From NCBI RefSeq assembly GCF_022533585.1, contig NZ_CP092827.1, positions 2,334,001 to 2,398,000 of the forward strand: DNA of 64,000 nt, read 5' to 3'. The notes under the pieces were generated by a model. The model made no database searches. It worked only from the letters and a program-made list of their open reading frames with translations, and was not told the origin of the DNA. This DNA comes from Pseudomonas sp. LS.1a. GTDB lineage: Bacteria > Pseudomonadota > Gammaproteobacteria > Pseudomonadales > Pseudomonadaceae. Of the stretch, positions 1 through 64,000 are shown one piece after another. Numbering within the stretch: the stretch's first letter is position 1; each line of letters begins with the position of its first letter. The translations under genes were made by a program, and so were the position numbers.

Positions 1-359
1 AGATCATGAAAGATGCCGCCTACGGCATGGGCTGCACCCGTGCCCAGGTGATCTGGAAAATCGTCCTGCCCACCGGCCTGCCGGCCATCCTGACCGGTGT
101 CATGCTGGCCGTGGCCCGCGCCGCCGGCGAGACCGCGCCGCTGCTGTTCACCGCGCTGTTCAGCAACTACTGGATCCTGCATGACGGCGACCTGGCGGTC
201 ATGAACCCGACGGCCTCGCTTGCCGTACTGATCTACAACTTCTCCGGCATGCCATTCGACAACCAGCTCGAGCTCGCCTGGGCGGCCTCGCTGGTACTGG
301 TGATGATCGTGCTGGTAATCAACATTTTGAGCCGAGTATTCGGCAAGCCCAAGTATTGA
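1..359 (+). CDS. pstA: Phosphate ABC transporter permease PstA, C-terminal part
   Basis: The window opens inside this gene; about 118 residues remain. The visible stretch contains the inner-membrane permease EAA-type loop (AAYGMGCTRAQVIWKIVLPTG) followed by two or three hydrophobic segments, as at the end of PstA. It would form the membrane channel of the high-affinity phosphate importer PstSCAB. It is followed after 18 bases by pstB in the same direction, so the two are almost certainly co-transcribed. The 5' end, and hence the full length, lies outside the window. Confidence 0.9.
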   Translation, partial: IMKDAAYGMGCTRAQVIWKIVLPTGLPAILTGVMLAVARAAGETAPLLFTALFSNYWILHDGDLAVMNPTASLAVLIYNFSGMPFDNQLELAWAASLVLVMIVLVINILSRVFGKPKY

Positions 360-377
360 GAAAGGGAGCATCCGAAC

Positions 378-1196
378 TTGAACGTATCCACTGCGCCAAA
401 AGCCGCTCCCGTGGTCAGCGAAGCCCCCATCGTCATGGACTGCAAGCTGGACAAGATCTTCTACGGCAATTTCATGGCCGTTCGCGACAGCCATGTGCCG
501 ATCAGGAAAAACGAGATCACCGGTTTCATCGGGCCGTCCGGTTGCGGCAAGAGTACCGTGCTGCGTAGCCTCAACCGCATGAACGACCTGGTGAAGGGCT
601 TCCGCTTCGAAGGCCATGTGCACTTCCTGGGCCAGGACGTCTACGGCAAGGGCGTCGATCCTGTGGTGGTACGCCGCTACATCGGCATGGTGTTCCAGCA
701 GCCCAACCCGTTCTCGATGAGCATCTTCGACAACGTCGCCTTCGGCCTGCGCCTGAACCGCTACAAGGGCGACATCGGCGACCGCGTCAAGCACGCGCTG
801 CAGGGCGCCGCGCTGTGGGACGAAGTGAAGGACAAGCTCAAGGTCAGTGGCCTGGCCCTGTCCGGCGGCCAACAGCAGCGTCTGTGCATCGCCCGCGCCA
901 TCGCCACCGAGCCGGAAGTGCTGCTGCTGGACGAACCCTGCTCGGCACTCGACCCGATTGCCACCCGCCGGGTGGAAGAGCTGATGGTCGAGTTGAAGAA
1001 GGACTACACCATCGCCCTGGTGACCCACAACATGCAGCAGGCGATTCGTGTGGCCGACACCACCGCGTTCTTCTCGGTCGACATCTCCAGGGGCACGCGT
1101 ACCGGTTACCTGGTCGAGATGGGCCCGACCACGCAGATTTTCCAGAACCCGCGTGAACAACTGACCGCTGACTACATCAGCGGCAAGTTCAGCTGA
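378..1196 (+). CDS. pstB: Phosphate ABC transporter ATP-binding protein PstB
   Basis: This 272-residue ATPase powers phosphate import through PstCA at the cytoplasmic face. Walker A (GPSGCGKST) lies near residues 52-60, the signature LSGGQQQR near 162-169, and Walker B (VLLLDEP) follows. The start is a TTG preceded by the purine-rich AAAGGGAG. No phoU follows: the next gene is a Fic-like protein in the same direction. P. putida has another pst locus with phoU elsewhere (family knowledge), so this looks like a second, auxiliary pst operon. The assignment by motifs and neighbour is firm; the choice of TTG is less so. Confidence 0.93.
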
Positions 1197-1236
1197 GGCC
1201 GCATTACCTTCCGTCAAGTGTTACCAGGGATTCCCA

Positions 1237-1935
1237 ATGCGAGCGACGCGTCGTCTTGATCTGCCAGCGGTAGAGCGTGCACTGCGCGAGGTGCAGGCCC
1301 GCTTTGCCGAACTCAGCCGGCACTTCACCGAACCGCGGGATCCGTTTACCGACGAGGTGCTGCTGAATGTGGTTGAAGGCTACGCACTGATTGACGACTA
1401 TGTCGCCCGGGGTGTCGACCTTTTCGACCTTCAGCAGCTGAACCTGATGCTGGAGATCAATGCCACCGTACTGTGCGGCAGCGACCCGGCGCGCAGGTTG
1501 GAGTTTGCCCCGCACCTGGCGGCGACCGAGGCGCACTTTTTCAATAATGTGGAGGGCGGCATCAAGGACCTCTACAACTGGTATTGCTCGTATGGCAGCG
1601 ACTCGATCTGGAAGCGCGCGGCGGGTGTCTACGTTCGGATTCTCAGCAAGCCGCAGCTGTTCATCGAAGGCAACAATCGCACGGGGTCGCTCATTGTCAG
1701 CTACTTGCTGATGCGCGCGGGGCTACCGCCCTTCGTGCTGTCGCTGGACAACGCCGAGGGTTACTTCAACCCGTCCTCGGTCATACGCAACTCTGCCAAG
1801 CATGGTGTCAAGGCCTTGTACGAACTACCCAAGATCAAGAAAAAGTACGCAGCCTTCCTTGAAGCGAAGGCGCCTGAGCCCGGCAAGTTCTTCCTCTGCG
1901 GCACATCCGTGCCTGCGCGCGAGAGGTGCCGCTGA
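1237..1935 (+). CDS. Fic/Doc-like domain protein with degenerate active site
   Basis: This is a 232-residue protein. Residues 140-151 read QLFIEGNNRTGS, which fits the Fic core HxFx(D/E)GNGRxxR except that the catalytic histidine is glutamine (Q140) and the last arginine is serine (S151). Fic enzymes move AMP or other phosphate groups onto protein hydroxyls and need that histidine, so AMPylation by this protein is doubtful. It may be a pseudoenzyme, a binding module or a different phosphotransferase. The stop codon overlaps the start of the HAD-like gene (TGATG), indicating translational coupling. The downstream partner is a phosphatase-type fold, so the pair may attach and remove, or sense, a phosphoryl group. 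Function is not known. Confidence 0.65.
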   Translation: MRATRRLDLPAVERALREVQARFAELSRHFTEPRDPFTDEVLLNVVEGYALIDDYVARGVDLFDLQQLNLMLEINATVLCGSDPARRLEFAPHLAATEAHFFNNVEGGIKDLYNWYCSYGSDSIWKRAAGVYVRILSKPQLFIEGNNRTGSLIVSYLLMRAGLPPFVLSLDNAEGYFNPSSVIRNSAKHGVKALYELPKIKKKYAAFLEAKAPEPGKFFLCGTSVPARERCR

Positions 1936-2534
1936 TGCCAAGGCCTTCACTGCTCCAGCGCGGGCGGCAAGCCATCGAGCGCACGTTCAACCGCCCGCAG
2001 GTACGCATTTCGTTCGATATCGACGACACGCTCGCCTGCCAGGCCGACCATGCCGCCGCCGAGGACAGCAAGCTGCCGGCGTTCGTCCACCGCTGGTTGG
2101 GTGAACCCCTGCGCAGCGGTACGCGCTCGCTGATCCGCGACCTGCGCCGTCAGGGCTGCAGCATCTGGATCTACACCTCGTCCGGGCGCACGCCGTCCTA
2201 CATCCGCCGTTGGCTGATGCTCTACGGCATCCGTGTCGATGGCGTGGTCAACAGTGATCGGCACCAGCATATCCTGGCCGTGAACGGGCTTGAGAATGCG
2301 CCCTCGAAGTTGCCATCGGCCTTCGATATCGACTTGCATGTCGATGATTCCGACGGCGTGCGGCTGGAAGGCGTCGACCACGGTTTTCGCGTGGTGGTGG
2401 TGTGCCCGAAGGATGACAACTGGGCACAGAAAGTGATGGATGCGGCAGTCGATGTCCAGGCACAGCTGGCCTGGCAGCAACCGCACCGCTATCAGATGCC
2501 GGTACGGCAGCGTTCGCAAGCCCTCGCGTCCTGA
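1935..2534 (+). CDS. HAD-like phosphatase family protein
   Basis: This is a 199-residue protein in the cytoplasm. The HAD motif I DIDDT is at residues 28-32 (D28 would be the nucleophile), a motif II-like IYTSSGR follows near residue 80, and motif IV is HVDDSDG near residue 136. It therefore has the residues of a magnesium-dependent phosphohydrolase of unknown substrate. I chose the ATG that overlaps the stop of the Fic-like gene; a GTG nine bases upstream is also in frame. The overlap makes an obligate partnership with the Fic-like protein likely. A short hairpin overlaps the stop codon. Confidence 0.7.
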   Translation: MPRPSLLQRGRQAIERTFNRPQVRISFDIDDTLACQADHAAAEDSKLPAFVHRWLGEPLRSGTRSLIRDLRRQGCSIWIYTSSGRTPSYIRRWLMLYGIRVDGVVNSDRHQHILAVNGLENAPSKLPSAFDIDLHVDDSDGVRLEGVDHGFRVVVVCPKDDNWAQKVMDAAVDVQAQLAWQQPHRYQMPVRQRSQALAS

Positions 2535-2540
2535 GGGCTT
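2518..2540 (+). terminator. Weak hairpin at the end of the HAD-like gene
   Basis: AAGCCCTC and GAGGGCTT form a perfect 8-bp stem with a 7-base loop, overlapping the stop codon. No T-run follows, so termination is uncertain. Confidence 0.3.
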
Positions 2541-2630
2541 CAAGGTACCTTTCTCGTTACGCTTCTTCGCGCCTTGTTACCCCCCCCAATATCTCCCTGC
2601 GCAGTTCCCCTTTTCAGATCCGGCTTGACG

Positions 2631-2682
2631 CGTGAAATTTTTCATGTATTTTTTCATGAAAAATAACTCTAAAAATTTCACG
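2631..2682. promoter_or_regulatory. Nested palindromes upstream of XRE regulator 1
   Basis: CGTGAAATTTTT (2631-2642) and AAAAATTTCACG (2671-2682) are perfect 12-bp inverted arms. Between them lies the perfect palindrome TTTTTCATGAAAAA (2650-2663). The block is AT-rich in a GC-rich genome and ends 14 bases before the regulator gene, so it very probably contains its promoter and an autoregulatory operator. Confidence 0.6.
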
Positions 2683-2695
2683 GCAGTCTCAAACG

Positions 2696-3250
2696 ATGAA
2701 GATGCACGAAGAGGTTGAAGCCCTCGCGATCCTTATTCACGACCTGCGCAAATTCAAGAACCTGACCCTGGGCGAACTGGCCGAGCGCATCAACCGCTCG
2801 GTCGGCTTCCTGTCCCAGGTCGAACGCGGTGTTTCGCGCCCTACCGTGGCGGACCTTACCGCCATCAGTGAAGCGCTCGGCGTATCGACCGCGTACTTCT
2901 ACAACCTGAGCAAGCCCCGCAGCATCAGCTGGGTCACGCGCCCTCACGAGCGCCGCACGCTGTACCTCGAGTCGGGCATCACCGATGTGCTGGCTTCGCC
3001 CAGCATCGCCGGCGCGTTCTCCATGCTCGACAGCCACCTCGAGCCAGGCGCCAGTAGTGGCGAGCTGTACCTGACTGACCGTTCCGAGCAGGGCTGCTTC
3101 GTGCTCGAAGGCGAACTCACGGTATGGCTGGACCACGGCGACGCCGTGACCCTGCAGGCCAACGACTGCTTCCAGCTGCACCCCCACGCGCAGTTCCGCT
3201 ACGCCAACCTGACGGAAAAAACCACCCGCGTGCTCTGGGTTTTCAACTGA
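2696..3250 (+). CDS. XRE-family regulator with C-terminal cupin (PuuR-like), copy 1
   Basis: This 184-residue cytoplasmic regulator has a helix-turn-helix at about residues 16-70 (LGELAERINRSVGFLSQVERG) and a cupin ligand-binding domain from about residue 110 to the end. PuuR-type members repress genes for putrescine and gamma-glutamylated intermediates. The glutamine synthetase-like gene begins 27 bases downstream in the same direction. A second copy of the same length and closely similar sequence lies at 7153-7707, on the other side of the three enzymes. Palindromes just upstream suggest autoregulation. The ligand is inferred from the neighbours only. Confidence 0.85.
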   Translation: MKMHEEVEALAILIHDLRKFKNLTLGELAERINRSVGFLSQVERGVSRPTVADLTAISEALGVSTAYFYNLSKPRSISWVTRPHERRTLYLESGITDVLASPSIAGAFSMLDSHLEPGASSGELYLTDRSEQGCFVLEGELTVWLDHGDAVTLQANDCFQLHPHAQFRYANLTEKTTRVLWVFN

Positions 3251-3277
3251 ATTCGTTCACCTCACAAGGACAAGAAG

Positions 3278-4624
3278 ATGAGTGTCATCTTTCCGGATCT
3301 GCTGACTGAAGTGCGTTCGTTCCGAGCGAAACACCCAGAAATACGCTATGTCGACCTGATTGCGCTGGATATCCCCGGGCACTTCTACGGCAAGCGCTAC
3401 CCCATGGACATGCTGGAAAAAGTCGCAGCCGGCACGCCGCTTAAGTTGCCGCAGAACTGCGTGCTGCTGGGCACCCAGGGTGGCCTCTACCCAATCGGTG
3501 ACTACTGCTTCGCCGACGGCGACCCGGATGCCGCCCGCCGCCTGGTGCCGGGTACCCTCAAACCAGTGCGCTGGGAAAAGGAAGTGATCGCGCAGATGCT
3601 CATCACCTCCGACGGTACCGCCAAGCCCATCGAGTTCGAGCCCCGTGAAGTGCTGGCCCGGGTGCTCCAGCGCCTGGCCAGGCGCGGCATCCGCCCGGTG
3701 GTGGCCTTCGAACTGGAGTTCTACCTGTTCGACCGCAAGCTCGATAACGGCCTGCCCCAGTACCCACGCGACACGGCGACCGACGACCAGGACGACCAGC
3801 CGAACATGCACATCGAGCGGCTGTCGCGCTTCGCACCGGTGCTGCACGAGATGGTCGATGGCGCCAACGAGCAGGGCGTCCCGGCGAACGTCATCACCGC
3901 CGAGCTGGGCCCAGGCCAGTTCGAGATCAACTTCTCCCACAGCGACGATGCCCTCAGTGCGGCGGACTGGTCGGCGCTGTTCTGCCGCAGTACCCGTGGT
4001 ATCGCGATGAAGCACGGCTACCGTGCCAGCTTCATGAGCAAGCCGTACCTCGACGCGCCGGGCAGCGGCATGCATGTACACGTCAGCCTGTACGACAACG
4101 CCGGCAACAACATCCTGGCCGGCGCCGAACAGCGCAAGCTGCGCCATGCGGTGGCGGGGTGCCTGGAGCTGCTGCCCCATTGCATGCCGATCTTCGCCCC
4201 CAACCACAATGCCTACCGCCGTTACGGCGCCATGGTCAACGCGGCGAGCAAGGCCAGCTGGGGCTTCGAAGATCGTGATGCGTGTATTCGCATCCCCGAG
4301 TCCGACCCGCGCAACCTGCGCATCGAACACCGCCTCGCCGGTGCCGACGCCAACCCGTACCTGGTGCTGGCGGCCATCCTGACCGGGATGGAGCATGGCC
4401 TGGATCGTGGTGTCGAGCCCATCGCCCCGCTGAACGACAACCGCCAGAGCGGCATCGACTTCCCCAAGGATGCGCTCAGTGCCCTGGCCGCCATGCGCCA
4501 CCACCCGGTGGTCAACGAGGGCCTGGGCAGTGAGTTCGTGATGGTCTATTGCGAAAACAAATACCAGGAGCAACTGGACTTCATGCGCCACATCGATGCC
4601 CGTGAATACCGCTGGTTCCTGTAG
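3278..4624 (+). CDS. Gamma-glutamylpolyamine synthetase (glutamine synthetase family)
   Basis: This 448-residue protein is of glutamine synthetase fold. It contains the glutamate/metal-site region AELGPGQFEINF (about residues 208-219), the ATP-binding GSGMHVHVSL, the loop APNHNAYRRYG, and the late RIEHRLAGADANPYL. Those features and the divergent N-terminus fit the PuuA/SpuB group, which ligates glutamate to putrescine or another amine using ATP. The downstream hydrolase and aminotransferase are the expected pathway partners. A preceding AAGGACAAGAAG gives a ribosome site for the ATG. The precise amine cannot be read from sequence. Related glutamine synthetases for other amines cannot be excluded. 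Confidence 0.85.
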   Translation: MSVIFPDLLTEVRSFRAKHPEIRYVDLIALDIPGHFYGKRYPMDMLEKVAAGTPLKLPQNCVLLGTQGGLYPIGDYCFADGDPDAARRLVPGTLKPVRWEKEVIAQMLITSDGTAKPIEFEPREVLARVLQRLARRGIRPVVAFELEFYLFDRKLDNGLPQYPRDTATDDQDDQPNMHIERLSRFAPVLHEMVDGANEQGVPANVITAELGPGQFEINFSHSDDALSAADWSALFCRSTRGIAMKHGYRASFMSKPYLDAPGSGMHVHVSLYDNAGNNILAGAEQRKLRHAVAGCLELLPHCMPIFAPNHNAYRRYGAMVNAASKASWGFEDRDACIRIPESDPRNLRIEHRLAGADANPYLVLAAILTGMEHGLDRGVEPIAPLNDNRQSGIDFPKDALSALAAMRHHPVVNEGLGSEFVMVYCENKYQEQLDFMRHIDAREYRWFL

Positions 4625-4702
4625 GTGCCGAGGTTCGAACAGCGACGCCTCCCTTTCTACCGTTTCAATACAACGCGCAATATGGATTTGCCGGAGGAAG
4701 AT

Positions 4703-5476
4703 ATGCCACGTGTGCCCGTTATCGGCATCACCGCATGCACCAGCATGATCGAGCTGCATGCAACCCAGACCATCAGCGAGAAGTACGCGCGCGCGGCGGC
4801 CAAGGCAGCGTGTGGGTTACCCATCGTGATTCCCAGCCTCGCAGACCTGATGGACAGCGCCGATATTCTCGATGTGGTGGATGGGCTGATCTTCACCGGT
4901 TCGCCGTCAAACATCGAGCCGTTCCACTACAACGGCCCGGCCAGTGCAGCGGGTACCCACCACGACCCGCTGCGGGATGCCACCACGTTGCCGCTGATGC
5001 GTGCGGCCATCGCCGCCGGTGTGCCGGTGCTCGGCATTTGCCGTGGCTTCCAGGAAATGAACGTGGCGCTGGGCGGCACCCTGCACCAGAAGGTCCACGA
5101 GACCGGCATGTTCATGGACCACCGTGAAAGCAAGGGTGAGCCCATCGAAAAGCAATATGGCCCGCGTCACGCCTTGCATATAGAGCCCGGCGGCATGCTC
5201 GACCGCATGGGCTTGCCGGCGATCATCAACGTCAATTCCATCCACGGCCAGGGTATCGATGTACTGGCCCCTGGGCTGAGGGTGGAGGCGCTGGCACCCG
5301 ATGGCCTGGTGGAAGCGATTTCGGTCGAGAACAGCAAGGGTTTTGCCCTGGCCGTGCAATGGCACCCCGAGTACCAGGTCATGGATAACCCGCATTACCT
5401 GACTATCTTCCAGTCCTTTGGCAAGGCCTGCCGGCATCGCTCGGTGCTGCGCCAGATGCTGTTGAAGTCCGCCTGA
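4703..5476 (+). CDS. Class I amidotransferase-like gamma-glutamyl-GABA hydrolase
   Basis: This is a 257-residue peptidase C26 protein. The nucleophile is C113 in LGICRGFQE, and the His-Glu pair is in WHPEYQ near residue 220. PuuD/SpuA-type enzymes release glutamate from gamma-glutamyl-aminobutyrate in polyamine breakdown. I start at the ATG at 4703 because GGAGGAAG sits six bases upstream; an open frame extends back to the stop of the preceding gene but has no ribosome site. It lies between the ligase and the aminotransferase on one strand, consistent with one operon. Confidence 0.87.
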
Positions 5477-5546
5477 ACAGCGACCGTTCCCAATTACAAA
5501 AAAGTACCCGCGCAGCACGGCTGCGCAACTTGATGGAGTGAAGTCA

Positions 5547-6905
5547 ATGAGTGAACAGCATTCGCAGACCCTTGCCTGGCAAGCGATGAGCCGCGACCAT
5601 CACCTGGCGCCGTTCAGCGATGTCAGGCAACTGGCCGAGAAAGGCCCGCGCATCATCACCTCGGCCAAGGGCGTGTACCTTTGGGACAGCGAAGGCCACA
5701 AGATTCTCGATGGCATGGCAGGCCTTTGGTGTGTGGCGGTGGGCTATGGCCGCGATGAGCTGGCCGACGTCGCCAGCCAGCAGATGAGGCAGTTGCCGTA
5801 CTACAACCTGTTCTTCCAGACTGCGCACCCGCCGGCGCTGGAACTGGCCAAGGCGATCGCCGATGTGGCCCCGCCAGGCATGAACCATGTGTTCTTCACC
5901 GGCTCCGGCTCCGAAGGCAACGATACCGTGCTGCGCATGGTCCGCCATTACTGGGCGCTCAAGGGCCAGAAGAACAAGAAGGTCATCATCGGCCGCATCA
6001 ACGGCTACCACGGCTCCACCGTGGCCGGCGCGGGCCTGGGCGGCATGAGCGGCATGCACCAGCAGGGCGGGCTGATCCCGGATATCGTGCACATCCCGCA
6101 GCCGTACTGGTATGGCGAAGGCGGCGACATGGCCGAGGCCGACTTCGGCGTGTGGGCGGCCGAACAGCTGGAGAAGAAGATCCTCGAAGTTGGCGTGGAC
6201 AATGTCGCCGCCTTCATCGCAGAACCGATTCAGGGCGCTGGTGGGGTGATCATTCCGCCGCAGACCTACTGGCCGAAGGTGAAGGAGATCCTCGCCAGGT
6301 ACGACATCCTGTTCGTCGCCGACGAAGTGATCTGCGGCTTTGGCCGTACCGGCGAGTGGTTCGGCAGCGACTACTACGACCTCAAGCCCGACCTGATGAC
6401 CATCGCCAAGGGCCTTACCTCCGGCTACATCCCCATGGGCGGCGTGATCGTGCGTGACGAAGTGGCCAAGGTCATCAGCGAAGGCGGTGACTTCAACCAC
6501 GGTTTCACCTATTCCGGCCACCCTGTGGCGGCTGCGGTGGGCCTGGAGAACCTGCGGATCTTGCGTGACGAACAGATCATCGAACAGGTGCACGACAAAA
6601 CCGCTCCTTACCTGCAACAACGCCTGCGCGAGCTGGCCGACCACCCGCTGGTAGGCGAAGTGCGCGGCCTGGGCATGCTCGGCGCGATCGAGCTGGTGAA
6701 AGACAAGGCCACCCGCGCCCGCTACGAAAGCAAAGGTATTGGCATGATCTGTCGCCAGCACTGCTTCGACAACGGCCTGATCATGCGTGCGGTGGGCGAC
6801 ACCATGATCATCGCGCCGCCGCTGGTGATCAGCATCGAGGAGATTGACGAACTGGTGGAAAAAGCCCGCAAGTGCCTGGACCTGACGTACGAGGCTGTTC
6901 GGTAA
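5547..6905 (+). CDS. spuC: Class III pyridoxal-phosphate aminotransferase (polyamine:pyruvate, SpuC-like)
   Basis: This 452-residue enzyme is full length for class III aminotransferases. The phosphate-binding [11 protein letters not shown], the acidic [13 protein letters not shown], and the PLP lysine in [10 protein letters not shown] are all present. SpuC-type enzymes pass the amino group of putrescine, spermidine or related amines to pyruvate in the cytoplasm. The ATG at 5547 has GGAG eight bases upstream; a GTG nine bases earlier is in frame but less likely. The neighbours support a polyamine role, but other omega-amines such as beta-alanine are possible substrates in this family. Confidence 0.85.
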
Positions 6906-6962
6906 GGGACGAGCCCTGGGACTGGTGCCAGTAAGTTGAATGGTTTGGGGCCGCTTTGCGAC

Positions 6963-7049
6963 CCTTCGCGGGCACGCCCGCTCCCACAGGGTTGGCGCTA
7001 GGTTCAGGAGAGGCGCGATCACTGTGGGAGCGGGCGTGCCCGCGAAGGG
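6963..7049. repeat. REP pair (REPIN) downstream of spuC
   Basis: CTTCGCGGGCACGCCCGCTCC and its inverted copy enclose about 45 bases and form a long potential hairpin. This is the P. putida REP core and lies in a gene-free gap, possibly stabilising or ending the spuC transcript. Confidence 0.85.
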
Positions 7050-7152
7050 CTGCAAAGCAGCCCTAAGATCGCCATGAAGTATCTTGCTTTGTGAGATGAA
7101 TCATGTACTTTTCAGGGCATCAATTTTCCCGTCCGAAAGTCGCGATTCAACC

Positions 7153-7707
7153 ATGAAAGTGCACGAAGAGATCGAAGGCCTGGCCGTACTGATTCGCGAC
7201 CTGCGCAAGTTCAAGGGCCTGACCCTCGGCGAACTGGCCCAGCGCATCGGCCGTTCGGTGGGCTTTCTGTCCCAGGTCGAACGGGGCGTGTCGCGCCCGA
7301 CCGTGGCCGACCTCACGGCTATCAGCGAAGAGCTCGGCGTCTCCACGGCCTATTTCTACAAGCTGGACAAGCCCCGCGAACTCGACTGGGTCACCCGCCC
7401 TCACGAGCGTCGTACGCTTCACCTGGCCGGCGGCATCACCGATGTGCTGGCATCCCCCACGATCACCGGGGCGTTCTCCATGCTCGATAGCCACCTGGAA
7501 CCGGGGGCCAGTAGTGGCGAGGAGTACCTGGACGACAGCTCGGAGCAGGGCTGCTTCGTGCTCGAAGGCGAACTGACCGTCTGGCTGGATGGCGGCGAGC
7601 CGGTAACGCTGCGCGCCAGTGACAGTTTTCAGCTGCAACCCCACGCCAGTTTTCGTTACGCCAACCTCACCGACAAGCCCACCCGCGTGCTCTGGGTGTT
7701 CAGCTGA
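7153..7707 (+). CDS. XRE-family regulator with cupin (PuuR-like), copy 2
   Basis: This 184-residue protein is very similar throughout to the regulator at 2696-3250. It shares the HTH (LGELAQRIGRSVGFLSQVERG) and the C-terminal cupin ending in TRVLWVFS. I start at the ATG giving MKVHEE because it aligns with copy 1; an upstream open frame is not matched there. Together the two regulators bracket the polyamine genes. The upstream region lacks the strong palindromes found before copy 1, so the two may differ in their own control while reading related operators. Confidence 0.85.
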   Translation: MKVHEEIEGLAVLIRDLRKFKGLTLGELAQRIGRSVGFLSQVERGVSRPTVADLTAISEELGVSTAYFYKLDKPRELDWVTRPHERRTLHLAGGITDVLASPTITGAFSMLDSHLEPGASSGEEYLDDSSEQGCFVLEGELTVWLDGGEPVTLRASDSFQLQPHASFRYANLTDKPTRVLWVFS

Positions 7708-7738
7708 CGGGAAAACCCAAGCCATGCTGGCTCTGGAG

Positions 7739-8509
7739 TCACCAGGCAATCGGTGTGCCGTCCCACGCCCAGAATGTACCGCTCTGCTTTGGGCCGTGTC
7801 GGCTCACGAGCTCTAGAACGCATGACGCGGCAAATGCCGGCGAGAACAGTTTTCCCGGGGCCACATTGCCCTGAAAGGGCTGGGAAAGGCGGGTGGCGGT
7901 GGTCCCGGGATGCAGCAAGAGTATCGTGGAGGCGGGGTTCAGTCGCTTGAACTCGATGCTTGCAGTGCGCATAAGCTGGTTGAGCGCGGCCTTGCTGGCG
8001 CGATAGCTGTACCACCCGCCAAGATGATTGTCGCTGATCGAGCCGACCCGCGCCGACAGTGCCACATAGGTCATCGGTTGTTGTCGCAACAAGGGCAGCA
8101 AATGCCTGAGCAGCAGGACAGGTGCGAAACAGTTGGTCGTGAAACTGCTCAGTAGCCCTGCCATATCCACCTGTGTCAGCGCTTTTTCGGCCCGTGCAGG
8201 TGCCTCTTGCAGCACGCCAAGCGTACAAAATACCAGGTTCAGCTGGTTGCAACGGGCGCCTACTTGCGTTGCCAGGGTTTGCAGTGCCGCTTCGGAACAC
8301 GCGTCGCAGTCGATGCGCAGCAACTTGCGCGGATGCTCGGCGAACAAGGCATCCAGCGCGGGGCTGCTGGTGGCATGTCGCGAGACGGCAAACACCTGCG
8401 CGACGTCGTCGCGCGCCAGCAACTGCGTGCACAGTGCAAGGCCAATCCCCTGGCTGGCTCCGCAGACCAGAACGTTGGCGGGCGTGTGAAGGTGATTGAC
8501 AAGGCTCAC
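7739..8509 (-). CDS. Short-chain dehydrogenase/reductase
   Basis: This is a 256-residue Rossmann-fold oxidoreductase. The cofactor loop VCGASQGIGLAL is at the N-terminus, the active-site YSYRASK is present (Tyr and Lys three apart), and a serine lies in YVALSARVGSI. It probably reduces or oxidises a small carbonyl compound with NAD(P)(H). The GTG start at 8509 is preceded by a perfect AAGGAGGT; a longer frame starting at TTG 8590 is rejected because it runs into the operator DNA. It is divergent from the chalcone isomerase-like/photolyase operon, and the T(G/A)TACA repeats between them could control both directions. The substrate is unknown. Confidence 0.82.
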   Translation of the reverse strand: MSLVNHLHTPANVLVCGASQGIGLALCTQLLARDDVAQVFAVSRHATSSPALDALFAEHPRKLLRIDCDACSEAALQTLATQVGARCNQLNLVFCTLGVLQEAPARAEKALTQVDMAGLLSSFTTNCFAPVLLLRHLLPLLRQQPMTYVALSARVGSISDNHLGGWYSYRASKAALNQLMRTASIEFKRLNPASTILLLHPGTTATRLSQPFQGNVAPGKLFSPAFAASCVLELVSRHGPKQSGTFWAWDGTPIAW

Positions 8510-8597
8510 TGAACTACCTCCTTTGCAAGGCCCCGCCGCCTCTCTGCCACTTCCACCGGCTTCGTCGAAAACTGGCGCCGAGAGCTGCAAGTAAAGT

Positions 8598-8642
8598 TGT
8601 ACAAGTTGGCAAAAAGCTATACATGACTGCTAATATTGTACA
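8598..8642. promoter_or_regulatory. Triple T(G/A)TACA repeats: candidate light-responsive operator
   Basis: TGTACA (8598-8603), TATACA (8618-8623) and TGTACA (8637-8642) lie in the divergent gap between the SDR and the chalcone isomerase-like gene, with spacers of 14 and 13 bases. The same hexamers recur at 15838-15912. MerR-type LitR regulators are known to bind such TGTACA-type repeats. Confidence 0.65.
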
Positions 8643-8668
8643 GGTATTTTCAGGTGCTCGAGGTCAAC

Positions 8669-9190
8669 ATGGGGCACACCGCTCGTTGGGCCTGGCTTTG
8701 CCTGCTACTGACTGCCCTGTCGGAGGCGGCGGACTGGCGAACGGAGCTGCCAGGCGCGCAACGGCTGGGCGCCGGTGAGTTCACATGGTTTGGCCTGCGT
8801 CTTTACACCGCTCAGCTATGGGCAGCCGGTCCGGTTGAGGACTGGAATCGGCCTTTTGCCCTTGAACTGGCCTATCACCGAAGGCTGTCCAGGGATGTGC
8901 TGGTACAGGCCAGCCTCGAGGAAATGCACCGCCTGGACCCTGACAACGCGACGCCGCAGCGGCGCGCGGTGTGGGCCCAGGCCATGCAGCAAGCGTTTGT
9001 GGATGTGCGCCCTGGCATGCGCATTACTGGCGTCTACATGCCGGGGCAGGGCTGCCGCTTCTACGTCGATGGCAAACTCAGCCGGGCGATCGCCGACCCG
9101 CGCTTTGCCCGGGCGTTCTTCGCCATCTGGCTAGATCCGCGGGCCAGGGATCAACAACTGCGTCAGCGTCTGCTGGGAGGGCTGCCATGA
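8669..9190 (+). CDS. Chalcone isomerase-like periplasmic protein
   Basis: This 173-residue protein has a signal peptide (WAWLCLLLTALSEAA) and a body resembling the chalcone-isomerase-like domain found in bacteria (GLRLYTAQLW, FALELAYHRRLSRDVLV, GCRFYVDGKLSRAI, FARAFFAIWLD). These bacterial proteins are not expected to isomerise chalcones; relatives of the fold bind fatty acids. The ATG at 8669 has GAGG five bases upstream, whereas the longer frame would start inside the operator. The photolyase begins 28 bases downstream, so the two are co-transcribed. A link to lipid binding would fit the lipid-modifying operon at 10.9-15.8 kb, but this is inference. Confidence 0.75.
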   Translation: MGHTARWAWLCLLLTALSEAADWRTELPGAQRLGAGEFTWFGLRLYTAQLWAAGPVEDWNRPFALELAYHRRLSRDVLVQASLEEMHRLDPDNATPQRRAVWAQAMQQAFVDVRPGMRITGVYMPGQGCRFYVDGKLSRAIADPRFARAFFAIWLDPRARDQQLRQRLLGGLP

Positions 9191-9218
9191 ATCTGCAACA
9201 GCCAGGGGTAGCCTGACG

Positions 9219-10745
9219 ATGCGCCTGGGCCTGGTACTGGGTGACCAGCTGACGTTCGACCTGGCAAGCCTGAGGGCCCTCGATCCTGCCCGCGATGTTG
9301 TGCTGATGGCAGAAGTGGAGGGAGAGGCCCGGTACGTGCCGCATCATCCACTGAAGATCGTCCTGATCTTCAGCGCCATGCGACACTTCGCCCAGGCACT
9401 GCGTGAGCGCGGTTGGCAAGTGCATTATGTGCAACTCGACGATGACGGCAACAGCGGTAGCATCGTTGGCGAGTTGCGGCGCTGGCAGCAAGCCCTGGGA
9501 GCCACGCACATTCACCTGACCGAGTGCGGTGAATGGCGCCTGGAGCAGGCGTTGCGCGATGCCGCACTGCCGCTTGTGTGGCATCGCGACACGCGATTTC
9601 TTTGTTCTCGCGAAGCCTTCGCGCGCTGGGCCCGGGAGCGCGGCCAACTGCGCATGGAGCACTTCTACCGTGGCATGCGCAAGCGTACCGGCCTGCTGCT
9701 GGAGCCTGACGGCAGCCCGGCAGGTGGAACCTGGAATCTCGATGGCGACAATCGCAAGGCCTTGCCGCGCCAGCTACGTGGCCCCTTCGCCGCGCATTTC
9801 GAGCAGGACGAGATCACGGCGGCGGTGATAGCCCTGGTACGCCAACGCTTCAGCGACCACTACGGAGCCATCGACGGTTTCGATTACCCCGTGACCCATG
9901 CCGAGGCGCTGCAGCTCTGGCAACACTTTCTGGAGTTCGGCCTGGCGGCGTTCGGTGACTACCAGGACGCAATGGCCGAGGGCGAGCCGTACCTGTTCCA
10001 TGCGCGCATCAGTGCGGCACTGAACATCGGGCTTCTGGACGTACGTTGCCTGTGCGACGAGGTCGACAAGGCCTGGCGCGAGGGGCGAGTGCCGCTCAAT
10101 GCGGCAGAGGGCTTCATCCGCCAGTTGATCGGCTGGCGCGAGTATGTGCGCGGCATCTATTGGCTGCGCATGCCGGAGTATGCTGCGCTCAACTACCTGG
10201 GCAACGAGCGGGCGCTGCCGGAATTCTACTGGACCGGGCGCACCCGCATGCGCTGCATGGAGCAGGCCATCGGCCAGACCCTTCGCCTGGGCTACGCTCA
10301 CCATATCCAGCGGCTCATGGTCACCGGCAACTTCGCCTTGCTGGCCGGTATCGAGCCAGCTGCGATCTGTGAGTGGTACCTGGCGGTCTACATGGATGCC
10401 TTCGACTGGGTCGAGCTGCCCAACACGCTGGGTATGGTGATGTACGCCGACGGCGGCTACCTGGGGTCCAAGCCTTACTGCGCCAGTGGTCGCTATATCC
10501 AGCGCATGTCCGACCATTGCAAGGCATGCAGTTACAGGGTTGACCAGGTGACCGAGGAGGATGGCTGCCCGTTCAATGCCTTGTATTGGCATTTTCTGAT
10601 TCGCCATCGCCCCCTGCTTTCGGCTAACCCGCGTCTGGCGCTGGTCTATCGAAGCCTCGATGGCATGGCGGCTGACCGTCGTGATGCCGTGTGGCAGCGT
10701 GGCCAGTCACTTTTGGCACGACTCGATGCGGCGCAGCCGATATGA
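9219..10745 (+). CDS. phrB: FeS-type cryptochrome/photolyase (deoxyribodipyrimidine photolyase-related)
   Basis: This 508-residue protein has the N-terminal Rossmann domain (LGLVLGDQL) and helical FAD domain of the FeS-BCP/CryPro group. Four conserved cysteines are visible: one in RMRCMEQ and three in DHCKACSY and EDGCPFN, the pattern that binds a [4Fe-4S] cluster in this group. Members repair (6-4) photoproducts with blue light or act as photoreceptors. It lies in an operon preceded by T(G/A)TACA repeats, so it is probably induced by light. The stop codon overlaps the start of a DUF2256 gene. Repair versus signalling cannot be decided from sequence. The symbol is used in the sense of the FeS group, not classic CPD photolyase. 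Confidence 0.88.
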
Positions 10746-10924
10746 AAAAGGGTCTTTTGCCCAGCAAGGTCTGCGTGGTGTGTGGGCGGCCGTTCAACTG
10801 GCGCAAGCGCTGGGCGCGTTGTTGGGCGCAGGTGCGCTACTGCTCCGAACGATGCCGCAAATCAGCACCGTACCGCGAGGCGCGCGAGCAGGGGCAGGGT
10901 AGCGGCCCATATAGGCACCAGTAG
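10742..10924 (+). CDS. DUF2256 small cysteine-rich protein
   Basis: This is a 60-residue protein. [14 protein letters not shown] and YCSERCRK supply two CxxC-like pairs, suggesting a small zinc-binding fold. Its ATG overlaps the photolyase stop (ATGA), so translation is coupled. DUF2256 genes commonly accompany photolyase-type genes (family knowledge), but no function is established. Its last 63 bases overlap the 3' end of the DUF2878 gene on the other strand. Confidence 0.82.
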
Positions 10925-11350
10925 CAGGCCGGTTTGCAGCGGGCCCATGGGCAAGTCGACATTTGCCAGCCTTGCTCCGCTCAGATAGGCCAGAGGGCCG
11001 CCAACTGCACCCACCAGCGCACCGAGCCGCCAGTGACGGTCGGCCCATGCCAGGCTGTGGCGCATGCCGCTGGCCAGCACCAGCCACAGCAGCGCAAGCC
11101 ACAGCGGCAGTGGCCAGGTGTCGAAACCGAACACGCCCAGCGCGCCCAGCACGCTATCCAGCAAACATCCGACCGGCGTTACGCGCAACAGCGCCTTGAC
11201 CTCTGCGTGGACGTCCGGGCACAGGCTCAAGTGCACGGCCAGGCCAGGAATCACCAGCATCGACAGGAAGGGCTTTTCGCTCCCCAGTACGCAGAGCCAC
11301 CAGCCAGCCTGTAGCCACAAGGCATTGGCGACCAGCCAGCGACGGCTCAT
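10862..11350 (-). CDS. DUF2878 membrane protein
   Basis: This 162-residue protein has about five hydrophobic segments (for example [40 protein letters not shown] and [18 protein letters not shown]), so it is an inner-membrane protein. The ATG overlaps the stop of the cyclopropane synthase-like gene, making it the last gene of the six-gene operon. The function of DUF2878 is unknown; the operon suggests a role in lipid modification or transport. It converges on and overlaps the DUF2256 gene. Confidence 0.78.
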
Positions 11351-12615
11351 CAGGCACTGCCGGGCAAGGGCGCGCGCCGTGCCTGGGGCGCTGCCCAGAG
11401 CAGATGCGCGACACCGATGGTGCGCTCCTCGAAGCCGCCTTGGCAGTAACACAGGTAGAATTCCCACAGGCGCTGAAACATGTCGTCGTAGCCCAGCTCC
11501 GTCAATGCCGTACGTGCCTGGCGCAGGTTTTCTCGCCAATGCCGCAGGGTGCGGGCATAGTCCTGGCCGAAATCTTCCATGTGCAAGAGGTTGAGTGCGG
11601 TGTGCCGGCTGGCAGTTTCCAGCAACACGCTCAACGAAGGCAGGGCGCCACCGGGGAAGATGTAGCGCTGGATGAAATCGACCGACCGCCGCGCCTGTGC
11701 ATAGCGCTGGTCGCGGATGGTGATCGCCTGCAACAGCATCAGGCCGTCGGGCTTGAGTAGCGAGGCACACTGGCGGAAGTACACCGGCAGGTAACGATGG
11801 CCCACGGCCTCGATCATCTCGATCGAGACCAGTTTGTCGAAGGTGCCTTGAAGATCGCGGTAGTCTTCGCGAAGCACTTTCACGCGCTGCTCCAGCCCCA
11901 GTGCCTGAACGCGCTGCAGGGTATGGCTGTACTGCGCTTCGGAGAGCGTCGTTGTGGTGACCCTGCAGCCATATCGGGTGGCGGCGTGGATCGCCAGGCT
12001 GCCCCACCCGCAGCCGATCTCCAGCAGGTGGTCGTCAGGGCACAGTTCCAGCTTCTGGCAGATGCGCTCCAGTTTGTGCAGCTGAGCGTGCTCCAGCGTC
12101 TGTTCAGGGTGTTCGAACTGGGCTGCCGAGTACATCATGGTGGGGTCCAGCAGCCGCTCGAACAGGGCATTGCCCAGATCGTAGTGCGCCAGGATATTGC
12201 GGCGGGCACCGCGCCTGCTGTTGCGGTTGAGTTTGTGCTGCAACCGCAGGGCAGGGCGGCCGAAGCGGGCCAGGCCACCCTCGAGTGCGTCAAGTACCTC
12301 GAGGTTTGCGACGAACAGGCGAGTGACCAGCGCCAGGTCGGGGCTTCGCCAATAGCCGTGGATGTAAGCTTCGCCAGCACCGATCGAGCCATTGCCGGCT
12401 ATCAGGCTCCAGGTGATGTCATCAAGGATTTCCACCTCGGCCTGCAACGGGCTGTCGACATCACCGAAACTCCATTGCTGCCCGTGGCTGAGCAGGCGCA
12501 GGTGGCCATGGCGCAGCCTGCCCAGCCGGGCGAGCACGGCGTTTCGTGCCAGACCACCGAACAAAGGCCCGAGGCCTGCGAACTTGCTAACGCTCAGGGT
12601 GGGGTTCGACATCAT
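11350..12615 (-). CDS. Cyclopropane-fatty-acyl-phospholipid synthase family methyltransferase
   Basis: This is a 421-residue SAM-dependent methyltransferase with the SAM motif LLEIGCGWGSLAIHAA and the following EMIEAVGH, both typical of Cfa/mycolic-acid synthases. It adds a methylene or methyl group across double bonds of membrane phospholipid acyl chains. The ATG pair at 12615/12612 follows GAGGA, and the start overlaps the end of the DUF1365 gene by 29 bases. The partnership with an FAD oxidase and DUF1365 recalls the light/singlet-oxygen induced fatty-acid modification genes of Rhodobacter. The product may therefore be a methylated or furan fatty acid rather than a plain cyclopropane (inference). 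Confidence 0.87.
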   Translation of the reverse strand: MMSNPTLSVSKFAGLGPLFGGLARNAVLARLGRLRHGHLRLLSHGQQWSFGDVDSPLQAEVEILDDITWSLIAGNGSIGAGEAYIHGYWRSPDLALVTRLFVANLEVLDALEGGLARFGRPALRLQHKLNRNSRRGARRNILAHYDLGNALFERLLDPTMMYSAAQFEHPEQTLEHAQLHKLERICQKLELCPDDHLLEIGCGWGSLAIHAATRYGCRVTTTTLSEAQYSHTLQRVQALGLEQRVKVLREDYRDLQGTFDKLVSIEMIEAVGHRYLPVYFRQCASLLKPDGLMLLQAITIRDQRYAQARRSVDFIQRYIFPGGALPSLSVLLETASRHTALNLLHMEDFGQDYARTLRHWRENLRQARTALTELGYDDMFQRLWEFYLCYCQGGFEERTIGVAHLLWAAPQARRAPLPGSA

Positions 12616-13396
12616 CAGGGTCCTCGCAGGAATGGCCGAGCGCCAGGTCACTCTGGCTGGGCGTGTGGTCGTGGATGGGCGTGCGTTTGAACAACAGGCG
12701 CAGTGCCTGCCAATAGATGGCCGAGACGGTGCGCAGGCTCATCCATGGGAAGGCCAGTACGTATCGGTGCACGGCGGCCTTATCCAGCGGCTGGCGCTGC
12801 AGGGCCAGGTCGGCCTCGAACACCTTGCGATCGGCTTGCCAGTTCTCCATGTGGATGCGTACATGTTCAGCGTCCAGGGCGAAGCGCAAGCGATAGTCCA
12901 TGTGCAGTGGCATGAATGGCGACACATGGAAGGCCTTGGCGACGGCGAAGGGCCTGGCAAGGTTTCCTTGCACCGGCAGCACGTAATGAAAGCGCTCGCG
13001 CCATGGCGTGTTTCGCACCTCCAGCAGGATCGCCGTCAGTCGCCCATCGCGGTCATGGCAGAAATAGAAGCTCACCGGGTTGAACGACAGCCCCCAGCAA
13101 CGCAATTGCGTGAGCAGGTGCACCGGCCCCTCGGGCATATCTCCCGTCGCGTTCTGCACCAGCAAGCGTGCAGCCTGGGCCAGCGTCTCGCCTTTGCGGG
13201 TCCGAGCTGGCAGGTAATCTGCCTGGTGCCAGCTCAGCGGCGCCAGGCGCCAGCGCCACAGCCAGCGTGACAGGCCTGCCAGCCAGGCTTGCTCGTCCAG
13301 GTCCAGGTAGAACATGCCGATCCTGTAGCGGAACGCATGGGGGCGCGGCGCCAGGCGTCGGTGGCTGACCCAGCCCACGCAAAGGCTGCTGTTCAC
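12587..13396 (-). CDS. DUF1365 family protein
   Basis: This is a 269-residue protein. Conserved DUF1365 features are visible: VSHRRLAPRPHAFRYRI at the start, SFNPVSFYFCHD, and KAFHVSPFMPLHMDYR. No catalytic fold can be named. It is sandwiched between the FAD oxidase and the methyltransferase, with overlapping start and stop codons on both sides. Families in this arrangement have been tied to membrane fatty-acid modification under light or singlet oxygen, so a role as enzyme or acyl-binding partner there is likely but unproven. Confidence 0.85.
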   Translation of the reverse strand: MNSSLCVGWVSHRRLAPRPHAFRYRIGMFYLDLDEQAWLAGLSRWLWRWRLAPLSWHQADYLPARTRKGETLAQAARLLVQNATGDMPEGPVHLLTQLRCWGLSFNPVSFYFCHDRDGRLTAILLEVRNTPWRERFHYVLPVQGNLARPFAVAKAFHVSPFMPLHMDYRLRFALDAEHVRIHMENWQADRKVFEADLALQRQPLDKAAVHRYVLAFPWMSLRTVSAIYWQALRLLFKRTPIHDHTPSQSDLALGHSCEDPDDVEPHPER

Positions 13397-14640
13397 AGGT
13401 GCTCTCCGAAATGCGCGGCCACCTTTAGTGCACTGACCACGCCATCTTCGTGAAAGCCATTGCCCCAGTAGGCGCCGCAGAAGTAGCTGTGGCGATGGCC
13501 TTGCAGCTGCGCCTGGCGCATCTGCGCGGTGGATGCCGCAAGGCTGTACTGCGGATGGTCGTACCGGAAGCGGGCGATGACCTGTGCCGGATCCACCAGT
13601 GCGGTTTGGTTAAGGCTCACGCAGAAAGTCGTCGGCACCTGGATACCTTGCAGAATGTTCATGTTGTAGGTCACCGCGGCAGGGGCCTGTTGTGGCCCGC
13701 CGAGACGGTAGTTCCAGCTGGCCCAGGCGCGCTTGCGCCGGGGTAGCAGACGGGTATCGGTGTGCAGCACCACATCGTTGCTGGCATAGCCGATGGCGCC
13801 GAGCACTTCCCGTTCCTGTACGCTCGGCGCTTCCAGCAGCGCCAGGGCCTGGTCGCTGTGGCAGGCGAACACCACATTATCGAAACGTTCGGTACCGGCA
13901 CTGCTCGTCAGGGTGACGCCACCTTCGTCGCGGCTGACCCGGTAAACCTTGCAATCGAGGCGGATACGATCGGCAAACGGTCGGCACAGCGGGCCGACAT
14001 AGCTGCGCGAGCCCCCTTCGATCACGCGCCACTGTGGACGTTGGTTTACCGACAACAAGCCGTGGTTGCGACAGAACCGCACGAAGAACGCGAGTGGGAA
14101 GCCGAGCATGTCCGCGCGGGACATCGACCAGATCGCCGACCCCATCGGTACGATGTAATGATCGATGAAGCGCTGTCCATAACGCTGCGCCTGGAGGTAG
14201 GCGCCGAGGGTAGCGTTGGCATCGATACGCTGGTTATCCAGGTCGGCGAGGGCCTGGCGATTGAAACGCAGAATATCCCGTAGCATCCCCCAGAACCCCG
14301 GTGACACCAGGTTGCGGCGTTGGGCAAACAGGGTATTCAGGTCGTGCCCGTTGTATTCCAGGCCGGTGACCGGGTCATGCACGGAGAAGCTCATTTCGGT
14401 CGGCCGTGAGGCGACCTTCAGGTGGTCGAGCAAGCGGATGAAGTTCGGATAGGTCCAGTCATTGAAGACGATGAAGCCGGTATCTATTGCATGGCGTTCA
14501 CCCTGCCAGATCACATCGAGGGTATGCGTGTGGCCCCCGATCCAGCGCTCGGCTTCGAAAACCGTGACCTCATGCTTGCGTGACAGCAGATGAGCGCAGG
14601 ATAGGCCTGCGATGCCGCTGCCGATGATTGCTATACGCAT
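13393..14640 (-). CDS. FAD-dependent amine oxidase-like oxidoreductase
   Basis: This 415-residue protein begins with the dinucleotide-binding motif IAIIGSGIAGLSCAHLL (GxGxxG at residues 7-12), followed by FEAERWIGGHTHT and, late, a C-terminal FAD-contact region around AYWGNGFHEDGV. It resembles the NAD(P)/FAD-dependent oxidases and desaturases that co-occur with DUF1365 and Cfa. It probably oxidises or desaturates an acyl chain modified by the neighbouring methyltransferase. Its stop overlaps the DUF1365 start (ATGA), and the upstream SDR ends only six bases away. Substrate unproven. Confidence 0.85.
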   Translation of the reverse strand: MRIAIIGSGIAGLSCAHLLSRKHEVTVFEAERWIGGHTHTLDVIWQGERHAIDTGFIVFNDWTYPNFIRLLDHLKVASRPTEMSFSVHDPVTGLEYNGHDLNTLFAQRRNLVSPGFWGMLRDILRFNRQALADLDNQRIDANATLGAYLQAQRYGQRFIDHYIVPMGSAIWSMSRADMLGFPLAFFVRFCRNHGLLSVNQRPQWRVIEGGSRSYVGPLCRPFADRIRLDCKVYRVSRDEGGVTLTSSAGTERFDNVVFACHSDQALALLEAPSVQEREVLGAIGYASNDVVLHTDTRLLPRRKRAWASWNYRLGGPQQAPAAVTYNMNILQGIQVPTTFCVSLNQTALVDPAQVIARFRYDHPQYSLAASTAQMRQAQLQGHRHSYFCGAYWGNGFHEDGVVSALKVAAHFGEHL

Positions 14641-14646
14641 GGGGCA

Positions 14647-15399
14647 TCATTCCTGTTCATGACGGGCAAGGCGTTGCCCTAGCGCCAGGCGCAGGCGTGC
14701 GGGCAGTGCGCCAAGCAGGCGCAATACCAGGGTGAAAAACCGGGGAAAGTTGATTTCCAGCGGGCGTTCAGGCAGGCGTTTGGCAATGTGGCTGGCTGCG
14801 CGCTGCGCCGACCATAGCTGGGGCATCGGGAAATCGTTGCGACGAGTCAATGGTGTATCCACAAAGCCGGGGCTGACGAGGGTAACGGCGATGCCTTCGC
14901 GGGCCAGGTCGATGCGCTGCGATTCCACCAGATAACGCACGGCTGCCTTGGACGCGCCATAGGCGCCGGCGCGGGGCAGGGCCAGCCAGGTCACCGAACT
15001 GCCCATCACCACCAGGTGAGGCTGCTGGCCGACGCGAAGCAAGGGCAAGGCTGCTGCCAGGCAGTAGCTGACAGCCAGGAAATTGGTACGGACCACGCGC
15101 TCGACCAGGGCAGGGTCGAAATGGCCCGGTTCCAGGTACTCGCAGGTGCCTGCATTGAGGATTACCCGGTCGAGCCCGCCCCAGGCCTGCTCGATACGGG
15201 TTGCGATCCCTGCTACCTGTACAGGGTCGTCAAGGTCGCCAATGGCCAGCAGCACCTGCCCGGGAAAGTGTTCGGCCAACGGTGCGAGACGATCGGCATG
15301 GCGTGCGCCCAAGGCAACCTGGTGGCCTTGCTCCAGCAGGCATCGTGCAAGTGCGGCACCGATACCGCTGCTTGCGCCTGTCAGCCAGCAGCGGCTCAT
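14647..15399 (-). CDS. Short-chain dehydrogenase/reductase of the lipid operon
   Basis: This is a 250-residue SDR. The cofactor loop LTGASSGIGAALA is at the N-terminus, followed by LNAGTCE and the catalytic YGASKAAVRYL with a serine in VVMGSSVTW. The ATG at 15399 overlaps the stop of the SnoaL-like gene. It probably acts on a carbonyl intermediate in the same pathway as the FAD oxidase. It is not closely similar to the SDR at 7739-8509, so the light module has two distinct SDRs. Confidence 0.84.
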   Translation of the reverse strand: MSRCWLTGASSGIGAALARCLLEQGHQVALGARHADRLAPLAEHFPGQVLLAIGDLDDPVQVAGIATRIEQAWGGLDRVILNAGTCEYLEPGHFDPALVERVVRTNFLAVSYCLAAALPLLRVGQQPHLVVMGSSVTWLALPRAGAYGASKAAVRYLVESQRIDLAREGIAVTLVSPGFVDTPLTRRNDFPMPQLWSAQRAASHIAKRLPERPLEINFPRFFTLVLRLLGALPARLRLALGQRLARHEQE

Positions 15400-15818
15400 G
15401 CCATCCGGCCTTTGAGCCATCGAATCGCACTGCCCATGACCGGAACATGTTCGTAGAGCAAGGCTGCAGCGTCGAAATAGTCCTGGTGAAAATGGACCCG
15501 GTCATGCCATTGCAGGTAACTGCATCCCTGCAAGGTGATCTGCTGACCACGGGACAGGCGTGGATGGCGGAACTGCAGGGTCCAACGCAGATAGCCTTTC
15601 CCGGGCATCACCTCGTCGATGCTGGAGAAGTCATAGCGAATATCGTGAGCGTTGGCGTACTGCTGCGCCAGGTATGCCTGCAGAGCCCGAAGCCCTTGGA
15701 TCTGATGCAATGGATCGCGAAAGGTGACATCGTCGCTGTACAGCTTTTCAAGGGTGTCGAGGTTGCCCCCGTCGAGTCTGGTGAAGTGCTCGGCGAATTG
15801 CTGCAGATACGCTGACAT
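15396..15818 (-). CDS. SnoaL/NTF2-like protein, first gene of the lipid operon
   Basis: This 140-residue protein has the NTF2-like pattern (FAEHFTRLDGGNLDTLEKLYSDDVTFRDP... HFHQDYFDAAALLYEHVPVMGSAIRWLK). SnoaL-like proteins bind or isomerise small hydrophobic ligands. It is the first gene after the double T(G/A)TACA operator at 15838-15912, and overlaps the SDR start. As the leader gene of a light-module operon it may carry a lipid-derived intermediate. No enzymatic function can be assigned. Confidence 0.8.
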   Translation of the reverse strand: MSAYLQQFAEHFTRLDGGNLDTLEKLYSDDVTFRDPLHQIQGLRALQAYLAQQYANAHDIRYDFSSIDEVMPGKGYLRWTLQFRHPRLSRGQQITLQGCSYLQWHDRVHFHQDYFDAAALLYEHVPVMGSAIRWLKGRMA

Positions 15819-15837
15819 GCTGGGCTCCAGGAAATCC

Positions 15838-15912
15838 TGTACAAGAATGGCTTGCTGTACAGGTATATCCGAAGTCTAAGCCTAAATCTATACAAGTCAA
15901 CGATATTGTATA
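15838..15912 (-). promoter_or_regulatory. Two tandem T(G/A)TACA-N12 operators before the lipid operon
   Basis: TGTACA (15838-15843) and TGTACA (15856-15861) are separated by 12 bases; TATACA (15889-15894) and TGTATA (15907-15912) are also separated by 12. The block lies 20 bases upstream of the SnoaL start, in an AT-rich promoter region. Identical spacing in both pairs argues for two dimer sites of one regulator, most simply the LitR encoded nearby. Confidence 0.7.
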
Positions 15913-15919
15913 GGTTTGC

Positions 15920-16366
15920 TCAGCGCTCCGACTGGCCCAGTAGCCGACGCAATTCAGCTACCTCGGCCTCCAGCTCGCGTAGCTTTTCCTCGGCGAAAAC
16001 CTGCGCTGTGACGTCGCGCTGGATGCCGATGTAGTACGTCAACTGGTCCGCCTCGTTGTGCACGGGCGTGATGGACAACTCGTTCCAGAACAGGCTCCCG
16101 TCCTTGCGGTAATTGCGCAGCACCTGGCAGCAGGGGAGGCCTCCACGGATTGCCTCGCGGATGTTGGCGAGGCCCGCCTGGTCATGATCTTCGCCCTGGA
16201 GAAAACGGCAGTCCTGATAGAGAATTTCCTCGGCGCGATAACCGGTCAGGCGTTCGAAGGCAGGGTTGACGTAGATAAGGATACTGTCGTCGCCTTCTTG
16301 TTCGGCGACGACGATGCCATCGTTGGAGTGCTCGACCATCAGTTGCAGGAGTTTCGCGTTGATCAT
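15920..16366 (-). CDS. Short LOV (light-oxygen-voltage) photoreceptor protein
   Basis: This 148-residue PAS/LOV protein has the photoactive cysteine C53 in the motif YQDCRFLQG, which forms the flavin adduct under blue light. NYRKDGSLFWNELSITPV and the C-terminal coiled helix (EEKLRELEAEVAELRRLLGQ) match the short LOV proteins known from P. putida. There is no effector domain, so it must signal through a partner. The ATG at 16366 follows AGGTGG; a GTG three codons upstream is less likely. The partner is probably the class II LitR encoded divergently 154 bases away. In KT2440 a short LOV protein has been shown to work with such a regulator (recalled, not checked). Confidence 0.93.
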   Translation of the reverse strand: MINAKLLQLMVEHSNDGIVVAEQEGDDSILIYVNPAFERLTGYRAEEILYQDCRFLQGEDHDQAGLANIREAIRGGLPCCQVLRNYRKDGSLFWNELSITPVHNEADQLTYYIGIQRDVTAQVFAEEKLRELEAEVAELRRLLGQSER

Positions 16367-16477
16367 GGGGCCCACCTACAGGCTTTCGTATGCGAAGTGC
16401 GCAGCGTGGCCTGCGTGCAGAAGGCCTCGGCGCCGTTTGTTGCATGATGAACCAACGAGGCTCGCCGCAGAAGGTGC

Positions 16478-16518
16478 ATATGGGTTTAGAATGTGCCACC
16501 CCCCAGATAAACCCATAT
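16478..16518. promoter_or_regulatory. 11-bp perfect inverted repeat before the LitR gene
   Basis: ATATGGGTTTA (16478-16488) and TAAACCCATAT (16508-16518) are exact inverted arms with 19 bases between them. The right arm ends one base before the LitR ATG, leaving no ribosome site. TAGAAT at 16487-16492 could be a -10 element. The repeat could be an autoregulatory operator or an mRNA hairpin controlling translation. Confidence 0.55.
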
Positions 16519-16519
16519 C

Positions 16520-17407
16520 ATGACCGACGTCACCCCAGCCGATTTGCTACCCATGCGCGATGTGGTCAGCCTGACCGGCATCAACCCGGTGACCTTGCGG
16601 GCCTGGGAGCGGCGCCATGGGTTGATAAGCCCGCAACGCACCGAGGGCGGCCATCGCCTGTACACGGCCCGGGATGTTCAGCGCATACGCGACATCTTGC
16701 ACTGGACCGGCAATGGCGTGCCCATCAGCAAGGTAGGCGACATTCTGGCAGGCCAGGCAGATGCGCCGGTGCAGCAGCACTCGGTCTTCGACGACTGGCG
16801 CGCCGCCGTGGCGCGCGCAACCAAGGCATTCGATACGCAAGCGCTGGAAAGCATTCATGGGCAGTTATTCACCATCCTGCCCAAGGCCACCGTGCTGCGT
16901 GAGGTACTGATGCCGGTCTGGCACGGCCTGGCTTCAGGCATTGCGCCGGGCCAGCGTAGCCAATGGCTGTTCCTGGACATGTTCCTGCGCGCCCGCCTGC
17001 TGATGCGTCTGCAGATGAACCAGGCCGATGCGCCGCGCGTACTGCTGGCGGGCACCGAGGGGCAAGCCGAACTGCAGGTATTGTGCGCCGGGCTGTTGTT
17101 GAGCAGCGAGCAGCAACGCATCGAAGTACTCGGTTGCGGGCAGCCGTTGGAAGAAATCCCCATGCTGTGTGCGGCGATGCAGCCTGCGGCACTGGTCATC
17201 AAGGTTCAGGTGCCGGTGGACCCTGCCTTGGCCAAGCGCCTGCGTTCGCTGCAAATGCAGATTGCGTGTCCGCTGGCCCTGATTGGCGAAGGGCTGGCCG
17301 ATTCGCCACCAGCCTGGCAAGGCGTGCCGTTGTGTCTGCTGGATGAGCAACGCGCTGACGCCGCAAGCATGCTCAACGCCTTGCTCAATGGTGCCCTGGA
17401 CCTCTGA
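16520..17407 (+). CDS. MerR-family light regulator, class II LitR-like
   Basis: This 295-residue protein has an N-terminal MerR HTH at about residues 10-60 (MRDVVSLTGINPVTLRAWERRHG ... GHRLYTARDV). The rest resembles the CarH/LitR light-sensing region (REVLMPVWHGLASG, then MFLRARLLMRLQ), but I see no DxHxxG cobalamin-binding motif. That is the pattern of class II LitR proteins, which do not bind B12 and instead rely on a short LOV protein. The LOV gene is divergent and adjacent, which supports the pairing. It probably represses the promoters with T(G/A)TACA repeats in the dark. The start lacks a Shine-Dalgarno sequence. Confidence 0.85.
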   Translation: MTDVTPADLLPMRDVVSLTGINPVTLRAWERRHGLISPQRTEGGHRLYTARDVQRIRDILHWTGNGVPISKVGDILAGQADAPVQQHSVFDDWRAAVARATKAFDTQALESIHGQLFTILPKATVLREVLMPVWHGLASGIAPGQRSQWLFLDMFLRARLLMRLQMNQADAPRVLLAGTEGQAELQVLCAGLLLSSEQQRIEVLGCGQPLEEIPMLCAAMQPAALVIKVQVPVDPALAKRLRSLQMQIACPLALIGEGLADSPPAWQGVPLCLLDEQRADAASMLNALLNGALDL

Positions 17408-17532
17408 CCACTGCCGCTTGCCGGGATAACCTCGGCAAGTTCCTCTGGCCCGCCCCCGATCACGATGTGCATTGTCACGGCCCGAACCGGGGCCCGCAGT
17501 AGTCTGCCGTATTGATCCCTGCCTGCTCCTGT

Positions 17533-17568
17533 GGGTTACGCCAGAAGTCTTGCCCCAGGGCGTAACCC
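17533..17568. repeat. Inverted repeat in the gap between litR and the porin gene
   Basis: GGGTTACGCC (17533-17542) and GGCGTAACCC (17559-17568) are perfect inverted arms with a 16-base spacer. There is no T-run, so an operator is as likely as a terminator. The 296-base gap otherwise shows nothing recognisable. Confidence 0.45.
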
Positions 17569-17703
17569 GGTCCTGGGCCGGAATCATCGCGCCCCCCGCA
17601 CTGGCCCAAAGCGCCTGCCAGCCCCCTCCAAGGCAGCGTTTCTGGCGGTTTGCCAGCTTCTGATAATCGCCTCCGACATCCCGTCCCCGTTTCGGAGCGC
17701 GCC

Positions 17704-18888
17704 ATGTACAACAATAAGAATCTGTCCCCACGTTTGCTGGCGGCTGTTACCGCCAGCCTGTCGACCCTTTGCCTGAGCAGCCTCGCCCAGGCCGAGATCA
17801 TGCTGTACGACAAGGACCAGACGACGTTTTCCACCGACGGCTATATCAACGCCTTCTACGTCAACAGCGATGTCGATCGGCAGGGCGAGCAATTCGATCG
17901 CCGCCAGTCACGGGTGAAGATGGGCTTTTTGCCCAACTACCTGGGCTTCAACATGGGCAAGCAGGTGGATGACCTGAAGCTCGGGGCGCGTGCCTCGTTC
18001 TGGGTCACCATCAACGACAGCGAAACCAACGGCACCGACACCGCCATCGACGTGCGCCAGTTCTACGGTACCGTGGCCAATCCCGAGTGGGGCGAGGTGC
18101 TGATCGGCAAGGATTTCGGGCTGTTCGCCCGTTCCAACATCCTGCTCGACGAACTGCTGGCCGGTTATGGCCAGGTCAGTGACACCCTGGGGCTGGTGGA
18201 CGGCGGCGGGGTGTCGTTCGGCAACATCGGCAGTGGCTACCCGTACCCGTTCCCCACGTCGCAGATCACCTACCGCACGCCAGTGATGGACGGCCTGCGG
18301 GTGGCGGTGGGCATCATGGACCCGGTAGACACCAACGACAGCAGCCCGACTGGCAAGGCCTACCAGGAAAACCCGCGCACCGAGAGCGAGATCACCTACC
18401 AGTTCGACCTGGCTGGGGCGCAGATCTACAGCTGGGTCAACGGCAGTTACCAGACCTCCGACAATACCGACCCGGCGGTGCAGTCGGTCACCTCCAAAGG
18501 GGTCGGCTACGGTGTGCAGGCGAAGATGGGAGGGTTGTCGCTGACCGGCTCGGGGTTCCAGGCCAAGGGCATCAACCCGTTCTTCACCAACAACGCTGGC
18601 GAACCGACCTTGCGCAATGTCGACAGCGATGGCTACCTGCTGCAGGGCTCCTACAAGGTCGGCAAGAACCGTGTGGCGCTGTCCTATGGCAAGACCAAGG
18701 ACGATGGCAATGGCGCGGTGGGCAGTGGTGCGGATTACCAGACTCGTGGCGTGGCGCTGTTCCATGACGTCAACGACAACCTCAAGCTGGTTGCCGAGTA
18801 CAACCAGTTCTCGATCGATGGGCACGAAACCAGTGACCAGAACGAAGACACCGATACCTTTGCGGTGGGGGCGGTGTTGACCTGGTAG
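17704..18888 (+). CDS. Outer-membrane porin of the ped cluster
   Basis: This 394-residue protein has a signal peptide ending in SSLAQA and a beta-barrel pattern of alternating residues, ending in the outer-membrane signature with terminal aromatic residue (TFAVGAVLTW). It probably lets alcohols or aldehydes, the ped substrates, into the periplasm, as its position suggests. The ATG follows CGGAGC. A perfect terminator hairpin closes the gene. The long upstream frame is rejected because it lacks a signal peptide. Confidence 0.82.
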   Translation: MYNNKNLSPRLLAAVTASLSTLCLSSLAQAEIMLYDKDQTTFSTDGYINAFYVNSDVDRQGEQFDRRQSRVKMGFLPNYLGFNMGKQVDDLKLGARASFWVTINDSETNGTDTAIDVRQFYGTVANPEWGEVLIGKDFGLFARSNILLDELLAGYGQVSDTLGLVDGGGVSFGNIGSGYPYPFPTSQITYRTPVMDGLRVAVGIMDPVDTNDSSPTGKAYQENPRTESEITYQFDLAGAQIYSWVNGSYQTSDNTDPAVQSVTSKGVGYGVQAKMGGLSLTGSGFQAKGINPFFTNNAGEPTLRNVDSDGYLLQGSYKVGKNRVALSYGKTKDDGNGAVGSGADYQTRGVALFHDVNDNLKLVAEYNQFSIDGHETSDQNEDTDTFAVGAVLTW

Positions 18889-18908
18889 GCCCTCGGCTTC
18901 GACTCAAG

Positions 18909-18939
18909 ATTGCCGGGGCTGCACAGCAGCCCCGGCAAT
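18909..18939 (+). terminator. Terminator after the porin gene
   Basis: ATTGCCGGGGCTG and CAGCCCCGGCAAT form a perfect 13-bp stem with a 5-base loop, followed by CTT. It starts 20 bases after the porin stop. Confidence 0.8.
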
Positions 18940-18982
18940 CTTCGGTGAAAGCAATTACAACCATGGAACCGCCCACCCGCTA

Positions 18983-19001
18983 CCCAAGTAGCATTCGTCC
19001 C
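18983..19001 (+). promoter_or_regulatory. CCAA(A)GTAG box before the FIST gene
   Basis: CCCAAGTAGCATTCGTCCC ends 53 bases before the FIST start. Closely similar boxes occur at 39750, 32366, 27455 and 23559, all in ped-cluster promoters. It is a candidate site for PedR1 or PedR2. Confidence 0.5.
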
Positions 19002-19054
19002 CGGTACCCACCTTCGTACACTGAACCCTCAGCCACCCCGCGCCGGAGACCACG

Positions 19055-20218
19055 ATGCAGCAGGCTCACAACGACGGTGTGGTCAGCGCCATGTCCCAGG
19101 CAACCGACGCCCGGCTGGCAGCCCAGGAGCTGGCGGCGCAGTTGCTGCACCCGCACCTGGGCTTCGTGCTGTTCTTCTGCTCTGCCGAATACGACCTGCA
19201 AGCCCTGGGCGAGGCCCTGGAGCAGGGCTTTGGTGGTATCCGCCTGGTCGGTTGCACCAGCGCCGGCGAAATCACCCCGCTGGGCTACGGCCGCAATTGC
19301 ATAACGGCGGTAGGGTTCGACCATCGGCACTTTTCCATCGCCACCGAGCTGATCGATGAAATGGAGCGCTTCAGCCTGATCGACGCCCAGCAGATGGTCG
19401 AGCGCCTGGTTGGCACCTGCCGCAGCAATACCCTGGCACCGATCAAGGGCCACAGCTTTGCCCTGACCCTGCTCGATGGCTTGTCCAGCCGTGAGGAGAT
19501 GGTGCTCGCTGCCCTCAGTGCGGCCCTGGGCGACATCCCGCATTTCGGTGGGTCGGCCGGCGACGACAACTACCTGACCCGCACCCACGTGTATTTCGGT
19601 GGCGCGTTCCACCACGGCGCGGCGGTGGTGGTGCTGGTCAACACCTGGCTCGACTTCGAAGTATTCACCACCCACCACATCCTGCCGCGCCAGGAAAAGC
19701 TGGTGGTCACCGGTGCCGACAGTGCCCAGCGACGGGTCTTCGAACTGAATGCCGAGCCTGCTGCCGAGGAGTACGCCCGGCACATCGGCGTGCCGGTGGA
19801 CGAGCTCGACCACCGGGTGTTCGCCGCCCATCCGCTGGCCGTGCGCATCCACGACCAGTATTACGTGCGGGCGATCCAGCAGGTGCACCCGGACCTGAGC
19901 CTGAGTTTCTACTGCGCGGTGGAAAACGGCATCGTGCTCACCGCCATGACCCCGGGCCCGTTGTTACCGAACCTGCAGCAGTTGTTCGACGGCTTGCAGC
20001 AACGCCTCGGCCCACTGCTGCTGACCATCGGTTGCGATTGCTTCCTGCGGCGGCTGGAGTTGCAAGCCCATCACGGCCTGGAGCCGATCGGCGCGTTCCT
20101 GCGCGAGCAGCGGGTGATCGGCTTCAACACCTATGGAGAACAGTTCAATGGCATGCACATCAACCAGACCTTCACCGGGGTCGCCATTGCCCGCAACCGG
20201 CCTCCTGTCGGTCGCTGA
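19055..20218 (+). CDS. FIST domain sensory protein
   Basis: This 387-residue soluble protein has a FIST N domain (VLFFCSAEYDLQALGEALEQGFGGIRLVGCTSAGEI) and a FIST C domain (from about residue 240, ending GFNTYGEQFNGMHINQTFTGVAIA). FIST modules bind small molecules and feed signal-transduction proteins. The last 71 bases overlap the start of the hybrid kinase gene, so the two products are made together and may form one sensor, with FIST as a detached input unit. The ligand is unknown; the context suggests an alcohol-derived signal. The TTG/ATG region upstream was not resolved further, so the N-terminus may be a few residues off. Confidence 0.85.
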   Translation: MQQAHNDGVVSAMSQATDARLAAQELAAQLLHPHLGFVLFFCSAEYDLQALGEALEQGFGGIRLVGCTSAGEITPLGYGRNCITAVGFDHRHFSIATELIDEMERFSLIDAQQMVERLVGTCRSNTLAPIKGHSFALTLLDGLSSREEMVLAALSAALGDIPHFGGSAGDDNYLTRTHVYFGGAFHHGAAVVVLVNTWLDFEVFTTHHILPRQEKLVVTGADSAQRRVFELNAEPAAEEYARHIGVPVDELDHRVFAAHPLAVRIHDQYYVRAIQQVHPDLSLSFYCAVENGIVLTAMTPGPLLPNLQQLFDGLQQRLGPLLLTIGCDCFLRRLELQAHHGLEPIGAFLREQRVIGFNTYGEQFNGMHINQTFTGVAIARNRPPVGR

Positions 20219-22085
20219 ACTGCAGGCCGAGGTCGCCCGGCTGCAGCACCAGAACCACAAGCTGCAGCGCATCAACGGCGCGCTGATAGAACGCATCGAG
20301 TCCGGCGTAACGCGTGGCAATGACCCTTACGCCGCGTTCCAGCATTCGGTGGTGCTGGCCGAACAGGTGCGCGAACGCACCGAAGCGCTGAACCAGGCCA
20401 TGGCCGAGCTCAAGGCCGTCAACCGCCTGCTCAGCGAGGCCCGGCAGCGGGCCGAGACTGCCCACCAGCACCAGATTCGCCTGATCACCGACCATGTGCC
20501 GGCGCTGATCGCCTACCTGAATGCCGACCTGGTCTACGAATTCACCAACAAGGTCTACGAAGAATGGTACTGCTGGCCCCGCGGCGTGATGCTGGGCCAG
20601 AGCCTGCGCGAGGCCCACAGCGAACAGCATTACCAGCGCCTGGAGGCCTATGTGACACGGGCGCTGGCGGGGGAGAGCGTCACCTTCGAGTTTGCCGAGA
20701 CCAACATCAACGGCCAGGAACGCTACATGCTGCGCTCCTATGTGCCGAACCGCCTGGCCAACGGTGAAGTGGTGGGCATCTTCGTGTTGATCCGCGACAT
20801 CACCGAGCGCCGTAATACCGCACAGGCGCTGCACCAGGCCTATCAGCATCTGGAGCAACGGGTACGCGAGCGCACTGCCGAGCTGACCAGCCTCAACGAG
20901 CAGTTGCTGCGCGAAATCGAAGAGCGCAGCCGGGTGGAATCGCGCCTGCGCGAGGCCAAGCGCGAGGCCGAGCAGGCCAACCTGTCGAAAACCAAATTCC
21001 TTGCTGCCGTCAGCCATGACCTGCTGCAACCGCTGAACGCGGCGCGGCTGTTCACCAGTGCCTTGCTCGAACACCGCGAGCTGCAAAACAGTGCTCACCT
21101 GGTACGTAATGTCAGCAACTCCCTGGAGGATGTGGAGAACCTGCTAGGTACCCTGGTGGACATTTCCAAGCTCGATGCCGGGGTAATCAAGGCCGATGTC
21201 GCCCCGTTCGCCCTGCGCGAACTGATGGACAACCTCGCTGCCGAATATGCCCAGGTGGCGCGCAGCGAAGGGCTTGAGCTGCATTTCGTGGGTTGCTCTG
21301 CCGTGGTGCGCAGCGACATCCAGCTGCTGGCGCGGATCCTGCGCAACCTGCTCAGCAATGCCATTCGCTACACCCCCAGCGGCCGCGTGGTACTGGGTTG
21401 CCGGCGCCAGCGTGGCGGCCTGCGGATCGAAGTGTGGGACAGCGGAATCGGTATTGCCGAGGAGCACCTGGAAGAAATGTTCCAGGAGTTCAGGCGCGGC
21501 GATGTGCAGCGCCCGGACCAGGACCGCGGGTTGGGCCTGGGCCTGGCGATCGTGGAAAAGATCGCTGGCATCCTCGGCCACCGGATTCGGGTGCGCTCAT
21601 GGCTGGGCAAAGGCTCGGTATTCGCGGTCGAAGTGCCGCTGAGCGCCACCGCGCCCAAGGCCCAGCCGAGCCTGGCGATCAGCGAGCCGATGCTCGAACG
21701 CCTGCGCGGGGCGCGGGTGTGGGTGCTGGATAACGATGCGGCGATTTGTGCCGGCATGCGCACCCTGCTGGAGGGGTGGGGCTGCCAGGTGGTCACCGCA
21801 CTGTCGGAGGAGGACCTGGCGCGCCAGGTGGACAACTACCATGCCGAAGCCGACCTGCTGATCGCCGACTATCACCTGGACAACGACTGCAATGGCGTCG
21901 ATGCCGTGGCGCGGATCAATGCCCGCCGCGCCCAGCCGCTACCGGCGATGATGATCACCGCCAACTACAGCAACGAGCTCAAGCAACAGATCCGCGAGCT
22001 GGGCCACACCCTGATGCACAAGCCGGTGCGGCCGATGAAGCTGAAGGCGGCGATGAGCCATTTACTGGGCAGCAGCGTGGCATAG
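20148..22085 (+). CDS. pedS1: Hybrid sensor histidine kinase PedS1
   Basis: This is a 645-residue cytoplasmic hybrid kinase. A coiled N-terminus is followed by a PAS domain (about 110-225, IRLITDHVPALIAYLNADLVYEFTNKVYEEWY), a long coiled coil, an H-box with the phospho-accepting histidine in AAVSHDLLQPLNAA, an HATPase domain (NLLSNAIRY, DQDRGLGLGLAIVEKIAG), and a C-terminal receiver with the aspartate in LLIADYHLDNDC. No membrane segments are visible. It sits beside the LuxR regulator PedR1, its expected partner in control of ethanol oxidation. I chose ATG 20148, ten bases after GGAG; ATG 20133 lacks a ribosome site. Confidence 0.85.
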   Translation: MACTSTRPSPGSPLPATGLLSVAELQAEVARLQHQNHKLQRINGALIERIESGVTRGNDPYAAFQHSVVLAEQVRERTEALNQAMAELKAVNRLLSEARQRAETAHQHQIRLITDHVPALIAYLNADLVYEFTNKVYEEWYCWPRGVMLGQSLREAHSEQHYQRLEAYVTRALAGESVTFEFAETNINGQERYMLRSYVPNRLANGEVVGIFVLIRDITERRNTAQALHQAYQHLEQRVRERTAELTSLNEQLLREIEERSRVESRLREAKREAEQANLSKTKFLAAVSHDLLQPLNAARLFTSALLEHRELQNSAHLVRNVSNSLEDVENLLGTLVDISKLDAGVIKADVAPFALRELMDNLAAEYAQVARSEGLELHFVGCSAVVRSDIQLLARILRNLLSNAIRYTPSGRVVLGCRRQRGGLRIEVWDSGIGIAEEHLEEMFQEFRRGDVQRPDQDRGLGLGLAIVEKIAGILGHRIRVRSWLGKGSVFAVEVPLSATAPKAQPSLAISEPMLERLRGARVWVLDNDAAICAGMRTLLEGWGCQVVTALSEEDLARQVDNYHAEADLLIADYHLDNDCNGVDAVARINARRAQPLPAMMITANYSNELKQQIRELGHTLMHKPVRPMKLKAAMSHLLGSSVA

Positions 22086-22087
22086 CC

Positions 22088-22186
22088 GCCGGCCTATTCG
22101 CGGGCTTGCCCGCTCCCACAGGGTTCCCGCAGTTTTCAGTGTTGCGCAATACCTGTGGGAGCGGGCAAGCCCGCGAAGAGGCCGGA
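22088..22186. repeat. REP pair between pedS1 and pedR1
   Basis: Inverted copies of the REP core (TTCGCGGGCTTGCCCGCTCC and its complement), extended by CCGGCCT/AGGCCGG, lie between two convergent genes. It could act as a bidirectional terminator. Confidence 0.85.
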
Positions 22187-22191
22187 ACAGG

Positions 22192-22857
22192 TCAGCGGCG
22201 CAGGTAATCACCGAAATCGATATCACCGGCACTGAGGATGGCCTGCACCCGGTTGTGCACGTTGAGTTTGCGCAGGATCGCCGAAACGTGGGCCTTGACC
22301 GTGGTCTCGGCGATATCCAGGGTGTAGGCGATCTGCTTGTTCGATTCGCCCTTGGTCATGCGCTCGAGCACCAGCAACTGCTTGCGGGTCAAGGCCTGGA
22401 GCATCTCCGGCGGGAAGCTCGGGGCATCGCTCAGGCGCCGGCTGGTGCTGCTTTTCTGAGCGCGGATGATATCGGGCGGCAGGTAGACATTGCCGTTGAG
22501 GATCTGCTCGATCGCTTCGATCATCTGTGAGCGTGGCGAGGACTTGGTGATGAAACCCACCGCACCGTAGGTGATGGCCTGCAGCACGATCTGCTTTTCC
22601 TGCTCGGCCGAAACGATCACCACCGGCGTGGTCGGTGCCTCGTTGCGCAGGGTGATCAGGCCATTGAGGCCATGCATGCCGGGCATGTTCAGGTCGAGCA
22701 GGATCAGGTCGAGGTCGTCGTGCTCGTGGGTCAGCGCCAGGGCACTGTCCAGGTCGGCAGTTTCCATGACTTCGCTGCCCTGGAAACCATCGCTGATAAC
22801 GTTGTGGATGGCTTCGCGAAACAGGGGGTGATCGTCGGCAATCAGAATTTTGTACAT
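22192..22857 (-). CDS. pedR1: LuxR-family response regulator PedR1 (AgmR/ErbR-type)
   Basis: This 221-residue response regulator has a receiver domain with the phosphorylated D55 in [10 protein letters not shown] and a C-terminal LuxR helix-turn-helix ([52 protein letters not shown]). AgmR/ErbR proteins activate PQQ-dependent alcohol oxidation genes and PQQ synthesis. Its position opposite the hybrid kinase supports this. The gene stands alone on the minus strand and has AGGTGAAAAGGCC before the ATG. Its likely DNA targets are the CCAAAGTAG boxes reported here. Confidence 0.9.
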
Positions 22858-22915
22858 GGCCTTTTCACCTCGTTTTTATTGGATGGAGCGGGGCACGCGT
22901 TCGCAGGCAATGAAC

Positions 22916-23476
22916 TCAGGGGAAGGGTTCCGGCTGTGCCGGTTGCAGTGGCAGGTTGGCTTGCTGCCAGGCGTCCAGGCCGTCGCGATACCAATACAGA
23001 TTCTTATAGCCCAGGGCTTTTGCGCGTTTTACCGCGTTCCAGCTCAACCAGCAATCGGAGCGGCAGTAAAAGACCAGCGGTTGCTCCGTGCGCCCGGCGG
23101 TGGCTTTTTGCAGGTTGCGCACGAAGTAATCGTGCCACGCTGGGCTCAGCTCGCCGTCGCCGGTGTTGGCCAGCCAGCGGCTGCCGGGGATGTTGGTGTG
23201 GGGTTCATCTTCGATGAAGCGGCCCTGCAGCCATTGGCGGCGATAGACGTCGATCAGCACCGGCTTTGGGGTGTGCCCCAGCAGGTTTTGCAGCGTGGCG
23301 GTGTCGATGACCTGGCCGCCTTCGACCTGCTGTGGGGTCGGGCTGCGGTAGAGGGTAGTGCGATAGCCCTCGGCGGAAAACAGCGGTGTGCTGTCGGCCT
23401 GGGCTATGCCCAGCGTCAGGCTCAGCGAAAGCGCCGCCAGCAATGGGCGTGGCAGCCGGGGCAGGGCACGTGGCAT
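22916..23476 (-). CDS. PQQ-catabolism-associated rhodanese-like protein (CxxxCW)
   Basis: This is a 186-residue exported protein: the signal peptide ends ...LTLGIAQA. The rhodanese-like body carries YCRSDCWLSWNAVKRAKALGY, whose Cys-Trp motif defines the family found only beside PQQ-dependent oxidation genes. It probably acts in the periplasm on redox or sulfur chemistry linked to dehydrogenase maturation. The ATG at 23476 gives a clean signal peptide; a longer open frame running back into the ABC permease region is spurious. A CCAAAGTAG-type box lies upstream. Confidence 0.85.
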   Translation of the reverse strand: MPRALPRLPRPLLAALSLSLTLGIAQADSTPLFSAEGYRTTLYRSPTPQQVEGGQVIDTATLQNLLGHTPKPVLIDVYRRQWLQGRFIEDEPHTNIPGSRWLANTGDGELSPAWHDYFVRNLQKATAGRTEQPLVFYCRSDCWLSWNAVKRAKALGYKNLYWYRDGLDAWQQANLPLQPAQPEPFP

Positions 23477-23558
23477 GGGGTTTATCCTTTTTGTTATAGG
23501 CCCATTACATGCCAGTGGCGGGGTATTGTGAATGCGACGATCAGACAGCAAAGGCAGT

Positions 23559-23577
23559 ACTAAAGTAGTAGATGGCC
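23559..23577. promoter_or_regulatory. CTAAAGTAGTAG box before the rhodanese-like gene
   Basis: ACTAAAGTAGTAGATGGCC lies in the gap upstream of the minus-strand rhodanese-like gene. It is similar to the CCAAAGTAGCATTCGGCC boxes of other ped promoters, though less perfectly. A single REP unit (23588-23620, CTGTGGGAGCGGGCGCGCCCGC) is next to it. Confidence 0.45.
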
Positions 23578-23643
23578 GTGCGCGCAACCCTGTGGGAGCG
23601 GGCGCGCCCGCAGGGTTCGCGCTAAGCAAGGGATCGCTGCCGC

Positions 23644-24435
23644 TCAGCGCGGCTTGCGCAGCGCCGCATGCTGGGGGTTGAAGGTGAGGATCGCCAGCAG
23701 GGTGAACAACACGGTCAGCCCCAGGCATACCGCCAGCGCCAGCGGGTTGAAGCGTTCATACAAGGCAAAGCGCACCAGTTCCACGGCATGGGTGAACGGG
23801 TTCACGGCGCACAGCCAATACAGCCACTGGCTTGCCTCGCGCATCTTCCACAACGGGTACAGCGCCGAGGACAGGAAGAACAGCGGGAATATCACGAAGT
23901 TCATCACCCCGGCAAAGTTCTCCAGCTGGCGAATCGCATTCGACAGCAACAGCCCCAGGGCGCTGAGCATCAGCGCCACCAGCAACAACGCCGGCAGCGC
24001 CAGCAACAGACCCGCAGCCGGTGGTTGCACGCCATACAACCAGGCGATGGCGAGGAAGGCGTATACCTGCAGCAGGGAAATCAACGAGGTCGCCAGCAGC
24101 TTGCTGCCGAGCAGGAATGGCCGCGGCAATGGGCTGGTCAGCAGCACGCGCATGCTGCCCATCTCCCGGTCATAGACCATCGACAACGAGCCCTGCATGC
24201 CGTTGAACAGCAGGATCATGCAGGCAAGGCCCGGGATGATGTACACCTCGTAGGGAATGTAGGTGTCGTAGGGCTCGATGATCGCAATGCCCAGGGCCGC
24301 GCGAAAGCCGGCGGCGAACACCAGCAACCACAGCAACGGGCGCACCAGGGCGCTGAGGAAGCGTGTGCGCTGCAAGACGAAACGCAGGCATTCGCGCAGG
24401 AGAATGCCGTTGAAGCACTGCCAGTAAGCGTTCAT
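23644..24435 (-). CDS. pedC: ABC transporter permease PedC-like
   Basis: This 263-residue ABC-2 type permease has six hydrophobic segments and the EAA-like region SMVYDREMGSMRVLLTSPLPRPFLLGSKL. Permease and ATPase overlap by four bases, so they are translated together. In KT2440 this transporter, called PedA1A2BC as I recall, is needed for lanthanide-dependent growth. Its direction (import or export) is not settled by sequence: ABC-2 permeases usually export, whereas the associated periplasmic binding protein suggests import. Confidence 0.85.
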   Translation of the reverse strand: MNAYWQCFNGILLRECLRFVLQRTRFLSALVRPLLWLLVFAAGFRAALGIAIIEPYDTYIPYEVYIIPGLACMILLFNGMQGSLSMVYDREMGSMRVLLTSPLPRPFLLGSKLLATSLISLLQVYAFLAIAWLYGVQPPAAGLLLALPALLLVALMLSALGLLLSNAIRQLENFAGVMNFVIFPLFFLSSALYPLWKMREASQWLYWLCAVNPFTHAVELVRFALYERFNPLALAVCLGLTVLFTLLAILTFNPQHAALRKPR

Positions 24436-25172
24436 CGGGCATTGACTCCTGTGGGGGCGCTGGTCAGGCGGGCAAAGGCATGGTCGAGGTCACCGCCGTG
24501 CTCCAGGCTCAGGGCATCGGCCGTGCCGCTGGCCACCAGGCGCCCCTGATGCAGAATCAGCAGGTCGTCGCTGGGCTGCACTTCGTCCAGCAAATGGGTG
24601 GTCCACAGCACACTGAGGCGCTGCTCGCGGCACAGCAGCCGCAGGTGCTGGTTGAGCGCCAGGCGGCTGGCCGGGTCAAGGCCGACGCTGGCCTCGTCGA
24701 GCAACAGCAAGCGCGGTTCATGCAGCAGTGCGCGGGCAATCTCCACCCGGCGCCGATGGCCGATGTTCAGCGCCCGAACCGGCTCACGCCGCCGCTCATC
24801 GAGGCCCTGGCGGGCCAGTTCGGCATCGACCCGAATAGTGCCCTGGCGCCGCGACAGGCCATGTAGCGAAGCGTGGTAGCGCAGGTTCTGCTCCACGCTC
24901 AGGTCCAGGTCCAGGGTGCTTTGCTGGAACACCACGCCCAGCTGGCGCAAGGCCGGGCGCGCCGCGTTGCGCAGCGAGCAGCCGCACACGCGGATGTCGC
25001 CATGCTGCAGGTCGTACAGCCGGGTGAGCAGGGCGATCAAGGTCGACTTGCCGGCACCGTTGGGCCCCAGCAAGGCGGCGAAGCGCCCGGGCGCCAGGCT
25101 GAAGCCGACCTGCCTGAGCGCCTCGCGCTGGCCGTAGGCAAAGCTCACGTCACTGACTTCGAGGGTATTCAT
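24432..25172 (-). CDS. pedB: ABC transporter ATP-binding protein PedB-like
   Basis: This 246-residue ATPase has Walker A GPNGAGKST near residue 37, a Q-loop VVFQQSTLDLDLSVEQN, and Walker B LLLLDEASVGLDP. The signature region NIGHRRRVEIARALL departs from the canonical LSGGQ, which is notable. The ATG at 25172 overlaps the stop of the beta-propeller gene. It energises the permease encoded next. The order binding protein, propeller, ATPase, permease forms one operon on the minus strand. Confidence 0.87.
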   Translation of the reverse strand: MNTLEVSDVSFAYGQREALRQVGFSLAPGRFAALLGPNGAGKSTLIALLTRLYDLQHGDIRVCGCSLRNAARPALRQLGVVFQQSTLDLDLSVEQNLRYHASLHGLSRRQGTIRVDAELARQGLDERRREPVRALNIGHRRRVEIARALLHEPRLLLLDEASVGLDPASRLALNQHLRLLCREQRLSVLWTTHLLDEVQPSDDLLILHQGRLVASGTADALSLEHGGDLDHAFARLTSAPTGVNAR

Positions 25173-26158
25173 GGCGTCACCACCACGCCCCAGGGGTAGC
25201 GGCCGACCTTCACCGACTTGAGCACCTTGAGGTTTTTTGCATCGATCACCGAAACGTCGCCGCTGACCCCGTTGGTGGCCAGCAACTGGCTCTGGTCCGG
25301 GGTGAACGCCAGCTGCCAGACCCGCCGGCCCACCAGCAGGTAGTCGAGTACTTCGTAGGTGTTGGCGTCGACCACTGCTACATGGTTGGCCGGGCCCAGG
25401 GCGACGAATGCGTACTTGCCATCGGCGCTGAGCTTGATGCCCACCGGCTGGACCTTGTCCGGGTGCACGCCCTTGATCTGGAAGTTGAGGGTTTTCAGCA
25501 CCTGGCGGCTGGCCACATCGAGGATGGTCACCGTGCCGCCGATTTCCGCCGAGGCCCACAGTCGCGAGCCGTCCTGGCTGAACTCGACGAAGCGCGGCCG
25601 CTGGTCCACCGGGGTGCTTTCCGCCAGGGTCTGGGTGCTGGTATCGATCCAGTGCAGCATGTTGGTGGTCTCGCTGGTGTTGACCGCCCACTTGCCATCC
25701 GGGCTCACCGCCATGCCTTCGGGCTCGATGCCGACGTCGATCTGCCCGAGCACCTTGTCGGTCTGGGTATCGATCACCGTCACCAGCGCGTCGTCCTCGT
25801 TGGACACGTACAGCCAGCGGTCGTTGGGGTGCAGGGCGAACTGCTCGGGGTCCTTGCCGGAGGGCAGTTCCTTGATGATCTTGCGGGTGGCCACGTCCAT
25901 CACCTGCACCCGGTCCGAATCGCTGGCGCAGATGTACAGCAGCGTGTTGTCGTGGGACAGCAGCAGGCCGCGCGGGCGCTGGCCCACCGGCAGGGTCTCG
26001 GTGACTTGCAGGGTGTGCATGTCGATCAGGCTGAGGCTGTTGTCCTTCTCGTTCGACACCCAGGCAGTGGCGGCCACGGCGTGCCCGCCGGCAAGGGCCA
26101 GGGCGCCCGACAGCAGGCTTGGGTAAAGCAGTGCCCGGTGAAACGGGGAGCGGCGCAT
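25169..26158 (-). CDS. pedA2: YVTN beta-propeller periplasmic protein of the ped ABC operon
   Basis: This is a 329-residue exported protein (signal peptide ending GGHAVAATA) built of YVTN-type repeats. Typical units are LSLIDMHTLQVTETLPVGQRPRG, VTVIDTQTDKVLGQIDVGIEPEG and VAVVDANTYEVLDYLLVGRR, each about 42 residues, making a seven-bladed propeller. Such proteins accompany PQQ-dependent oxidation genes and may bind the metal, cofactor or dehydrogenase. It overlaps the ATPase gene by four bases. Assignment of pedA1 versus pedA2 between this gene and the next one upstream is from gene order and may be swapped. Confidence 0.82.
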   Translation of the reverse strand: MRRSPFHRALLYPSLLSGALALAGGHAVAATAWVSNEKDNSLSLIDMHTLQVTETLPVGQRPRGLLLSHDNTLLYICASDSDRVQVMDVATRKIIKELPSGKDPEQFALHPNDRWLYVSNEDDALVTVIDTQTDKVLGQIDVGIEPEGMAVSPDGKWAVNTSETTNMLHWIDTSTQTLAESTPVDQRPRFVEFSQDGSRLWASAEIGGTVTILDVASRQVLKTLNFQIKGVHPDKVQPVGIKLSADGKYAFVALGPANHVAVVDANTYEVLDYLLVGRRVWQLAFTPDQSQLLATNGVSGDVSVIDAKNLKVLKSVKVGRYPWGVVVTP

Positions 26159-26189
26159 GGCGAAATCCTTTTTTGTTGTGGTTATCGGG

Positions 26190-27374
26190 TCAGGGGTAGC
26201 CGCAGGTCACTTCGGGCTTGTCGTAGCCCAGGCTGTCCATTTCGTTGAACGGGTGCAGGAAGCCCTCCTGCGGCGAGGTGCTGACCAGGGCCCGCGGTTG
26301 TACCAGCGGGATCGGTTGGCGCAGCTCGCCGTTCCACGGGCGGTAGCTGAGCTTGCGGCCCTTGAAACCGTCCAGCGGCAACTGCTCGCTGAGCAACAGT
26401 TGCTGCAGGGCACGGGGCTCGGCCTGGCGCAGTTTGTTCACTGCGCTGGCGACGCTGCGCACGGCCATCCAGGCGGCGAAGTCGCGGTCGTTCATCCAGC
26501 GCCCGGCCTGGGCTTCGAAGCGCTTTTGCAACTGCGCCGCGCCGAAGGTTTCCACGGTCTTGTGCCAGCCGGTGGGGGTCAGGCCCTGAGTGCCGGCCAC
26601 CGGGCGCGGGTACCAGGTCTGGTAGGGCAGGTACTCGCCGAAGTCGCCGCGTTCGTCGGCCACCAGCACCACGTCGTACTCGGCGGTTTGCGTGAACAGC
26701 GGCATGTCGGCCTGGGCGCTGCGACGCTGGTCGTTGTCGAATGTCCAGGCTTTCTCCGCGACCAGCTGCATGCCAAAGCGTTTCATGGAGCGGCGCAGGG
26801 CCGCCGCGTAAGCCCGGTCGTCGTCGGTCTGGCCGACGATCAACAGCGCCCGCTGCCACTTGCGCAGCACCAGGAACTGCGCCAGGGCATCGGCCAGCAT
26901 GGCGCGGCCGGGCAGGCTGTGCAGCACATTGCCCAGGCACTGGCTGCTGCGCAGGCTGTCGTCCGGGGTGCCGGCGTTGAACAGCAGGCTGTCGGGCAGG
27001 GCGGCCGACAGCTCGCGCAGGCTGGCGGCGGGGGCATTTACCACGAACAGTCGCAGGCCCTGGTCATGCTGGGCCTTGGCGGCTTGCAGCAGGGCTTCGG
27101 GGCTGTCGACGCTGGCCTTGGCCAGTTGGAATTCCTGTTTGAGAAAGCGCCCGCTGCTGTTGCTGTCGACAATGGCCAGTTCGGCGCCCTGCAGCCCGGC
27201 ATCGGCGGGCTCGGGGATGATGTTGGACAGCAGCGGGCCGGGATCGGGGCGATAGCCCAGGTAGCCGATACGCACCTGCAGCGGTTCAGCGACCTTGGCC
27301 TGTGCGGGGGGCGCCGGCAGCGTCGCGGCCAGGGCCAGCAGGCAGGTCAGGGCAAGGTGGGCAGGCTGGCGCAT
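26190..27374 (-). CDS. pedA1: Periplasmic substrate-binding protein of the ped ABC operon
   Basis: This is a 394-residue protein with a signal peptide (LALTCLLALAATLPAPPAQA). The body is a type I periplasmic-binding fold related to branched-chain amino-acid binding proteins (VRIGYLGYRPDPGPLLSN, IVDSNSSGRFLKQEF, and VVLVADERGDFGEYLP). It is the first gene of the four-gene ABC operon. Such proteins are typical of PQQ-linked clusters. A lanthanide, lanthanide chelate or PQQ-type ligand is possible; none can be proved from sequence. The 896-residue open frame that extends over the pedS2 antisense strand is not real. Confidence 0.83.
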   Translation of the reverse strand: MRQPAHLALTCLLALAATLPAPPAQAKVAEPLQVRIGYLGYRPDPGPLLSNIIPEPADAGLQGAELAIVDSNSSGRFLKQEFQLAKASVDSPEALLQAAKAQHDQGLRLFVVNAPAASLRELSAALPDSLLFNAGTPDDSLRSSQCLGNVLHSLPGRAMLADALAQFLVLRKWQRALLIVGQTDDDRAYAAALRRSMKRFGMQLVAEKAWTFDNDQRRSAQADMPLFTQTAEYDVVLVADERGDFGEYLPYQTWYPRPVAGTQGLTPTGWHKTVETFGAAQLQKRFEAQAGRWMNDRDFAAWMAVRSVASAVNKLRQAEPRALQQLLLSEQLPLDGFKGRKLSYRPWNGELRQPIPLVQPRALVSTSPQEGFLHPFNEMDSLGYDKPEVTCGYP

Positions 27375-27454
27375 AAAGCAACTCCACGGCAGATGGCGCC
27401 AGCATAGGAAGCCCGCCGGGAGGGGGAAATATGCAGAAAGTAGCGCACGGCCGG

Positions 27455-27474
27455 TACCAAGGTAGTAATTCGCC
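27455..27474. promoter_or_regulatory. CCAAGGTAGTAATTCG box in the pedA1/pedS2 divergent gap
   Basis: TACCAAGGTAGTAATTCGCC lies 53 bases before pedS2 and 80 bases before pedA1, and matches the boxes at 18983, 32366 and 39750. It probably serves both divergent promoters. Confidence 0.5.
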
Positions 27475-27527
27475 ACGCGGGCCCGGGTTTTACGATGGGC
27501 CGCAGCACCCTCGGAGGAGAACCGCCC

Positions 27528-28802
27528 ATGCGCCTTGTCAACCTGTCGGCCCTGTGGCGGATCAACCTCTGGGTCACGTGTTGCTTCGCGCTGGTGACGC
27601 TGGCTTGTGCCGGGGTGCTGTTGCATCAGGCGGTGGCTGATGTGGAGCGGGAGTTGCAGTCGGCCGAGGCCGTAGTGGCGTACCTCGGCGACACCGCCGA
27701 GCGCGACCCGCAGCGCCTGCAACCACGGCTGACGCAAAGCCTGCGCCATGTGCGGGTGCACTGGCTGGCGGCGGATGAGGCAGCGCGGCTGCCGCAAGAG
27801 GCCGGCCTGGATGCCTGGCTGGGCCGCCAATTGCTTGGCCAGCGCCACGGCAGCAGCCGGCTGCTGGAACTGGGTGACGGCCGCCGGGTAGTGATCGCCG
27901 TGGATGCCCGGGATGAAATCGACGAGGTCCGCGACTCCCTGCAGCAGCTGTTGGTCCTGTGCGGCCTGGCGTTGTTGCTGAGCTTGTTGACCATCCGCTG
28001 GGCGGTGCGGCGGGGCATGGGCTTGCTGGACGATCTGCTGCAGGCCTTGCGCCAGGTCTCGGGCGGCCAATTGACCACTCGCCTGCGCGAGGCCGGCCTG
28101 CCGGAGGCGCGCCAGCTGGCGGAGCACTTCAACCGCATGACCGCGTCTCTGGAGCAGGCCCGGGCCGACAATACCCAACTGACCCAGGCCCTGCTGGCGG
28201 TGCAGGAGCAGGAGCGCACTCAGCTGGCGCAGACCCTGCACGACGACCTTGGGCAATACCTGGCGGGTATTCGCGCCCAACTCTGCCTGCTGCGCATGGT
28301 GGCCGACCAGCCCACCATGGTGGCGCAGACGACACGTGCCCTGGAGCTCGATTGCGAACGCCTGCAGCAGGGTTTTCGCGCCTTGGTACACGACCTGTAT
28401 CCGCTGGCGTTGCAACACATGCCGCTGGCCGAAGCCTTTGGCCTGCTGGTGAGCCAATGGCAGGCCAGCCAGGGTATCGAATGCCGCCTGCGGGTCGGCG
28501 AGCAGCTGCCGGTGCTGCCCGGGGCGAGCCGCACGCATTTGTATCGCTTGCTGCAGGAGGCGTTGACCAACGTTGCCCGGCACGCCGGCGCCAGCCAGGT
28601 GCGGGTGCGCCTGCAACGCAGCGCCAAGGGCTTGCGCCTGCTGGTTCGCGACAACGGTTGTGGCGCGAGCCAGCCCCAGCGCCCCGGGGTAGGCCTGCAC
28701 TCGATGGCCGAGCGCGCCCGCAGCCTGGGCGGTGAACTGCGCATCCTCAGCCGCCCGGGTGCCGGCTGGGCGCTGGCCCTGAACATTCCTATGGAGGTGT
28801 GA
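27528..28802 (+). CDS. pedS2: Membrane sensor histidine kinase PedS2
   Basis: This 424-residue kinase has a first membrane segment at residues 13-33, a periplasmic sensor of about 105 residues, a second segment at 140-157, a HAMP-like linker, an HisKA_3 H-box with H238 in LAQTLHDDLGQYL, and an HATPase_c domain (LTNVARHAGA, DNGCGA). PedS2 is known in KT2440 as the sensor for lanthanides that decides between PedE and PedH. A cluster of acidic residues (D126-D136 in AVDARDEIDEVRDS) just outside the second membrane segment is a candidate metal contact. Its stop overlaps the pedR2 start. GGAGGA precedes the ATG. Confidence 0.9.
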   Translation: MRLVNLSALWRINLWVTCCFALVTLACAGVLLHQAVADVERELQSAEAVVAYLGDTAERDPQRLQPRLTQSLRHVRVHWLAADEAARLPQEAGLDAWLGRQLLGQRHGSSRLLELGDGRRVVIAVDARDEIDEVRDSLQQLLVLCGLALLLSLLTIRWAVRRGMGLLDDLLQALRQVSGGQLTTRLREAGLPEARQLAEHFNRMTASLEQARADNTQLTQALLAVQEQERTQLAQTLHDDLGQYLAGIRAQLCLLRMVADQPTMVAQTTRALELDCERLQQGFRALVHDLYPLALQHMPLAEAFGLLVSQWQASQGIECRLRVGEQLPVLPGASRTHLYRLLQEALTNVARHAGASQVRVRLQRSAKGLRLLVRDNGCGASQPQRPGVGLHSMAERARSLGGELRILSRPGAGWALALNIPMEV

Positions 28803-29440
28803 TGAATATCGTATTGGTCGATGACCACGCCGTGGTCCGCCAGGGCTATGCCAGCCTGCTGCGGGCGGTGCTGCCGACAATACAGGTGCGTGAGGCTGCC
28901 AGTGGCGAAGAGGCGCTGGCCCGGGTTCAGGAGCAAGTGCCCAACCTGGTGATAATGGACTTTGGCCTGCCAGGCATCAGCGGCCTGGAAACCACCCGGC
29001 GCCTGCGTCAGCGCCTGCCGCAGCTGCGAGTGCTGTTCTTCAGCATGCATGACGAGCTGCCGCTGGTGCGCCAGGCACTGGACGCGGGGGCCTCGGGTTA
29101 CCTGACCAAGAACTCGGCACCCGAAGTGCTGATCGAGGCGGTGCAGCGAGTGTTGGCCGGGCATGCCTATATCGAACAGCCTTTGGCCACCCAGCTGGCC
29201 TGTACCTCACAGCAGAGCGCCAGTGACCCGCGCCTGCAGCGCATGACCCAGCGTGAGCTGGAGATTTTCGTGATGCTGGCCAAGGGTACACCGGTGCGGG
29301 GGATTGCCGAGCAGCTGTGCATCAGCGCCAAGACCGTGTCCAACCACCTGACCGTGCTCAAGAGCAAGTTGCAGGTCAGCTCCCATGCCGAGCTGGTGCA
29401 CCTGGGGATTGATCTGGGGGTGGTGCGGGTGGCGGGGTGA
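28802..29440 (+). CDS. pedR2: LuxR-family response regulator PedR2
   Basis: This is a 212-residue regulator with a receiver domain whose phospho-acceptor is D53 (LVIMDFGLPG) and a LuxR HTH (MTQRELEIFVMLAKGTPVRGIAEQLCISAKTVSNHLTVLKSKL). In KT2440 PedR2 activates pedE and represses pedH when lanthanide is absent. The start codon overlaps the kinase stop (TGATG). Its operator is not known to me. The palindromes at 32279-32305 and 36057-36084, found before exactly those two genes, are the best candidates in this window. Confidence 0.9.
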   Translation: MNIVLVDDHAVVRQGYASLLRAVLPTIQVREAASGEEALARVQEQVPNLVIMDFGLPGISGLETTRRLRQRLPQLRVLFFSMHDELPLVRQALDAGASGYLTKNSAPEVLIEAVQRVLAGHAYIEQPLATQLACTSQQSASDPRLQRMTQRELEIFVMLAKGTPVRGIAEQLCISAKTVSNHLTVLKSKLQVSSHAELVHLGIDLGVVRVAG

Positions 29441-29463
29441 GGTCTTTATGGGTCGGGTCCGGA

Positions 29464-29553
29464 CCCTGTGGCAGCGGGCATGCCCGCGAACACCGGCGAA
29501 GCCGGTGCCAGACACCGCGTAGGCTGCTTCGCGGGCGAGCCCGCTCCCACAGG
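29464..29553. repeat. REP pair after pedR2
   Basis: Inverted REP cores (GCGGGCATGCCCGCGAA and its partner TTCGCGGGCGAGCCCGC) flank an ACCGGCGAAGCCGGT hairpin. It lies between the convergent pedR2 and pentapeptide genes and may end both transcripts. Confidence 0.85.
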
Positions 29554-29582
29554 TAACCGAGCGGTTGCAAAAATGGCAGCGC

Positions 29583-30242
29583 TCAATTGTCCCAGGTCTC
29601 AGGGCACCCCTTGCATCCTTCCATGTTGGCCTCCTGAAAATTCCCGTAATGCTGCCGCGCCCCGCGCAGATCGGCGCGGGCCAGGTTGCTCTGGCCGAAC
29701 TTGGCCTCCTGCAGGTTGGCATCGCCAAGGTCGGCCCCTTGCAGGTCAGCCTTGCTCAGCCAGGCCATTTCCAGGTCCGCCGCCCGCAGGTTGGCCTGGT
29801 GCATCTTCGCCCCTGACAACCTGGCGAACTGCAGGTAGGCCGCGCTGAGGTCGGCCTTGGCAAATTGCGCACCTTGGGCAAACAGGCCCCAGCCCTGAAT
29901 CGCCACCAGCCGGCCATGGCTCAGGTCGGCCAGGCGCAGGTTGCTCTGCTGCAGGCTGGCGCGGGTCAGATTGGCGCCCTGCAGGCGTGCCTTTTCCAGG
30001 TTGGCCAGGTCCAGCCGGGCATGGCGCAGGTCGGCATCGCGCAGGTCGGCGCCGGCCAGGTTCATCTTGCGCAGGTCCTGGTTGGCCAGGTTGGCGCCAC
30101 GCAGGTCGGCCCCCGGGCACTGGCTGGCTTCGGCAATCACGCAACCATTGATGGTCAGGGGGGTATCGGTGCCAGCGTCGTCGGCATTGTCGGCCATGGC
30201 AGGGGATAGCACGATCAGCAAGGCAAGTGGCAGGTAGTTCAT
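29583..30242 (-). CDS. Pentapeptide-repeat protein, exported
   Basis: This 219-residue protein has a signal peptide (LALLIVLSPAMADN) followed by nearly thirty A(D/N)Lxx pentapeptide repeats (ADLRGANLANQDLRKMNLAGADLRDADLRHA...), giving a right-handed beta-helix. A similar gene stands next to pedE in KT2440 as I recall. Exported pentapeptide proteins have no common function; the position suggests a role with the periplasmic dehydrogenases. The two cysteines near the N-terminus (INGCVIAEASQCPGADL) could form a disulfide. Confidence 0.85.
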   Translation of the reverse strand: MNYLPLALLIVLSPAMADNADDAGTDTPLTINGCVIAEASQCPGADLRGANLANQDLRKMNLAGADLRDADLRHARLDLANLEKARLQGANLTRASLQQSNLRLADLSHGRLVAIQGWGLFAQGAQFAKADLSAAYLQFARLSGAKMHQANLRAADLEMAWLSKADLQGADLGDANLQEAKFGQSNLARADLRGARQHYGNFQEANMEGCKGCPETWDN

Positions 30243-30309
30243 GGTGAAAGGCTCCTGGCAGGAGAAAGGCAGAAGCGGGGAGGGGCGCAGGCCCGCTCCC
30301 CGCTGCAGA

Positions 30310-32205
30310 TCAACGCTGTGCAGTCTTGTTGTCCCAGCTGGGGATCTTGAACACCCAGAACGAACCGCCCTGGGCTACCGGCTTGGTCAGCTCGGCCATG
30401 TCGCCGCCCCACAGCGGCACCGCACCGCCGTAGCCCACGGTCACGCCGATGTACTGCTCGCCGTCCTGCTCCCAGGTGATCGGCGGCGAGACGATGCCGC
30501 TGCCGGTCTGGAACTTCCACAGCTCCTTGCCCGTTTTGGCGTCGAAGGCCTTGAAGAAACCGTCGCCGGTGCCGGTGAACACCAGGTTGCCCTTGGTCGC
30601 CAGCACGCCGGCCCACAGCGGCAGGTGCTCCTTGTGCTCCCACACCAGCTTGCCGGTGGTCGGGTCCATGGCGCGGAGGGTGCCGACGTGATCGTCATAC
30701 ATGCGCTTGATGCGGAAGCCCATGCCCAGGTAGGCCGAACCCTTCTTGTAGTTCACTTCCTCGGTCCAGTACTCCTCCTTCCACTGGTTGCCGGGGATGT
30801 AGAACAGGCCGGTGTCCTGGCTGTAGGCCATGGGGTTCCAGTTCTTGCCGCCAAGGAACGGTGGCGAGACCTCCACCGGCTTGCCCTTGGTTTCGCCCGG
30901 CAGCGGTTTGGCCGGGCGCTGCTCGGGGTTCTCCACCGGGCGCCCGGTCTTGAGGTCGATGTGGCTGGCCCAGGTGATGTTGTCTACGAAGGGGAAGGCG
31001 TTCTGCAGTTTGCCGTTGCTACGGTCCACCACATAGAAGAAACCGTTGCGGTCGGCGTGGGCGGTGGCCTTGACCTGCTTGCCATCCTTGTCCTTGTAGT
31101 CGAACAGCACCAGCTCGTTGTTGCCGGAGAAATCCCAGGCATCATTGGGCGTGTGCTGGTAGAACCACTTCACCTCGCCGGTGCTCGGGTCGACGCCGAC
31201 CTGCCCTGAGGTATACAGGCTGTCGAAGTCCTGCGGGTTGCCATCCTTCGAGGTGCGCGCCCAGGTGTTCCAGGGGCCGGGGTTGCCCGCGCCGACAATG
31301 ATGGTATTGGTCTCGGGGTCGAAACTGGCGCTTTGCCAAGGGGCGCCACCGCCATGGCTCCAGGCTTCGACCTTACCGGTTTCGGTGGTGGGGTCGTCCG
31401 GCCAGGACGGTGCTTTGACGTCACCGGTCGGGGTGCTGTCCTTGCCGTTCAGGCGGCCCATGTGGCCTTCGACGAAGGGCCGCATCCACACTTCTTCGCC
31501 GGTTTCCGGGTCGCGGGCGAACAGTTGGCCGACCACGCCGAATTCATCGCCGGAGCTGCCGTGGATCAGCAGCACCTTGCCGCTGGTCTTGTCCTTGATC
31601 AGCACCGGGGCGCCGGTCATGGTGTAGCCGGCACTGTGGTCGCCGAACTTCTTGTTCCACACCACCTTGCCGGTGCGCTTGTCGAGGGCGATGACCCGCG
31701 CGTCCAGGGTGCCGAAGTAGATCTTGTCGCCGTAGATCGCCGCGCCGCGGTTGACCACGTCGCAGCAGGGGCGAATGTCATCGGGCAGGCGCGCATCGTA
31801 TTGCCACAGCTTCTTGCCGGTCCTGGCATCGAGGGCGAACACCCGCGAGTAGGAGCCGGTGACGTAGACCACGCCGTCGCTGACGATGGCCTGGGATTCC
31901 TGGCCGCGCTGCTTCTCGTCGCCGAAGGAATAGGACCAGGCCGGGGTCAGCTTGAACACGTTCTGGTCATTGACCTGGGCCAGCGGGCTCCAGCGCTGGG
32001 CGTTGGTGCCCATGCCGTACTGCAGCACGTCCTGGGTGGTCAGGTGGTCGTTGGCGATGTCTTCCCAGGTCACGTTCTTGCTGGCAGGTGCTGCTGGGGC
32101 GGTGGCCGCCGTGGCCGCGTTGCTCAGGGCCAGGCTACCGACCAGCAGCAAGGCCCGCACGCTCAGGGCCAGAGGGGAAAGGGCGGGTAGCGTTCTTGTT
32201 GTCAT
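30310..32205 (-). CDS. pedE: PQQ-dependent alcohol dehydrogenase PedE (calcium type)
   Basis: This is a 631-residue periplasmic quinoprotein with a signal peptide and an eight-bladed propeller. The vicinal cysteines C147-C148 (RPCCDV) that cover PQQ, metal ligand N308 (GAGNPGPW), and catalytic D358 (AWDFSG) are visible. Position 360 is serine, where lanthanide enzymes have aspartate, so this is the calcium form. It oxidises ethanol, 2-phenylethanol and other alcohols or aldehydes, and passes electrons to cytochrome PedF encoded divergently. The ATG at 32205 gives the full signal peptide. The upstream region carries the palindrome and box elements listed separately. Confidence 0.96.
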
Positions 32206-32278
32206 GGTTGCAGTTCCCAGTGGAAGTTTTGGCCTGCACAGGGTGGGGCGGGGCGGACGTTGCGGGATACGGAAAAAG

Positions 32279-32305
32279 TCCCGCCCTTGCCGGGAATAGT
32301 TCCCG
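32279..32305 (-). promoter_or_regulatory. TCCCG-N7-CGGGAA-N3-TTCCCG array before pedE: candidate PedR2 operator
   Basis: TCCCG (32279-32283), CGGGAA (32291-32296) and TTCCCG (32300-32305) lie 75-100 bases upstream of the pedE start. The same array of half-sites, with a 6-base first spacer, lies before pedH at 36057-36084. Confidence 0.6.
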
Positions 32306-32333
32306 CGGCGCACCTCATTTGGCCCTTCGCCAC

Positions 32334-32384
32334 AAGCCCTACTACCAAGGGATTAAGGCCCGGCCACCAAAGCAGCATTCGGCC
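32334..32384. promoter_or_regulatory. ped boxes in the pedE/pedF divergent gap
   Basis: AAGCCCTACTACCAAGGGATT (32334-32354) is similar to elements before pedI (37941) and pedH (35983). ACCAAAGCAGCATTCGGCC (32366-32384) is one of five CCAA(A/G)GTAG-type boxes in the cluster. The two are next to each other between the divergent pedE and pedF and could bind PedR1. Confidence 0.55.
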
Positions 32385-32459
32385 GCCTGCGGGCTGTTTC
32401 TAAGATGGCGGCACGGCCTCTGTGGTTGAGGCCTTGCGTGCAATCGTGAGGGCATAAGA

Positions 32460-32921
32460 ATGACAACAAAACGCAACGTCTTGCTGGCTGCCGGGCTGCT
32501 TGCCAGTGCAGTGCTGACCGGCACGGCCTGGGCACATGGCAATGTGGTGCCCCAGGCCGTGGAAACCCAGGGCCTGACCCCGATCAAGGACGCCGGCGTA
32601 GCCCTGGATGGCGATGGCTGGGCGGCGGTCAACCCGTACCGCAGCTCTCCCGAGCACGACAAGGCGGTGGAAATCGGCGCCTCGGCCTACAACCAGAACT
32701 GCGCCGCCTGCCATGGCCTGGAGGCCAAGTCTGGCGGTATCGCCCCGGATTTGCGCATGCTCGATGCCGGCGAGGCCGGGGATGAATGGTTCGTCGAGCG
32801 GGTACGCCACGGCGCCGTCCGCGACGGCCGGGTGTACATGCCGAAGATGGCCGACTACTTGAGCCAGGAAGCCCTGTGGGCGGTGCGCACCTACCTGGAC
32901 AGCGTGCACGTCGAGGAGTGA
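32460..32921 (+). CDS. pedF: Cytochrome c550 PedF, electron acceptor of PedE/PedH
   Basis: This 153-residue periplasmic cytochrome has a signal peptide ending TAWA. The heme-binding motif C81-A-A-C84-H85 is preceded by ASAYNQN, and the distal methionine is likely in VYMPKMADYL. It takes electrons from the PQQ dehydrogenase and passes them to the respiratory chain. It is divergent from pedE, with the substrate-binding-like gene following after five bases. The family and location assignments are firm. Confidence 0.93.
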   Translation: MTTKRNVLLAAGLLASAVLTGTAWAHGNVVPQAVETQGLTPIKDAGVALDGDGWAAVNPYRSSPEHDKAVEIGASAYNQNCAACHGLEAKSGGIAPDLRMLDAGEAGDEWFVERVRHGAVRDGRVYMPKMADYLSQEALWAVRTYLDSVHVEE

Positions 32922-32926
32922 CGGCC

Positions 32927-33802
32927 ATGCGCCTGTTGGCGGTGCTGTTCAGTACCCTGCTGCTGTGTTGCGCGGCGGCGCAGGCACAGGTGCGCAGCTA
33001 TGACGCGATCATCGCCGCCGGTGAACTGAAGGTGGCGGTGTACAAGGACTTCGCGCCCTACAGCTTCGAGGACCACGGCCAGCCACGCGGTGTCGACGTG
33101 GAACTGGCGCAGGCCCTGGCCACGGCGTTGGGGGTGCGTTTGCAGCTGGTCTGGGCGCCACCGGGGGAAAAGCTCGACGACGATCTGCGCGACTATATCT
33201 GGCGCGGCAGCCCGCTGCGTCACCAGCAACTGGCCGACCTGATGATGCGCGTGCCATACGACCACGCCTACGCGCAAAGGCGCAATGAGGTGGGCGAGTT
33301 GGAAAACGCCCAGGTGGTGATGTTCGGCCCCTATCAGGAGGAGCGCTGGCAGGTCGCCTACGATCGCCGCCGCCTGCCCTCGGTGGCCAGTGTCGCGGTG
33401 TTCCGGCAGCACCCGATCGGGGTCGAGGTGGACAGCGTGCCGTCGTTCTACCTGACTTCTGTGTTCAACGGCATGCTGAGTGCCAAAACCCATCATTACC
33501 CCAATGTGCAGCAGGCCTTCGGTGCCATGCAGGCCGGCCAGGTAGACGCGGTGATGGCGATGCGCGGCGAGGTTGACTGGCAATTGCACCAGGCCGCCGA
33601 CCCGCAACTGGCACTGGCGGAAAACGCCTACCCGAACCTTGGCAAGCAGGCCTGGGAGATCGGCATGGCGGTGCATGAAAGCAACCGGCAGCTGGCCTAT
33701 GCGGTGGAGGAGGCGCTTGAGGCGCTGATTCGTGATGGGCGGATGAAGGCGATTTATGCCAGTTACGGCCTGCGTTACCAGGTGCCGGAGATGTACCAGT
33801 AA
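32927..33802 (+). CDS. Periplasmic substrate-binding-like protein linked to quinoprotein dehydrogenase
   Basis: This 291-residue protein has a signal peptide (LLAVLFSTLLLCCAAAQA) and a type 2 periplasmic-binding fold (ELKVAVYKDFAPYSFEDHGQPRGVDVELAQALA, then SVAVFRQHPIGVEVDSVPSFYL). XoxJ/MxaJ-type proteins of this fold accompany PQQ dehydrogenases and are believed to help their activation. The ATG at 32927 gives the signal peptide; a longer frame starting inside pedF is rejected. It forms an operon with pedF. The ligand is not known. Confidence 0.87.
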   Translation: MRLLAVLFSTLLLCCAAAQAQVRSYDAIIAAGELKVAVYKDFAPYSFEDHGQPRGVDVELAQALATALGVRLQLVWAPPGEKLDDDLRDYIWRGSPLRHQQLADLMMRVPYDHAYAQRRNEVGELENAQVVMFGPYQEERWQVAYDRRRLPSVASVAVFRQHPIGVEVDSVPSFYLTSVFNGMLSAKTHHYPNVQQAFGAMQAGQVDAVMAMRGEVDWQLHQAADPQLALAENAYPNLGKQAWEIGMAVHESNRQLAYAVEEALEALIRDGRMKAIYASYGLRYQVPEMYQ

Positions 33803-33844
33803 CAAGCTGCGCAGGCTTGCGGGTTTCTAAAGGCAACACATCCT

Positions 33845-33951
33845 CCCTGTGTGAGCGGGTTCACCGAGGCGTCGAACCGCCGCGAACACCGGCGAAGCCG
33901 GTGCCATATACCGCGTCGCATTCTTCGCGGGTGAACCCGCTCCCACAGGGA
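33845..33951. repeat. REP pair before the SoxYZ-like gene
   Basis: GTGAGCGGGTTCACC... and GGGTGAACCCGCTCCCACAGGG form inverted REP units around an ACACCGGCGAAGCCGGTG hairpin. It fills the gap between two co-directional genes. Confidence 0.8.
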
Positions 33952-33996
33952 CCGCGCAAAGTCAGTGAGATCCGTGTTGATTAATGGGAGTGGGCG

Positions 33997-34764
33997 ATGA
34001 ACTGGCGAGCGACTTTCCTGCTGGCCTGCTGGGTGCCCTGGGCCGCACAGGCCCTGGCCAGCGAGCCGAGTAACCACAAGGACCCGGTACCGTCGGTAAT
34101 GTGGGACTTCTACCACAAGCAGCTGCTGGGCCAGGCCGCGTTCGTCTTCGATGACCGGGTCAAGCTGCTGGCGCCACCCTTTGCCGAAGACGCACGCCAG
34201 GTGCCGCTGGAGATCGACGCTAGGGCGTTCAGTGGCGAGGTGGTGCGGATGCTCGTCTGGGCCGAACTCAACCCGCTGCCGCGCATTGTCGACTTCCAGC
34301 CCGGCGAGCGGGTGCTGCCCTGGTTGTCGATCCGCATCCGCGTCGAACAGGCCACGCCACTGCGTGCTGCGGTGCTGACGCGCGACGGCCTGTGGCATGT
34401 CGGCTCGACCCTGATCGATGCCGCCGGTGGCGGTTGTACCGCGCCCAGCGTGGTACGCACTCAGCCCGGCTGGGAGGAGCACCTTGGCGAAGTCCTGGGC
34501 GGGCGCTACCCGCGCGGCGACAGCAGCCGCCTGCGCCTGCAGGTGGCCCATCCGATGGATAACGGCCTGGTCAGTGGTATCCCCGAATTCTTCCTCAACC
34601 ATGCCGAGCTGCAGGACGCTGACGGCCAGCGCCTGGCCAGCCTGGAACTGTACCCGGCGGTCAGCGAAAACCCCAACCTGGGCTTCGACATCCAGGGCCC
34701 CGGGCCGACCCGGTTGGTGTTGCAGGACAACAGCGGCAACCAGTTCGAGGCGGCGGTGCCCTGA
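33997..34764 (+). CDS. SoxYZ-like carrier protein associated with quinoprotein dehydrogenase
   Basis: This 255-residue exported protein (signal peptide ending AAQALA) has a SoxY-like N-terminal half containing the carrier-type cysteine in AAGGGCTAPS (the SoxY motif is GGCG(G)) and a SoxZ-like C-terminal half (RLRLQVAHPMDNGLVSGIPEFFLNHAEL). Such fusions occur beside PQQ dehydrogenases; the cysteine could carry a substrate or assembly intermediate. The metallohydrolase gene begins 40 bases later, and the two probably form a relay. The reaction is unknown. Confidence 0.83.
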   Translation: MNWRATFLLACWVPWAAQALASEPSNHKDPVPSVMWDFYHKQLLGQAAFVFDDRVKLLAPPFAEDARQVPLEIDARAFSGEVVRMLVWAELNPLPRIVDFQPGERVLPWLSIRIRVEQATPLRAAVLTRDGLWHVGSTLIDAAGGGCTAPSVVRTQPGWEEHLGEVLGGRYPRGDSSRLRLQVAHPMDNGLVSGIPEFFLNHAELQDADGQRLASLELYPAVSENPNLGFDIQGPGPTRLVLQDNSGNQFEAAVP

Positions 34765-34804
34765 GCGCGTTGCCCCACTTCATTCCTGACCCGAGGCGCC
34801 CGTC

Positions 34805-35728
34805 ATGCGTTGCATTCTGCTATTGCTGCTGTGCCTGGGCCTGCCGGCCTGGGCAGACCTGGACTATCGGCTCAAGCCCCGGCAGATCGCCGAGGGCACC
34901 TGGCTGCTGGAGGGCAGCACCGACAATTTTGCCAAGGATAACGGCGGCAATATCGTCAACACCGCGTTCATCGTCACCGACAGCGGGGTGGTGGTGATCG
35001 ACAGTGGGCCGTCGAAACGCTACGGCGAAGCCATGCGCCAGGCCATTGCCGCCACCACCGACAAGCCGGTTGTCGAAGTGCTGCTGACCCATCATCACCC
35101 TGACCATGTGCTGGGCAACCAGGCCTTTGCCGATGTACCCATCGGCGCCCTGGCCGGTACCCGCGAGCTGTTGCGCCAGCAGGGCGAGGCCATGGCCGAG
35201 AACATGTACCGCCTGGTCGGCGACTGGATGCGCGGGACCGAGGTGGTGCTGCCGACCCGGGTGCTGGAGCCGGGTATTCATGAGGTGGGCGGGCACCGCC
35301 TGCGGCTGCTGGCGCTGGGCGGGCACACCGGTGCCGACCTGGCGATTCTGGATGAAAACACCGGCGTGCTGTTCGCCGGTGACCTGGTGTTTTACGAGCG
35401 CGCGCTGACCACGCCCAACAGCCCGGGGCTGGAGGTGTGGCTGAAGGACCTGGACACCTTGCAAGCGCTGCCCTGGAAGCAGCTGGTACCCGGGCATGGC
35501 CCGCTGGCCAGCGATGCCCGGCCGTTTGCCCAGATGCGTGACTACCTGGGCTGGCTGGATGGGCTGATGCGTGACGGCGCGGCGCGTGGCGACGACATGG
35601 CCGAGATGATCCGCAGCCCGATACCCGAACGGTTTGCCGGTATCAGCCTGACCCGTTACGAGCTGATTCGCAGTGTCAGCCACCTGTATCCCCGTTACGA
35701 ACGCCAGCAGCTGCGGCGCTTGCCGTGA
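34805..35728 (+). CDS. Metallo-beta-lactamase fold hydrolase of the quinoprotein relay
   Basis: This 307-residue exported protein has a signal peptide ([13 protein letters not shown]) and the metal motif THHHPDH (HxHxDH), plus later GGHTGADL and PGHGPL that supply further ligands. It probably binds two zinc ions in the periplasm. The family is named for its co-occurrence with the SoxYZ-like carrier and PQQ enzymes; the substrate may be a thioester or ester formed on the carrier cysteine (inference). A large inverted repeat follows it before pedH. Confidence 0.85.
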
Positions 35729-35747
35729 GATTTTCTGCGCCTTCGAG

Positions 35748-35964
35748 ATCGAGCGCCGCCCGCGTGGCGCATCGCGAGCAAGCTCGCTCCTACATCTGTT
35801 TCGGGCCAGTAACGCCTGCGCCGACGCGCGCGACCGCCTTGCTTGTCCCTCTCGATATCGAGGTGAACGCCAAGAGACCGCGCGCCTCTGCCTCAGGATC
35901 AATTGGCCCGAAACAAATGTAGGAGCGAGCTTGCTCGCGATGCGCCGCGCGGGCGGCGCTCGAT
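35748..35964. repeat. 61-bp inverted repeat with 95-bp spacer upstream of pedH
   Basis: Arms 35748-35808 and 35904-35964 match at 59 of 61 positions in inverted orientation. Each contains the REP-like core GCGAGCAAGCTCGCTCCTACA, a different class from the other REPs here. The spacer contains the palindrome CTCGATATCGAG. The rest of the 385-base gap holds the pedH promoter elements. Confidence 0.88.
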
Positions 35965-36056
35965 ATGCGCACCAACCCAAATCCCAAGCCCCATACCAAG
36001 GAACTAGAAAACTCCGCACTGCGGGCAATTGTTGGCAAGCAGGTCGGGACCAAGAA

Positions 36057-36084
36057 TTCCCGACACACCGGGAAGTTTTCCCGG
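36057..36084 (+). promoter_or_regulatory. TTCCCG-N6-CGGGAA-N3-TTCCCG array before pedH: candidate PedR2 operator
   Basis: TTCCCG (36057-36062), CGGGAA (36069-36074) and TTCCCG (36078-36083) form two overlapping palindromes; the second extends to CCGGGAA-N3-TTCCCGG. It ends 30 bases before the pedH ATG, a position suited to repression. Confidence 0.6.
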
Positions 36085-36113
36085 ATACAACAAAAAAACC
36101 AAAGGTAGCCGTC

Positions 36114-37898
36114 ATGACCCGATCCCCACGTCGTCCCGTGTTCGCCTTGAGCCTGGTGCTCAGCGCCATGCTGCTTGCCGGCGCGGCCCACGCCGCTGTC
36201 AGCAATGAAGAAATTCTCCAGGACCCGAAGAACCCGCAGCAGATCGTGACCAATGGCCTGGGCGTGCAGGGCCAACGCTACAGCCCGCTGAACCTGCTCA
36301 ATACCGACAACGTCAAGGACCTGCGACCGGTCTGGGCGTTTTCCTTTGGTGGCGAGAAGCAGCGCGGCCAGCAGGCCCAGCCGCTGGTCAAGGATGGGGT
36401 GATGTACCTGACCGGCTCCTACTCGCGGGTGTTCGCCGTGGACGCCCGTACCGGCAAGAAGCTGTGGCAATACGATGCGCGCCTGCCCGATGACATTCGC
36501 CCGTGCTGTGACGTGATCAACCGCGGCGTGGCACTGTACGGCGACCTGGTGTTCTTCGGCACCCTTGACGCCAAGCTGGTGGCGCTGAACAAGGACACCG
36601 GCAAGGTGGTATGGAGCAAGAAGGTGGCCGACCACAAGGAAGGTTACTCCATCAGTGCTGCGCCGATGATCGTCAACGGCAAGCTGATCACTGGCGTCGC
36701 CGGTGGCGAGTTTGGCGTGGTGGGCAAGATCCAGGCCTACAACCCGGAAAACGGCGAACTGCTGTGGATGCGCCCGACCGTGGAAGGGCACATGGGTTAC
36801 GTGTACAAGGACGGCAAGGCGATCGAGAATGGCATTTCCGGCGGCGAGGCGGGCAAGACCTGGCCCGGCGACCTGTGGAAGACCGGCGGTGCGGCGCCAT
36901 GGCTTGGCGGTTACTACGACCCGGAAACCAACCTGATCCTGTTCGGCACCGGCAACCCGGCACCGTGGAACTCGCACCTGCGCCCGGGCGACAACCTGTA
37001 TTCCTCGTCGCGCCTGGCCCTGAACCCGGACGATGGCACCATCAAGTGGCACTTCCAGAGCACGCCGCATGACGGCTGGGACTTCGACGGCGTCAACGAG
37101 CTGATTTCGTTCAACTACAAGGACGGCGGCAAAGAGGTCAAGGCCGCCGCCACTGCCGACCGCAACGGCTTCTTCTACGTGCTGGACCGCACCAACGGCA
37201 AGTTCATCCGCGGCTTCCCCTTCGTCGACAAGATCACCTGGGCCACCGGCCTGGACAAGGATGGCCGGCCGATCTACAACGAAGCCAGCCGGCCGGGGGC
37301 GCCGGGTAGCGAGGCCAAGGGCAGTTCGGTGTTCGTCGCCCCGGCGTTCCTCGGTGCCAAGAACTGGATGCCGATGGCCTACAACAAGGACACCGGGCTG
37401 TTCTACGTGCCTTCCAACGAGTGGGGCATGGACATCTGGAACGAAGGCATCGCCTACAAGAAGGGCGCGGCGTTCCTCGGCGCCGGCTTCACCATCAAGC
37501 CGCTCAACGAAGACTACATCGGCGTGCTGCGCGCCATCGACCCGGTCAGCGGCAAGGAAGTGTGGCGCCACAAGAACTATGCGCCGCTGTGGGGCGGAGT
37601 GCTGACCACCAAGGGCAACCTGGTGTTCACCGGTACGCCGGAAGGCTTCCTGCAGGCGTTCAACGCCAAGACCGGCGACAAGGTCTGGGAGTTCCAGACC
37701 GGCTCCGGCGTGCTCGGCTCGCCAGTCACCTGGGAAATGGACGGCGAACAGTACGTTTCGGTGGTTTCCGGCTGGGGCGGTGCGGTGCCGCTGTGGGGCG
37801 GCGAAGTGGCCAAGCGGGTCAAGGATTTCAACCAGGGCGGCATGCTCTGGACCTTCAAGCTGCCCAAGCAACTGCAAACGGCAAGCGCCAGTCGCTAA
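36114..37898 (+). CDS. pedH: PQQ-dependent alcohol dehydrogenase PedH (lanthanide type)
   Basis: This is a 594-residue periplasmic quinoprotein. The signal peptide ends AAHA. C131-C132 (RPCCDV), E199 (GGEF), N281 (GTGNPAPW), D323 and D325 (GWDFDG) are all visible. The extra aspartate D325 is the mark of lanthanide-dependent enzymes, and the five residues correspond to the metal and PQQ site known for KT2440 PedH. It oxidises alcohols and aldehydes when La, Ce, Pr, Nd or similar ions are present. It stands alone with its own promoter, behind a large inverted repeat and the CGGGAA/TTCCCG array, and ends before a terminator. Confidence 0.97.
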
Positions 37899-37940
37899 GC
37901 CGACAGCCTGCCGCTTGCTGCCAGGGACCCTGCGGCAAGC

Positions 37941-37957
37941 GGCCCTACTACCAAATG
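37941..37957 (+). promoter_or_regulatory. GGCCCTACTACCAAATG box upstream of pedI
   Basis: The element matches GCCCTACTACCAAG in the pedE/pedF gap and lies about 104 bases before the aldehyde dehydrogenase start. It overlaps the right arm of a hairpin formed by GCCGCTTG (37910) and CAAGCGGC (37936). Confidence 0.45.
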
Positions 37958-37962
37958 ACGAG

Positions 37963-38007
37963 AGCCCCGCTGCCAACGATGCATTCGCCCGGCAGGCGGG
38001 GCTTTTT
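37963..38007 (+). terminator. Terminator or attenuator between pedH and pedI
   Basis: AGCCCCGC and GCGGGGCT form an 8-bp stem, extended through CTGCC/GGCAG with bulges, and are followed by TTTT. It would stop pedH transcripts, or attenuate pedI transcripts starting at the box at 37941. Confidence 0.7.
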
Positions 38008-38060
38008 ACCATCGGCTCATCGCCTGTCGCTGGACAGGCATCGACCCACAGAGGCTCAGC

Positions 38061-39581
38061 ATGATCTACGCACAACCCGGAACCCCAGGCGCCATCGTGT
38101 CCTTCAAGCCACGCTACGGCAATTTCATCAACGGTGAGTTCGTGCAGCCGCTGGGCGGCCAGTACTTCACCAACAGCTCGCCGGTCAACGGCCAGCCGAT
38201 TGCCGAGTTCCCGCGCTCTGGCGCCCAGGACATCGAGCAGGCCCTGGACGCCGCCCATGCCGCTGCCGAGGCCTGGGGCAAGACCTCGGTGCAGGACCGT
38301 GCCCTGGTGCTGCTGAAGATCGCCGACCGTATCGAACAGAACCTGGAAGTACTGGCCGTTACCGAAAGCTGGGACAACGGCAAGGCCGTGCGCGAAACCC
38401 TCAATGCCGACGTGCCGCTGGCGGCGGACCACTTCCGCTACTTCGCCGGCTGCATCCGCGCCCAGGAAGGCGGCGCCGCCGAGATCAACGAAGGCACCGT
38501 TGCCTACCACATGCACGAACCGCTGGGCGTGGTCGGGCAGATCATCCCGTGGAACTTCCCGCTGCTGATGGCCGCCTGGAAACTCGCCCCGGCCCTGGCC
38601 GCAGGCAACTGCGTGGTGCTCAAGCCGGCGGAACAGACGCCACTGTCGATCACCATTTTCGCCGAGCTGATCGCCGACCTGCTACCGGCAGGCGTGCTGA
38701 ACATCGTCCAGGGCTTTGGCCGCGAAGCCGGCGAGGCCCTGGCCACCAGCAAGCGCATCGCCAAGATCGCTTTCACCGGCTCCACCCCGGTGGGCTCGCA
38801 TATCATGAAGTGCGCGGCCGAGAACATCATCCCGTCCACCGTCGAACTGGGCGGCAAGTCGCCGAACATCTTCTTCGAAGACATCATGCAGGCCGAGCCT
38901 GAGTTCATCGAAAAGGCAGCCGAAGGGTTGGTGCTGGCATTCTTCAACCAGGGCGAAGTGTGCACCTGCCCGTCGCGGGCGCTGATCCAGGAGTCGATCT
39001 ACGAGCCGTTCATGGCCGAGGTGATGAAGAAGATCGCCAGGATTACCCGTGGCAACCCGCTGGACACCGCGACCATGGTCGGTGCCCAGGCCTCGGAGCA
39101 GCAATACGACAAGATCCTTTCCTACTTGCAGATTGCCCGGGAGGAGGGCGCGCAGCTGCTCACCGGTGGCGGTGCCGAGCGGCTCGACGGCGACCTGGCC
39201 AGCGGTTACTACATCCAGCCGACCCTGCTCAAGGGCAACAACAAGATGCGTGTGTTCCAGGAGGAAATCTTCGGCCCGGTGGTTGGCGTGACTACCTTCA
39301 AGGACGAAGCCGAAGCGCTGGCGATTGCCAACGACAGCGAGTTTGGCCTGGGTGCCGGGTTGTGGACCCGTGACATCAACCGTGCCTATCGCATGGGCCG
39401 TGGGATCAAGGCCGGGCGTGTGTGGACCAACTGCTACCACCTGTACCCGGCGCATGCGGCGTTCGGTGGCTACAAGAAGTCCGGGGTGGGCCGCGAGACG
39501 CACAAGATGATGCTCGATCACTACCAGCAGACCAAGAACCTGCTGGTGAGCTACGACATCAACCCGCTGGGCTTCTTCTAA
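38061..39581 (+). CDS. pedI: Aldehyde dehydrogenase PedI
   Basis: This is a 506-residue NAD(P)-dependent enzyme of the AldB/ExaC type. The catalytic cysteine is in [13 protein letters not shown], the general base glutamate in [10 protein letters not shown], and the cofactor loop in [12 protein letters not shown]. It has no signal peptide, so it oxidises in the cytoplasm the aldehydes (acetaldehyde, phenylacetaldehyde) that come from PedE/PedH. The second cysteine two residues after the catalytic one is typical of this subgroup. The ATG follows AGAGGCTCAGC. Confidence 0.92.
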
Positions 39582-39590
39582 ACCGCGTCG

Positions 39591-39684
39591 CGGCCTTCGC
39601 GGGCTCGCCCGCTCCCACAGGTATTGCACTGGTCTTGAAACTTGTGCAGTCCCTGTGGGAGCGGGCGAGCCCGCGAAGAGGCCG
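39591..39684. repeat. REP pair after pedI
   Basis: TTCGCGGGCTCGCCCGCTCCCACAGG-type unit and its inverted copy (39652-39684) enclose about 35 bases. Confidence 0.85.
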
Positions 39685-39749
39685 GCACTGCCATGCACAA
39701 ATCCACAGCAGCTCCGTATTACCCCTACCAACGCACCCCGCAAACCTGT

Positions 39750-39770
39750 CCCAAAGTAGCATTCGGCCCC
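39750..39770 (+). promoter_or_regulatory. CCAAAGTAGCATTCGGCC box before pqqA
   Basis: CCCAAAGTAGCATTCGGCCC is the best-matching member of the five-box family and ends 63 bases before pqqA, the usual distance for an activator site. Confidence 0.55.
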
Positions 39771-39832
39771 GTCGCCCCTCGTGCATTAATGCCTCTACCG
39801 GAATCGCCCGGCACCAAGAAGAGGAATGCCCC

Positions 39833-39904
39833 ATGTGGACTAAACCCGCCTTTACCGACCTGCGCATCGGCTTCGAAGTGACGATGTACTTCGCCAATCG
39901 TTGA
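39833..39904 (+). CDS. pqqA: Coenzyme PQQ precursor peptide PqqA, second copy
   Basis: This is a 23-residue peptide ([20 protein letters not shown] followed by ANR). It contains the E15-V-T-M-Y19 core whose Glu and Tyr side chains become PQQ. RBS AGAGGAATG lies ahead. It lies in the ped cluster rather than beside pqqBCDE, and pqqD follows with only a hairpin between. It is too short for most gene finders. PqqA of this length and sequence is unambiguous. It would boost the supply of precursor when alcohol oxidation is on. Confidence 0.95.
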
Positions 39905-39911
39905 TGCCTGT

Positions 39912-39940
39912 CCGGCCATCGTAGCGATGGCCGGGTCTTT
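39912..39940 (+). terminator. Intrinsic terminator or attenuator between pqqA and pqqD
   Basis: CCGGCCATCG and CGATGGCCGG form a perfect 10-bp stem with a 3-base loop followed by GTCTTTAT. Such hairpins after pqqA keep precursor levels high compared with the downstream genes. Confidence 0.8.
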
Positions 39941-39956
39941 ATAGCGCAAACCCCTT

Positions 39957-40229
39957 GTGAACCTGATCGATCGCAACCAAGCCCTGGCCTTGCGCAAAGG
40001 CTTCTGCCTGCGCTGGGAGCCGCACCAGGCGTGCCATGTGCTGCTGTACCCCGAGGGCATCATCGAGCTCAACGCCAGTGCCGGCTGGGTGCTCGAGTTG
40101 CTGGACGGCCAGCGCAGCGTGGCAGCGGTCATCGACCGCCTTGCACAGCGCTTCCCCGGTGTGCCGGGGCTCGACGAGGACATCCTGGCGTTTCTGGAGG
40201 TGGCCCGTGCCAAGTACTGGATCGAATGA
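39957..40229 (+). CDS. pqqD2: PQQ biosynthesis chaperone PqqD, second copy
   Basis: This 90-residue protein is a PqqD-type peptide-binding chaperone (HVLLYPEGIIELNASAGWVLELLDGQRSVAAVIDRLAQRFPG). PqqD holds PqqA for the radical-SAM enzyme PqqE. The start is a GTG with no clear ribosome site, so translation is weak or coupled. Only pqqA and pqqD are duplicated here; pqqB, pqqC and pqqE are not in the window. The function as a chaperone for the adjacent PqqA copy is a natural inference. Confidence 0.88.
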   Translation: MNLIDRNQALALRKGFCLRWEPHQACHVLLYPEGIIELNASAGWVLELLDGQRSVAAVIDRLAQRFPGVPGLDEDILAFLEVARAKYWIE

Positions 40230-40318
40230 GCGCTGGCCACGCTTTGGTCTGGTTGCTTTCGCTGCGGGATGCTTTACGCTGGCGGTTACCTTCCAGAACA
40301 ATAAGAACAGGCTTTCCG

Positions 40319-41482
40319 ATGAGCCAGAGTTTCAGCCCGCTTCGCAAGTTCGTTTCGCCTGAGATCATCTTTGGTGCCGGCTGCCGGCATAATGTCGCCA
40401 ATTACGCCAAGACCTTCGGTGCGCGCAAGGTGCTGGTGGTCAGCGACCCCGGTGTGATTGCCGCTGGTTGGGTGGCGGACGTGGAGGCCAGCCTGCAGGC
40501 CCAGGGCATCGACTACTGCCTGTACAGCGCTGTATCGCCCAACCCACGGGTCGAAGAGGTGATGCTCGGCGCCGAGATCTACCGGCAAAACCACTGTGAC
40601 GTGATTGTCGCGGTCGGCGGCGGCAGCCCGATGGATTGCGGCAAGGCCATCGGTATCGTGGTCGCCCACGGGCGCAGCATCCTCGAATTCGAAGGCGTGG
40701 ACATGATCCGCGTGCCCAGCCCGCCGCTGATCCTGATTCCGACCACGGCCGGCACCTCGGCGGACGTGTCGCAGTTCGTGATCATTTCCAACCAGCAGGA
40801 ACGCATGAAGTTCTCCATCGTCAGCAAGGCGGTGGTGCCGGACGTGTCGCTGATCGACCCGCAAACCACCCTGAGCATGGACCCGTTCCTGTCGGCCTGC
40901 ACCGGCATCGATGCGCTGGTGCATGCCATCGAAGCCTTCGTCTCCACCGGCCACGGCCCGCTGACCGACCCCCATGCGCTGGAAGCCATGCGCCTGATCA
41001 ACGGCAACCTGGTAGAAATGATCGCCAACCCCACCGATATCGCCCTGCGCGAGAAAATCATGCTGGGCAGCATGCAGGCGGGGCTGGCCTTTTCCAATGC
41101 GATCCTGGGGGCGGTCCACGCCATGTCGCACAGCCTGGGCGGGTTCCTCGACCTGCCGCATGGCTTGTGCAACGCGGTGCTGGTGGAGCACGTGGTGGCG
41201 TTCAACTACAGCTCGGCACCGGAGCGTTTCAAGGTGATTGCCGAAGTGCTGGGCATCGACTGCCGCGGCCTCAACCACCGGCAGATCTGCGGGCGCCTGG
41301 TGGAGCACCTGATCGCGCTGAAGCATGCCATTGGTTTCCATGAAACCCTGGGCCTGCACGGGGTGCGCACGGCCGATATCCCGTTCCTGTCGCAACATGC
41401 CATGGATGACCCGTGCATCCTCACCAACCCGCGTGCGTCGAGCCAGCGTGATGTCGAGGTCGTCTATGGCGAGGCCCTCTGA
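40319..41482 (+). CDS. ercA: Iron-type alcohol dehydrogenase (ErcA-like)
   Basis: This is a 387-residue group III dehydrogenase. The cofactor GGGSPMDCGKAIGI and the metal-binding HAMSHSLGGFLDLPHG are present. It is cytoplasmic. ErcA proteins in Pseudomonas act in the regulatory hierarchy for ethanol oxidation, possibly making a signal for the adjacent kinase rather than serving bulk catabolism. The end overlaps the start of the hybrid kinase by 17 bases. The ORF with an earlier start overlaps pqqD in another frame and is rejected. Confidence 0.88.
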   Translation: MSQSFSPLRKFVSPEIIFGAGCRHNVANYAKTFGARKVLVVSDPGVIAAGWVADVEASLQAQGIDYCLYSAVSPNPRVEEVMLGAEIYRQNHCDVIVAVGGGSPMDCGKAIGIVVAHGRSILEFEGVDMIRVPSPPLILIPTTAGTSADVSQFVIISNQQERMKFSIVSKAVVPDVSLIDPQTTLSMDPFLSACTGIDALVHAIEAFVSTGHGPLTDPHALEAMRLINGNLVEMIANPTDIALREKIMLGSMQAGLAFSNAILGAVHAMSHSLGGFLDLPHGLCNAVLVEHVVAFNYSSAPERFKVIAEVLGIDCRGLNHRQICGRLVEHLIALKHAIGFHETLGLHGVRTADIPFLSQHAMDDPCILTNPRASSQRDVEVVYGEAL

Positions 41483-43199
41483 CGAGCAGCAGCGGGCGCT
41501 GGCCGGGCTGCTGGGGCTGGGCGACCACTCGGCGCGCAAGAGCCATTACCCGGAGTTGGCGGCGCGCCTGGACGAGCTGGAGGCCGAACGCAACCGCTAC
41601 AAATGGCTGTTCGAAAATGCCGTGCACGGGATTTTCCAGGCCAGCCTGCAAGACGGCATGCGCGCCGCCAACCCGGCGTTGGCACGCATGCTCGGTTACG
41701 ACAACCCGCAAGCGTTGCTGTTTCCACTGACTGACCTTGCCGCCGACCTGTTTGCCGGCGGGCCTGAAGAGCTGCACGCCATCACCGCGACCCTCGCCCG
41801 TGAACGCAGCCTGCATGGCTATGAAACCCGCTTGCGGCGCAAGGACGGCAGCCACCTTGATGTGCTGATGAACCTGTTGCTCAAGCCCGGTCAGGAAGGG
41901 CTGGTGGAAGGGTTTGTCGCCGACATCACCGAACGCAAGCAGGCCCAGCAGCGGCTGCAGCAACTGAATGACGAACTCGAGCAACGGGTGGCCGCCCGCA
42001 CCGATGAATTGCTGGAGGCCAACCGCAACCTGCAACAGCAGATCGCCGAGCGCAAACAGATCGCCCGCGCCCTGCGTGATGCCCGCGACGCCGCGGAAAC
42101 CGCCAACCGCAGCAAGGACAAGTACCTCGCTGCCGCCAGCCATGACCTGCTGCAACCGCTGAATGCCGCGCGGCTGCTGATCTCGACCTTGCGCGAAAGG
42201 CCACTGCCAGAGGCGGAAAAAGTGCTGGTGGAGCGTACCCATCAGGCCCTGGAGGGCGCCGAAGACCTGCTGACCGACCTGCTGGACATTTCCCGGCTCG
42301 ACCAGGCGGCAGTCAAGCCGGACGTGGCGCTGTACCGCCTCGACGAATTGTTCGGGCCACTGGTCTCGGAGTTCCGCTCGGTGGCCGATGCGGCCGGCCT
42401 GAAGCTGCGCGCGCGCATTGCCGACTATGCCATCAGCACCGATCTGCGGCTGATGACACGTATCCTGCGCAACTTTCTCAGCAACGCCTGCCGTTATACC
42501 GATGAGGGCAAAATTCTGCTGGGGGCCAGGCGCCGCGGCAGCCACTTGCGCCTGGAGGTGTGGGATACCGGGCGAGGCATTGCGGCAGATCGGCTGCAGG
42601 CCATTTTCCTCGAGTTCAATCAACTGGACGTTGGCCGCGCCGCCGATCGCAAGGGCGTGGGCCTGGGGCTGGCCATCGTGGAACGGATCGCCAAGATTCT
42701 CGGCTATCGGGTCGAGGTGCGCTCGTGGCCGGGGCGTGGCTCGATGTTCAGCATCGACGTGCCGATCGGCGAAGCGATGCCGCTGCCTGTTCACCAGGCT
42801 TCGCCGCAGCCGGGCGCCGGCAACCCGCTGCCAGGCCGCCGCCTGCTGGTACTGGACAATGAGGTGAGCATCCTCGAGAGCATGGGCGCACTGCTCGGGC
42901 AGTGGGGCTGCGAAGTGGTTACCGCGACCGACCAGGCCGGGGCCTTGCTGGCCTTGCAGGGGCAGGCACCGGAATTGATCCTGGCGGATTTTCACCTGGA
43001 CCACGGCGTGGTCGGCTGCGAGGTGGTCAAGCACTTGCGCGAACATTTCGGCGTCGCCATTCCCGCGGTGATCATCACCGCCGACCGCAGCGATCAGTGC
43101 CGACGCGCCTTGAACAAGCTCGGTGCGCCGTTGCTGAACAAACCGGTCAAACCGGGGAAGTTGCGTGCGGTGTTGAGCCAGTTGCTGGGCCAGGCCTGA
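41466..43199 (+). CDS. Hybrid sensor histidine kinase (ErcS'-like)
   Basis: This is a 577-residue cytoplasmic hybrid kinase. A PAS domain (about 45-160) with ENAVHGIFQASLQDGMRAANPALARMLGYDN is followed by a coiled coil, an H-box with the histidine in AAASHDLLQPLNAARLL, an HATPase domain (NFLSNACRY, DRKGVGLGLAIVERIAK), and a receiver with the aspartate in LILADFHLDHG. The H-box segment is almost identical to that of PedS1, so the two share ancestry and perhaps PedR1. It is translationally coupled to the iron dehydrogenase. There is no membrane segment; the input is likely cytoplasmic. Confidence 0.85.
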   Translation: MARPSDEQQRALAGLLGLGDHSARKSHYPELAARLDELEAERNRYKWLFENAVHGIFQASLQDGMRAANPALARMLGYDNPQALLFPLTDLAADLFAGGPEELHAITATLARERSLHGYETRLRRKDGSHLDVLMNLLLKPGQEGLVEGFVADITERKQAQQRLQQLNDELEQRVAARTDELLEANRNLQQQIAERKQIARALRDARDAAETANRSKDKYLAAASHDLLQPLNAARLLISTLRERPLPEAEKVLVERTHQALEGAEDLLTDLLDISRLDQAAVKPDVALYRLDELFGPLVSEFRSVADAAGLKLRARIADYAISTDLRLMTRILRNFLSNACRYTDEGKILLGARRRGSHLRLEVWDTGRGIAADRLQAIFLEFNQLDVGRAADRKGVGLGLAIVERIAKILGYRVEVRSWPGRGSMFSIDVPIGEAMPLPVHQASPQPGAGNPLPGRRLLVLDNEVSILESMGALLGQWGCEVVTATDQAGALLALQGQAPELILADFHLDHGVVGCEVVKHLREHFGVAIPAVIITADRSDQCRRALNKLGAPLLNKPVKPGKLRAVLSQLLGQA

Positions 43200-43225
43200 G
43201 GCCCGTCGCCGGCTAGCCAGGCTCC

Positions 43226-43379
43226 CATGGAACTGCACATGACTCATTGAATTAGCAGGGACTCTGTGGGAGCGGCTTTAGCCGCGAACACCGGCGCAGC
43301 CGGTGCCATGCACCGCGTTGGATGCATCGCGGCTAAAGCCGCTCCCACAGGGTACGCGTAGCGCTTGTGAATTCAGTTC
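43226..43379. repeat. Left copy of a 154-bp inverted duplicate, containing a REP pair
   Basis: This block contains GTGGGAGCGGCTTTAGCCGCGAA twice in inverted orientation, with ACACCGGCGCAGCCGGTGCC between. The flanks CATGGAACTGCACATGACTC and GAATTCAGTTC also match the block at 62603-62756 in reverse. It ends inside the last codons of the SulP gene. Confidence 0.9.
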
Positions 43380-45025
43380 TCTGCCGCTGTTGCCTGTGCT
43401 TCCAGCAGGGCTGTACCGAGCGTGTGGTGATAGTGCTCAGGGCCAAGCAGCCGCAAGATACCGGTCCTTTCCAGCTTGCCGAGCACCTTGCTGTTGGCTT
43501 CGCACAGTTTCACCACGATCTGGCGTTTGTGCAGTTGCTGGATCACTTCCTCCAGGGTTTGCAGACCCGTGATATCCATGAACGGCACCCGCTTCAGGCA
43601 GATCACCAGCAGCTCAGGGTCGGTATGCGTTTGTGACAGCGCGCGCTCGAAGGTTTCAGCGGCGCCAAAGAACAGCGGGCCTTCGATGGTGTACACCATC
43701 ACGCCGGGGGGAAGCGATGTCTGGCCGTTGCTGTGCAGTTCACTGGCCAGTTCCTCTTCGACCACCTGTTGGACTTCGACGGACGATGCCATGCGGCGCA
43801 TGAACTGAAGCATGGCGAGGATGACGCCGATATTCACGGCAATCACCAGGTCGCTGAACACCGTCAAGGTGAAGGTGACGAGCAGGATGGCGATGTCGGC
43901 TCTCGGTGCGCGTTGCAGCATGCGCTTGAAATGCTTCAACTCGCTCATGTTGTAGGCGACGACGAACAGAATCGCCGCCAGTGCGCAGAGTGGAATGTTC
44001 GACGCCAGCGGCGCGAGGAACAGAATGATCAGTACCAGCGTCACGGCATGGACGATGCCGGCCAGTGGCCCGGTAGCTCCATTGCGGATGTTGGTCGCTG
44101 TCCGGGCAATGGCCCCGGTGGCGGCAAACCCCCCGAATAGCGGCACGACCAGGTTGGCGACCCCTTGGCCGATCAGTTCCTGATTCGAGTCGTGCCTGGT
44201 CCCTGCCATGCCGTCGGCCACGACAGCAGAAAGCAACGATTCGATGGCCCCGAGCATGGCGATCGCGAAGGCCGGCCCGATCAGTTCGATCACGCGCGCG
44301 AGGGAAACCTCGGGCCAGGTGAGCGATGGCAAACCCTGTGGAATCGCGCCGAAGGCGGTGCCGATGGTAGCCACACCGTCAAAGTGGAACAGAGATTGAA
44401 TGAGCGTCGCGAACACCATGGCTACCAGTGGCCCGGGCAGGCGTTTCAGCACGGGCAACCTTGGCGCAAGGACCAGCAGGGCAAGGCTGCAGGTTGCGAG
44501 CAGCGTCGTGGCAATGTGGAGGTCCGGCAGGGCTTGCAACAGATGCCATAGTTTTTCGTGGAAGTGCCCGCCTTCGATTTCGGGCAGACCGAAGAAATCC
44601 CGCCATTGCCCCACCCAGATGATGATGCCGATACCGGCGGTGAAACCCACGATCACCGGGTCGGGAATGAACTTGATGACTGCGCCCAGGCGGGTAATGC
44701 CAAGCACCAGCAGTATGGCGCCAGCCATCATCGTGGCCAGTTGCAAGCCTTCGACTCCGTACTTCGCCGTCACCCCTGCGAGGATCACGATGAATGCTCC
44801 GGTAGGCCCGGCGATTTGCAATCGACTGCCGCCCAGCAGGGAAACCAGCAACCCGCCTATGATTGCCGTGTAGATACCTTGCTCCGGCTTGACCCCGGAC
44901 GCGATGGCGAAGGCCATGGCGAGGGGAAGCGCAACAACCCCAACGATAAGGCCGGATACAAGGTTGCGCATCCAGTGTTCACGTTTGAACAAGCCGGCTT
45001 TCCAGGCTTCGCGTACCGCGATCAT
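43373..45025 (-). CDS. SulP family anion transporter with STAS domain
   Basis: This 550-residue inner-membrane protein has 10-14 hydrophobic segments (GLIVGVVALPLAMAFAIASG; GPTGAFIVILAGV) and a C-terminal STAS domain from about residue 440 (VMVYTIEGPLFFGAAETFERAL). It is likely to transport sulfate, bicarbonate or a dicarboxylate. The ATG at 45025 has AGGAG seven bases upstream; an earlier start is less supported. No neighbour clarifies its substrate. The last two codons lie in the 154-bp duplicate. Confidence 0.87.
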   Translation of the reverse strand: MIAVREAWKAGLFKREHWMRNLVSGLIVGVVALPLAMAFAIASGVKPEQGIYTAIIGGLLVSLLGGSRLQIAGPTGAFIVILAGVTAKYGVEGLQLATMMAGAILLVLGITRLGAVIKFIPDPVIVGFTAGIGIIIWVGQWRDFFGLPEIEGGHFHEKLWHLLQALPDLHIATTLLATCSLALLVLAPRLPVLKRLPGPLVAMVFATLIQSLFHFDGVATIGTAFGAIPQGLPSLTWPEVSLARVIELIGPAFAIAMLGAIESLLSAVVADGMAGTRHDSNQELIGQGVANLVVPLFGGFAATGAIARTATNIRNGATGPLAGIVHAVTLVLIILFLAPLASNIPLCALAAILFVVAYNMSELKHFKRMLQRAPRADIAILLVTFTLTVFSDLVIAVNIGVILAMLQFMRRMASSVEVQQVVEEELASELHSNGQTSLPPGVMVYTIEGPLFFGAAETFERALSQTHTDPELLVICLKRVPFMDITGLQTLEEVIQQLHKRQIVVKLCEANSKVLGKLERTGILRLLGPEHYHHTLGTALLEAQATAAEN

Positions 45026-45246
45026 TGCAGGCTCCTTGGTGGGTGCATGCACATAGTATTTAGCATGTCATGCGCAGGAGGAGCACCCAATGGTAAACCT
45101 GGGCCGCTGTTCGTGAGATGGGACACAGCGTCCCGGAATCCAGCCTGTCGTCAGTAAACCTGCTTTCGCCTCCAGTCAATGTACTAACCCGGCCTGGCGA
45201 ACCATGCGCCCCTGCGCGGTTCCCTGGTCGTGTCCCGAGGTGCCGG

Positions 45247-45652
45247 ATGGCTCCACTGATTTCGTATTTCAAGCTGGCCTTGAACCCTGGCCGTGGGGTG
45301 CTGTTCTTCGCACTGCGCACCATCGTTGCAGGCTTGCTGTGCCTCTACCTGGCGTTCATCTTCGACCTTGAGCAGCCGAAGTGGGCGCTGATGACCGTGA
45401 TCATCATCAGCCTGTCGTTGGCCGGCATGGCCCTAAAACGCAGTTTTGCCCAGGTACTGGGCACCGCCGCGGGGGCAGCCATGGCGGTGGTTCTCATGGC
45501 CTTGTGGCAACCGCCTGCTGGCCAACGTCAACCCGAGTTACACCTGGGTCAAGCTTGCCCAGCGCATCCCGGTACGGCTGCGCCTTGAGCGCAGTGCCGA
45601 CGCGCCCCCTTTGCGCGCGGGGACCACAGCCGCCGTCACCATTCTCGAGTAA
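45247..45652 (+). pseudogene. FUSC/AaeB-like membrane transporter remnant
   Basis: The first 85 or so codons (PLISYFKLALNPGRGVLFFA, then IVAGLLCLYLAFIFDLEQPKW) are the N-terminus of an aromatic-acid exporter of the FUSC family. The frame then shifts and a second frame supplies only the distal end (NPSYTWVKLAQRIPVRLRLE ... GTTAAVTILE, stop at 45652). The middle of roughly 500 residues expected for the family is missing. It is a deletion remnant. Confidence 0.7.
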
Positions 45653-45788
45653 CAGGGGGCAGCGTTCATCAGGCAGAACGCTGCGGTGCATTTCATCGCC
45701 TATCGTCAGTTCAGGCGTGCATCTATCATTCAGGCTTTGCAGCCTGCGTTGCCAGGTGGCCACAGGCAATCGTCAATCAGGAGTTTCA

Positions 45789-46196
45789 ATGGCAGAGCGA
45801 GCTATTCGCGCCTCTTTTGCAGGCGTGGCGTACGAGGTGAACGTGACAGACGGCCTGCACCAGTGGGCCAGCGATGTTGACGCGGCGGCAGGGGGCGGGG
45901 ATGTCGGTCCGTCACCCCATGGGCTGTTGCTGTCTTCGCTCGGCGCCTGCACCTCCATCACGGTTGCCATGTACGCACATCGCAAGGAAATGCCGTTGCA
46001 AGCCATTGATGTGGATATCCGCATCGAGCAGGAACAACTGGGGCGCGAACCCCGGATCCAGATTGCCCGTGACATTCGTTTGAGCGGCCCGCTGAGCGAT
46101 GAGCAACGCACGCGCTTGCTGGAAGTTGCCAATGCCTGCCCCATTCACAAGGTGTTGAGCGGCGAAATCATCATCGCCAGCAAGCTGGTTGGATGA
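45789..46196 (+). CDS. OsmC-like peroxiredoxin-related protein
   Basis: This 135-residue cytoplasmic protein has the OsmC/Ohr fold pattern. The two redox cysteines are in LLLSSLGACTSITVAMYA and VANACPIHKVL. Such proteins reduce organic hydroperoxides or related compounds. The ATG follows AGGAGTTTCA. It stands intact among remnants on both sides, which suggests it is under selection. It is more like YhfA/OsmC than Ohr by its short length; exact subfamily uncertain. Confidence 0.85.
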   Translation: MAERAIRASFAGVAYEVNVTDGLHQWASDVDAAAGGGDVGPSPHGLLLSSLGACTSITVAMYAHRKEMPLQAIDVDIRIEQEQLGREPRIQIARDIRLSGPLSDEQRTRLLEVANACPIHKVLSGEIIIASKLVG

Positions 46197-46220
46197 AACA
46201 AGGTGCTGCATTGGGCAATC

Positions 46221-46346
46221 CACCGTGAGGCCTTCGCCTGATACGTCCACACGACGGTTGGTGGCTTCAAGATGCACCTGCACCTCAGGGTTTTCGGCCA
46301 TGAAACGACTGTCCAGCCCACCTACGCGGTAGTGCAGCAGGGGGAG
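46221..46346 (-). pseudogene. LysR-family regulator fragment
   Basis: The minus-strand sequence FMAENPEVQVHLEATNRRVD followed by VSGEGL is the start of the effector domain of LysR-type regulators; nothing on either side continues it. About 42 codons remain. Confidence 0.55.
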
Positions 46347-46395
46347 TGGGGCGTATCCTGCGGATCGTGCCCTGGGTTCTGCACGGGTAGTACCT

Positions 46396-46440
46396 GTGGG
46401 AGCGGCTTTAGCCGCGAATACCGGCGAAGCCGGTGCCAGA
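46396..46440. repeat. REP unit inside the remnant region
   Basis: GTGGGAGCGGCTTTAGCCGCGAA plus TACCGGCGAAGCCGGTGCC. It lies between the LysR and FNT fragments. Confidence 0.75.
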
Positions 46441-46484
46441 CACTGCGGTGCCGTGGTGCTTAACTGCACCTCACACGTTTCCTG

Positions 46485-46610
46485 CGAAGGCACACCGTAG
46501 GAAACGTAATATGCCAGCCCCACGAGGATCGCCCCACCCACCGCATTCCCCAGGAACACGGCCACCAGGTTCTCCGCCAACTGCCCCAGCTCAAGTACCC
46601 GGCAAACCTT
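46485..46610 (-). pseudogene. Formate/nitrite transporter (FNT) C-terminal remnant
   Basis: Minus-strand codons read LGQLAENLVAVFLGNAVGGA ILVGLAYYVSYG, the last membrane segment of FNT channels (consensus NLxPVxLGNxxGGxxLVGxxYW). No upstream part of the gene is present. The rest of the gap to the amidohydrolase (to 46712) shows nothing recognisable. Confidence 0.6.
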
Positions 46611-46712
46611 TGGCCCAGCTTCGAAGAGGGCGGCAAGCTACATGAGGCAATTTGACGCGGTCAAATCGATGGAATGGATGAGTTGACAGACCGCGTCGAT
46701 GAGGCCCGCAGT

Positions 46713-48434
46713 TCAGCGCGCGTAGATCAGCTTCCCGGCAAACCAGGTCTGCAGCACATGGGTATCGCGCAGCGTTTCGGCATCGACGTCGAACACGTCC
46801 CGATCAACCACGATCATGTCGGCCTGCTTGCCGACCTTGAGTGAACCGGTCTGCTGCTCCAGACGCATGGCCCGGGCGGCGTTGAGGGTATAGGCCTGGA
46901 ACATCACCTGACGGTCGATGGTTTCAGCCGCGTTGAGCACACCGTTGGGCCCCTTGCGGCTGATGGCCTGGTAGATCGCTTTCCAAGGGTCCGGGGTAGT
47001 GATCGGCCAGTCGCTGGCGCCAGCAAGGGTGGCGCCATGCTTGAGCAGCGACCGTGCCGGGAACGTGTGCATGAACGCCATGGCATCCACATACGGCTTG
47101 ACCAGTTCCATGTTCGATTGGTCGGCGCTGGCCCAGTACAGCTGCATCGCGGCAATCACGTCGAGCTGTTTGAAGCGGGTGTATTCCCTGGGGTTGACCA
47201 TCTGCAAGTGGGTGATGGAGTGGGGGATGCCGCTGTGGCGATCACGCCGGGCCTGCTCGATGCCGTTGAGTGCCTCGCGCACGGCGCGGTCGCCGATGGC
47301 ATGCACGTGCACCAGCCAGCCACGGGCATCGGCGGCGCTGACCAATTCGCCAAAGTGCTGTGGGTCCAGCAGCAGTTCGCCGTGCTTTCCGGAATTGCTG
47401 TAGGGTTCGAGCATTGCCGCCGTTTGCGCTGGCGCTTCGGCAACACCGTCGGCAAACACCTTGATGCCCGGCAGGGTGAGGTTGTGCACACCGAGAAACT
47501 GCCGGCGGATCTTGTCCAGCTCGTCCAGGTCAGCGGGGCTTGCCCTGGAGTCAGCCATCAACAGGGCGGCGACGTGGGCGGTCAGTTCGCCGCGTGCGGA
47601 GAGGTCCTTGTACACCGGCAGCACGCCCAGCGAATGGTTGTTCACATCGGCCCCCGGCAACTCGTTGGTCAGTGGGTCCATCCAGCCGGTGATGCCCAGC
47701 TGTTTGTAGTAATCCAGGGCCATGCGCCCTGCGTTCAGCAGGGTGGCGTGGGGTAGCGCGGGGAGCAGGTCGGTCACCGGGTAGTAGCTGGCATCGGCGA
47801 GGAAACCGTTTGGTGTGCCGTCCGGGTGTTGGCCAATGGTGTTGCGTGCCTCGGCAGGCAGGGCAGCAATGGTGTCGGCATCGATTGCGGCGCGCTTGAG
47901 CATGGCCTGGTTGGCCCAGCCGGTGTGCATGTCGTTGGCGGCGAACAGGATCGGTTGCTCGGCCCATTCGCCGTGGTTGAAGCGCTGTTCCAGCGCCGGA
48001 ATGTCATTCCAGTAGGTGCCCGGTACACCACCGACGACAAGGAACTCGCCGCGCACGGCCTTGCCGTCGCTGCGCCACTGGCGCAGGCGCCGTTCCAGTT
48101 CGTCCAGGGCAACCTGCTCGCCGGCGAGGTCGGCCAGCACCCGTTGCAGGCCACCCTTGATGGCATGCGAGTGGGCGTCGAGCATGCCCGGCATCAGCAC
48201 CTTGCCACCCAGGTCGATGACCCGGGTGCCTTTGGCCTTCAGGCGTAGCACGGCCTGGTCGGAACCTACCGCGACGATTTTCTCGCCTTCGACGGCCACG
48301 GCCTGCTGCAAGGGCTGGCCGGGCTCGGCGGTGTAGACCTTGGCGTTGTGCAGGATCAGGTCCACTGCCGCGAAACCCGGCATGCAGGTGCAGGCCAGGC
48401 CGGCGCTGATTGCCATCTTCAGGAGCTGTTTCAT
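46713..48434 (-). CDS. Exported YtcJ-like amidohydrolase
   Basis: This is a 573-residue metal-dependent hydrolase with a signal peptide (LKMAISAGLACTCMPGFA; the internal cysteine could be a lipoprotein site, but the lipobox is poor). The HxH metal pair is in LDAHSHAIKGG, later histidines in WLVHVHAIGDRA and SITHLQM, and the aspartate in GASDWPI. YtcJ members hydrolyse amides and related bonds. Its start faces the LysR gene across a 244-base gap. The amidase-type C45 protein and MHS transporter beyond it suggest a shared catabolic task. The long upstream frame is rejected. Confidence 0.85.
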   Translation of the reverse strand: MKQLLKMAISAGLACTCMPGFAAVDLILHNAKVYTAEPGQPLQQAVAVEGEKIVAVGSDQAVLRLKAKGTRVIDLGGKVLMPGMLDAHSHAIKGGLQRVLADLAGEQVALDELERRLRQWRSDGKAVRGEFLVVGGVPGTYWNDIPALEQRFNHGEWAEQPILFAANDMHTGWANQAMLKRAAIDADTIAALPAEARNTIGQHPDGTPNGFLADASYYPVTDLLPALPHATLLNAGRMALDYYKQLGITGWMDPLTNELPGADVNNHSLGVLPVYKDLSARGELTAHVAALLMADSRASPADLDELDKIRRQFLGVHNLTLPGIKVFADGVAEAPAQTAAMLEPYSNSGKHGELLLDPQHFGELVSAADARGWLVHVHAIGDRAVREALNGIEQARRDRHSGIPHSITHLQMVNPREYTRFKQLDVIAAMQLYWASADQSNMELVKPYVDAMAFMHTFPARSLLKHGATLAGASDWPITTPDPWKAIYQAISRKGPNGVLNAAETIDRQVMFQAYTLNAARAMRLEQQTGSLKVGKQADMIVVDRDVFDVDAETLRDTHVLQTWFAGKLIYAR

Positions 48435-48678
48435 GCTGTGCCTCGTTCTTGTCGTGATGGCGCCGCAGCCTAGCCAGGGGGCTAGGGCGGATAAAGGCGA
48501 GGGCAGGCACAACTTTTTTCGTGATGAGGAAAAAATCCCGAGCCCGTATTTGCCAAGGTGCAAGCAGCGGACCTTGCCGTGCCTATTCAAATCGCCGGCA
48601 TTTGCGGGTTTGATAGGAGGGGCAGATACTCGCCACCCTCGCATCACTCCCACCGTTTGTGCCGAACAGGAAGAAACC

Positions 48679-49608
48679 ATGGACAAGATGATGGCCCTGA
48701 CCATCTTCGTCGCTGCCGCCGAACACGCCAGCTTCAGCCGTGCGGCCGAGCAACTGGGCAAGACGCCGTCGGCCATCACCAAGGCCGTCGCGCACCTGGA
48801 GAGCGAACTGGGCGTGCGGCTGTTCGAGCGCACTACCCGGCGCATGGCGCTGACCGAGGCGGGTACCTTGTACCTGGAAGGCGCGCGTCAGGCGTTGATG
48901 CACCTGCAACGGGTGACCGAGGAAGTGGAGCAGTTGCAGCACGCGCTGCGCGGCACCCTGCGCATTACCGCACCGCCGTCGTTCGGCCCGGCATTTCTCA
49001 ACCAGGTGTGTTGCCGCTTCATGCGCGAGCACCCGCAGGTGCGCCTGGAGGTCAACCTCAACGATGCCAACGAAGACCTGATCGATGGTGGCTACGACCT
49101 GTCGCTGCGCGACGGCCCCACCGACCAGCCGGAGCTGATCGCCCAGCCGCTGATCGAGAACCGCGTGATCCTTTGCGCCAGCCCTGCCTACCTGGCCCGA
49201 CATGGCGAGGCGATCACCCTGGAGAACTATGCCCAGCACGACTGGCTGCTGCTGCGCCACCCGCTGCTCAACCGCAGCTTCTGGTGGATCGAACACGGCG
49301 GCCAGACGCTGCGTGTGCGCCAGCCCACCCCCCGCCTGGTGAGCGACAACTTCGACTTCCTGCTGGCCTGCCTGCTCGATGGGCAGGGCTTGCAGTTCGT
49401 ACCCACCTGGTGCGCCGCGCCCTACCTGGCCAACGGGCAACTGGTGGAGGTGATGCCTGATTACTGGCGGGCCCTGAGCGCGTTTGGCCCTTGGGTACAC
49501 GTGCTGTACCTGCCGCACCGGCGCAATACCCGCAAGGTGCAGGCGTTCATTGCCTTGCTGCATGAACATTTGCACGGGCAGGGGGCGCAGGCGCTGGCGT
49601 GGGGCTGA
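48679..49608 (+). CDS. LysR-family regulator of the amidohydrolase cluster
   Basis: This is a 309-residue LTTR. An N-terminal HTH (FVAAAEHASFSRAAEQLGKTPSAITKAVAHLESELGVRLFER) precedes an effector domain (LRITAPPSFGPAFLNQVCCRF...). It is divergent from the amidohydrolase and followed by the C45/MHS genes, so it probably controls both. The ATG at 48679 is preceded by AGGAAGAAACC. The long frame starting in the amidohydrolase 5' region is rejected. The inducer is unknown. Confidence 0.88.
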   Translation: MDKMMALTIFVAAAEHASFSRAAEQLGKTPSAITKAVAHLESELGVRLFERTTRRMALTEAGTLYLEGARQALMHLQRVTEEVEQLQHALRGTLRITAPPSFGPAFLNQVCCRFMREHPQVRLEVNLNDANEDLIDGGYDLSLRDGPTDQPELIAQPLIENRVILCASPAYLARHGEAITLENYAQHDWLLLRHPLLNRSFWWIEHGGQTLRVRQPTPRLVSDNFDFLLACLLDGQGLQFVPTWCAAPYLANGQLVEVMPDYWRALSAFGPWVHVLYLPHRRNTRKVQAFIALLHEHLHGQGAQALAWG

Positions 49609-49725
49609 ATTTTTCCAGCGGGGCACAAAAGTTGTGCGGGTTGTGGCGATGATCGATCAGGGGGCGCCTCGTTAGGCTAGCGGTGCTTGCCTGACCACCC
49701 CGGCCTGTACCAGGAGTTCCCCGCC

Positions 49726-50796
49726 TTGAAGATCCACACCCATGTCAGCGACATCCACCACCCGCTCGAGCGCGGCCACCAGATTGGCGCGCGCTTCGCC
49801 GAACAGATCCGTACCACCACTGCACTGTACCTGGGCTTTTTCCCACGGGTTGGCGTGCCCTTGAGCGAGGCGCAACGCATCGGCGAAAACAGCCTGGCTG
49901 CCCTGGAAACCTGGAGCCCGGGCCTGGCCGCTGAAGTGGTCGGCATGGCCCGCGGTGCCGACCTGCCGCTGTGGCAACTGGCGAGCCTGAACGCGCGCAC
50001 CGAAGTGCTGGCGGCCCGCACCCGCCACAGTGAATGCTCCACCACCGTGCATGCACCCCGTGGCGCGCGTGTGCCGCAGACCCTGCAGACCTGGGACTGG
50101 CATGACAGCCTGTGCCCCCATGGTCTGATGCTGGCGCTGCACACCGAACGCGGCATGCTCGTCAAACTGTTCTGCGAATTCGGCATGCTCGCCAAGCTGG
50201 GTGTGAACAGTGCGGGCCTCGGTCTGCACTTCAATATTCTCCACCATGCCAGTGACAACGACCATGGTGGTGTGCCGGTGCACGCCATCGCCCGGCGTCT
50301 GCTGGAGGAGGCCAGCAGTGTCGAGGAGGCCATCGAGCTTGCCCGGTCGGCGCGGGTCAGTGCCTCTACCGTGCTGACAGTGTTCTCGCGGCAGGACAGC
50401 AGCCCGCGCGCAGCCAGCATCGAACTGAGCCCCGCGCGCACTGCCCTGGTGCTGCCAGGAGAAGACGGCTGGCTGCTGCACACCAACCACTTCCTCGACC
50501 CACAACTGAGCCTGGGCGAGCAGGTCGCCGACCGTGCCGATAGCCAATGCCGCCTGGGCCACCTTGAGCAGGTGGTCGGCCAGATGGCCAGCGCTGACCT
50601 GCGTGCCCGGGCCGAGGCCATGTGCGGCGCCGAGGGCGACCGTGCGCCGATCTGCTTCCACCCGGACATGGCCATGCCCGATACCGAGCGCTGGGAAACC
50701 TTGCTCAGCGTCGGCATCGACACCGAACGCTGTGCCCTGCAGTACGTAGCCGGTACGCCTGTGCACCTGGCCAAGGCCGGCTTCGACACTTTCTGA
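49726..50796 (+). CDS. C45 family autoproteolytic acyltransferase/hydrolase
   Basis: This 356-residue protein resembles penicillin acyl-CoA:6-APA acyltransferase-like hydrolases. The probable N-terminal nucleophile is C104 in RHSECSTTVHAP, preceded by the region EVLAARTR; the enzyme would cut itself before this cysteine. QTWDWHDSL and NSAGLGLHFNIL follow as in the family. It would cleave N-acyl amides. I prefer the TTG at 49726, ten bases after AGGAG; a TTG at 49687 lacks a ribosome site. The MHS transporter follows in the same direction. Substrate unknown. Confidence 0.8.
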   Translation: MKIHTHVSDIHHPLERGHQIGARFAEQIRTTTALYLGFFPRVGVPLSEAQRIGENSLAALETWSPGLAAEVVGMARGADLPLWQLASLNARTEVLAARTRHSECSTTVHAPRGARVPQTLQTWDWHDSLCPHGLMLALHTERGMLVKLFCEFGMLAKLGVNSAGLGLHFNILHHASDNDHGGVPVHAIARRLLEEASSVEEAIELARSARVSASTVLTVFSRQDSSPRAASIELSPARTALVLPGEDGWLLHTNHFLDPQLSLGEQVADRADSQCRLGHLEQVVGQMASADLRARAEAMCGAEGDRAPICFHPDMAMPDTERWETLLSVGIDTERCALQYVAGTPVHLAKAGFDTF

Positions 50797-50848
50797 GCCA
50801 ACCCGGTGCCGCCAGCCAAGGCGGCACCGCCGAACGAGAACAACAACA

Positions 50849-52183
50849 ATGCATGCGCACCATTCCCACCCTGCGTCATCCCGCTCCGCCTTGCGAACCT
50901 TCTGTGTCTCCGGCCTGGGGACGGCGCTGGAGTTCTACGACTTCATCATCTACGGCACTGCCGCTGCACTGGTGTTTCCCCAGGTGTTCTTCCCGCACAT
51001 GGACCACCTGACCGCCACGCTGGTGGCCTTCAGCGCCTTCGGTGCGGGCTTTCTTGCCCGACCGTTGGGAGGGCTGGTGTTTGGCCACTTCGGTGACCGC
51101 ATCGGCCGACAGAAGGTCCTGGTCGCGACCTTGCTGCTGATGGGCATGAGTACCTTCCTCATCGGCTGCCTGCCCGGCCATGCCAGCGTCGGCGTGGTCG
51201 CGCCGATCCTGCTGGTGCTGCTGCGCCTGGTCCAGGGTTTTGCGGCAGGCGGGGAGTGGGGGGGCGCCGCGCTGTTCGGCATCGAGTCTGCGCCACCGGG
51301 GCGGCGCGGGTTGTGGGGCAGCTTCACCAGCATGGGGATCGGCGTGGGGGGCATCCTCGGTGCTGGAGTGTTCGCCATCGTCAGCGCGGCCTTCGACGAC
51401 AACCTGGTCGATTTCGCCTGGCGCATCCCGTTCTGGCTGGGTGGCACCTTGGTACTGATCGGCCTGTACGCGCGCCTGAGGGCGCCGGCAGCGGCCACTG
51501 CGTCACTGACCAAGCCCGTGCGTGCGCCGTTGGCCGAGGCCCTGCGCCAACGTCCGCGGCAGCTATTGTTGTGCACCGGGATCGCCTTCGGTTACTGCAC
51601 CATCGCCTATATCGGCAGCACCTTCTTCCTGACGTACGCCACGCAGGTGGGTTTCGGCAGTACCGAGGCGCTGATGTTCGACCTGACGCTGTCGGTCGCC
51701 ATCGTGCTGTCGGCACCGTTGTTCGGCTACCTGTCGGACCGCCTGGGGCGGCGCACGGTGATGAGCTTCGGCGCAGCGGCCATGGCCCTGGGGCTGTTCG
51801 TGTTCTTTTCCCTGGTGGGCATGAAGAGCTTCGCCATCGCCTTGTGCGCCTACAGCCTGACCGGCCTGCTGATGGGCGCGACCCAAGGGCCCATCCCGGC
51901 CTTCCTCGGCGAGCAGTTCCCGCGCAGCATGCGCTATTCGGGCATCTCGGCCAGCTATCAGGTCGGCGCCGCGCTGGGTGGCGGCACCGCCTCGAGCGTT
52001 GCCACGGCAATCCTGATCCTCACCGACCATGACCCGCTGGGCGTGGCGCTGTATGGCGCGGGGGCACTGGCACTGGTCGCGGTGTGCTCGCTGATGTTGC
52101 GCGAGACATCGCGCTTGAGCCTGGCGCAGATCGATGAGGAGGCGCCGGGGCATCAGGCGTCAGCGGCTTTGGGCACTCATTGA
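50849..52183 (+). CDS. MHS-type major facilitator transporter
   Basis: This is a 444-residue, 12-segment MFS protein. The start FCVSGLGTALEFYDFIIYGTAAALVFP and the loop FGHFGDRIGRQKVLV are typical of the metabolite:H+ symporter family (ShiA, ProP, KgtP). It probably imports the substrate or product handled by the amidohydrolase and C45 enzyme. It begins 52 bases after the C45 gene; the same transcript is likely. The spacing region contains an inverted repeat CGGTGCCGCC...GGCGGCACCG. Confidence 0.87.
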   Translation: MHAHHSHPASSRSALRTFCVSGLGTALEFYDFIIYGTAAALVFPQVFFPHMDHLTATLVAFSAFGAGFLARPLGGLVFGHFGDRIGRQKVLVATLLLMGMSTFLIGCLPGHASVGVVAPILLVLLRLVQGFAAGGEWGGAALFGIESAPPGRRGLWGSFTSMGIGVGGILGAGVFAIVSAAFDDNLVDFAWRIPFWLGGTLVLIGLYARLRAPAAATASLTKPVRAPLAEALRQRPRQLLLCTGIAFGYCTIAYIGSTFFLTYATQVGFGSTEALMFDLTLSVAIVLSAPLFGYLSDRLGRRTVMSFGAAAMALGLFVFFSLVGMKSFAIALCAYSLTGLLMGATQGPIPAFLGEQFPRSMRYSGISASYQVGAALGGGTASSVATAILILTDHDPLGVALYGAGALALVAVCSLMLRETSRLSLAQIDEEAPGHQASAALGTH

Positions 52184-52802
52184 CGGTACCTGTGCTGCCT
52201 GGCAGCACCCGGGCCGAGTTGCGGGCGCTGGCAGGCTGAAGGCGACAGACGGGTCGTTGGCTGCGCCTGGCGATCGGAATGGGGCTGTTTTTGGCCCGAC
52301 TGATGGCACTTCAGACACGGCCCGCCGCAAAAGGGGAACTGCAAAATAGCGGAGTAGAGCATTCAAAGTCGCTTGTGAAGTTTGGATCCAGTTGCCGTGA
52401 AAACTTTCCATTCGGTCAAACTATAACAACTTAGCAAACTAACTAACTTGACTAAGTGTACCGCCTGTCGGTCGTTTTGCCTGAGAAATGAACGATTTGG
52501 GCGAGGCTGACTCCTATTTGCCAGCAGGTGCTTTCAACAAGATCGCACCTGGTGCCTTTCCCCCAGAACTTATGGACGTTCAACCTCATCGGCATCGCAG
52601 GGATGCTCATGGGGCTTTTTTTTTCGAACCAGTGGAGCAATGCCATGCCCAACCGAGGCTCTTCGGGTGAGCCACCGTGTGTATTAAAAACGATCTGCTA
52701 TTTCAACTAACGATTTGAATTTGGTCTTGCCGCTGCGATTAAAACGTTCGCGCGCCTATTGCAAGGTCATCTAGCGCTAACGCATTACGTGGAGAAAACG
52801 TC
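52184..52802. other. Gene-poor gap
   Basis: About 620 bases lie between the MHS transporter and the next gene. The last half is AT-richer than its surroundings (for example TATAACAACTTAGCAAACTA near 52423). Open frames of 60-70 codons on both strands show no family pattern, ribosome site or codon bias. I see no RNA gene or repeat. It may hold a promoter near its right end. Confidence 0.4.
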
Positions 52803-53462
52803 GTGGAGATTAATACAATTATTAGCCTGTTCGGGCAGAAAGAATCCATGGAGCTGGTGCGGTTGTCGGTGATTTACGTTCATTTACTGGCCTGTTGCAT
52901 TGCCATCGGCCTGGTATTCGCCAGTGACGCCGAGATGGTCAGGAACTTGTTGAAAGGCCAAAAAGGGGCCGGGCATGACAGTCAGCATATGACGCGCTTG
53001 CAGAAGTCCGTGGCCAATGCCCTGATATTCCTGTGGCTCACGGGCGCCGCAGTGATTGGAATTGACTACCTTGATAAAGGTATGAACTATTTTGCCAATC
53101 CCAAACTTCACGCGAAAATCATTATCGTCATGTTGTTGACCTTTAACGGCATGTTGTTGCATCGCTATGTTTTGCCTGCCCTGCTCAAAGCGGGAAACTT
53201 GCTCGACCTGAATTTCGGCGTGCGGATGTTCGCGCTGTTCTCCGGCGCACTGTCGGGTGTGTCCTGGCTGTATGCGGCGATGCTGGGCGTCGGTCGCCCA
53301 CTGGCCTGGAAATACTCGCTGACCGAGTTGCTGCTGGCCTATCCGGTGATGATCCTGCTCGGCTTTGCCATGATGGCTGCCCTGACCCAGTGGGCACGCA
53401 ACCGCAGCCAGGCCGAACCGGTTCAAGCGCCTGTGTGGCGACTGGCTGGCATTCCTACCTGA
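52803..53462 (+). CDS. Conserved membrane protein of unknown function
   Basis: This 219-residue protein has five hydrophobic segments (LSVIYVHLLACCIAIGLVFA; NALIFLWLTGAAVIGIDYL; AKIIIVMLLTFNGMLLHRYVL; FALFSGALSGVSWLYAAML; LLLAYPVMILLGFAMMAAL). The histidines in YVHLL and LLHRYVL could bind heme or metal, but no family can be named with certainty. The start is GTG, eight bases after GGAG. It is isolated; neighbours give no clue. Confidence 0.7.
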   Translation: MEINTIISLFGQKESMELVRLSVIYVHLLACCIAIGLVFASDAEMVRNLLKGQKGAGHDSQHMTRLQKSVANALIFLWLTGAAVIGIDYLDKGMNYFANPKLHAKIIIVMLLTFNGMLLHRYVLPALLKAGNLLDLNFGVRMFALFSGALSGVSWLYAAMLGVGRPLAWKYSLTELLLAYPVMILLGFAMMAALTQWARNRSQAEPVQAPVWRLAGIPT

Positions 53463-53655
53463 TTGCCTGAGTAACGCTTCAAATACGCCGTGAACCGGGA
53501 AACCTGGTTCGCGGCGAGCTCGTTTCATGCGCCGAGGCTGGGCGGGAAACTTCAGGATCTCGACATGGCCATACAAGACAGGCCAATGGCGTTGAATTTG
53601 AACGTCGCTGCGTGGTGGAGGCTCTTAATGCAAAGGACACCTTGAGGGCCCCATC

Positions 53656-53898
53656 ATGAGCATTGAACGCAGCATCCCCGAGCTCGAGGCCTGGTACGCC
53701 CAGTACGACGACATCAGTTACCGCCGTGAGTCGCCGGATGCCTACCACCATGAACTGCTGCGCACCGCCGAGGCCCTGCGCGACGATGGGGCCATCGATT
53801 GGGACGACTGGCTCGCACTCAAGGCATTGGCCGATGACGCCCATGTACGTGCTCTGGAAGATGCCGTACAGGCCCACGTCAGCGACCCCGACGCATGA
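53656..53898 (+). CDS. Small acidic protein, partner gene of exonuclease III
   Basis: This 80-residue protein (SIERSIPELEAWYAQYDDIS...) is rich in Asp and Glu and has no recognisable domain. The stop codon overlaps the start of an xthA-like gene (ATGA), so it was originally coupled to exonuclease III. That gene is now broken. The small gene itself is intact with a clear frame. Function unknown; a possible nuclease partner or inhibitor. Confidence 0.65.
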   Translation: MSIERSIPELEAWYAQYDDISYRRESPDAYHHELLRTAEALRDDGAIDWDDWLALKALADDAHVRALEDAVQAHVSDPDA

Positions 53899-54008
53899 AA
53901 GCGCTGAAGATTGCCACGTTCAACATCAACGGCATTCGTAGCCGACTGCCGGCACTGCTGGCCTGGCTGGAGCGGGAGACGCTTGCCTCCTTGCGCAGGA
54001 TTGGGTGA
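53895..54008 (+). pseudogene. xthA: Truncated exodeoxyribonuclease III (xthA)
   Basis: The codons KALKIATFNINGIRSRLPAL followed by LAWLERE are the N-terminus of exonuclease III, including the FN(I)NG(I)R motif. The sequence departs abruptly at about residue 29 and stops nine codons later. The remaining 230 or so residues, with the catalytic Glu, Asp and His, are absent. A deletion endpoint at about 53979 is indicated. Confidence 0.8.
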
Positions 54009-54059
54009 CTGGGGGCGGCATTGCCGGCGAAGCAGGCAACGCCGCTCGATGGTTGAGCC

Positions 54060-54203
54060 TCAGCCGTCAGACTGTTCCTCCGGCGGCACCTGGCCTTCGG
54101 GCCAGTCGGGTGCTTCCTGCTCCTGTTCTGGTTCAGGTACAGGTTCGCCCGGGTTGTGCGGTATGTCGTCCACGTAAGGGTCAGGGTTGTCGGGTTCGAT
54201 CAT
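54060..54203 (-). CDS. Small acidic proline-rich protein
   Basis: This is a 47-residue protein (IEPDNPDPYVDDIPHNPGEP...), strongly acidic and proline-rich, with no hydrophobic segment. It lies at the end of a run of minus-strand genes of stress type. I do not recognise it; similar short proteins occur in other Pseudomonas. Its frame and ATG are clear, but it could be non-coding. Confidence 0.5.
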   Translation of the reverse strand: MIEPDNPDPYVDDIPHNPGEPVPEPEQEQEAPDWPEGQVPPEEQSDG

Positions 54204-54247
54204 GGTTTGGTCCCTCGCCGTTGGGCTCTCGGGTTTGTGAGCGGGCG

Positions 54248-54496
54248 TCAGCCCGACTCCACAGCAGCATTTTTCTTCCAGCCCCGCAGGTTCATGGCGC
54301 ACAGGCAACCCTGCAGGAGGATCAGCGCCCAGGCTTGCGCCTGCCACCCCCAGATGGCCCACAGCACATTGCTGGCGATGAAGCAGCAGAAACCCAGCTT
54401 GCGCCGGCCAGGGCGCCGCGAACCGATGCACCAGGCGGCAAGCACCGTCAGGGCCATGGCCGGCCAGTCAAGCAAGTCGATCCAGTCCTCCATCAC
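54248..54496 (-). CDS. Small membrane protein
   Basis: This 82-residue protein has three hydrophobic segments (WPAMALTVLAAWCIG; LGFCCFIASNVLWAIWG; WALILLQGCLCAMNL). The pattern resembles small three-helix membrane proteins with an invariant NxLW motif, but I cannot name a function. The start overlaps the end of the hemerythrin-like gene by four bases, so they are co-expressed. Confidence 0.7.
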   Translation of the reverse strand: MMEDWIDLLDWPAMALTVLAAWCIGSRRPGRRKLGFCCFIASNVLWAIWGWQAQAWALILLQGCLCAMNLRGWKKNAAVESG

Positions 54497-54957
54497 GCGG
54501 CACGCTGTTCGCCCTTGAGCAGCTTTTTCTGCGCCTCCATGGCCTGTCCGAGCTTGTCCAGTTCCTGTTTGCCCAGTAGTTTGCGGGCGGTCGGGAACAG
54601 CTCGCTTTCTTCTTCCTCGATATGGTGTTCCAGCAGTTCCTTCATGACCTTGACCCGCCCGGCGAACTCGACGGTGCCGGTCTCGGTCTGCAGCAGGTCC
54701 GGCAGCACCAGCGAGTCGACGGTGCGGTGCTCCTCCTTGGCTTCGTAATACATTTTCGCTTCTTCCTTGCCGCCGGCCTGCTTGATGGCCGGGTACAAGA
54801 TTTCTTCTTCCAGCGCGGTATGGATGGTCACTTCCTGCTTGATGCGTTCGAGCAGCTCGGCGCGCTTCTTCACCGCGCGCTCGGTGGTGGAGGAGAGTTC
54901 CTCCAGCAGCTTTTTCACCAGCTCATGATCCTGGATCAGCAGTTCGATAGCGTTCAT
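54493..54957 (-). CDS. Hemerythrin-like (HHE) domain protein
   Basis: This 154-residue four-helix protein has the ligands of a diiron site: H in LIQDHELVKKLL, H and E in IHTALEEEILYPAI, H in EAKEEHRTVD, and H and E in LLEHHIEEEESELFP. It would bind O2 or NO, or sense iron. The ATG at 54957 gives the clean N-terminus MNAIELL, preceded by AGAGGTGTTTC. It is followed by the overlapping small membrane protein. Such proteins are often under stationary-phase control. Confidence 0.88.
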   Translation of the reverse strand: MNAIELLIQDHELVKKLLEELSSTTERAVKKRAELLERIKQEVTIHTALEEEILYPAIKQAGGKEEAKMYYEAKEEHRTVDSLVLPDLLQTETGTVEFAGRVKVMKELLEHHIEEEESELFPTARKLLGKQELDKLGQAMEAQKKLLKGEQRAA

Positions 54958-55080
54958 GAAACACCTCTTCAGGGTTGGAAAAATCACGATTGCCTTCGAT
55001 GGAGTAAGGCGCGTGCGACAAGGTTCAAAGCGGATGATCAACGTACCGGGCCGCAGCTGCCTTGTACCCGGCAGGTAGGG

Positions 55081-55524
55081 TCACTCCTGCGGGATGATCG
55101 AGATCTTGCCGTTGCGCTCGACGATGGCGAACTTGATCTGCCCGACGCTTTCGATACCCTGGCTGTCCCGGGCTGATTCGAGAATGTCGTCTTCGGTCAG
55201 CCGTGCCCGCCGCATTCGGTGGTGGAGAAAGCGCCCCTGATCCACGACCAGTGTCGCGTGGCCATCGACCAGCCGGGCCAGGCGCCTGGAGTTGAGCTTG
55301 GCCAGTGACAGGCCGACATCCAGAACGATCAGCGTGGCGATCACCAGCATGGCGTTGGTGAATGAGAAGTCCTCGCCCAGCAAGGCCTGCTGGGTCGCCT
55401 CTCCAATGATCAGCAGCAGGACGAAGTCGAAGGTGGTCAGGTCGGCCAGCGAGCGCCTGCCAGCCACGCGAAACAGCAGCATCAGCGCGATATACATGCC
55501 TGCCGCACGGAGAATGGAGTCCAT
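55081..55524 (-). CDS. DUF421 (YetF-type) membrane protein
   Basis: This 147-residue protein has two to three membrane segments (MYIALMLLFRVAGRR; FVLLLIIGEATQQALLG; MLVIATLIVLDVGLSL) and a soluble C-terminal part (DGHATLVVDQGRFLHHRMRRARLTEDDI). The family is widespread and of unknown function, frequently in stress regulons. It starts ten bases after the stop of the upstream gene, so they share a transcript. Confidence 0.87.
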   Translation of the reverse strand: MDSILRAAGMYIALMLLFRVAGRRSLADLTTFDFVLLLIIGEATQQALLGEDFSFTNAMLVIATLIVLDVGLSLAKLNSRRLARLVDGHATLVVDQGRFLHHRMRRARLTEDDILESARDSQGIESVGQIKFAIVERNGKISIIPQE

Positions 55525-55533
55525 GTCGCGCTC

Positions 55534-56040
55534 CTAGGGGTAGAGAAAGGTCGAGAAATGCACTGTGCTGCTCGGGCCAGCCCTGACAACACCTTCGAGC
55601 GTGCCGACGTATTCGCTGCGCAGGGTCAGATAAAGAGTGGCGATCCCTTCTTTGCTGGTACCAAGCTGGAGCAGGAGCGACCGGCCTTGGGAACGCGATG
55701 CTTGCGGTTGTGGCTGCAGCGTTTCGATGCTGGCTTCGCGCAGCAGGTTGCCCCCGAGCAACAACATCACAGGCTCCCCTGCGGTGCCGCGAACCGTGAT
55801 ACGCAGTTTGTCGGTGGTGCCGCTGCGGCTGAGACGCTGATAGTCCACCTGTACCCGGCCGTCTTCACTCGAGACCTGTGCGTCACTGAGCGGGCCGTTG
55901 CCGAACAACCCGGCCAGGGCCAGCAGCACGATCAGCACCAGGGCATACCATCCGACCCGTTCGAAACGCCACACCCGCTGCTGCATCCGCATGTCTTCCT
56001 CGACGGGATGGCGCCTTGAAACCAGCTCCTCTTCGTCCAT
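55534..56040 (-). CDS. Membrane-anchored protein of unknown function
   Basis: This 168-residue protein has a single membrane segment (about residues 27-46, VGWYALVLIVLLALAGLFG) with a short basic/acidic N-terminal tail and a periplasmic domain rich in beta strand (VQVDYQRLSRSGTTDKLRITVRG...). It resembles an immunoglobulin-like domain, but no family is certain. It lies between cinA and DUF421 with gaps of 13 and 9 bases. The long upstream frame covers cinA antisense and is rejected. Confidence 0.65.
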   Translation of the reverse strand: MDEEELVSRRHPVEEDMRMQQRVWRFERVGWYALVLIVLLALAGLFGNGPLSDAQVSSEDGRVQVDYQRLSRSGTTDKLRITVRGTAGEPVMLLLGGNLLREASIETLQPQPQASRSQGRSLLLQLGTSKEGIATLYLTLRSEYVGTLEGVVRAGPSSTVHFSTFLYP

Positions 56041-56053
56041 GCTCGCAGCCCCC

Positions 56054-56557
56054 TCAGGCGCGCTCACCGCGCAGCCAGCGTTGGTGGTAATGGGCCAGGT
56101 GCGACAACCCGTAGAGCGCACCCTGGCGCATGACCTCCGCGCGCTCGCCAAAAAAGCGCTGGCTGCGAGTGAACACGGCCAGCGGCTCGCCGGCAAATGC
56201 CCAGGCGAAGCACACGGTGCCTGGGGCGATGGCATCCTGCGGCTCCGGCCCGGCGACACCCGTGCTGGCGATGGCGACGGTGGCGTCGCTGTCTTTCAAG
56301 GCGCCAAGCGCCATCTCCCAGGCTACGGCCTCGCTGGTCAGACCGTAGCGTTCGATAGTCTGGGGATTGACGCCGAGCAGGCGTTTCTTGGCACTTGGCG
56401 AGTACACCACGTAGCCGCTTTCCAGCACCTCGCCGGTACCGGGTACTGCCGCCAGCAGCGCAACCATGGCGCCGGCCGTGCAGGATTCTGCGGTGGTCAG
56501 CAGCAGCTTGTGGGCCTTGAGGTAATCGAGGGCCTCGCGTACAGGGTCGGTCGCCAT
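56054..56557 (-). CDS. CinA C-terminal domain nicotinamide-nucleotide amidohydrolase (PncC type)
   Basis: This 167-residue protein is the stand-alone CinA C-terminal domain. It contains LLTTAESCTAGAMVALLAAVPG (catalytic serine region) and IASTGVAGPEPQDAIAPGTVCFAW. It deamidates NMN to nicotinic acid mononucleotide in pyridine-nucleotide salvage. The protein has the length of this class without the N-terminal molybdopterin-like domain. A second copy beside recA would be expected elsewhere in the genome. Confidence 0.88.
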   Translation of the reverse strand: MATDPVREALDYLKAHKLLLTTAESCTAGAMVALLAAVPGTGEVLESGYVVYSPSAKKRLLGVNPQTIERYGLTSEAVAWEMALGALKDSDATVAIASTGVAGPEPQDAIAPGTVCFAWAFAGEPLAVFTRSQRFFGERAEVMRQGALYGLSHLAHYHQRWLRGERA

Positions 56558-56740
56558 GGCCGGTCACTCGTGCGTTGTTTTCTGGTGGACGTGTTTCTTG
56601 CGGGGTTGGTTCATTGCTTGTGAGCCATTCATCGATGTCAGGTAAAGCTCCCTGAACTTTGTTGCGTCTGCTGGCTTCCTCTTGGTAGGAGGACGCACGA
56701 GCCGCGTACTGCTGCCGGATCAAACAGAGGAGAGGGGATC

Positions 56741-56974
56741 ATGACCGAGCCTGTGACGTATTTCTGGATCGCCGTTGCGGCGATCATTCTGTTGGTCGAT
56801 CTGTGGGCCATCGTCAGTGTTTTTCGCAGCGACAAGTCCGAGGTGACGAAGGCGATGTGGGCGCTGCTGCTGTTGGCGCTGCCTGTTGTCGGCCTGGCCA
56901 TCTGGGGTGTGCTCGGGCCGCGTGGAATCAAACGCGGCACGGGGCCATCTTCGCCTGAACACAGCAAGGGATAG
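56741..56974 (+). CDS. PLDc_N domain small membrane protein
   Basis: This 77-residue protein has two membrane segments (YFWIAVAAIILLVDLWAIVSVF; MWALLLLALPVVGLAIWGVLGPR), the pattern of the phospholipase-D N-terminal-like domain. On its own it has no enzymatic residues; it might be a regulatory or stress membrane peptide. A further tiny gene begins eight bases downstream with a strong ribosome site. Confidence 0.75.
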   Translation: MTEPVTYFWIAVAAIILLVDLWAIVSVFRSDKSEVTKAMWALLLLALPVVGLAIWGVLGPRGIKRGTGPSSPEHSKG

Positions 56975-56982
56975 GAGGGGAG

Positions 56983-57090
56983 ATGAAGAAAGAAGCGATG
57001 ACAACTCGCAGCGCAAACGTTAAGTCGGCCTGGGCAGTTGCGCGGTCGTTGCAGTACTTTCGCTTGTTTCGCGGGCACGCAAAGGACTGA
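56983..57090 (+). CDS. 35-residue small protein
   Basis: An ATG with AGGAGGGGAG directly before it opens a 35-codon frame rich in Lys and Arg (KKEAMTTRSANVKSAWAVAR ...). It is basic and unlike its neighbours. It follows the PLDc_N gene within nine bases. It may be a real small protein translated from the same messenger, or a leader; evidence is the ribosome site only. Confidence 0.45.
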   Translation: MKKEAMTTRSANVKSAWAVARSLQYFRLFRGHAKD

Positions 57091-57279
57091 TCAGAAGCCA
57101 GCTTCGCCGCCAGCTGCTGGGACCGCAATTAGCCTACGACCGTTGAAAATTCCTAAAGTTTCAATTTAAAAACAGCAACTTAGAAAATTTTCTCAAGCCG
57201 TGTTACTCGTCGGATTTTCATTGTAAGCCCCCTTCCAGAGCCTCAGGATCGCCTCGGTATCCCTTTGAGGCTTTCACAA

Positions 57280-57762
57280 ATGAAGTACTCCTCGATTCTC
57301 TTGTTGTCACTTGGCCTGCTTAGCGGTGTTGCTTCGGCAGGCGGTAATACCGAAGCAGGTATAGGTGGCGCATTGGGTGGAGTATTGGGCTCGGTAGTCG
57401 GCCAGTCGATCGGCGGCAGCACCGGCTCGGCAATCGGCGCAGGCCTGGGTGGCGCGGCCGGTAGTGCGGTGGGCGCCAACAAACACAGCCGTGGCGAGGC
57501 GGCCATTGGCGGCGCCTTGGGTGCAGCTGGCGGTAATGTGGTAGGTCGCAAGATGGGCGGCACTACGGGCAGCATGATCGGCGCAGCGGCCGGTGGCGGT
57601 GTGGGTGGTGCCTTGGGCAACCACATGGGCCGGGACTACGATGATGAAAGTGGGCATCGCTACCGTGATTATGACGACGATGATGACGATCGGGGCTGGC
57701 GTCGCCACCGTCACGACCGTGGCCATCACTATGGCTGGCGCAAACACCGCCACGACGACTGA
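57280..57762 (+). CDS. Glycine-zipper exported protein with His/Asp-rich tail
   Basis: This 160-residue protein has a signal peptide (SSILLLSLGLLSGVASA) and then repeated GxxxG zipper units (GGALGGVLGSVVGQSIGGST..., residues 25-118). A charged tail rich in Asp, Arg and His follows (DYDDDDDDRGWRRHRHDRGHHYGW). Glycine zippers insert in membranes; the tail may bind metal ions such as nickel or copper. The start gives a full signal peptide; the earlier TTG is less likely. It is probably stress-induced. Confidence 0.78.
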   Translation: MKYSSILLLSLGLLSGVASAGGNTEAGIGGALGGVLGSVVGQSIGGSTGSAIGAGLGGAAGSAVGANKHSRGEAAIGGALGAAGGNVVGRKMGGTTGSMIGAAAGGGVGGALGNHMGRDYDDESGHRYRDYDDDDDDRGWRRHRHDRGHHYGWRKHRHDD

Positions 57763-57923
57763 CCCTGGCGTTACAGGCCCATCGAAAGGGCTGGCCGCAG
57801 GAGCTGCGGCCAGCCAGACCAATACCAGTAGCGCTAAGGTGGTGGCTTGAAACCAGCGAACGGCGTACCAGGTTCGGGTAATGTGATTCAAGCGCAGCGC
57901 GCCAGTCCTCGGCAAAGCGGGGG

Positions 57924-59153
57924 CTAGCGCGGAGCAACCACGGTGGTGTGCTGTGGCAAGGCGATTGAAATCAGGGCAGCCAGCACAACGAAGGCCGTGG
58001 AGATCCACAGGCAGGCTTGCAGCCCGTAAGCCTGGAATACCCAACCGGAAAGCAGCGTACCGACCAGCCGCCCTAGCGCGTTGGACATGTAATAGAAGCC
58101 CACATCCAGCGATACCCCGTCTTCCTTGGCATAACTGACGATCAGGTAGCTGTGCAGCGACGAGTTCACGGCGAACAGCACGCCGAACAGCATCAGCCCG
58201 CCAAGCACCACCACCTGAGCCGACCAGCCTGCCGACAGGCCCAGGGCGATGAGCGCAGGCAGCCCGGCAAGGGCGATCGCCCAGATGAAAGCCGCCCGAC
58301 CGTCGGGCACATGGCCGCGCTTCTTGCCAGTGATGTGGGGGGCAAACGACTGAACGATGCCGTAGCCGATTACCCATGCAGCCATGAAGCCGCCGACCAG
58401 CCAGAAGTCCCAGCCAAAAGCCGTGCTCAGGTACACCGGCAATGCCACGACGAACCAGACGTCACGGGCGCCAAAGAGAAACAGCCGTGCGGCCGAGAGG
58501 ATGTTGATGGCCCGGCTCTTGGACAGCACGTCGCGGAACTTTGGTTTGGCCTTGGCTTTGCCCAGGTCCTTCTTCAGCAGGATCAGGCTGCCGACCCAGA
58601 TCAATGCCAGTACCGCAGCCATGGCCAGCACCGCCAAGGTAAAACCGAGCAGGGCGAGCAGGGCGCCGCCAAGGAAGAAACCCACGCCTTTGAGCGCGTT
58701 TTTCGAGCCCGTCAGGATGGCCACCCACTTGTAGAGGGTGCCTTGCTGGCTGTCCGGCACCAGAAGCTTGATGGAGCTCTTGGCACTCATCTTGTTCAGG
58801 TCCTTGGCGATGCCGGACAACGCCTGGGCGGCCATCACCCAGGGTACTGTCAGCCAGGCTGACGGTACCGTAAGCATCAGCAACGCCAGCACCTGCATGC
58901 CCAGGCCGATGTTCATGGTGCGGTTGAGCCCCAGGCGGGCGCCAAGGTAGCCGCCCACCAGGTTGGTGATCACGCCGAACACTTCATAGAACAGGAACAG
59001 CGCCGCGATCTGCAGCGGCGTGTAGCCCAACGAATGGAAGTGCAGTACCACCAGCATGCGCAACGCGCCGTCGGTGAGTGTGAAGGCCCAGTAGTTGCCG
59101 GTAACCAGCAGGTACTGACGCACTTGAGCAGGCAGGGCTGACAACGCCATCAT
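57924..59153 (-). CDS. arsJ: Organoarsenical efflux MFS transporter ArsJ
   Basis: This is a 409-residue MFS protein with 12 membrane segments. The pattern YLLVTGNYWAFTLTDGALRMLVVLHFHSLG and ALSGIAKDLNKMSAKSSIKLL is characteristic of ArsJ. ArsJ exports 1-arseno-3-phosphoglycerate, made by the neighbouring dehydrogenase, which then breaks down to arsenate outside. It is the last gene of the operon, with nine bases between the dehydrogenase stop and its start. The family partners support the call strongly. Confidence 0.93.
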   Translation of the reverse strand: MMALSALPAQVRQYLLVTGNYWAFTLTDGALRMLVVLHFHSLGYTPLQIAALFLFYEVFGVITNLVGGYLGARLGLNRTMNIGLGMQVLALLMLTVPSAWLTVPWVMAAQALSGIAKDLNKMSAKSSIKLLVPDSQQGTLYKWVAILTGSKNALKGVGFFLGGALLALLGFTLAVLAMAAVLALIWVGSLILLKKDLGKAKAKPKFRDVLSKSRAINILSAARLFLFGARDVWFVVALPVYLSTAFGWDFWLVGGFMAAWVIGYGIVQSFAPHITGKKRGHVPDGRAAFIWAIALAGLPALIALGLSAGWSAQVVVLGGLMLFGVLFAVNSSLHSYLIVSYAKEDGVSLDVGFYYMSNALGRLVGTLLSGWVFQAYGLQACLWISTAFVVLAALISIALPQHTTVVAPR

Positions 59154-59162
59154 GTTTGCCGT

Positions 59163-60167
59163 CTACTCCGCCAGGCCGACCATTCGGGCCAGCTCCGCTG
59201 CACGGTTGGCGTAGCCCCACTCGTTGTCGTACCAGGCGTAGATCTTCACCTGGGTGCCATTGACTACCAGGGTCGATAGCGCATCGATGATCGAGGACCG
59301 CGGGTCTGTGCGGTAGTCGATGGACACCAGTGGTCGCGCTTCGTAGCCCAGAATGCCTTTCAACGGGCCTTCGGCAGCCGCCTTCAGCAACGCGTTGACC
59401 TCTTCAGCCGTGGTCTCACGCGCCACTTCGAACACGCAGTCGGTCAGCGAGGCGTTGGCCAGCGGTACACGCACGGCGTGACCATTCAGCTTGCCGCGCA
59501 GCTCAGGGAATATCTCGGCGATTGCGGTAGCCGAGCCCGTTGTGGTCGGGATCAGGCTCATGCCTGAGGCACGGGCGCGACGCAGGTCCTTGTGCGGCGT
59601 ATCGAGGATGCTCTGGGTATTGGTCAGGTCGTGGATGGTGGTGATCGAGCCGTGGCGGATACCCAGGTTCTCGTGAATCACCTTGACCACCGGGGCCAGG
59701 CAGTTGGTGGTGCAGGACGCGGCGGTGACGATACGGTGTAGCGCCGGATCGAACAGGTGCTGGTTGACCCCCATCACCACGTTCAGCGCGCCTTTCTCCT
59801 TCACCGGAGCGCAGACCACTACGCGTTTGACGCCCTGATCCAGGTAGGCCTGGAGCACGGCTACCGACTTCATCTTGCCGCTGGCCTCGATGACCAGGTC
59901 GCAGCCCGACCAATCGGTGTCGGTGATTGCCTTGTTCGCAGTGACCTTGATGCGCTTGCCGTCGATCACCAGCGCGTCGCCTTGTGCCCCGGCTTCACGA
60001 TGCCAGCGCCCGTGGACCGAGTCGAAGTTGATCAGGTGGGCGTGGGTCTCGGCGTCGCCGGCCGGGTCATTGATCTGGACGAATTCGAATTCCGGCCAAT
60101 CCCAGGACGCCCGCAGCGCCAGGCGACCGATACGGCCAAATCCGTTGATGCCTACTTTGATTGCCAT
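59163..60167 (-). CDS. ArsJ-associated glyceraldehyde-3-phosphate dehydrogenase
   Basis: This is a 334-residue [13 protein letters not shown] is at the N-terminus, the catalytic cysteine is C152 in [10 protein letters not shown], and the phosphate-site [12 protein letters not shown] and [19 protein letters not shown] follow. In the ars operon it uses arsenate instead of phosphate to form 1-arseno-3-phosphoglycerate for ArsJ. It is distinct from the housekeeping enzyme by location only. It follows arsH after 23 bases. Confidence 0.93.
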
Positions 60168-60190
60168 GTTCCTGTTCTCGAGTTGGGACT

Positions 60191-60907
60191 TCAGATGGAT
60201 CGTTGATTGACACGCCTGGACAGTTCTTCGGCCGACTCCTTGCGCTCGGAGTAGCGGTCGACGAGGTAGTCGGCGCGGTCACGCAACAGCAGGGTGAACT
60301 TCACCAGTTCTTCCATGACATCGACGACACGGTCGTAGTACGGGGACGGTTTCATGCGGCCCGCTTCGTCGAACTCCAGGTAGGCCTTGGGCACTGACGA
60401 CTGGTTAGGGATGGTGAACATGCGCATCCAGCGGCCCAGCACGCGCAGCTGGTTGACCACGTTGAACGACTGCGAACCGCCGCACACCTGCATGACCGCG
60501 AGGGTCTTGCCCTGGGTCGGGCGCACAGCGCCCATGCTCAGGGGGATCCAGTCGATCTGCGACTTGAACACACCGGTCATCGCGCCGTGGCGTTCCGGCG
60601 AGCACCAGACCATGCCTTCCGACCACAGCACCAGTTCGCGCAGCTCCTTGACCATGGGGTGGTCTTCGGGGGCGTCATCCGCCAATGGCAGGCCGGACGG
60701 GTTGAAGATTCGCGTCTCGGCACCGAAGTGCTCCAGCAGGCGGGCCGCTTCCTCCGTCAGCAGGCGGCTGAAGGAGCGTTCGCGGGTCGATCCGTACAGC
60801 AGCAGGATGCGCGGCTTGTGGGTGGACTGCCGGGCGATCGCCAGTTTTTCGGCGGATGGCAGGTCGATCAGTTCGCTGTCGATGTTGGGGATAACATGTT
60901 CGGTCAT
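60191..60907 (-). CDS. arsH: Organoarsenical oxidase/flavoprotein ArsH
   Basis: This 238-residue NADPH-dependent FMN protein has the phosphate loop [15 protein letters not shown] and ArsH motifs ([33 protein letters not shown] region). ArsH oxidises trivalent methylated or aromatic arsenicals to less toxic pentavalent forms. It starts four bases after the acr3 stop. The start M of MTEHVIPN is the obvious one; the longer open frame is not. Confidence 0.92.
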
Positions 60908-60911
60908 GGTT

Positions 60912-61973
60912 CTACTCCTGGGACAAGGCACCGGACGCCTGATCGAACCAGCGGCGCTTGAGCCACCAGGCCACGCCAACCAGCGAGATCAGTACCGGCA
61001 CTTCCACCAAAGGCCCGATGACGGTGGCAAAGGCGACCGGCGAGGCAAGGCCGAAGGTGGCGATGGCCACGGCAATGGCCAGTTCGAAATTGTTGCTTGC
61101 CGCGGTAAAGGCCAGCGCAGTGGTGCGGGGGTAGTCGGCTGCCAGCAGCTTGCCCATCCAGAAGCTGATGAAGAACATCACCACGAAATAGATGGTCAGT
61201 GGGATGGCGATGCGCAGCACATCCAGCGGCAGTTGCAGGACCATGTCGCCTTTCAGGCTGAACATGGCCACGATGGTCAGCAGCAACGCCACGAGCGTCA
61301 GCGGGCTGATCTTCGGAATGAACTGCTCCTGGTACCAGGTTGCGCCCTTACTGCTGATCAGGATCTTCCGGGTCAGGAAGCCGGCCAGGAACGGGATACC
61401 CAGGTAGATCAGCACCGATTGGGCGATATCGAGGAAGCTGGTCTCGATGACGCTGCCCTCCAGGCCGAACAGCGGGGGCAGCAGCCCCAGGAAAATCCAG
61501 GCGTACACACTGAAGAACACAATCTGGAAAATGCTGTTGAAGGCAACCAGGCCGGCCACGTACTGGTTGTTGCCGCCGGCGATCTGGTTCCACACCAGCA
61601 CCATGGCGATGCAACGTGCCAGGCCGATGAGGATAAGGCCGGTCATGTACTCGGGCCTGTCGGAAAGAAAAACGACCGCCAGCCCGAACATCAGCACCGG
61701 GCCGATCACCCAGTTCTGAATCAGCGACAGGGCGAGGATGCGTTTGTCCTTGAAGACCTGCGGCAACTCCTCGTATTTCACCTTTGCCAATGGCGGGTAC
61801 ATCATCACGATCAGGCCGATCGCGATGGGGATGTTCGTCGAGCCCAGCGACAAGCTGTTCAGCCAAACCGGCAACCCTTGGAACAGGCTGCCCAGGGCGA
61901 TGCCAAGGCCCATGGCCAAAAAGATCCAGACCGTCAGGTAGCGGTCGAGGAAGGAAAGTCGGCTTTTGCTCAT
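60912..61973 (-). CDS. arsB: Arsenite efflux transporter Acr3 (ArsB)
   Basis: This is a 353-residue protein with ten membrane segments. The start [25 protein letters not shown] and [22 protein letters not shown] are typical of Acr3. It exports arsenite as a proton antiporter. The usual partner arsC has been deleted next to its start. AGGGAG precedes the ATG. Arsenite would come only from the environment or other reductases. Confidence 0.94.
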
Positions 61974-61991
61974 GGTGTATCTCCCTGAACG

Positions 61992-62067
61992 TCAGAGCGT
62001 TCCGATACGTGCCAGCTCGCCTTGAGCTGGGTGGCATCCAGTTGTTCGAAAGGCAATGTGAAAAATG
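61992..62067 (-). pseudogene. arsC: C-terminal scar of arsenate reductase arsC
   Basis: Between arsR and acr3 the minus strand reads AFFTLPFEQLDATQLKA and, after a one-base frameshift, ELARIGTL and a stop at 61992. The pattern LPxExLDxxxLxxxLxxIG is the C-terminus of low-molecular-weight phosphatase type ArsC. About 25 codons remain; the N-terminal catalytic CxxxxxR loop is gone. Confidence 0.65.
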
Positions 62068-62088
62068 CCGTGTTTTTCTCGGCAGTGG

Positions 62089-62445
62089 TCAGCAGCAGGT
62101 AGCGACGCGCTGAGGGCGGTCACCCATGCTGTCCAGTCGTTTGGCGCTGGTGTTCAACCAGTCGCGGTTGGCCTCCAGCGTTGTTACCAGGACATCGCGT
62201 ACCCAGGTGGGCAGTTCTGGATGCAGGCGGTAGTAGACCCACTGGCCTTGGCGGCGGTCTTCAAGCAGGCCGCAGGTACGCAGTTGTGCCAGGTGGCGGG
62301 AGACCTTGGGTTGGCTTTCTTCCAGGGCGCAAATCAGTTCACAGACGCATAGCTCTTGCTCGCGAGCGATCAGCAGCATCATCCGAATGCGGTTCTCGTC
62401 GGCGAGGCATTTGAAGACCTGGGTCGGGGTCAGCGAGTCAGTCAT
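62089..62445 (-). CDS. arsR: Arsenic-responsive repressor ArsR
   Basis: This 118-residue winged-helix repressor has the arsenite-binding cysteines in ELCVCELICALEE (C33, C35, with C39) and a recognition helix SQPKVSRHLAQL. It represses the ars operon until arsenite binds. Its own promoter lies upstream, with TTGATA/TATCAA arms. The C-terminus ends VATCC, next to the arsC scar. Confidence 0.94.
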   Translation of the reverse strand: MTDSLTPTQVFKCLADENRIRMMLLIAREQELCVCELICALEESQPKVSRHLAQLRTCGLLEDRRQGQWVYYRLHPELPTWVRDVLVTTLEANRDWLNTSAKRLDSMGDRPQRVATCC

Positions 62446-62473
62446 GGCAGTTCTCGGTGTTTGCTCTTCATGC

Positions 62474-62494
62474 TTGATATATATGGTTTATCAA
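62474..62494 (-). promoter_or_regulatory. ArsR operator candidate
   Basis: TTGATA (62474-62479) and TATCAA (62489-62494) are inverted arms with nine bases between them, in the AT-rich stretch 29 bases before arsR. TTGATATAT also makes a plausible promoter element. Confidence 0.6.
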
Positions 62495-62602
62495 ATATAC
62501 GAATTTTCGCATGTATTGCAAGGCCTGCCAGATTGATTCCTGCAGACGAAAAGAAGGCCTTGCAGGAGATCGGCCAGCTTGTGGGCTGCGCTGACGCTTG
62601 GC

Positions 62603-62756
62603 GAACTGAATTCGCAAGCAGTCCGCGTACCCTGTGGGAGCGGCTTTAGCCGCGAAGAATCCAACGCGGTGGATGGCACCGGCTGCGCCGGTGTTCGCGG
62701 CTAAAGCCGCTCCCACAGGGTCCCTGCCAATTCAATGAGTCATGTGCAGTTCCATG
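62603..62756. repeat. Right copy of the 154-bp inverted duplicate
   Basis: Inverted copy of 43226-43379, with the REP pair GTGGGAGCGGCTTTAGCCGCGAA and flanks conserved beyond the REP. Together the two bracket the 19.2-kb accessory segment. The rest of the 425-base gap (62446-62870) holds the arsR promoter and nothing else I can name. Confidence 0.9.
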
Positions 62757-62870
62757 AGGGCGGGCCAGTCCGTTCCACCGTAGCGTCCTGTCGATCAAGG
62801 CTTGACCGCCCACGCTGTGCAAATACGGTTAACATGCTCCAGGCCTGCCCCCATCGTTGAAGAGAGTTGT

Positions 62871-63791
62871 ATGGAGTTACGTCAGCTTCGCTATTTCCTG
62901 AGTGTTCTGGAGTACGGCAGTCTTGGCAGGGCGGCGGTCGAGCTCGGGGTCGGCGCCTCCGCACTGAGCCAGCAACTGTCGAAGCTGGAGAGCGAGGTGA
63001 GTACCCGGCTTTTGACACGTTCGAGCACCGGCGTCTCGCCGACGGCGGCGGGCCTGGCCTTTGAATACCATGCGCGCCTGGCGCTTCGTCAGGCGGAGCA
63101 TGCTGTGCTGGCAGCACAGAGCGGCCGCATGAGCGGCTACGCCAGCGTGGGGTTGGCACCGACCACCGCATCGATTCTTGGCCTGGCGTTGATCGACAGG
63201 ATGCGCGAACGCTATCCGGACATCCGCCTGCACCTGGTGGAAATGCTGTCTGGCTATCTGATGAACCAACTCAATGCCAGGCACCTTGACCTGGCGGTGC
63301 TGTTCCAGGCAGAGACGGGGCCGCGGCTGGATGTCCGGGCGCTTCTGACGGAGCGGCTGTTCGTGCTGGTTCCCGCCCCGCTGGTCAAGGCCGAGTGGGG
63401 CGAGTCGCTTACATTGCAACAGATTGCGACGCTCCCCTTGGTGATGCCCAGCACCCAGCATGGTCTGCGTACGACATTGCGCTCGATTTTCGAACGGGCC
63501 GGGCTGGAGGCCAGCATCGTCATGGAAGTCGATGGTCTGTCGCTGTTGATGGATTGTGTCTGTGCGGGCCATGCCGCCACCATCCAGCCCGGCGCCACGG
63601 TGGCCCGGGCGCATCAGGCGGGCTTGCGCGTGTTTGCCATCGATGAAGCACAGGCGCAGCGTCGCAATGTGATTGTCAGCCTGACCGATGACGAGCTCTC
63701 GCCGGCCGCGTTGGCGACACGGATCGTACTGCAGGAGGTCGCTCGGGATCTGGTGGAGCAGGGCCGATGGCCTGGGGCCCGGTTGCTATGA
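62871..63791 (+). CDS. tcuR: LysR-family regulator TcuR
   Basis: This 306-residue LTTR has an N-terminal HTH (LRQLRYFLSVLEYGSLGRAAVELGVGASALSQQLSKLESEV). The effector domain reads SGYASVGLAPTTASILGLAL, then LLMDCVCAGHAATIQPGA. The following gene is the start of tricarballylate dehydrogenase, which makes TcuR the natural call. ATG is preceded by AGAGAG. Its operator may lie in the 148-base gap before tcuA, where TTCGTGACCTGGAGGCG contains the ribosome site only. Confidence 0.82.
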   Translation: MELRQLRYFLSVLEYGSLGRAAVELGVGASALSQQLSKLESEVSTRLLTRSSTGVSPTAAGLAFEYHARLALRQAEHAVLAAQSGRMSGYASVGLAPTTASILGLALIDRMRERYPDIRLHLVEMLSGYLMNQLNARHLDLAVLFQAETGPRLDVRALLTERLFVLVPAPLVKAEWGESLTLQQIATLPLVMPSTQHGLRTTLRSIFERAGLEASIVMEVDGLSLLMDCVCAGHAATIQPGATVARAHQAGLRVFAIDEAQAQRRNVIVSLTDDELSPAALATRIVLQEVARDLVEQGRWPGARLL

Positions 63792-63939
63792 CCCAGACTG
63801 TGGGTTCATTCATCCAACCCCTTTAGAAAAACTGAATGCCTCCCCCCGACGATCGCGTTTCGCACCCTCCGGGCACTCATTAAAGTCCGTGGCCACGAGG
63901 AGCACCCGAACATTCGGCTCTTCGTGACCTGGAGGCGAA

Positions 63940-64000
63940 ATGATCGATGTGCTAGTCATCGGAGGGGGCAATGCCGCCCTCTGTGCCGCGCTGATGGCGC
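63940..64000 (+). CDS. tcuA: FAD-dependent tricarballylate dehydrogenase TcuA, N-terminal fragment
   Basis: The window ends 61 bases into the gene. The first residues MIDVLVIGGGNAALCAALMA contain the GxGxxA FAD-binding motif of TcuA (fumarate reductase-like flavoprotein). GGAGG lies five bases before the ATG. The enzyme would oxidise tricarballylate to cis-aconitate. The call rests on this short match and on the tcuR neighbour. Confidence 0.75.
   Translation, partial: MIDVLVIGGGNAALCAALMA

Follow-up and report, generated by a model that had tools for sequence, protein, structure and literature searches.

A palindrome shared by the pedE and pedH promoters as the predicted operator of the lanthanide-switch regulator PedR2 in Pseudomonas

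The palindrome CGGGAA-N3-TTCCCG is the predicted operator of the response regulator PedR2, which would activate pedE from an upstream position and repress pedH from a position past the inferred transcription start. We put the probability of this reading, which comes from comparison of sequences, at about 85%. The dyad is very probably the landing site of PedR2, since it is exclusive to the two switched genes and tends to decay after PedR2 is lost. The rare-earth switch is a model of metal-controlled gene choice. In Pseudomonas putida KT2440, which has the same cluster and regulator, pedE and pedH are reported targets of PedR2, and genetic work indicates that phosphorylated PedR2 activates pedE and represses pedH, the two genes being inversely expressed with lanthanide (PMC6115532). 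The literature passages searched on the switch, those from the KT2440 work included, name no DNA site for PedR2, whereas here a candidate site is located and compared across genomes.

The dyad and its promoter context

The window, a 64,000-nucleotide stretch of Pseudomonas sp. LS.1a DNA, carries pedS2, pedR2, pedE and pedH in one cluster, the arrangement of a rare-earth switch (Table 1). PedR2 matches PF00072 and PF00196 above the cut-off, the receiver and GerE pair of regulators that use such operators, and an inverted repeat of short half-sites is present in both regulated promoters. The 5,748,595-base genome (5.75 Mb) holds two exact copies of CGGGAANNNTTCCCG, one before pedH and one before pedE, the latter within the divergent pedE/pedF intergenic region. 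Both are in the window, which has no others, and the palindrome does not spread to unrelated promoters, in agreement with the original prediction that it is absent from other promoters of the window. The reversed control pattern of CGGGAANNNTTCCCG has no exact match in the whole genome. At one mismatch the genome contains 12 dyad sites versus 18 for the control, so there is no enrichment beyond the exact pair. Each of the 10 one-mismatch sites falls within a gene that has a Pfam match, with members of the elongation factor G, carbamoyl-phosphate synthase, ribonuclease E/G and aldehyde dehydrogenase families among them, and none is a credible further operator. A long open frame alone says little about coding status, because the two predicted operators are themselves covered by frames, 520 and 639 codons long. 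In other Pseudomonas genomes, a recurrent exact copy, CGGGAAATGTTCCCG, belongs to the coding sequence of a DUF2170 protein (one member tested).

Table 1. Genes, predicted operators and promoter elements of the ped cluster (positions within the window)
Feature	Sequence	Position	Strand	Remarks
pedR1 (agmR)		22192..22857	-	receiver + GerE response regulator; name by synteny with KT2440
Candidate PedR1 box	TACCAAGGTAGTA	27455..27467	+	before pedS2R2 (and pedA1), no adjoining operator; exact in 69/71 loci
pedS2		27495..28802	+	sensor histidine kinase (HAMP, HisKA_3, HATPase_c)
pedR2		28799..29440	+	receiver + GerE (LuxR-type) DNA-binding response regulator
pedE		30310..32205	-	Ca-dependent PQQ alcohol dehydrogenase; name by synteny with KT2440
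Second, imperfect dyad	CGGGACTTTTTCCGT	32269..32283	-	pedE side of operator, centre 22 bp away; 3 mismatches
Predicted pedE operator	CGGGAACTATTCCCG (pedE strand)	32291..32305	-	exact dyad; 85 nt between dyad and pedE ATG (32205)
Candidate PedR1 box	TACCAAGGGATTA	32343..32355	+	pedE/pedF intergenic region; TACCAAGG in 66/67 loci
pedF		32460..32921	+	cytochrome c550, divergent from pedE; name by synteny with KT2440
Candidate PedR1 (AgmR) box	TACCAAGGAACTA	35994..36006	+	before pedH
Inferred pedH -35	TTGTTG	36029..36034	+	conserved block 17 nt before AAGAAT; variants TTGTGA, TTGCTG, others
Inferred pedH -10	AAGAAT	36052..36057	+	AAGAAT in 67/68 correctly extracted rows; AAAAAT in G002
Extra half-site before pedH dyad	TTCCCG	36057..36062	+	lineage-restricted; same spacing in 9/60 loci
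Predicted pedH operator	CGGGAAGTTTTCCCG	36069..36083	+	exact dyad; 30 nt between dyad and pedH ATG (36114)
pedH		36114..37898	+	lanthanide-dependent PQQ alcohol dehydrogenase; name by synteny with KT2440
Putative box-like variant	TACCAAATGACGA	37949..37961	+	before pedI; weaker

The pedE side reads TCCCG (32279-32283)-N7-CGGGAA (32291-32296)-N3-TTCCCG (32300-32305), exactly as first described. The layout given for the pedH side, TTCCCG (36057-36062)-N6-CGGGAA-N3-TTCCCG, is also correct, with its end at 36083 and not 36084, and the distances to the two start codons hold. The original prediction took three half-sites as one array common to both genes. A single 15-bp dyad is indeed common to both, but the arrays differ: at pedE the extra half-site falls between the dyad and the gene, and at pedH it is beyond the dyad, away from the gene. 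The third half-site at pedE is CGGGA (32279-32283), a part of the imperfect dyad CGGGACTTTTTCCGT, and it is kept at a fixed spacing in 65 of 66 loci; the TTCCCG before pedH recurs in only 9 of 60. Conservation at pedE and not at pedH makes the one 15-bp dyad the shared unit and rules out the three-half-site array in that role.

A second motif, TACCAAGGNANTA, occurs three times in the genome, always within ped, and is a candidate PedR1 box. Its enrichment is confined to a 13-base core; the full dyad TACTACC-AA-GGTAGTA was rejected as a PedR1 site (7 genome matches at up to 3 mismatches versus 16 for the control). A sigma-70 consensus scan of the pedE and pedH regions found no promoter, so we infer positions relative to the transcription start. 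The pedH operator would lie at about +6 to +20, provided that the assigned -10 is correct, and the centre of the pedE dyad may lie near -41 or near -65. A terminator-like match in the pedH region runs against the direction of pedH.

Conservation with PedR2 and drift after its loss

The dyad is conserved, and its place is nearly fixed. Among the best 80 of 221 named PedR2 loci (1.52 Mb in total), all 99 exact dyads stand at pedH (60) or pedE (39, taking in the copy of L077, which the automatic assignment had put under 'other'), and at both promoters the start codon follows at almost the same distance throughout. Every one of the 60 named loci with a pedH start carries an exact pedH operator. 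The pedE operator is found in all 66 with a pedE start, without mismatch in 38 and with one mismatch in 28. A further 40 loci include 36 with a pedE start, every one of which carries the site at 0-2 mismatches (that of L180 was read by eye), making the pedE copy looser than the pedH copy. At the pedS2R2 promoter the operator is absent from 71 of 71 loci, where the best match has at least 3 mismatches. Exact copies number 91 in 66 genomes with PedR2 versus 67 in 133 genomes lacking it; for a control pattern the numbers are 26 and 61. The pedE site also accompanies PedR2 in the absence of PedH, at 0-2 mismatches in 16 of 17 such genomes; no PedE was found in G076, a genome of this kind.

Natural loss of the regulator provides a test of its role. 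In 21 of 199 sampled Pseudomonas genomes pedH is kept without PedR2, as a result of about 9 losses. On the PedH tree, the operator core changed 0 times on branches with PedR2 (length 3.42) and 6 times on branches without it (1.42; binomial p = 6e-4). The difference persists with background columns from the same promoters as the reference (70 changes without and 263 with PedR2; p = 1e-4), and also relative to the columns of the -35, -10 and box (8 and 13; p = 0.016). This analysis used 67 of 72 rows, leaving out G128, G005, G167 and G049 (all exact, with PedR2) and G013. In G013, which has PedR2, the pedH site (one mismatch) and promoter are both altered; with this genome counted in, p = 0.003. 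By genome, the pedH operator is altered in 6 of 21 without PedR2 versus 1 of 51 with it (Fisher p = 0.002), and is thus exact in 50 of the 51 PedH-bearing genomes counted as having PedR2. G035 and G133 are counted there because they have pedE and their assemblies break.

The six core events represent four distinct changes, and three of the events are T10-to-C (G137, G002, G060). The same change is present in pedE operators of genomes with PedR2 (e.g. L181, L182, L185), so these three events need not abolish binding; without them the binomial value, from PedH-tree branch lengths, is about 0.025. On strictly post-loss branches, 5 core changes were observed and 7.7 are expected at the background rate, a drift rate not distinguishable from background. 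The lost block takes pedS2, pedD and pedE along with pedR2, and the conservation of the dyad depends on this pedS2-pedR2-pedD-pedE block. Such dependence of site conservation on the regulator, here seen with few events, is characteristic of a LuxR/NarL-type operator. The proposal that the palindrome is the PedR2 operator has withstood the tests of exclusivity, conservation at near-fixed distance and relaxed constraint after PedR2 loss. The suggested placements, suited to activation at pedE and to repression at pedH, came through the same tests, including the absence from the pedS2R2 promoter.

Other readings of the dyad

The exact pedH site is still present in 15 of the 21 genomes without PedR2, which points to a recent loss or to a further function of the site. 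The latter would fit another regulator, such as PedR1 or a lanthanide-responsive activator of pedH, that binds the dyad in place of PedR2 or in addition to it, and a lanthanide activation of pedH independent of PedR2 is compatible with published data (PMC6115532, PMC5487730). We nevertheless regard this as improbable. PedR1 is seen in 14 of the 21 PedR2-less stretches (the other stretches end before it or contain none), yet the dyad drifts at about the background rate. After the loss, the -10 plus box columns change more slowly than the core (0.18 versus 0.53, on 2 and 5 events), which argues against PedR1 as the binder, as does the absence of the dyad from the pedS2R2 promoter, reported to need PedR1 only and not PedR2 (PMC13390443).

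A role in RNA is considerably less probable. On the pedE strand, TTCCCG-N7-CGGGA-CTTTTT could form a terminator-like hairpin that competes with a dyad hairpin in the manner of an attenuator, and the pedH dyad would then be a 5' leader hairpin. The terminator-like match in the pedE direction, the conservation of CGGGA and the T-run at pedE, and the ability of the dyad to fold into a 6-7 bp hairpin are consistent with this. However, folding is no better than that of shuffled sequences (z -0.62 and -0.67), the alternative hairpin partner is present at pedH in only 9 of 60 loci, and the drift following PedR2 loss is left without explanation. That the dyad is a core promoter part, or inherited sequence without regulatory function, would suit its near-constant distance from the start codon but is scarcely credible, because its position differs between the two promoters and the spacer and flanking columns are free to change (263 background versus 0 core changes on branches with PedR2).

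Proposed mechanism and related systems

With PedR2 as the binder, the switch could operate as follows. Without lanthanide, PedS2 is reported to hold PedR2 phosphorylated. At pedE, a PedR2 dimer on the dyad ahead of the core promoter would recruit polymerase, probably aided by the imperfect second dyad nearer to the gene, while PedR2 on the same dyad just beyond the inferred pedH start would block it. With lanthanide, PedR2 would be dephosphorylated and depart, so that pedE goes down and pedH is released. PedR1 would be the source of activation at both genes. Lanthanide activation of pedH is reported to proceed without involvement of PedS2 (PMC6115532), which suggests that PedR2 is not the whole of the pedH switch, and another study did not observe upregulation of pedH by lanthanides (PMC11520305).

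The data slightly favour a broader view of PedR2 as a dedicated two-site regulator, whose whole direct regulon here would consist of two dyads 3.8 kb apart and whose sign of action would be set only by the place of the dyad relative to the transcription start. Combined with the candidate PedR1 box, this would give the cluster a two-motif grammar in which pedS2R2 has the box alone, pedE has the box and an upstream dyad, and pedH has the box and a dyad at the start site. A 15-bp operator present only twice in the genome would open the dual action on pedE and pedH to point-mutation tests, and could serve as a compact lanthanide-responsive part for biosensors. The lineages without PedR2 would in turn capture an operator beginning to drift once its regulator is gone.

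Operators of NarL/FixJ (LuxR-type) regulators are short inverted repeats bound by a receiver-GerE dimer, which activates or represses according to position. The sites of NarL itself are 7-2-7 heptamers and resemble the candidate PedR1 box more than they do CGGGAA half-sites with a 3-bp gap. In Pseudomonas aeruginosa, EraS/EraR (ExaD/ExaE) control exaA; EraR is orthologous to PedR2, with a reported identity of 65-66% (PMC6115532, PMC12997753), and exaA is a pedE homologue. MxaY/MxaB of Methylomicrobium buryatense likewise place a Ca/lanthanide enzyme switch under two-component control, with enzymes that differ from those of pedE and pedH (PMC5018670). Relatives of PedR2 at E <= 1e-50 occur in 14 of 273 other genomes of the class. 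The nine of these 14 outside-genus loci that were examined, with relatives 44-79% identical to PedR2, contain no exact operator. In the locus of the relative with 79% identity, the pedE site departs from the dyad by 2 mismatches. For the other eight (44-47%), the stretch gave neither a PedE or PedH match nor an exact site; their loci hold four one-mismatch sites, compared with 0.42 expected from base composition.

A dyad shared by pedE and pedH

The ped cluster in the window comprises pedR1, transporter genes, pedS2-pedR2, pedD, pedE, pedF, pedG and pedH. It is syntenic with that of P. putida KT2440, and gene names follow from this synteny, with PMC12997753 as the source of the KT2440 gene table. 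The palindrome claimed upstream of pedE and of pedH is present at both. In the complete 5,748,595-base genome, the exact 15-bp dyad CGGGAANNNTTCCCG occurs twice, before pedE and before pedH, and a reversed control pattern occurs 0 times. With one mismatch allowed, the genome holds 12 dyad sites versus 18 control sites. The 10 extra sites were rejected as operators, each lying inside a gene with a Pfam match.

Conservation was read from a PedR2 scan of named Pseudomonas loci, using the best 80 of 221 (PedR2 84-99% identical), in which the script accepted 66 pedE and 60 pedH starts. Among these best 80 of 221 loci, the dyad precedes pedE in 66/66 (38 exact and 28 with one mismatch, 26 of the latter having T as first base) and is exact before pedH in 60/60. 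Its end lies 81-86 nt from the pedE start in 61/66 and 28-32 nt from the pedH start in 58/60. The 1,519,446 bases of the same loci contain 99 exact dyads, 60 at pedH and 39 at pedE (one being the L077 pedE site). Forty further loci were fetched around PedR2, mostly 66-87% identical; all 36 with a pedE start carry the dyad with up to 2 mismatches, the L180 site (2 mismatches) having been read directly from the sequence.

The dyad is an ordinary kind of operator. As far as the literature searched shows, its identification and the loss test described below are new. The available text of PMC6115532, PMC12997753, PMC13390443, PMC11520305, PMC7188995, PMC6839425, the review PMC11845868 and the 2017 paper PMC5487730 gives no PedR2 binding site. 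Among the papers listed for exaA/ExaE, EraR/exaA, pedE/pedH with lanthanides and AgmR binding sites, no title or abstract opening names one; one may be in print elsewhere, especially for P. aeruginosa exaA.

The pedH operator after natural loss of PedR2

Of 199 Pseudomonas genomes, evenly drawn from a larger group, 66 showed PedR2, 67 PedE and 72 PedH. PedE and PedR2 co-occur in 65; the exceptions (G035, G133 and G076) are assemblies of about 530, 140 and 650 contigs. PedH occurs without PedR2 in 23 genomes, and setting aside G035 and G133, which have pedE, leaves 21. All PedH genomes of the sample were used, since eight PedR2-negative genomes had first been found by a biased exact-site match. 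In 19 of the 21 PedR2-negative stretches, pedA1 adjoins pedF and pedS2, pedR2, pedD and pedE are gone; the remaining two are too short for gene order to be read. PedR1 was seen in 14 of the 21 stretches, and a PedS2 remnant persists in G040. Loss of pedS2-pedR2-pedD-pedE with pedH kept is seen in the fetched loci L193-L200, L233, L235-L241, L243, L245 and L246. At the deletion scar of L197 (6022-6237), where pedE and pedR2 are missing, a 57-residue PedS2 remnant stands beside an exact dyad that lies upstream of pedF.

Altered pedH operators occur in 6/21 PedR2-negative genomes versus 1/51 of those counted as PedR2-positive (Fisher p = 0.002). The sole exception among the latter is G013, in which operator and promoter are both altered (L157, around 14097). 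The six altered 15-mers are all distinct, yet the core shows just four kinds of change: three genomes share T10 to C, and each of the other three changes occurs once. A tree of PedH nucleotide sequences from 67 genomes gave 9 losses by Dollo counting; the protein tree needs 11 state changes, 8 of them forced by well-supported branches. On the 67-genome tree, the 12 core columns show 0 changes along PedR2-positive branches (length 3.42) and 6 along PedR2-negative ones (1.42; binomial p = 6e-4). With background columns from these promoters as the reference, Fisher p was 1e-4, and with other promoter elements p = 0.016; adding G013 as one PedR2-positive core change gave p = 0.003. On strictly post-loss branches, the core changed 5 times versus 7.7 expected at the background rate (P = 0.22), and the -10 plus box columns changed twice. 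The post-loss rates per column and unit length were 0.53 (core), 0.18 (-10 plus box) and 0.81 (background). The pedH operator is thus no longer under detectable constraint once the pedS2-pedR2-pedD-pedE block is gone.

Counter to this reading, the exact pedH site is still present in 15/21 PedR2-negative genomes. T10 to C also occurs in pedE operators of PedR2-positive genomes, so half of the core events may be mild. Recent loss and a second use would each account for the retained sites. A second protein might also bind the dyad, given its retention in most PedR2-negative genomes and the statement in the available text of PMC6115532 that PedS2 is not involved in lanthanide-dependent pedH activation.

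Promoter geometry and a second motif

Direct binding of PedR2 to the dyad, the promoter starts and the blocking and recruiting steps are inferred. The best conserved candidate promoter at pedH is TTGTTG-17-AAGAAT, which would place the operator at about +6 to +20 of the putative start, where bound PedR2 would block polymerase. At pedE, the operator would lie upstream of the core promoter and PedR2 would recruit polymerase. Its centre would fall near -41 with one conserved block as the -10 and near -65 with another; activators commonly sit at either distance. The geometry proposed here matches the genetics reported in PMC6115532, in which PedR2 in its phosphorylated form acts as activator of pedE and repressor of pedH when lanthanide is absent, in line with the earlier claim that the pedE copy is placed for activation and the pedH copy for repression.

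The claim of a longer array common to both promoters held only for the dyad. In the best 80 of 221 loci, a third half-site, CGGGA at 7 bases, is kept at pedE (65/66), but the extra TTCCCG at 6 bases from the pedH dyad occurs in only 9/60; the shared unit is therefore the single 15-bp dyad. The pedE half-site belongs to an imperfect second dyad, CGGGAnTTTTTCCGT, a pedE-specific second site 22 bp nearer the gene than the shared dyad. A conserved terminator-like hairpin at pedE suggests an RNA attenuator, but folding does not exceed that of shuffled controls (z -0.62 and -0.67) and the partner is not conserved at pedH.

Features in the window, with conservation among the best 80 of 221 named loci for the TACCAAGGNANTA box
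Feature	Positions	Remarks
Dyad before pedE	32291-32305	
Dyad before pedH	36069-36083	
TCCCG-N7-CGGGA, then CTTTTT	32279-32295	minus strand; terminator-like toward pedE; kept across species
TACCAAGGNANTA before pedS2R2/pedA1	27455-27467	exact in 69/71
TACCAAGGNANTA in pedE/pedF region	32343-32355	first eight bases exact in 66/67
TACCAAGGNANTA before pedH	35994-36006	first eight bases exact in 36/59; one change in 19/23 others
TACCAAGGNANTA variant	37949-37961	
Inverted repeat	35748-35808 / 35904-35964	61-nt arms, 97% complementary, 95 nt apart

The box TACCAAGGNANTA has 3 copies genome-wide, each in a ped promoter whose genes reportedly depend on PedR1. The pedS2R2 promoter has the box and no operator, the best match having at least 3 mismatches in 71/71 of the best 80 of 221 loci. 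This fits the available text of PMC13390443, in which the pedS2R2 promoter needs PedR1 only and pedE needs PedR1 and PedR2. This correlation is the sole ground for proposing the box as a candidate PedR1 (AgmR) site. A looser dyad form of the box is not enriched genome-wide, and further AgmR targets on record, the pqq operon among them, lack the exact box.

The inverted repeat between the metallo-hydrolase gene and pedH looks REP-type. A recurrent exact copy of CGGGAAATGTTCCCG or its complement, at 1501-1515 of L006, L009, L011, L012, L020, L026, L027 and L031, lies inside one conserved coding frame for a DUF2170 protein, and was rejected as an operator and taken as a coding coincidence. Near PedR2 relatives of 44-47% identity outside the genus, four one-mismatch dyads were found versus 0.42 expected (L264 10051 and 14484, L268 8049, L270 18327). 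Two of them lie a short way upstream of a pedA1-like and a pedS2-like gene. The four copies hint that the half-site code predates Pseudomonas.
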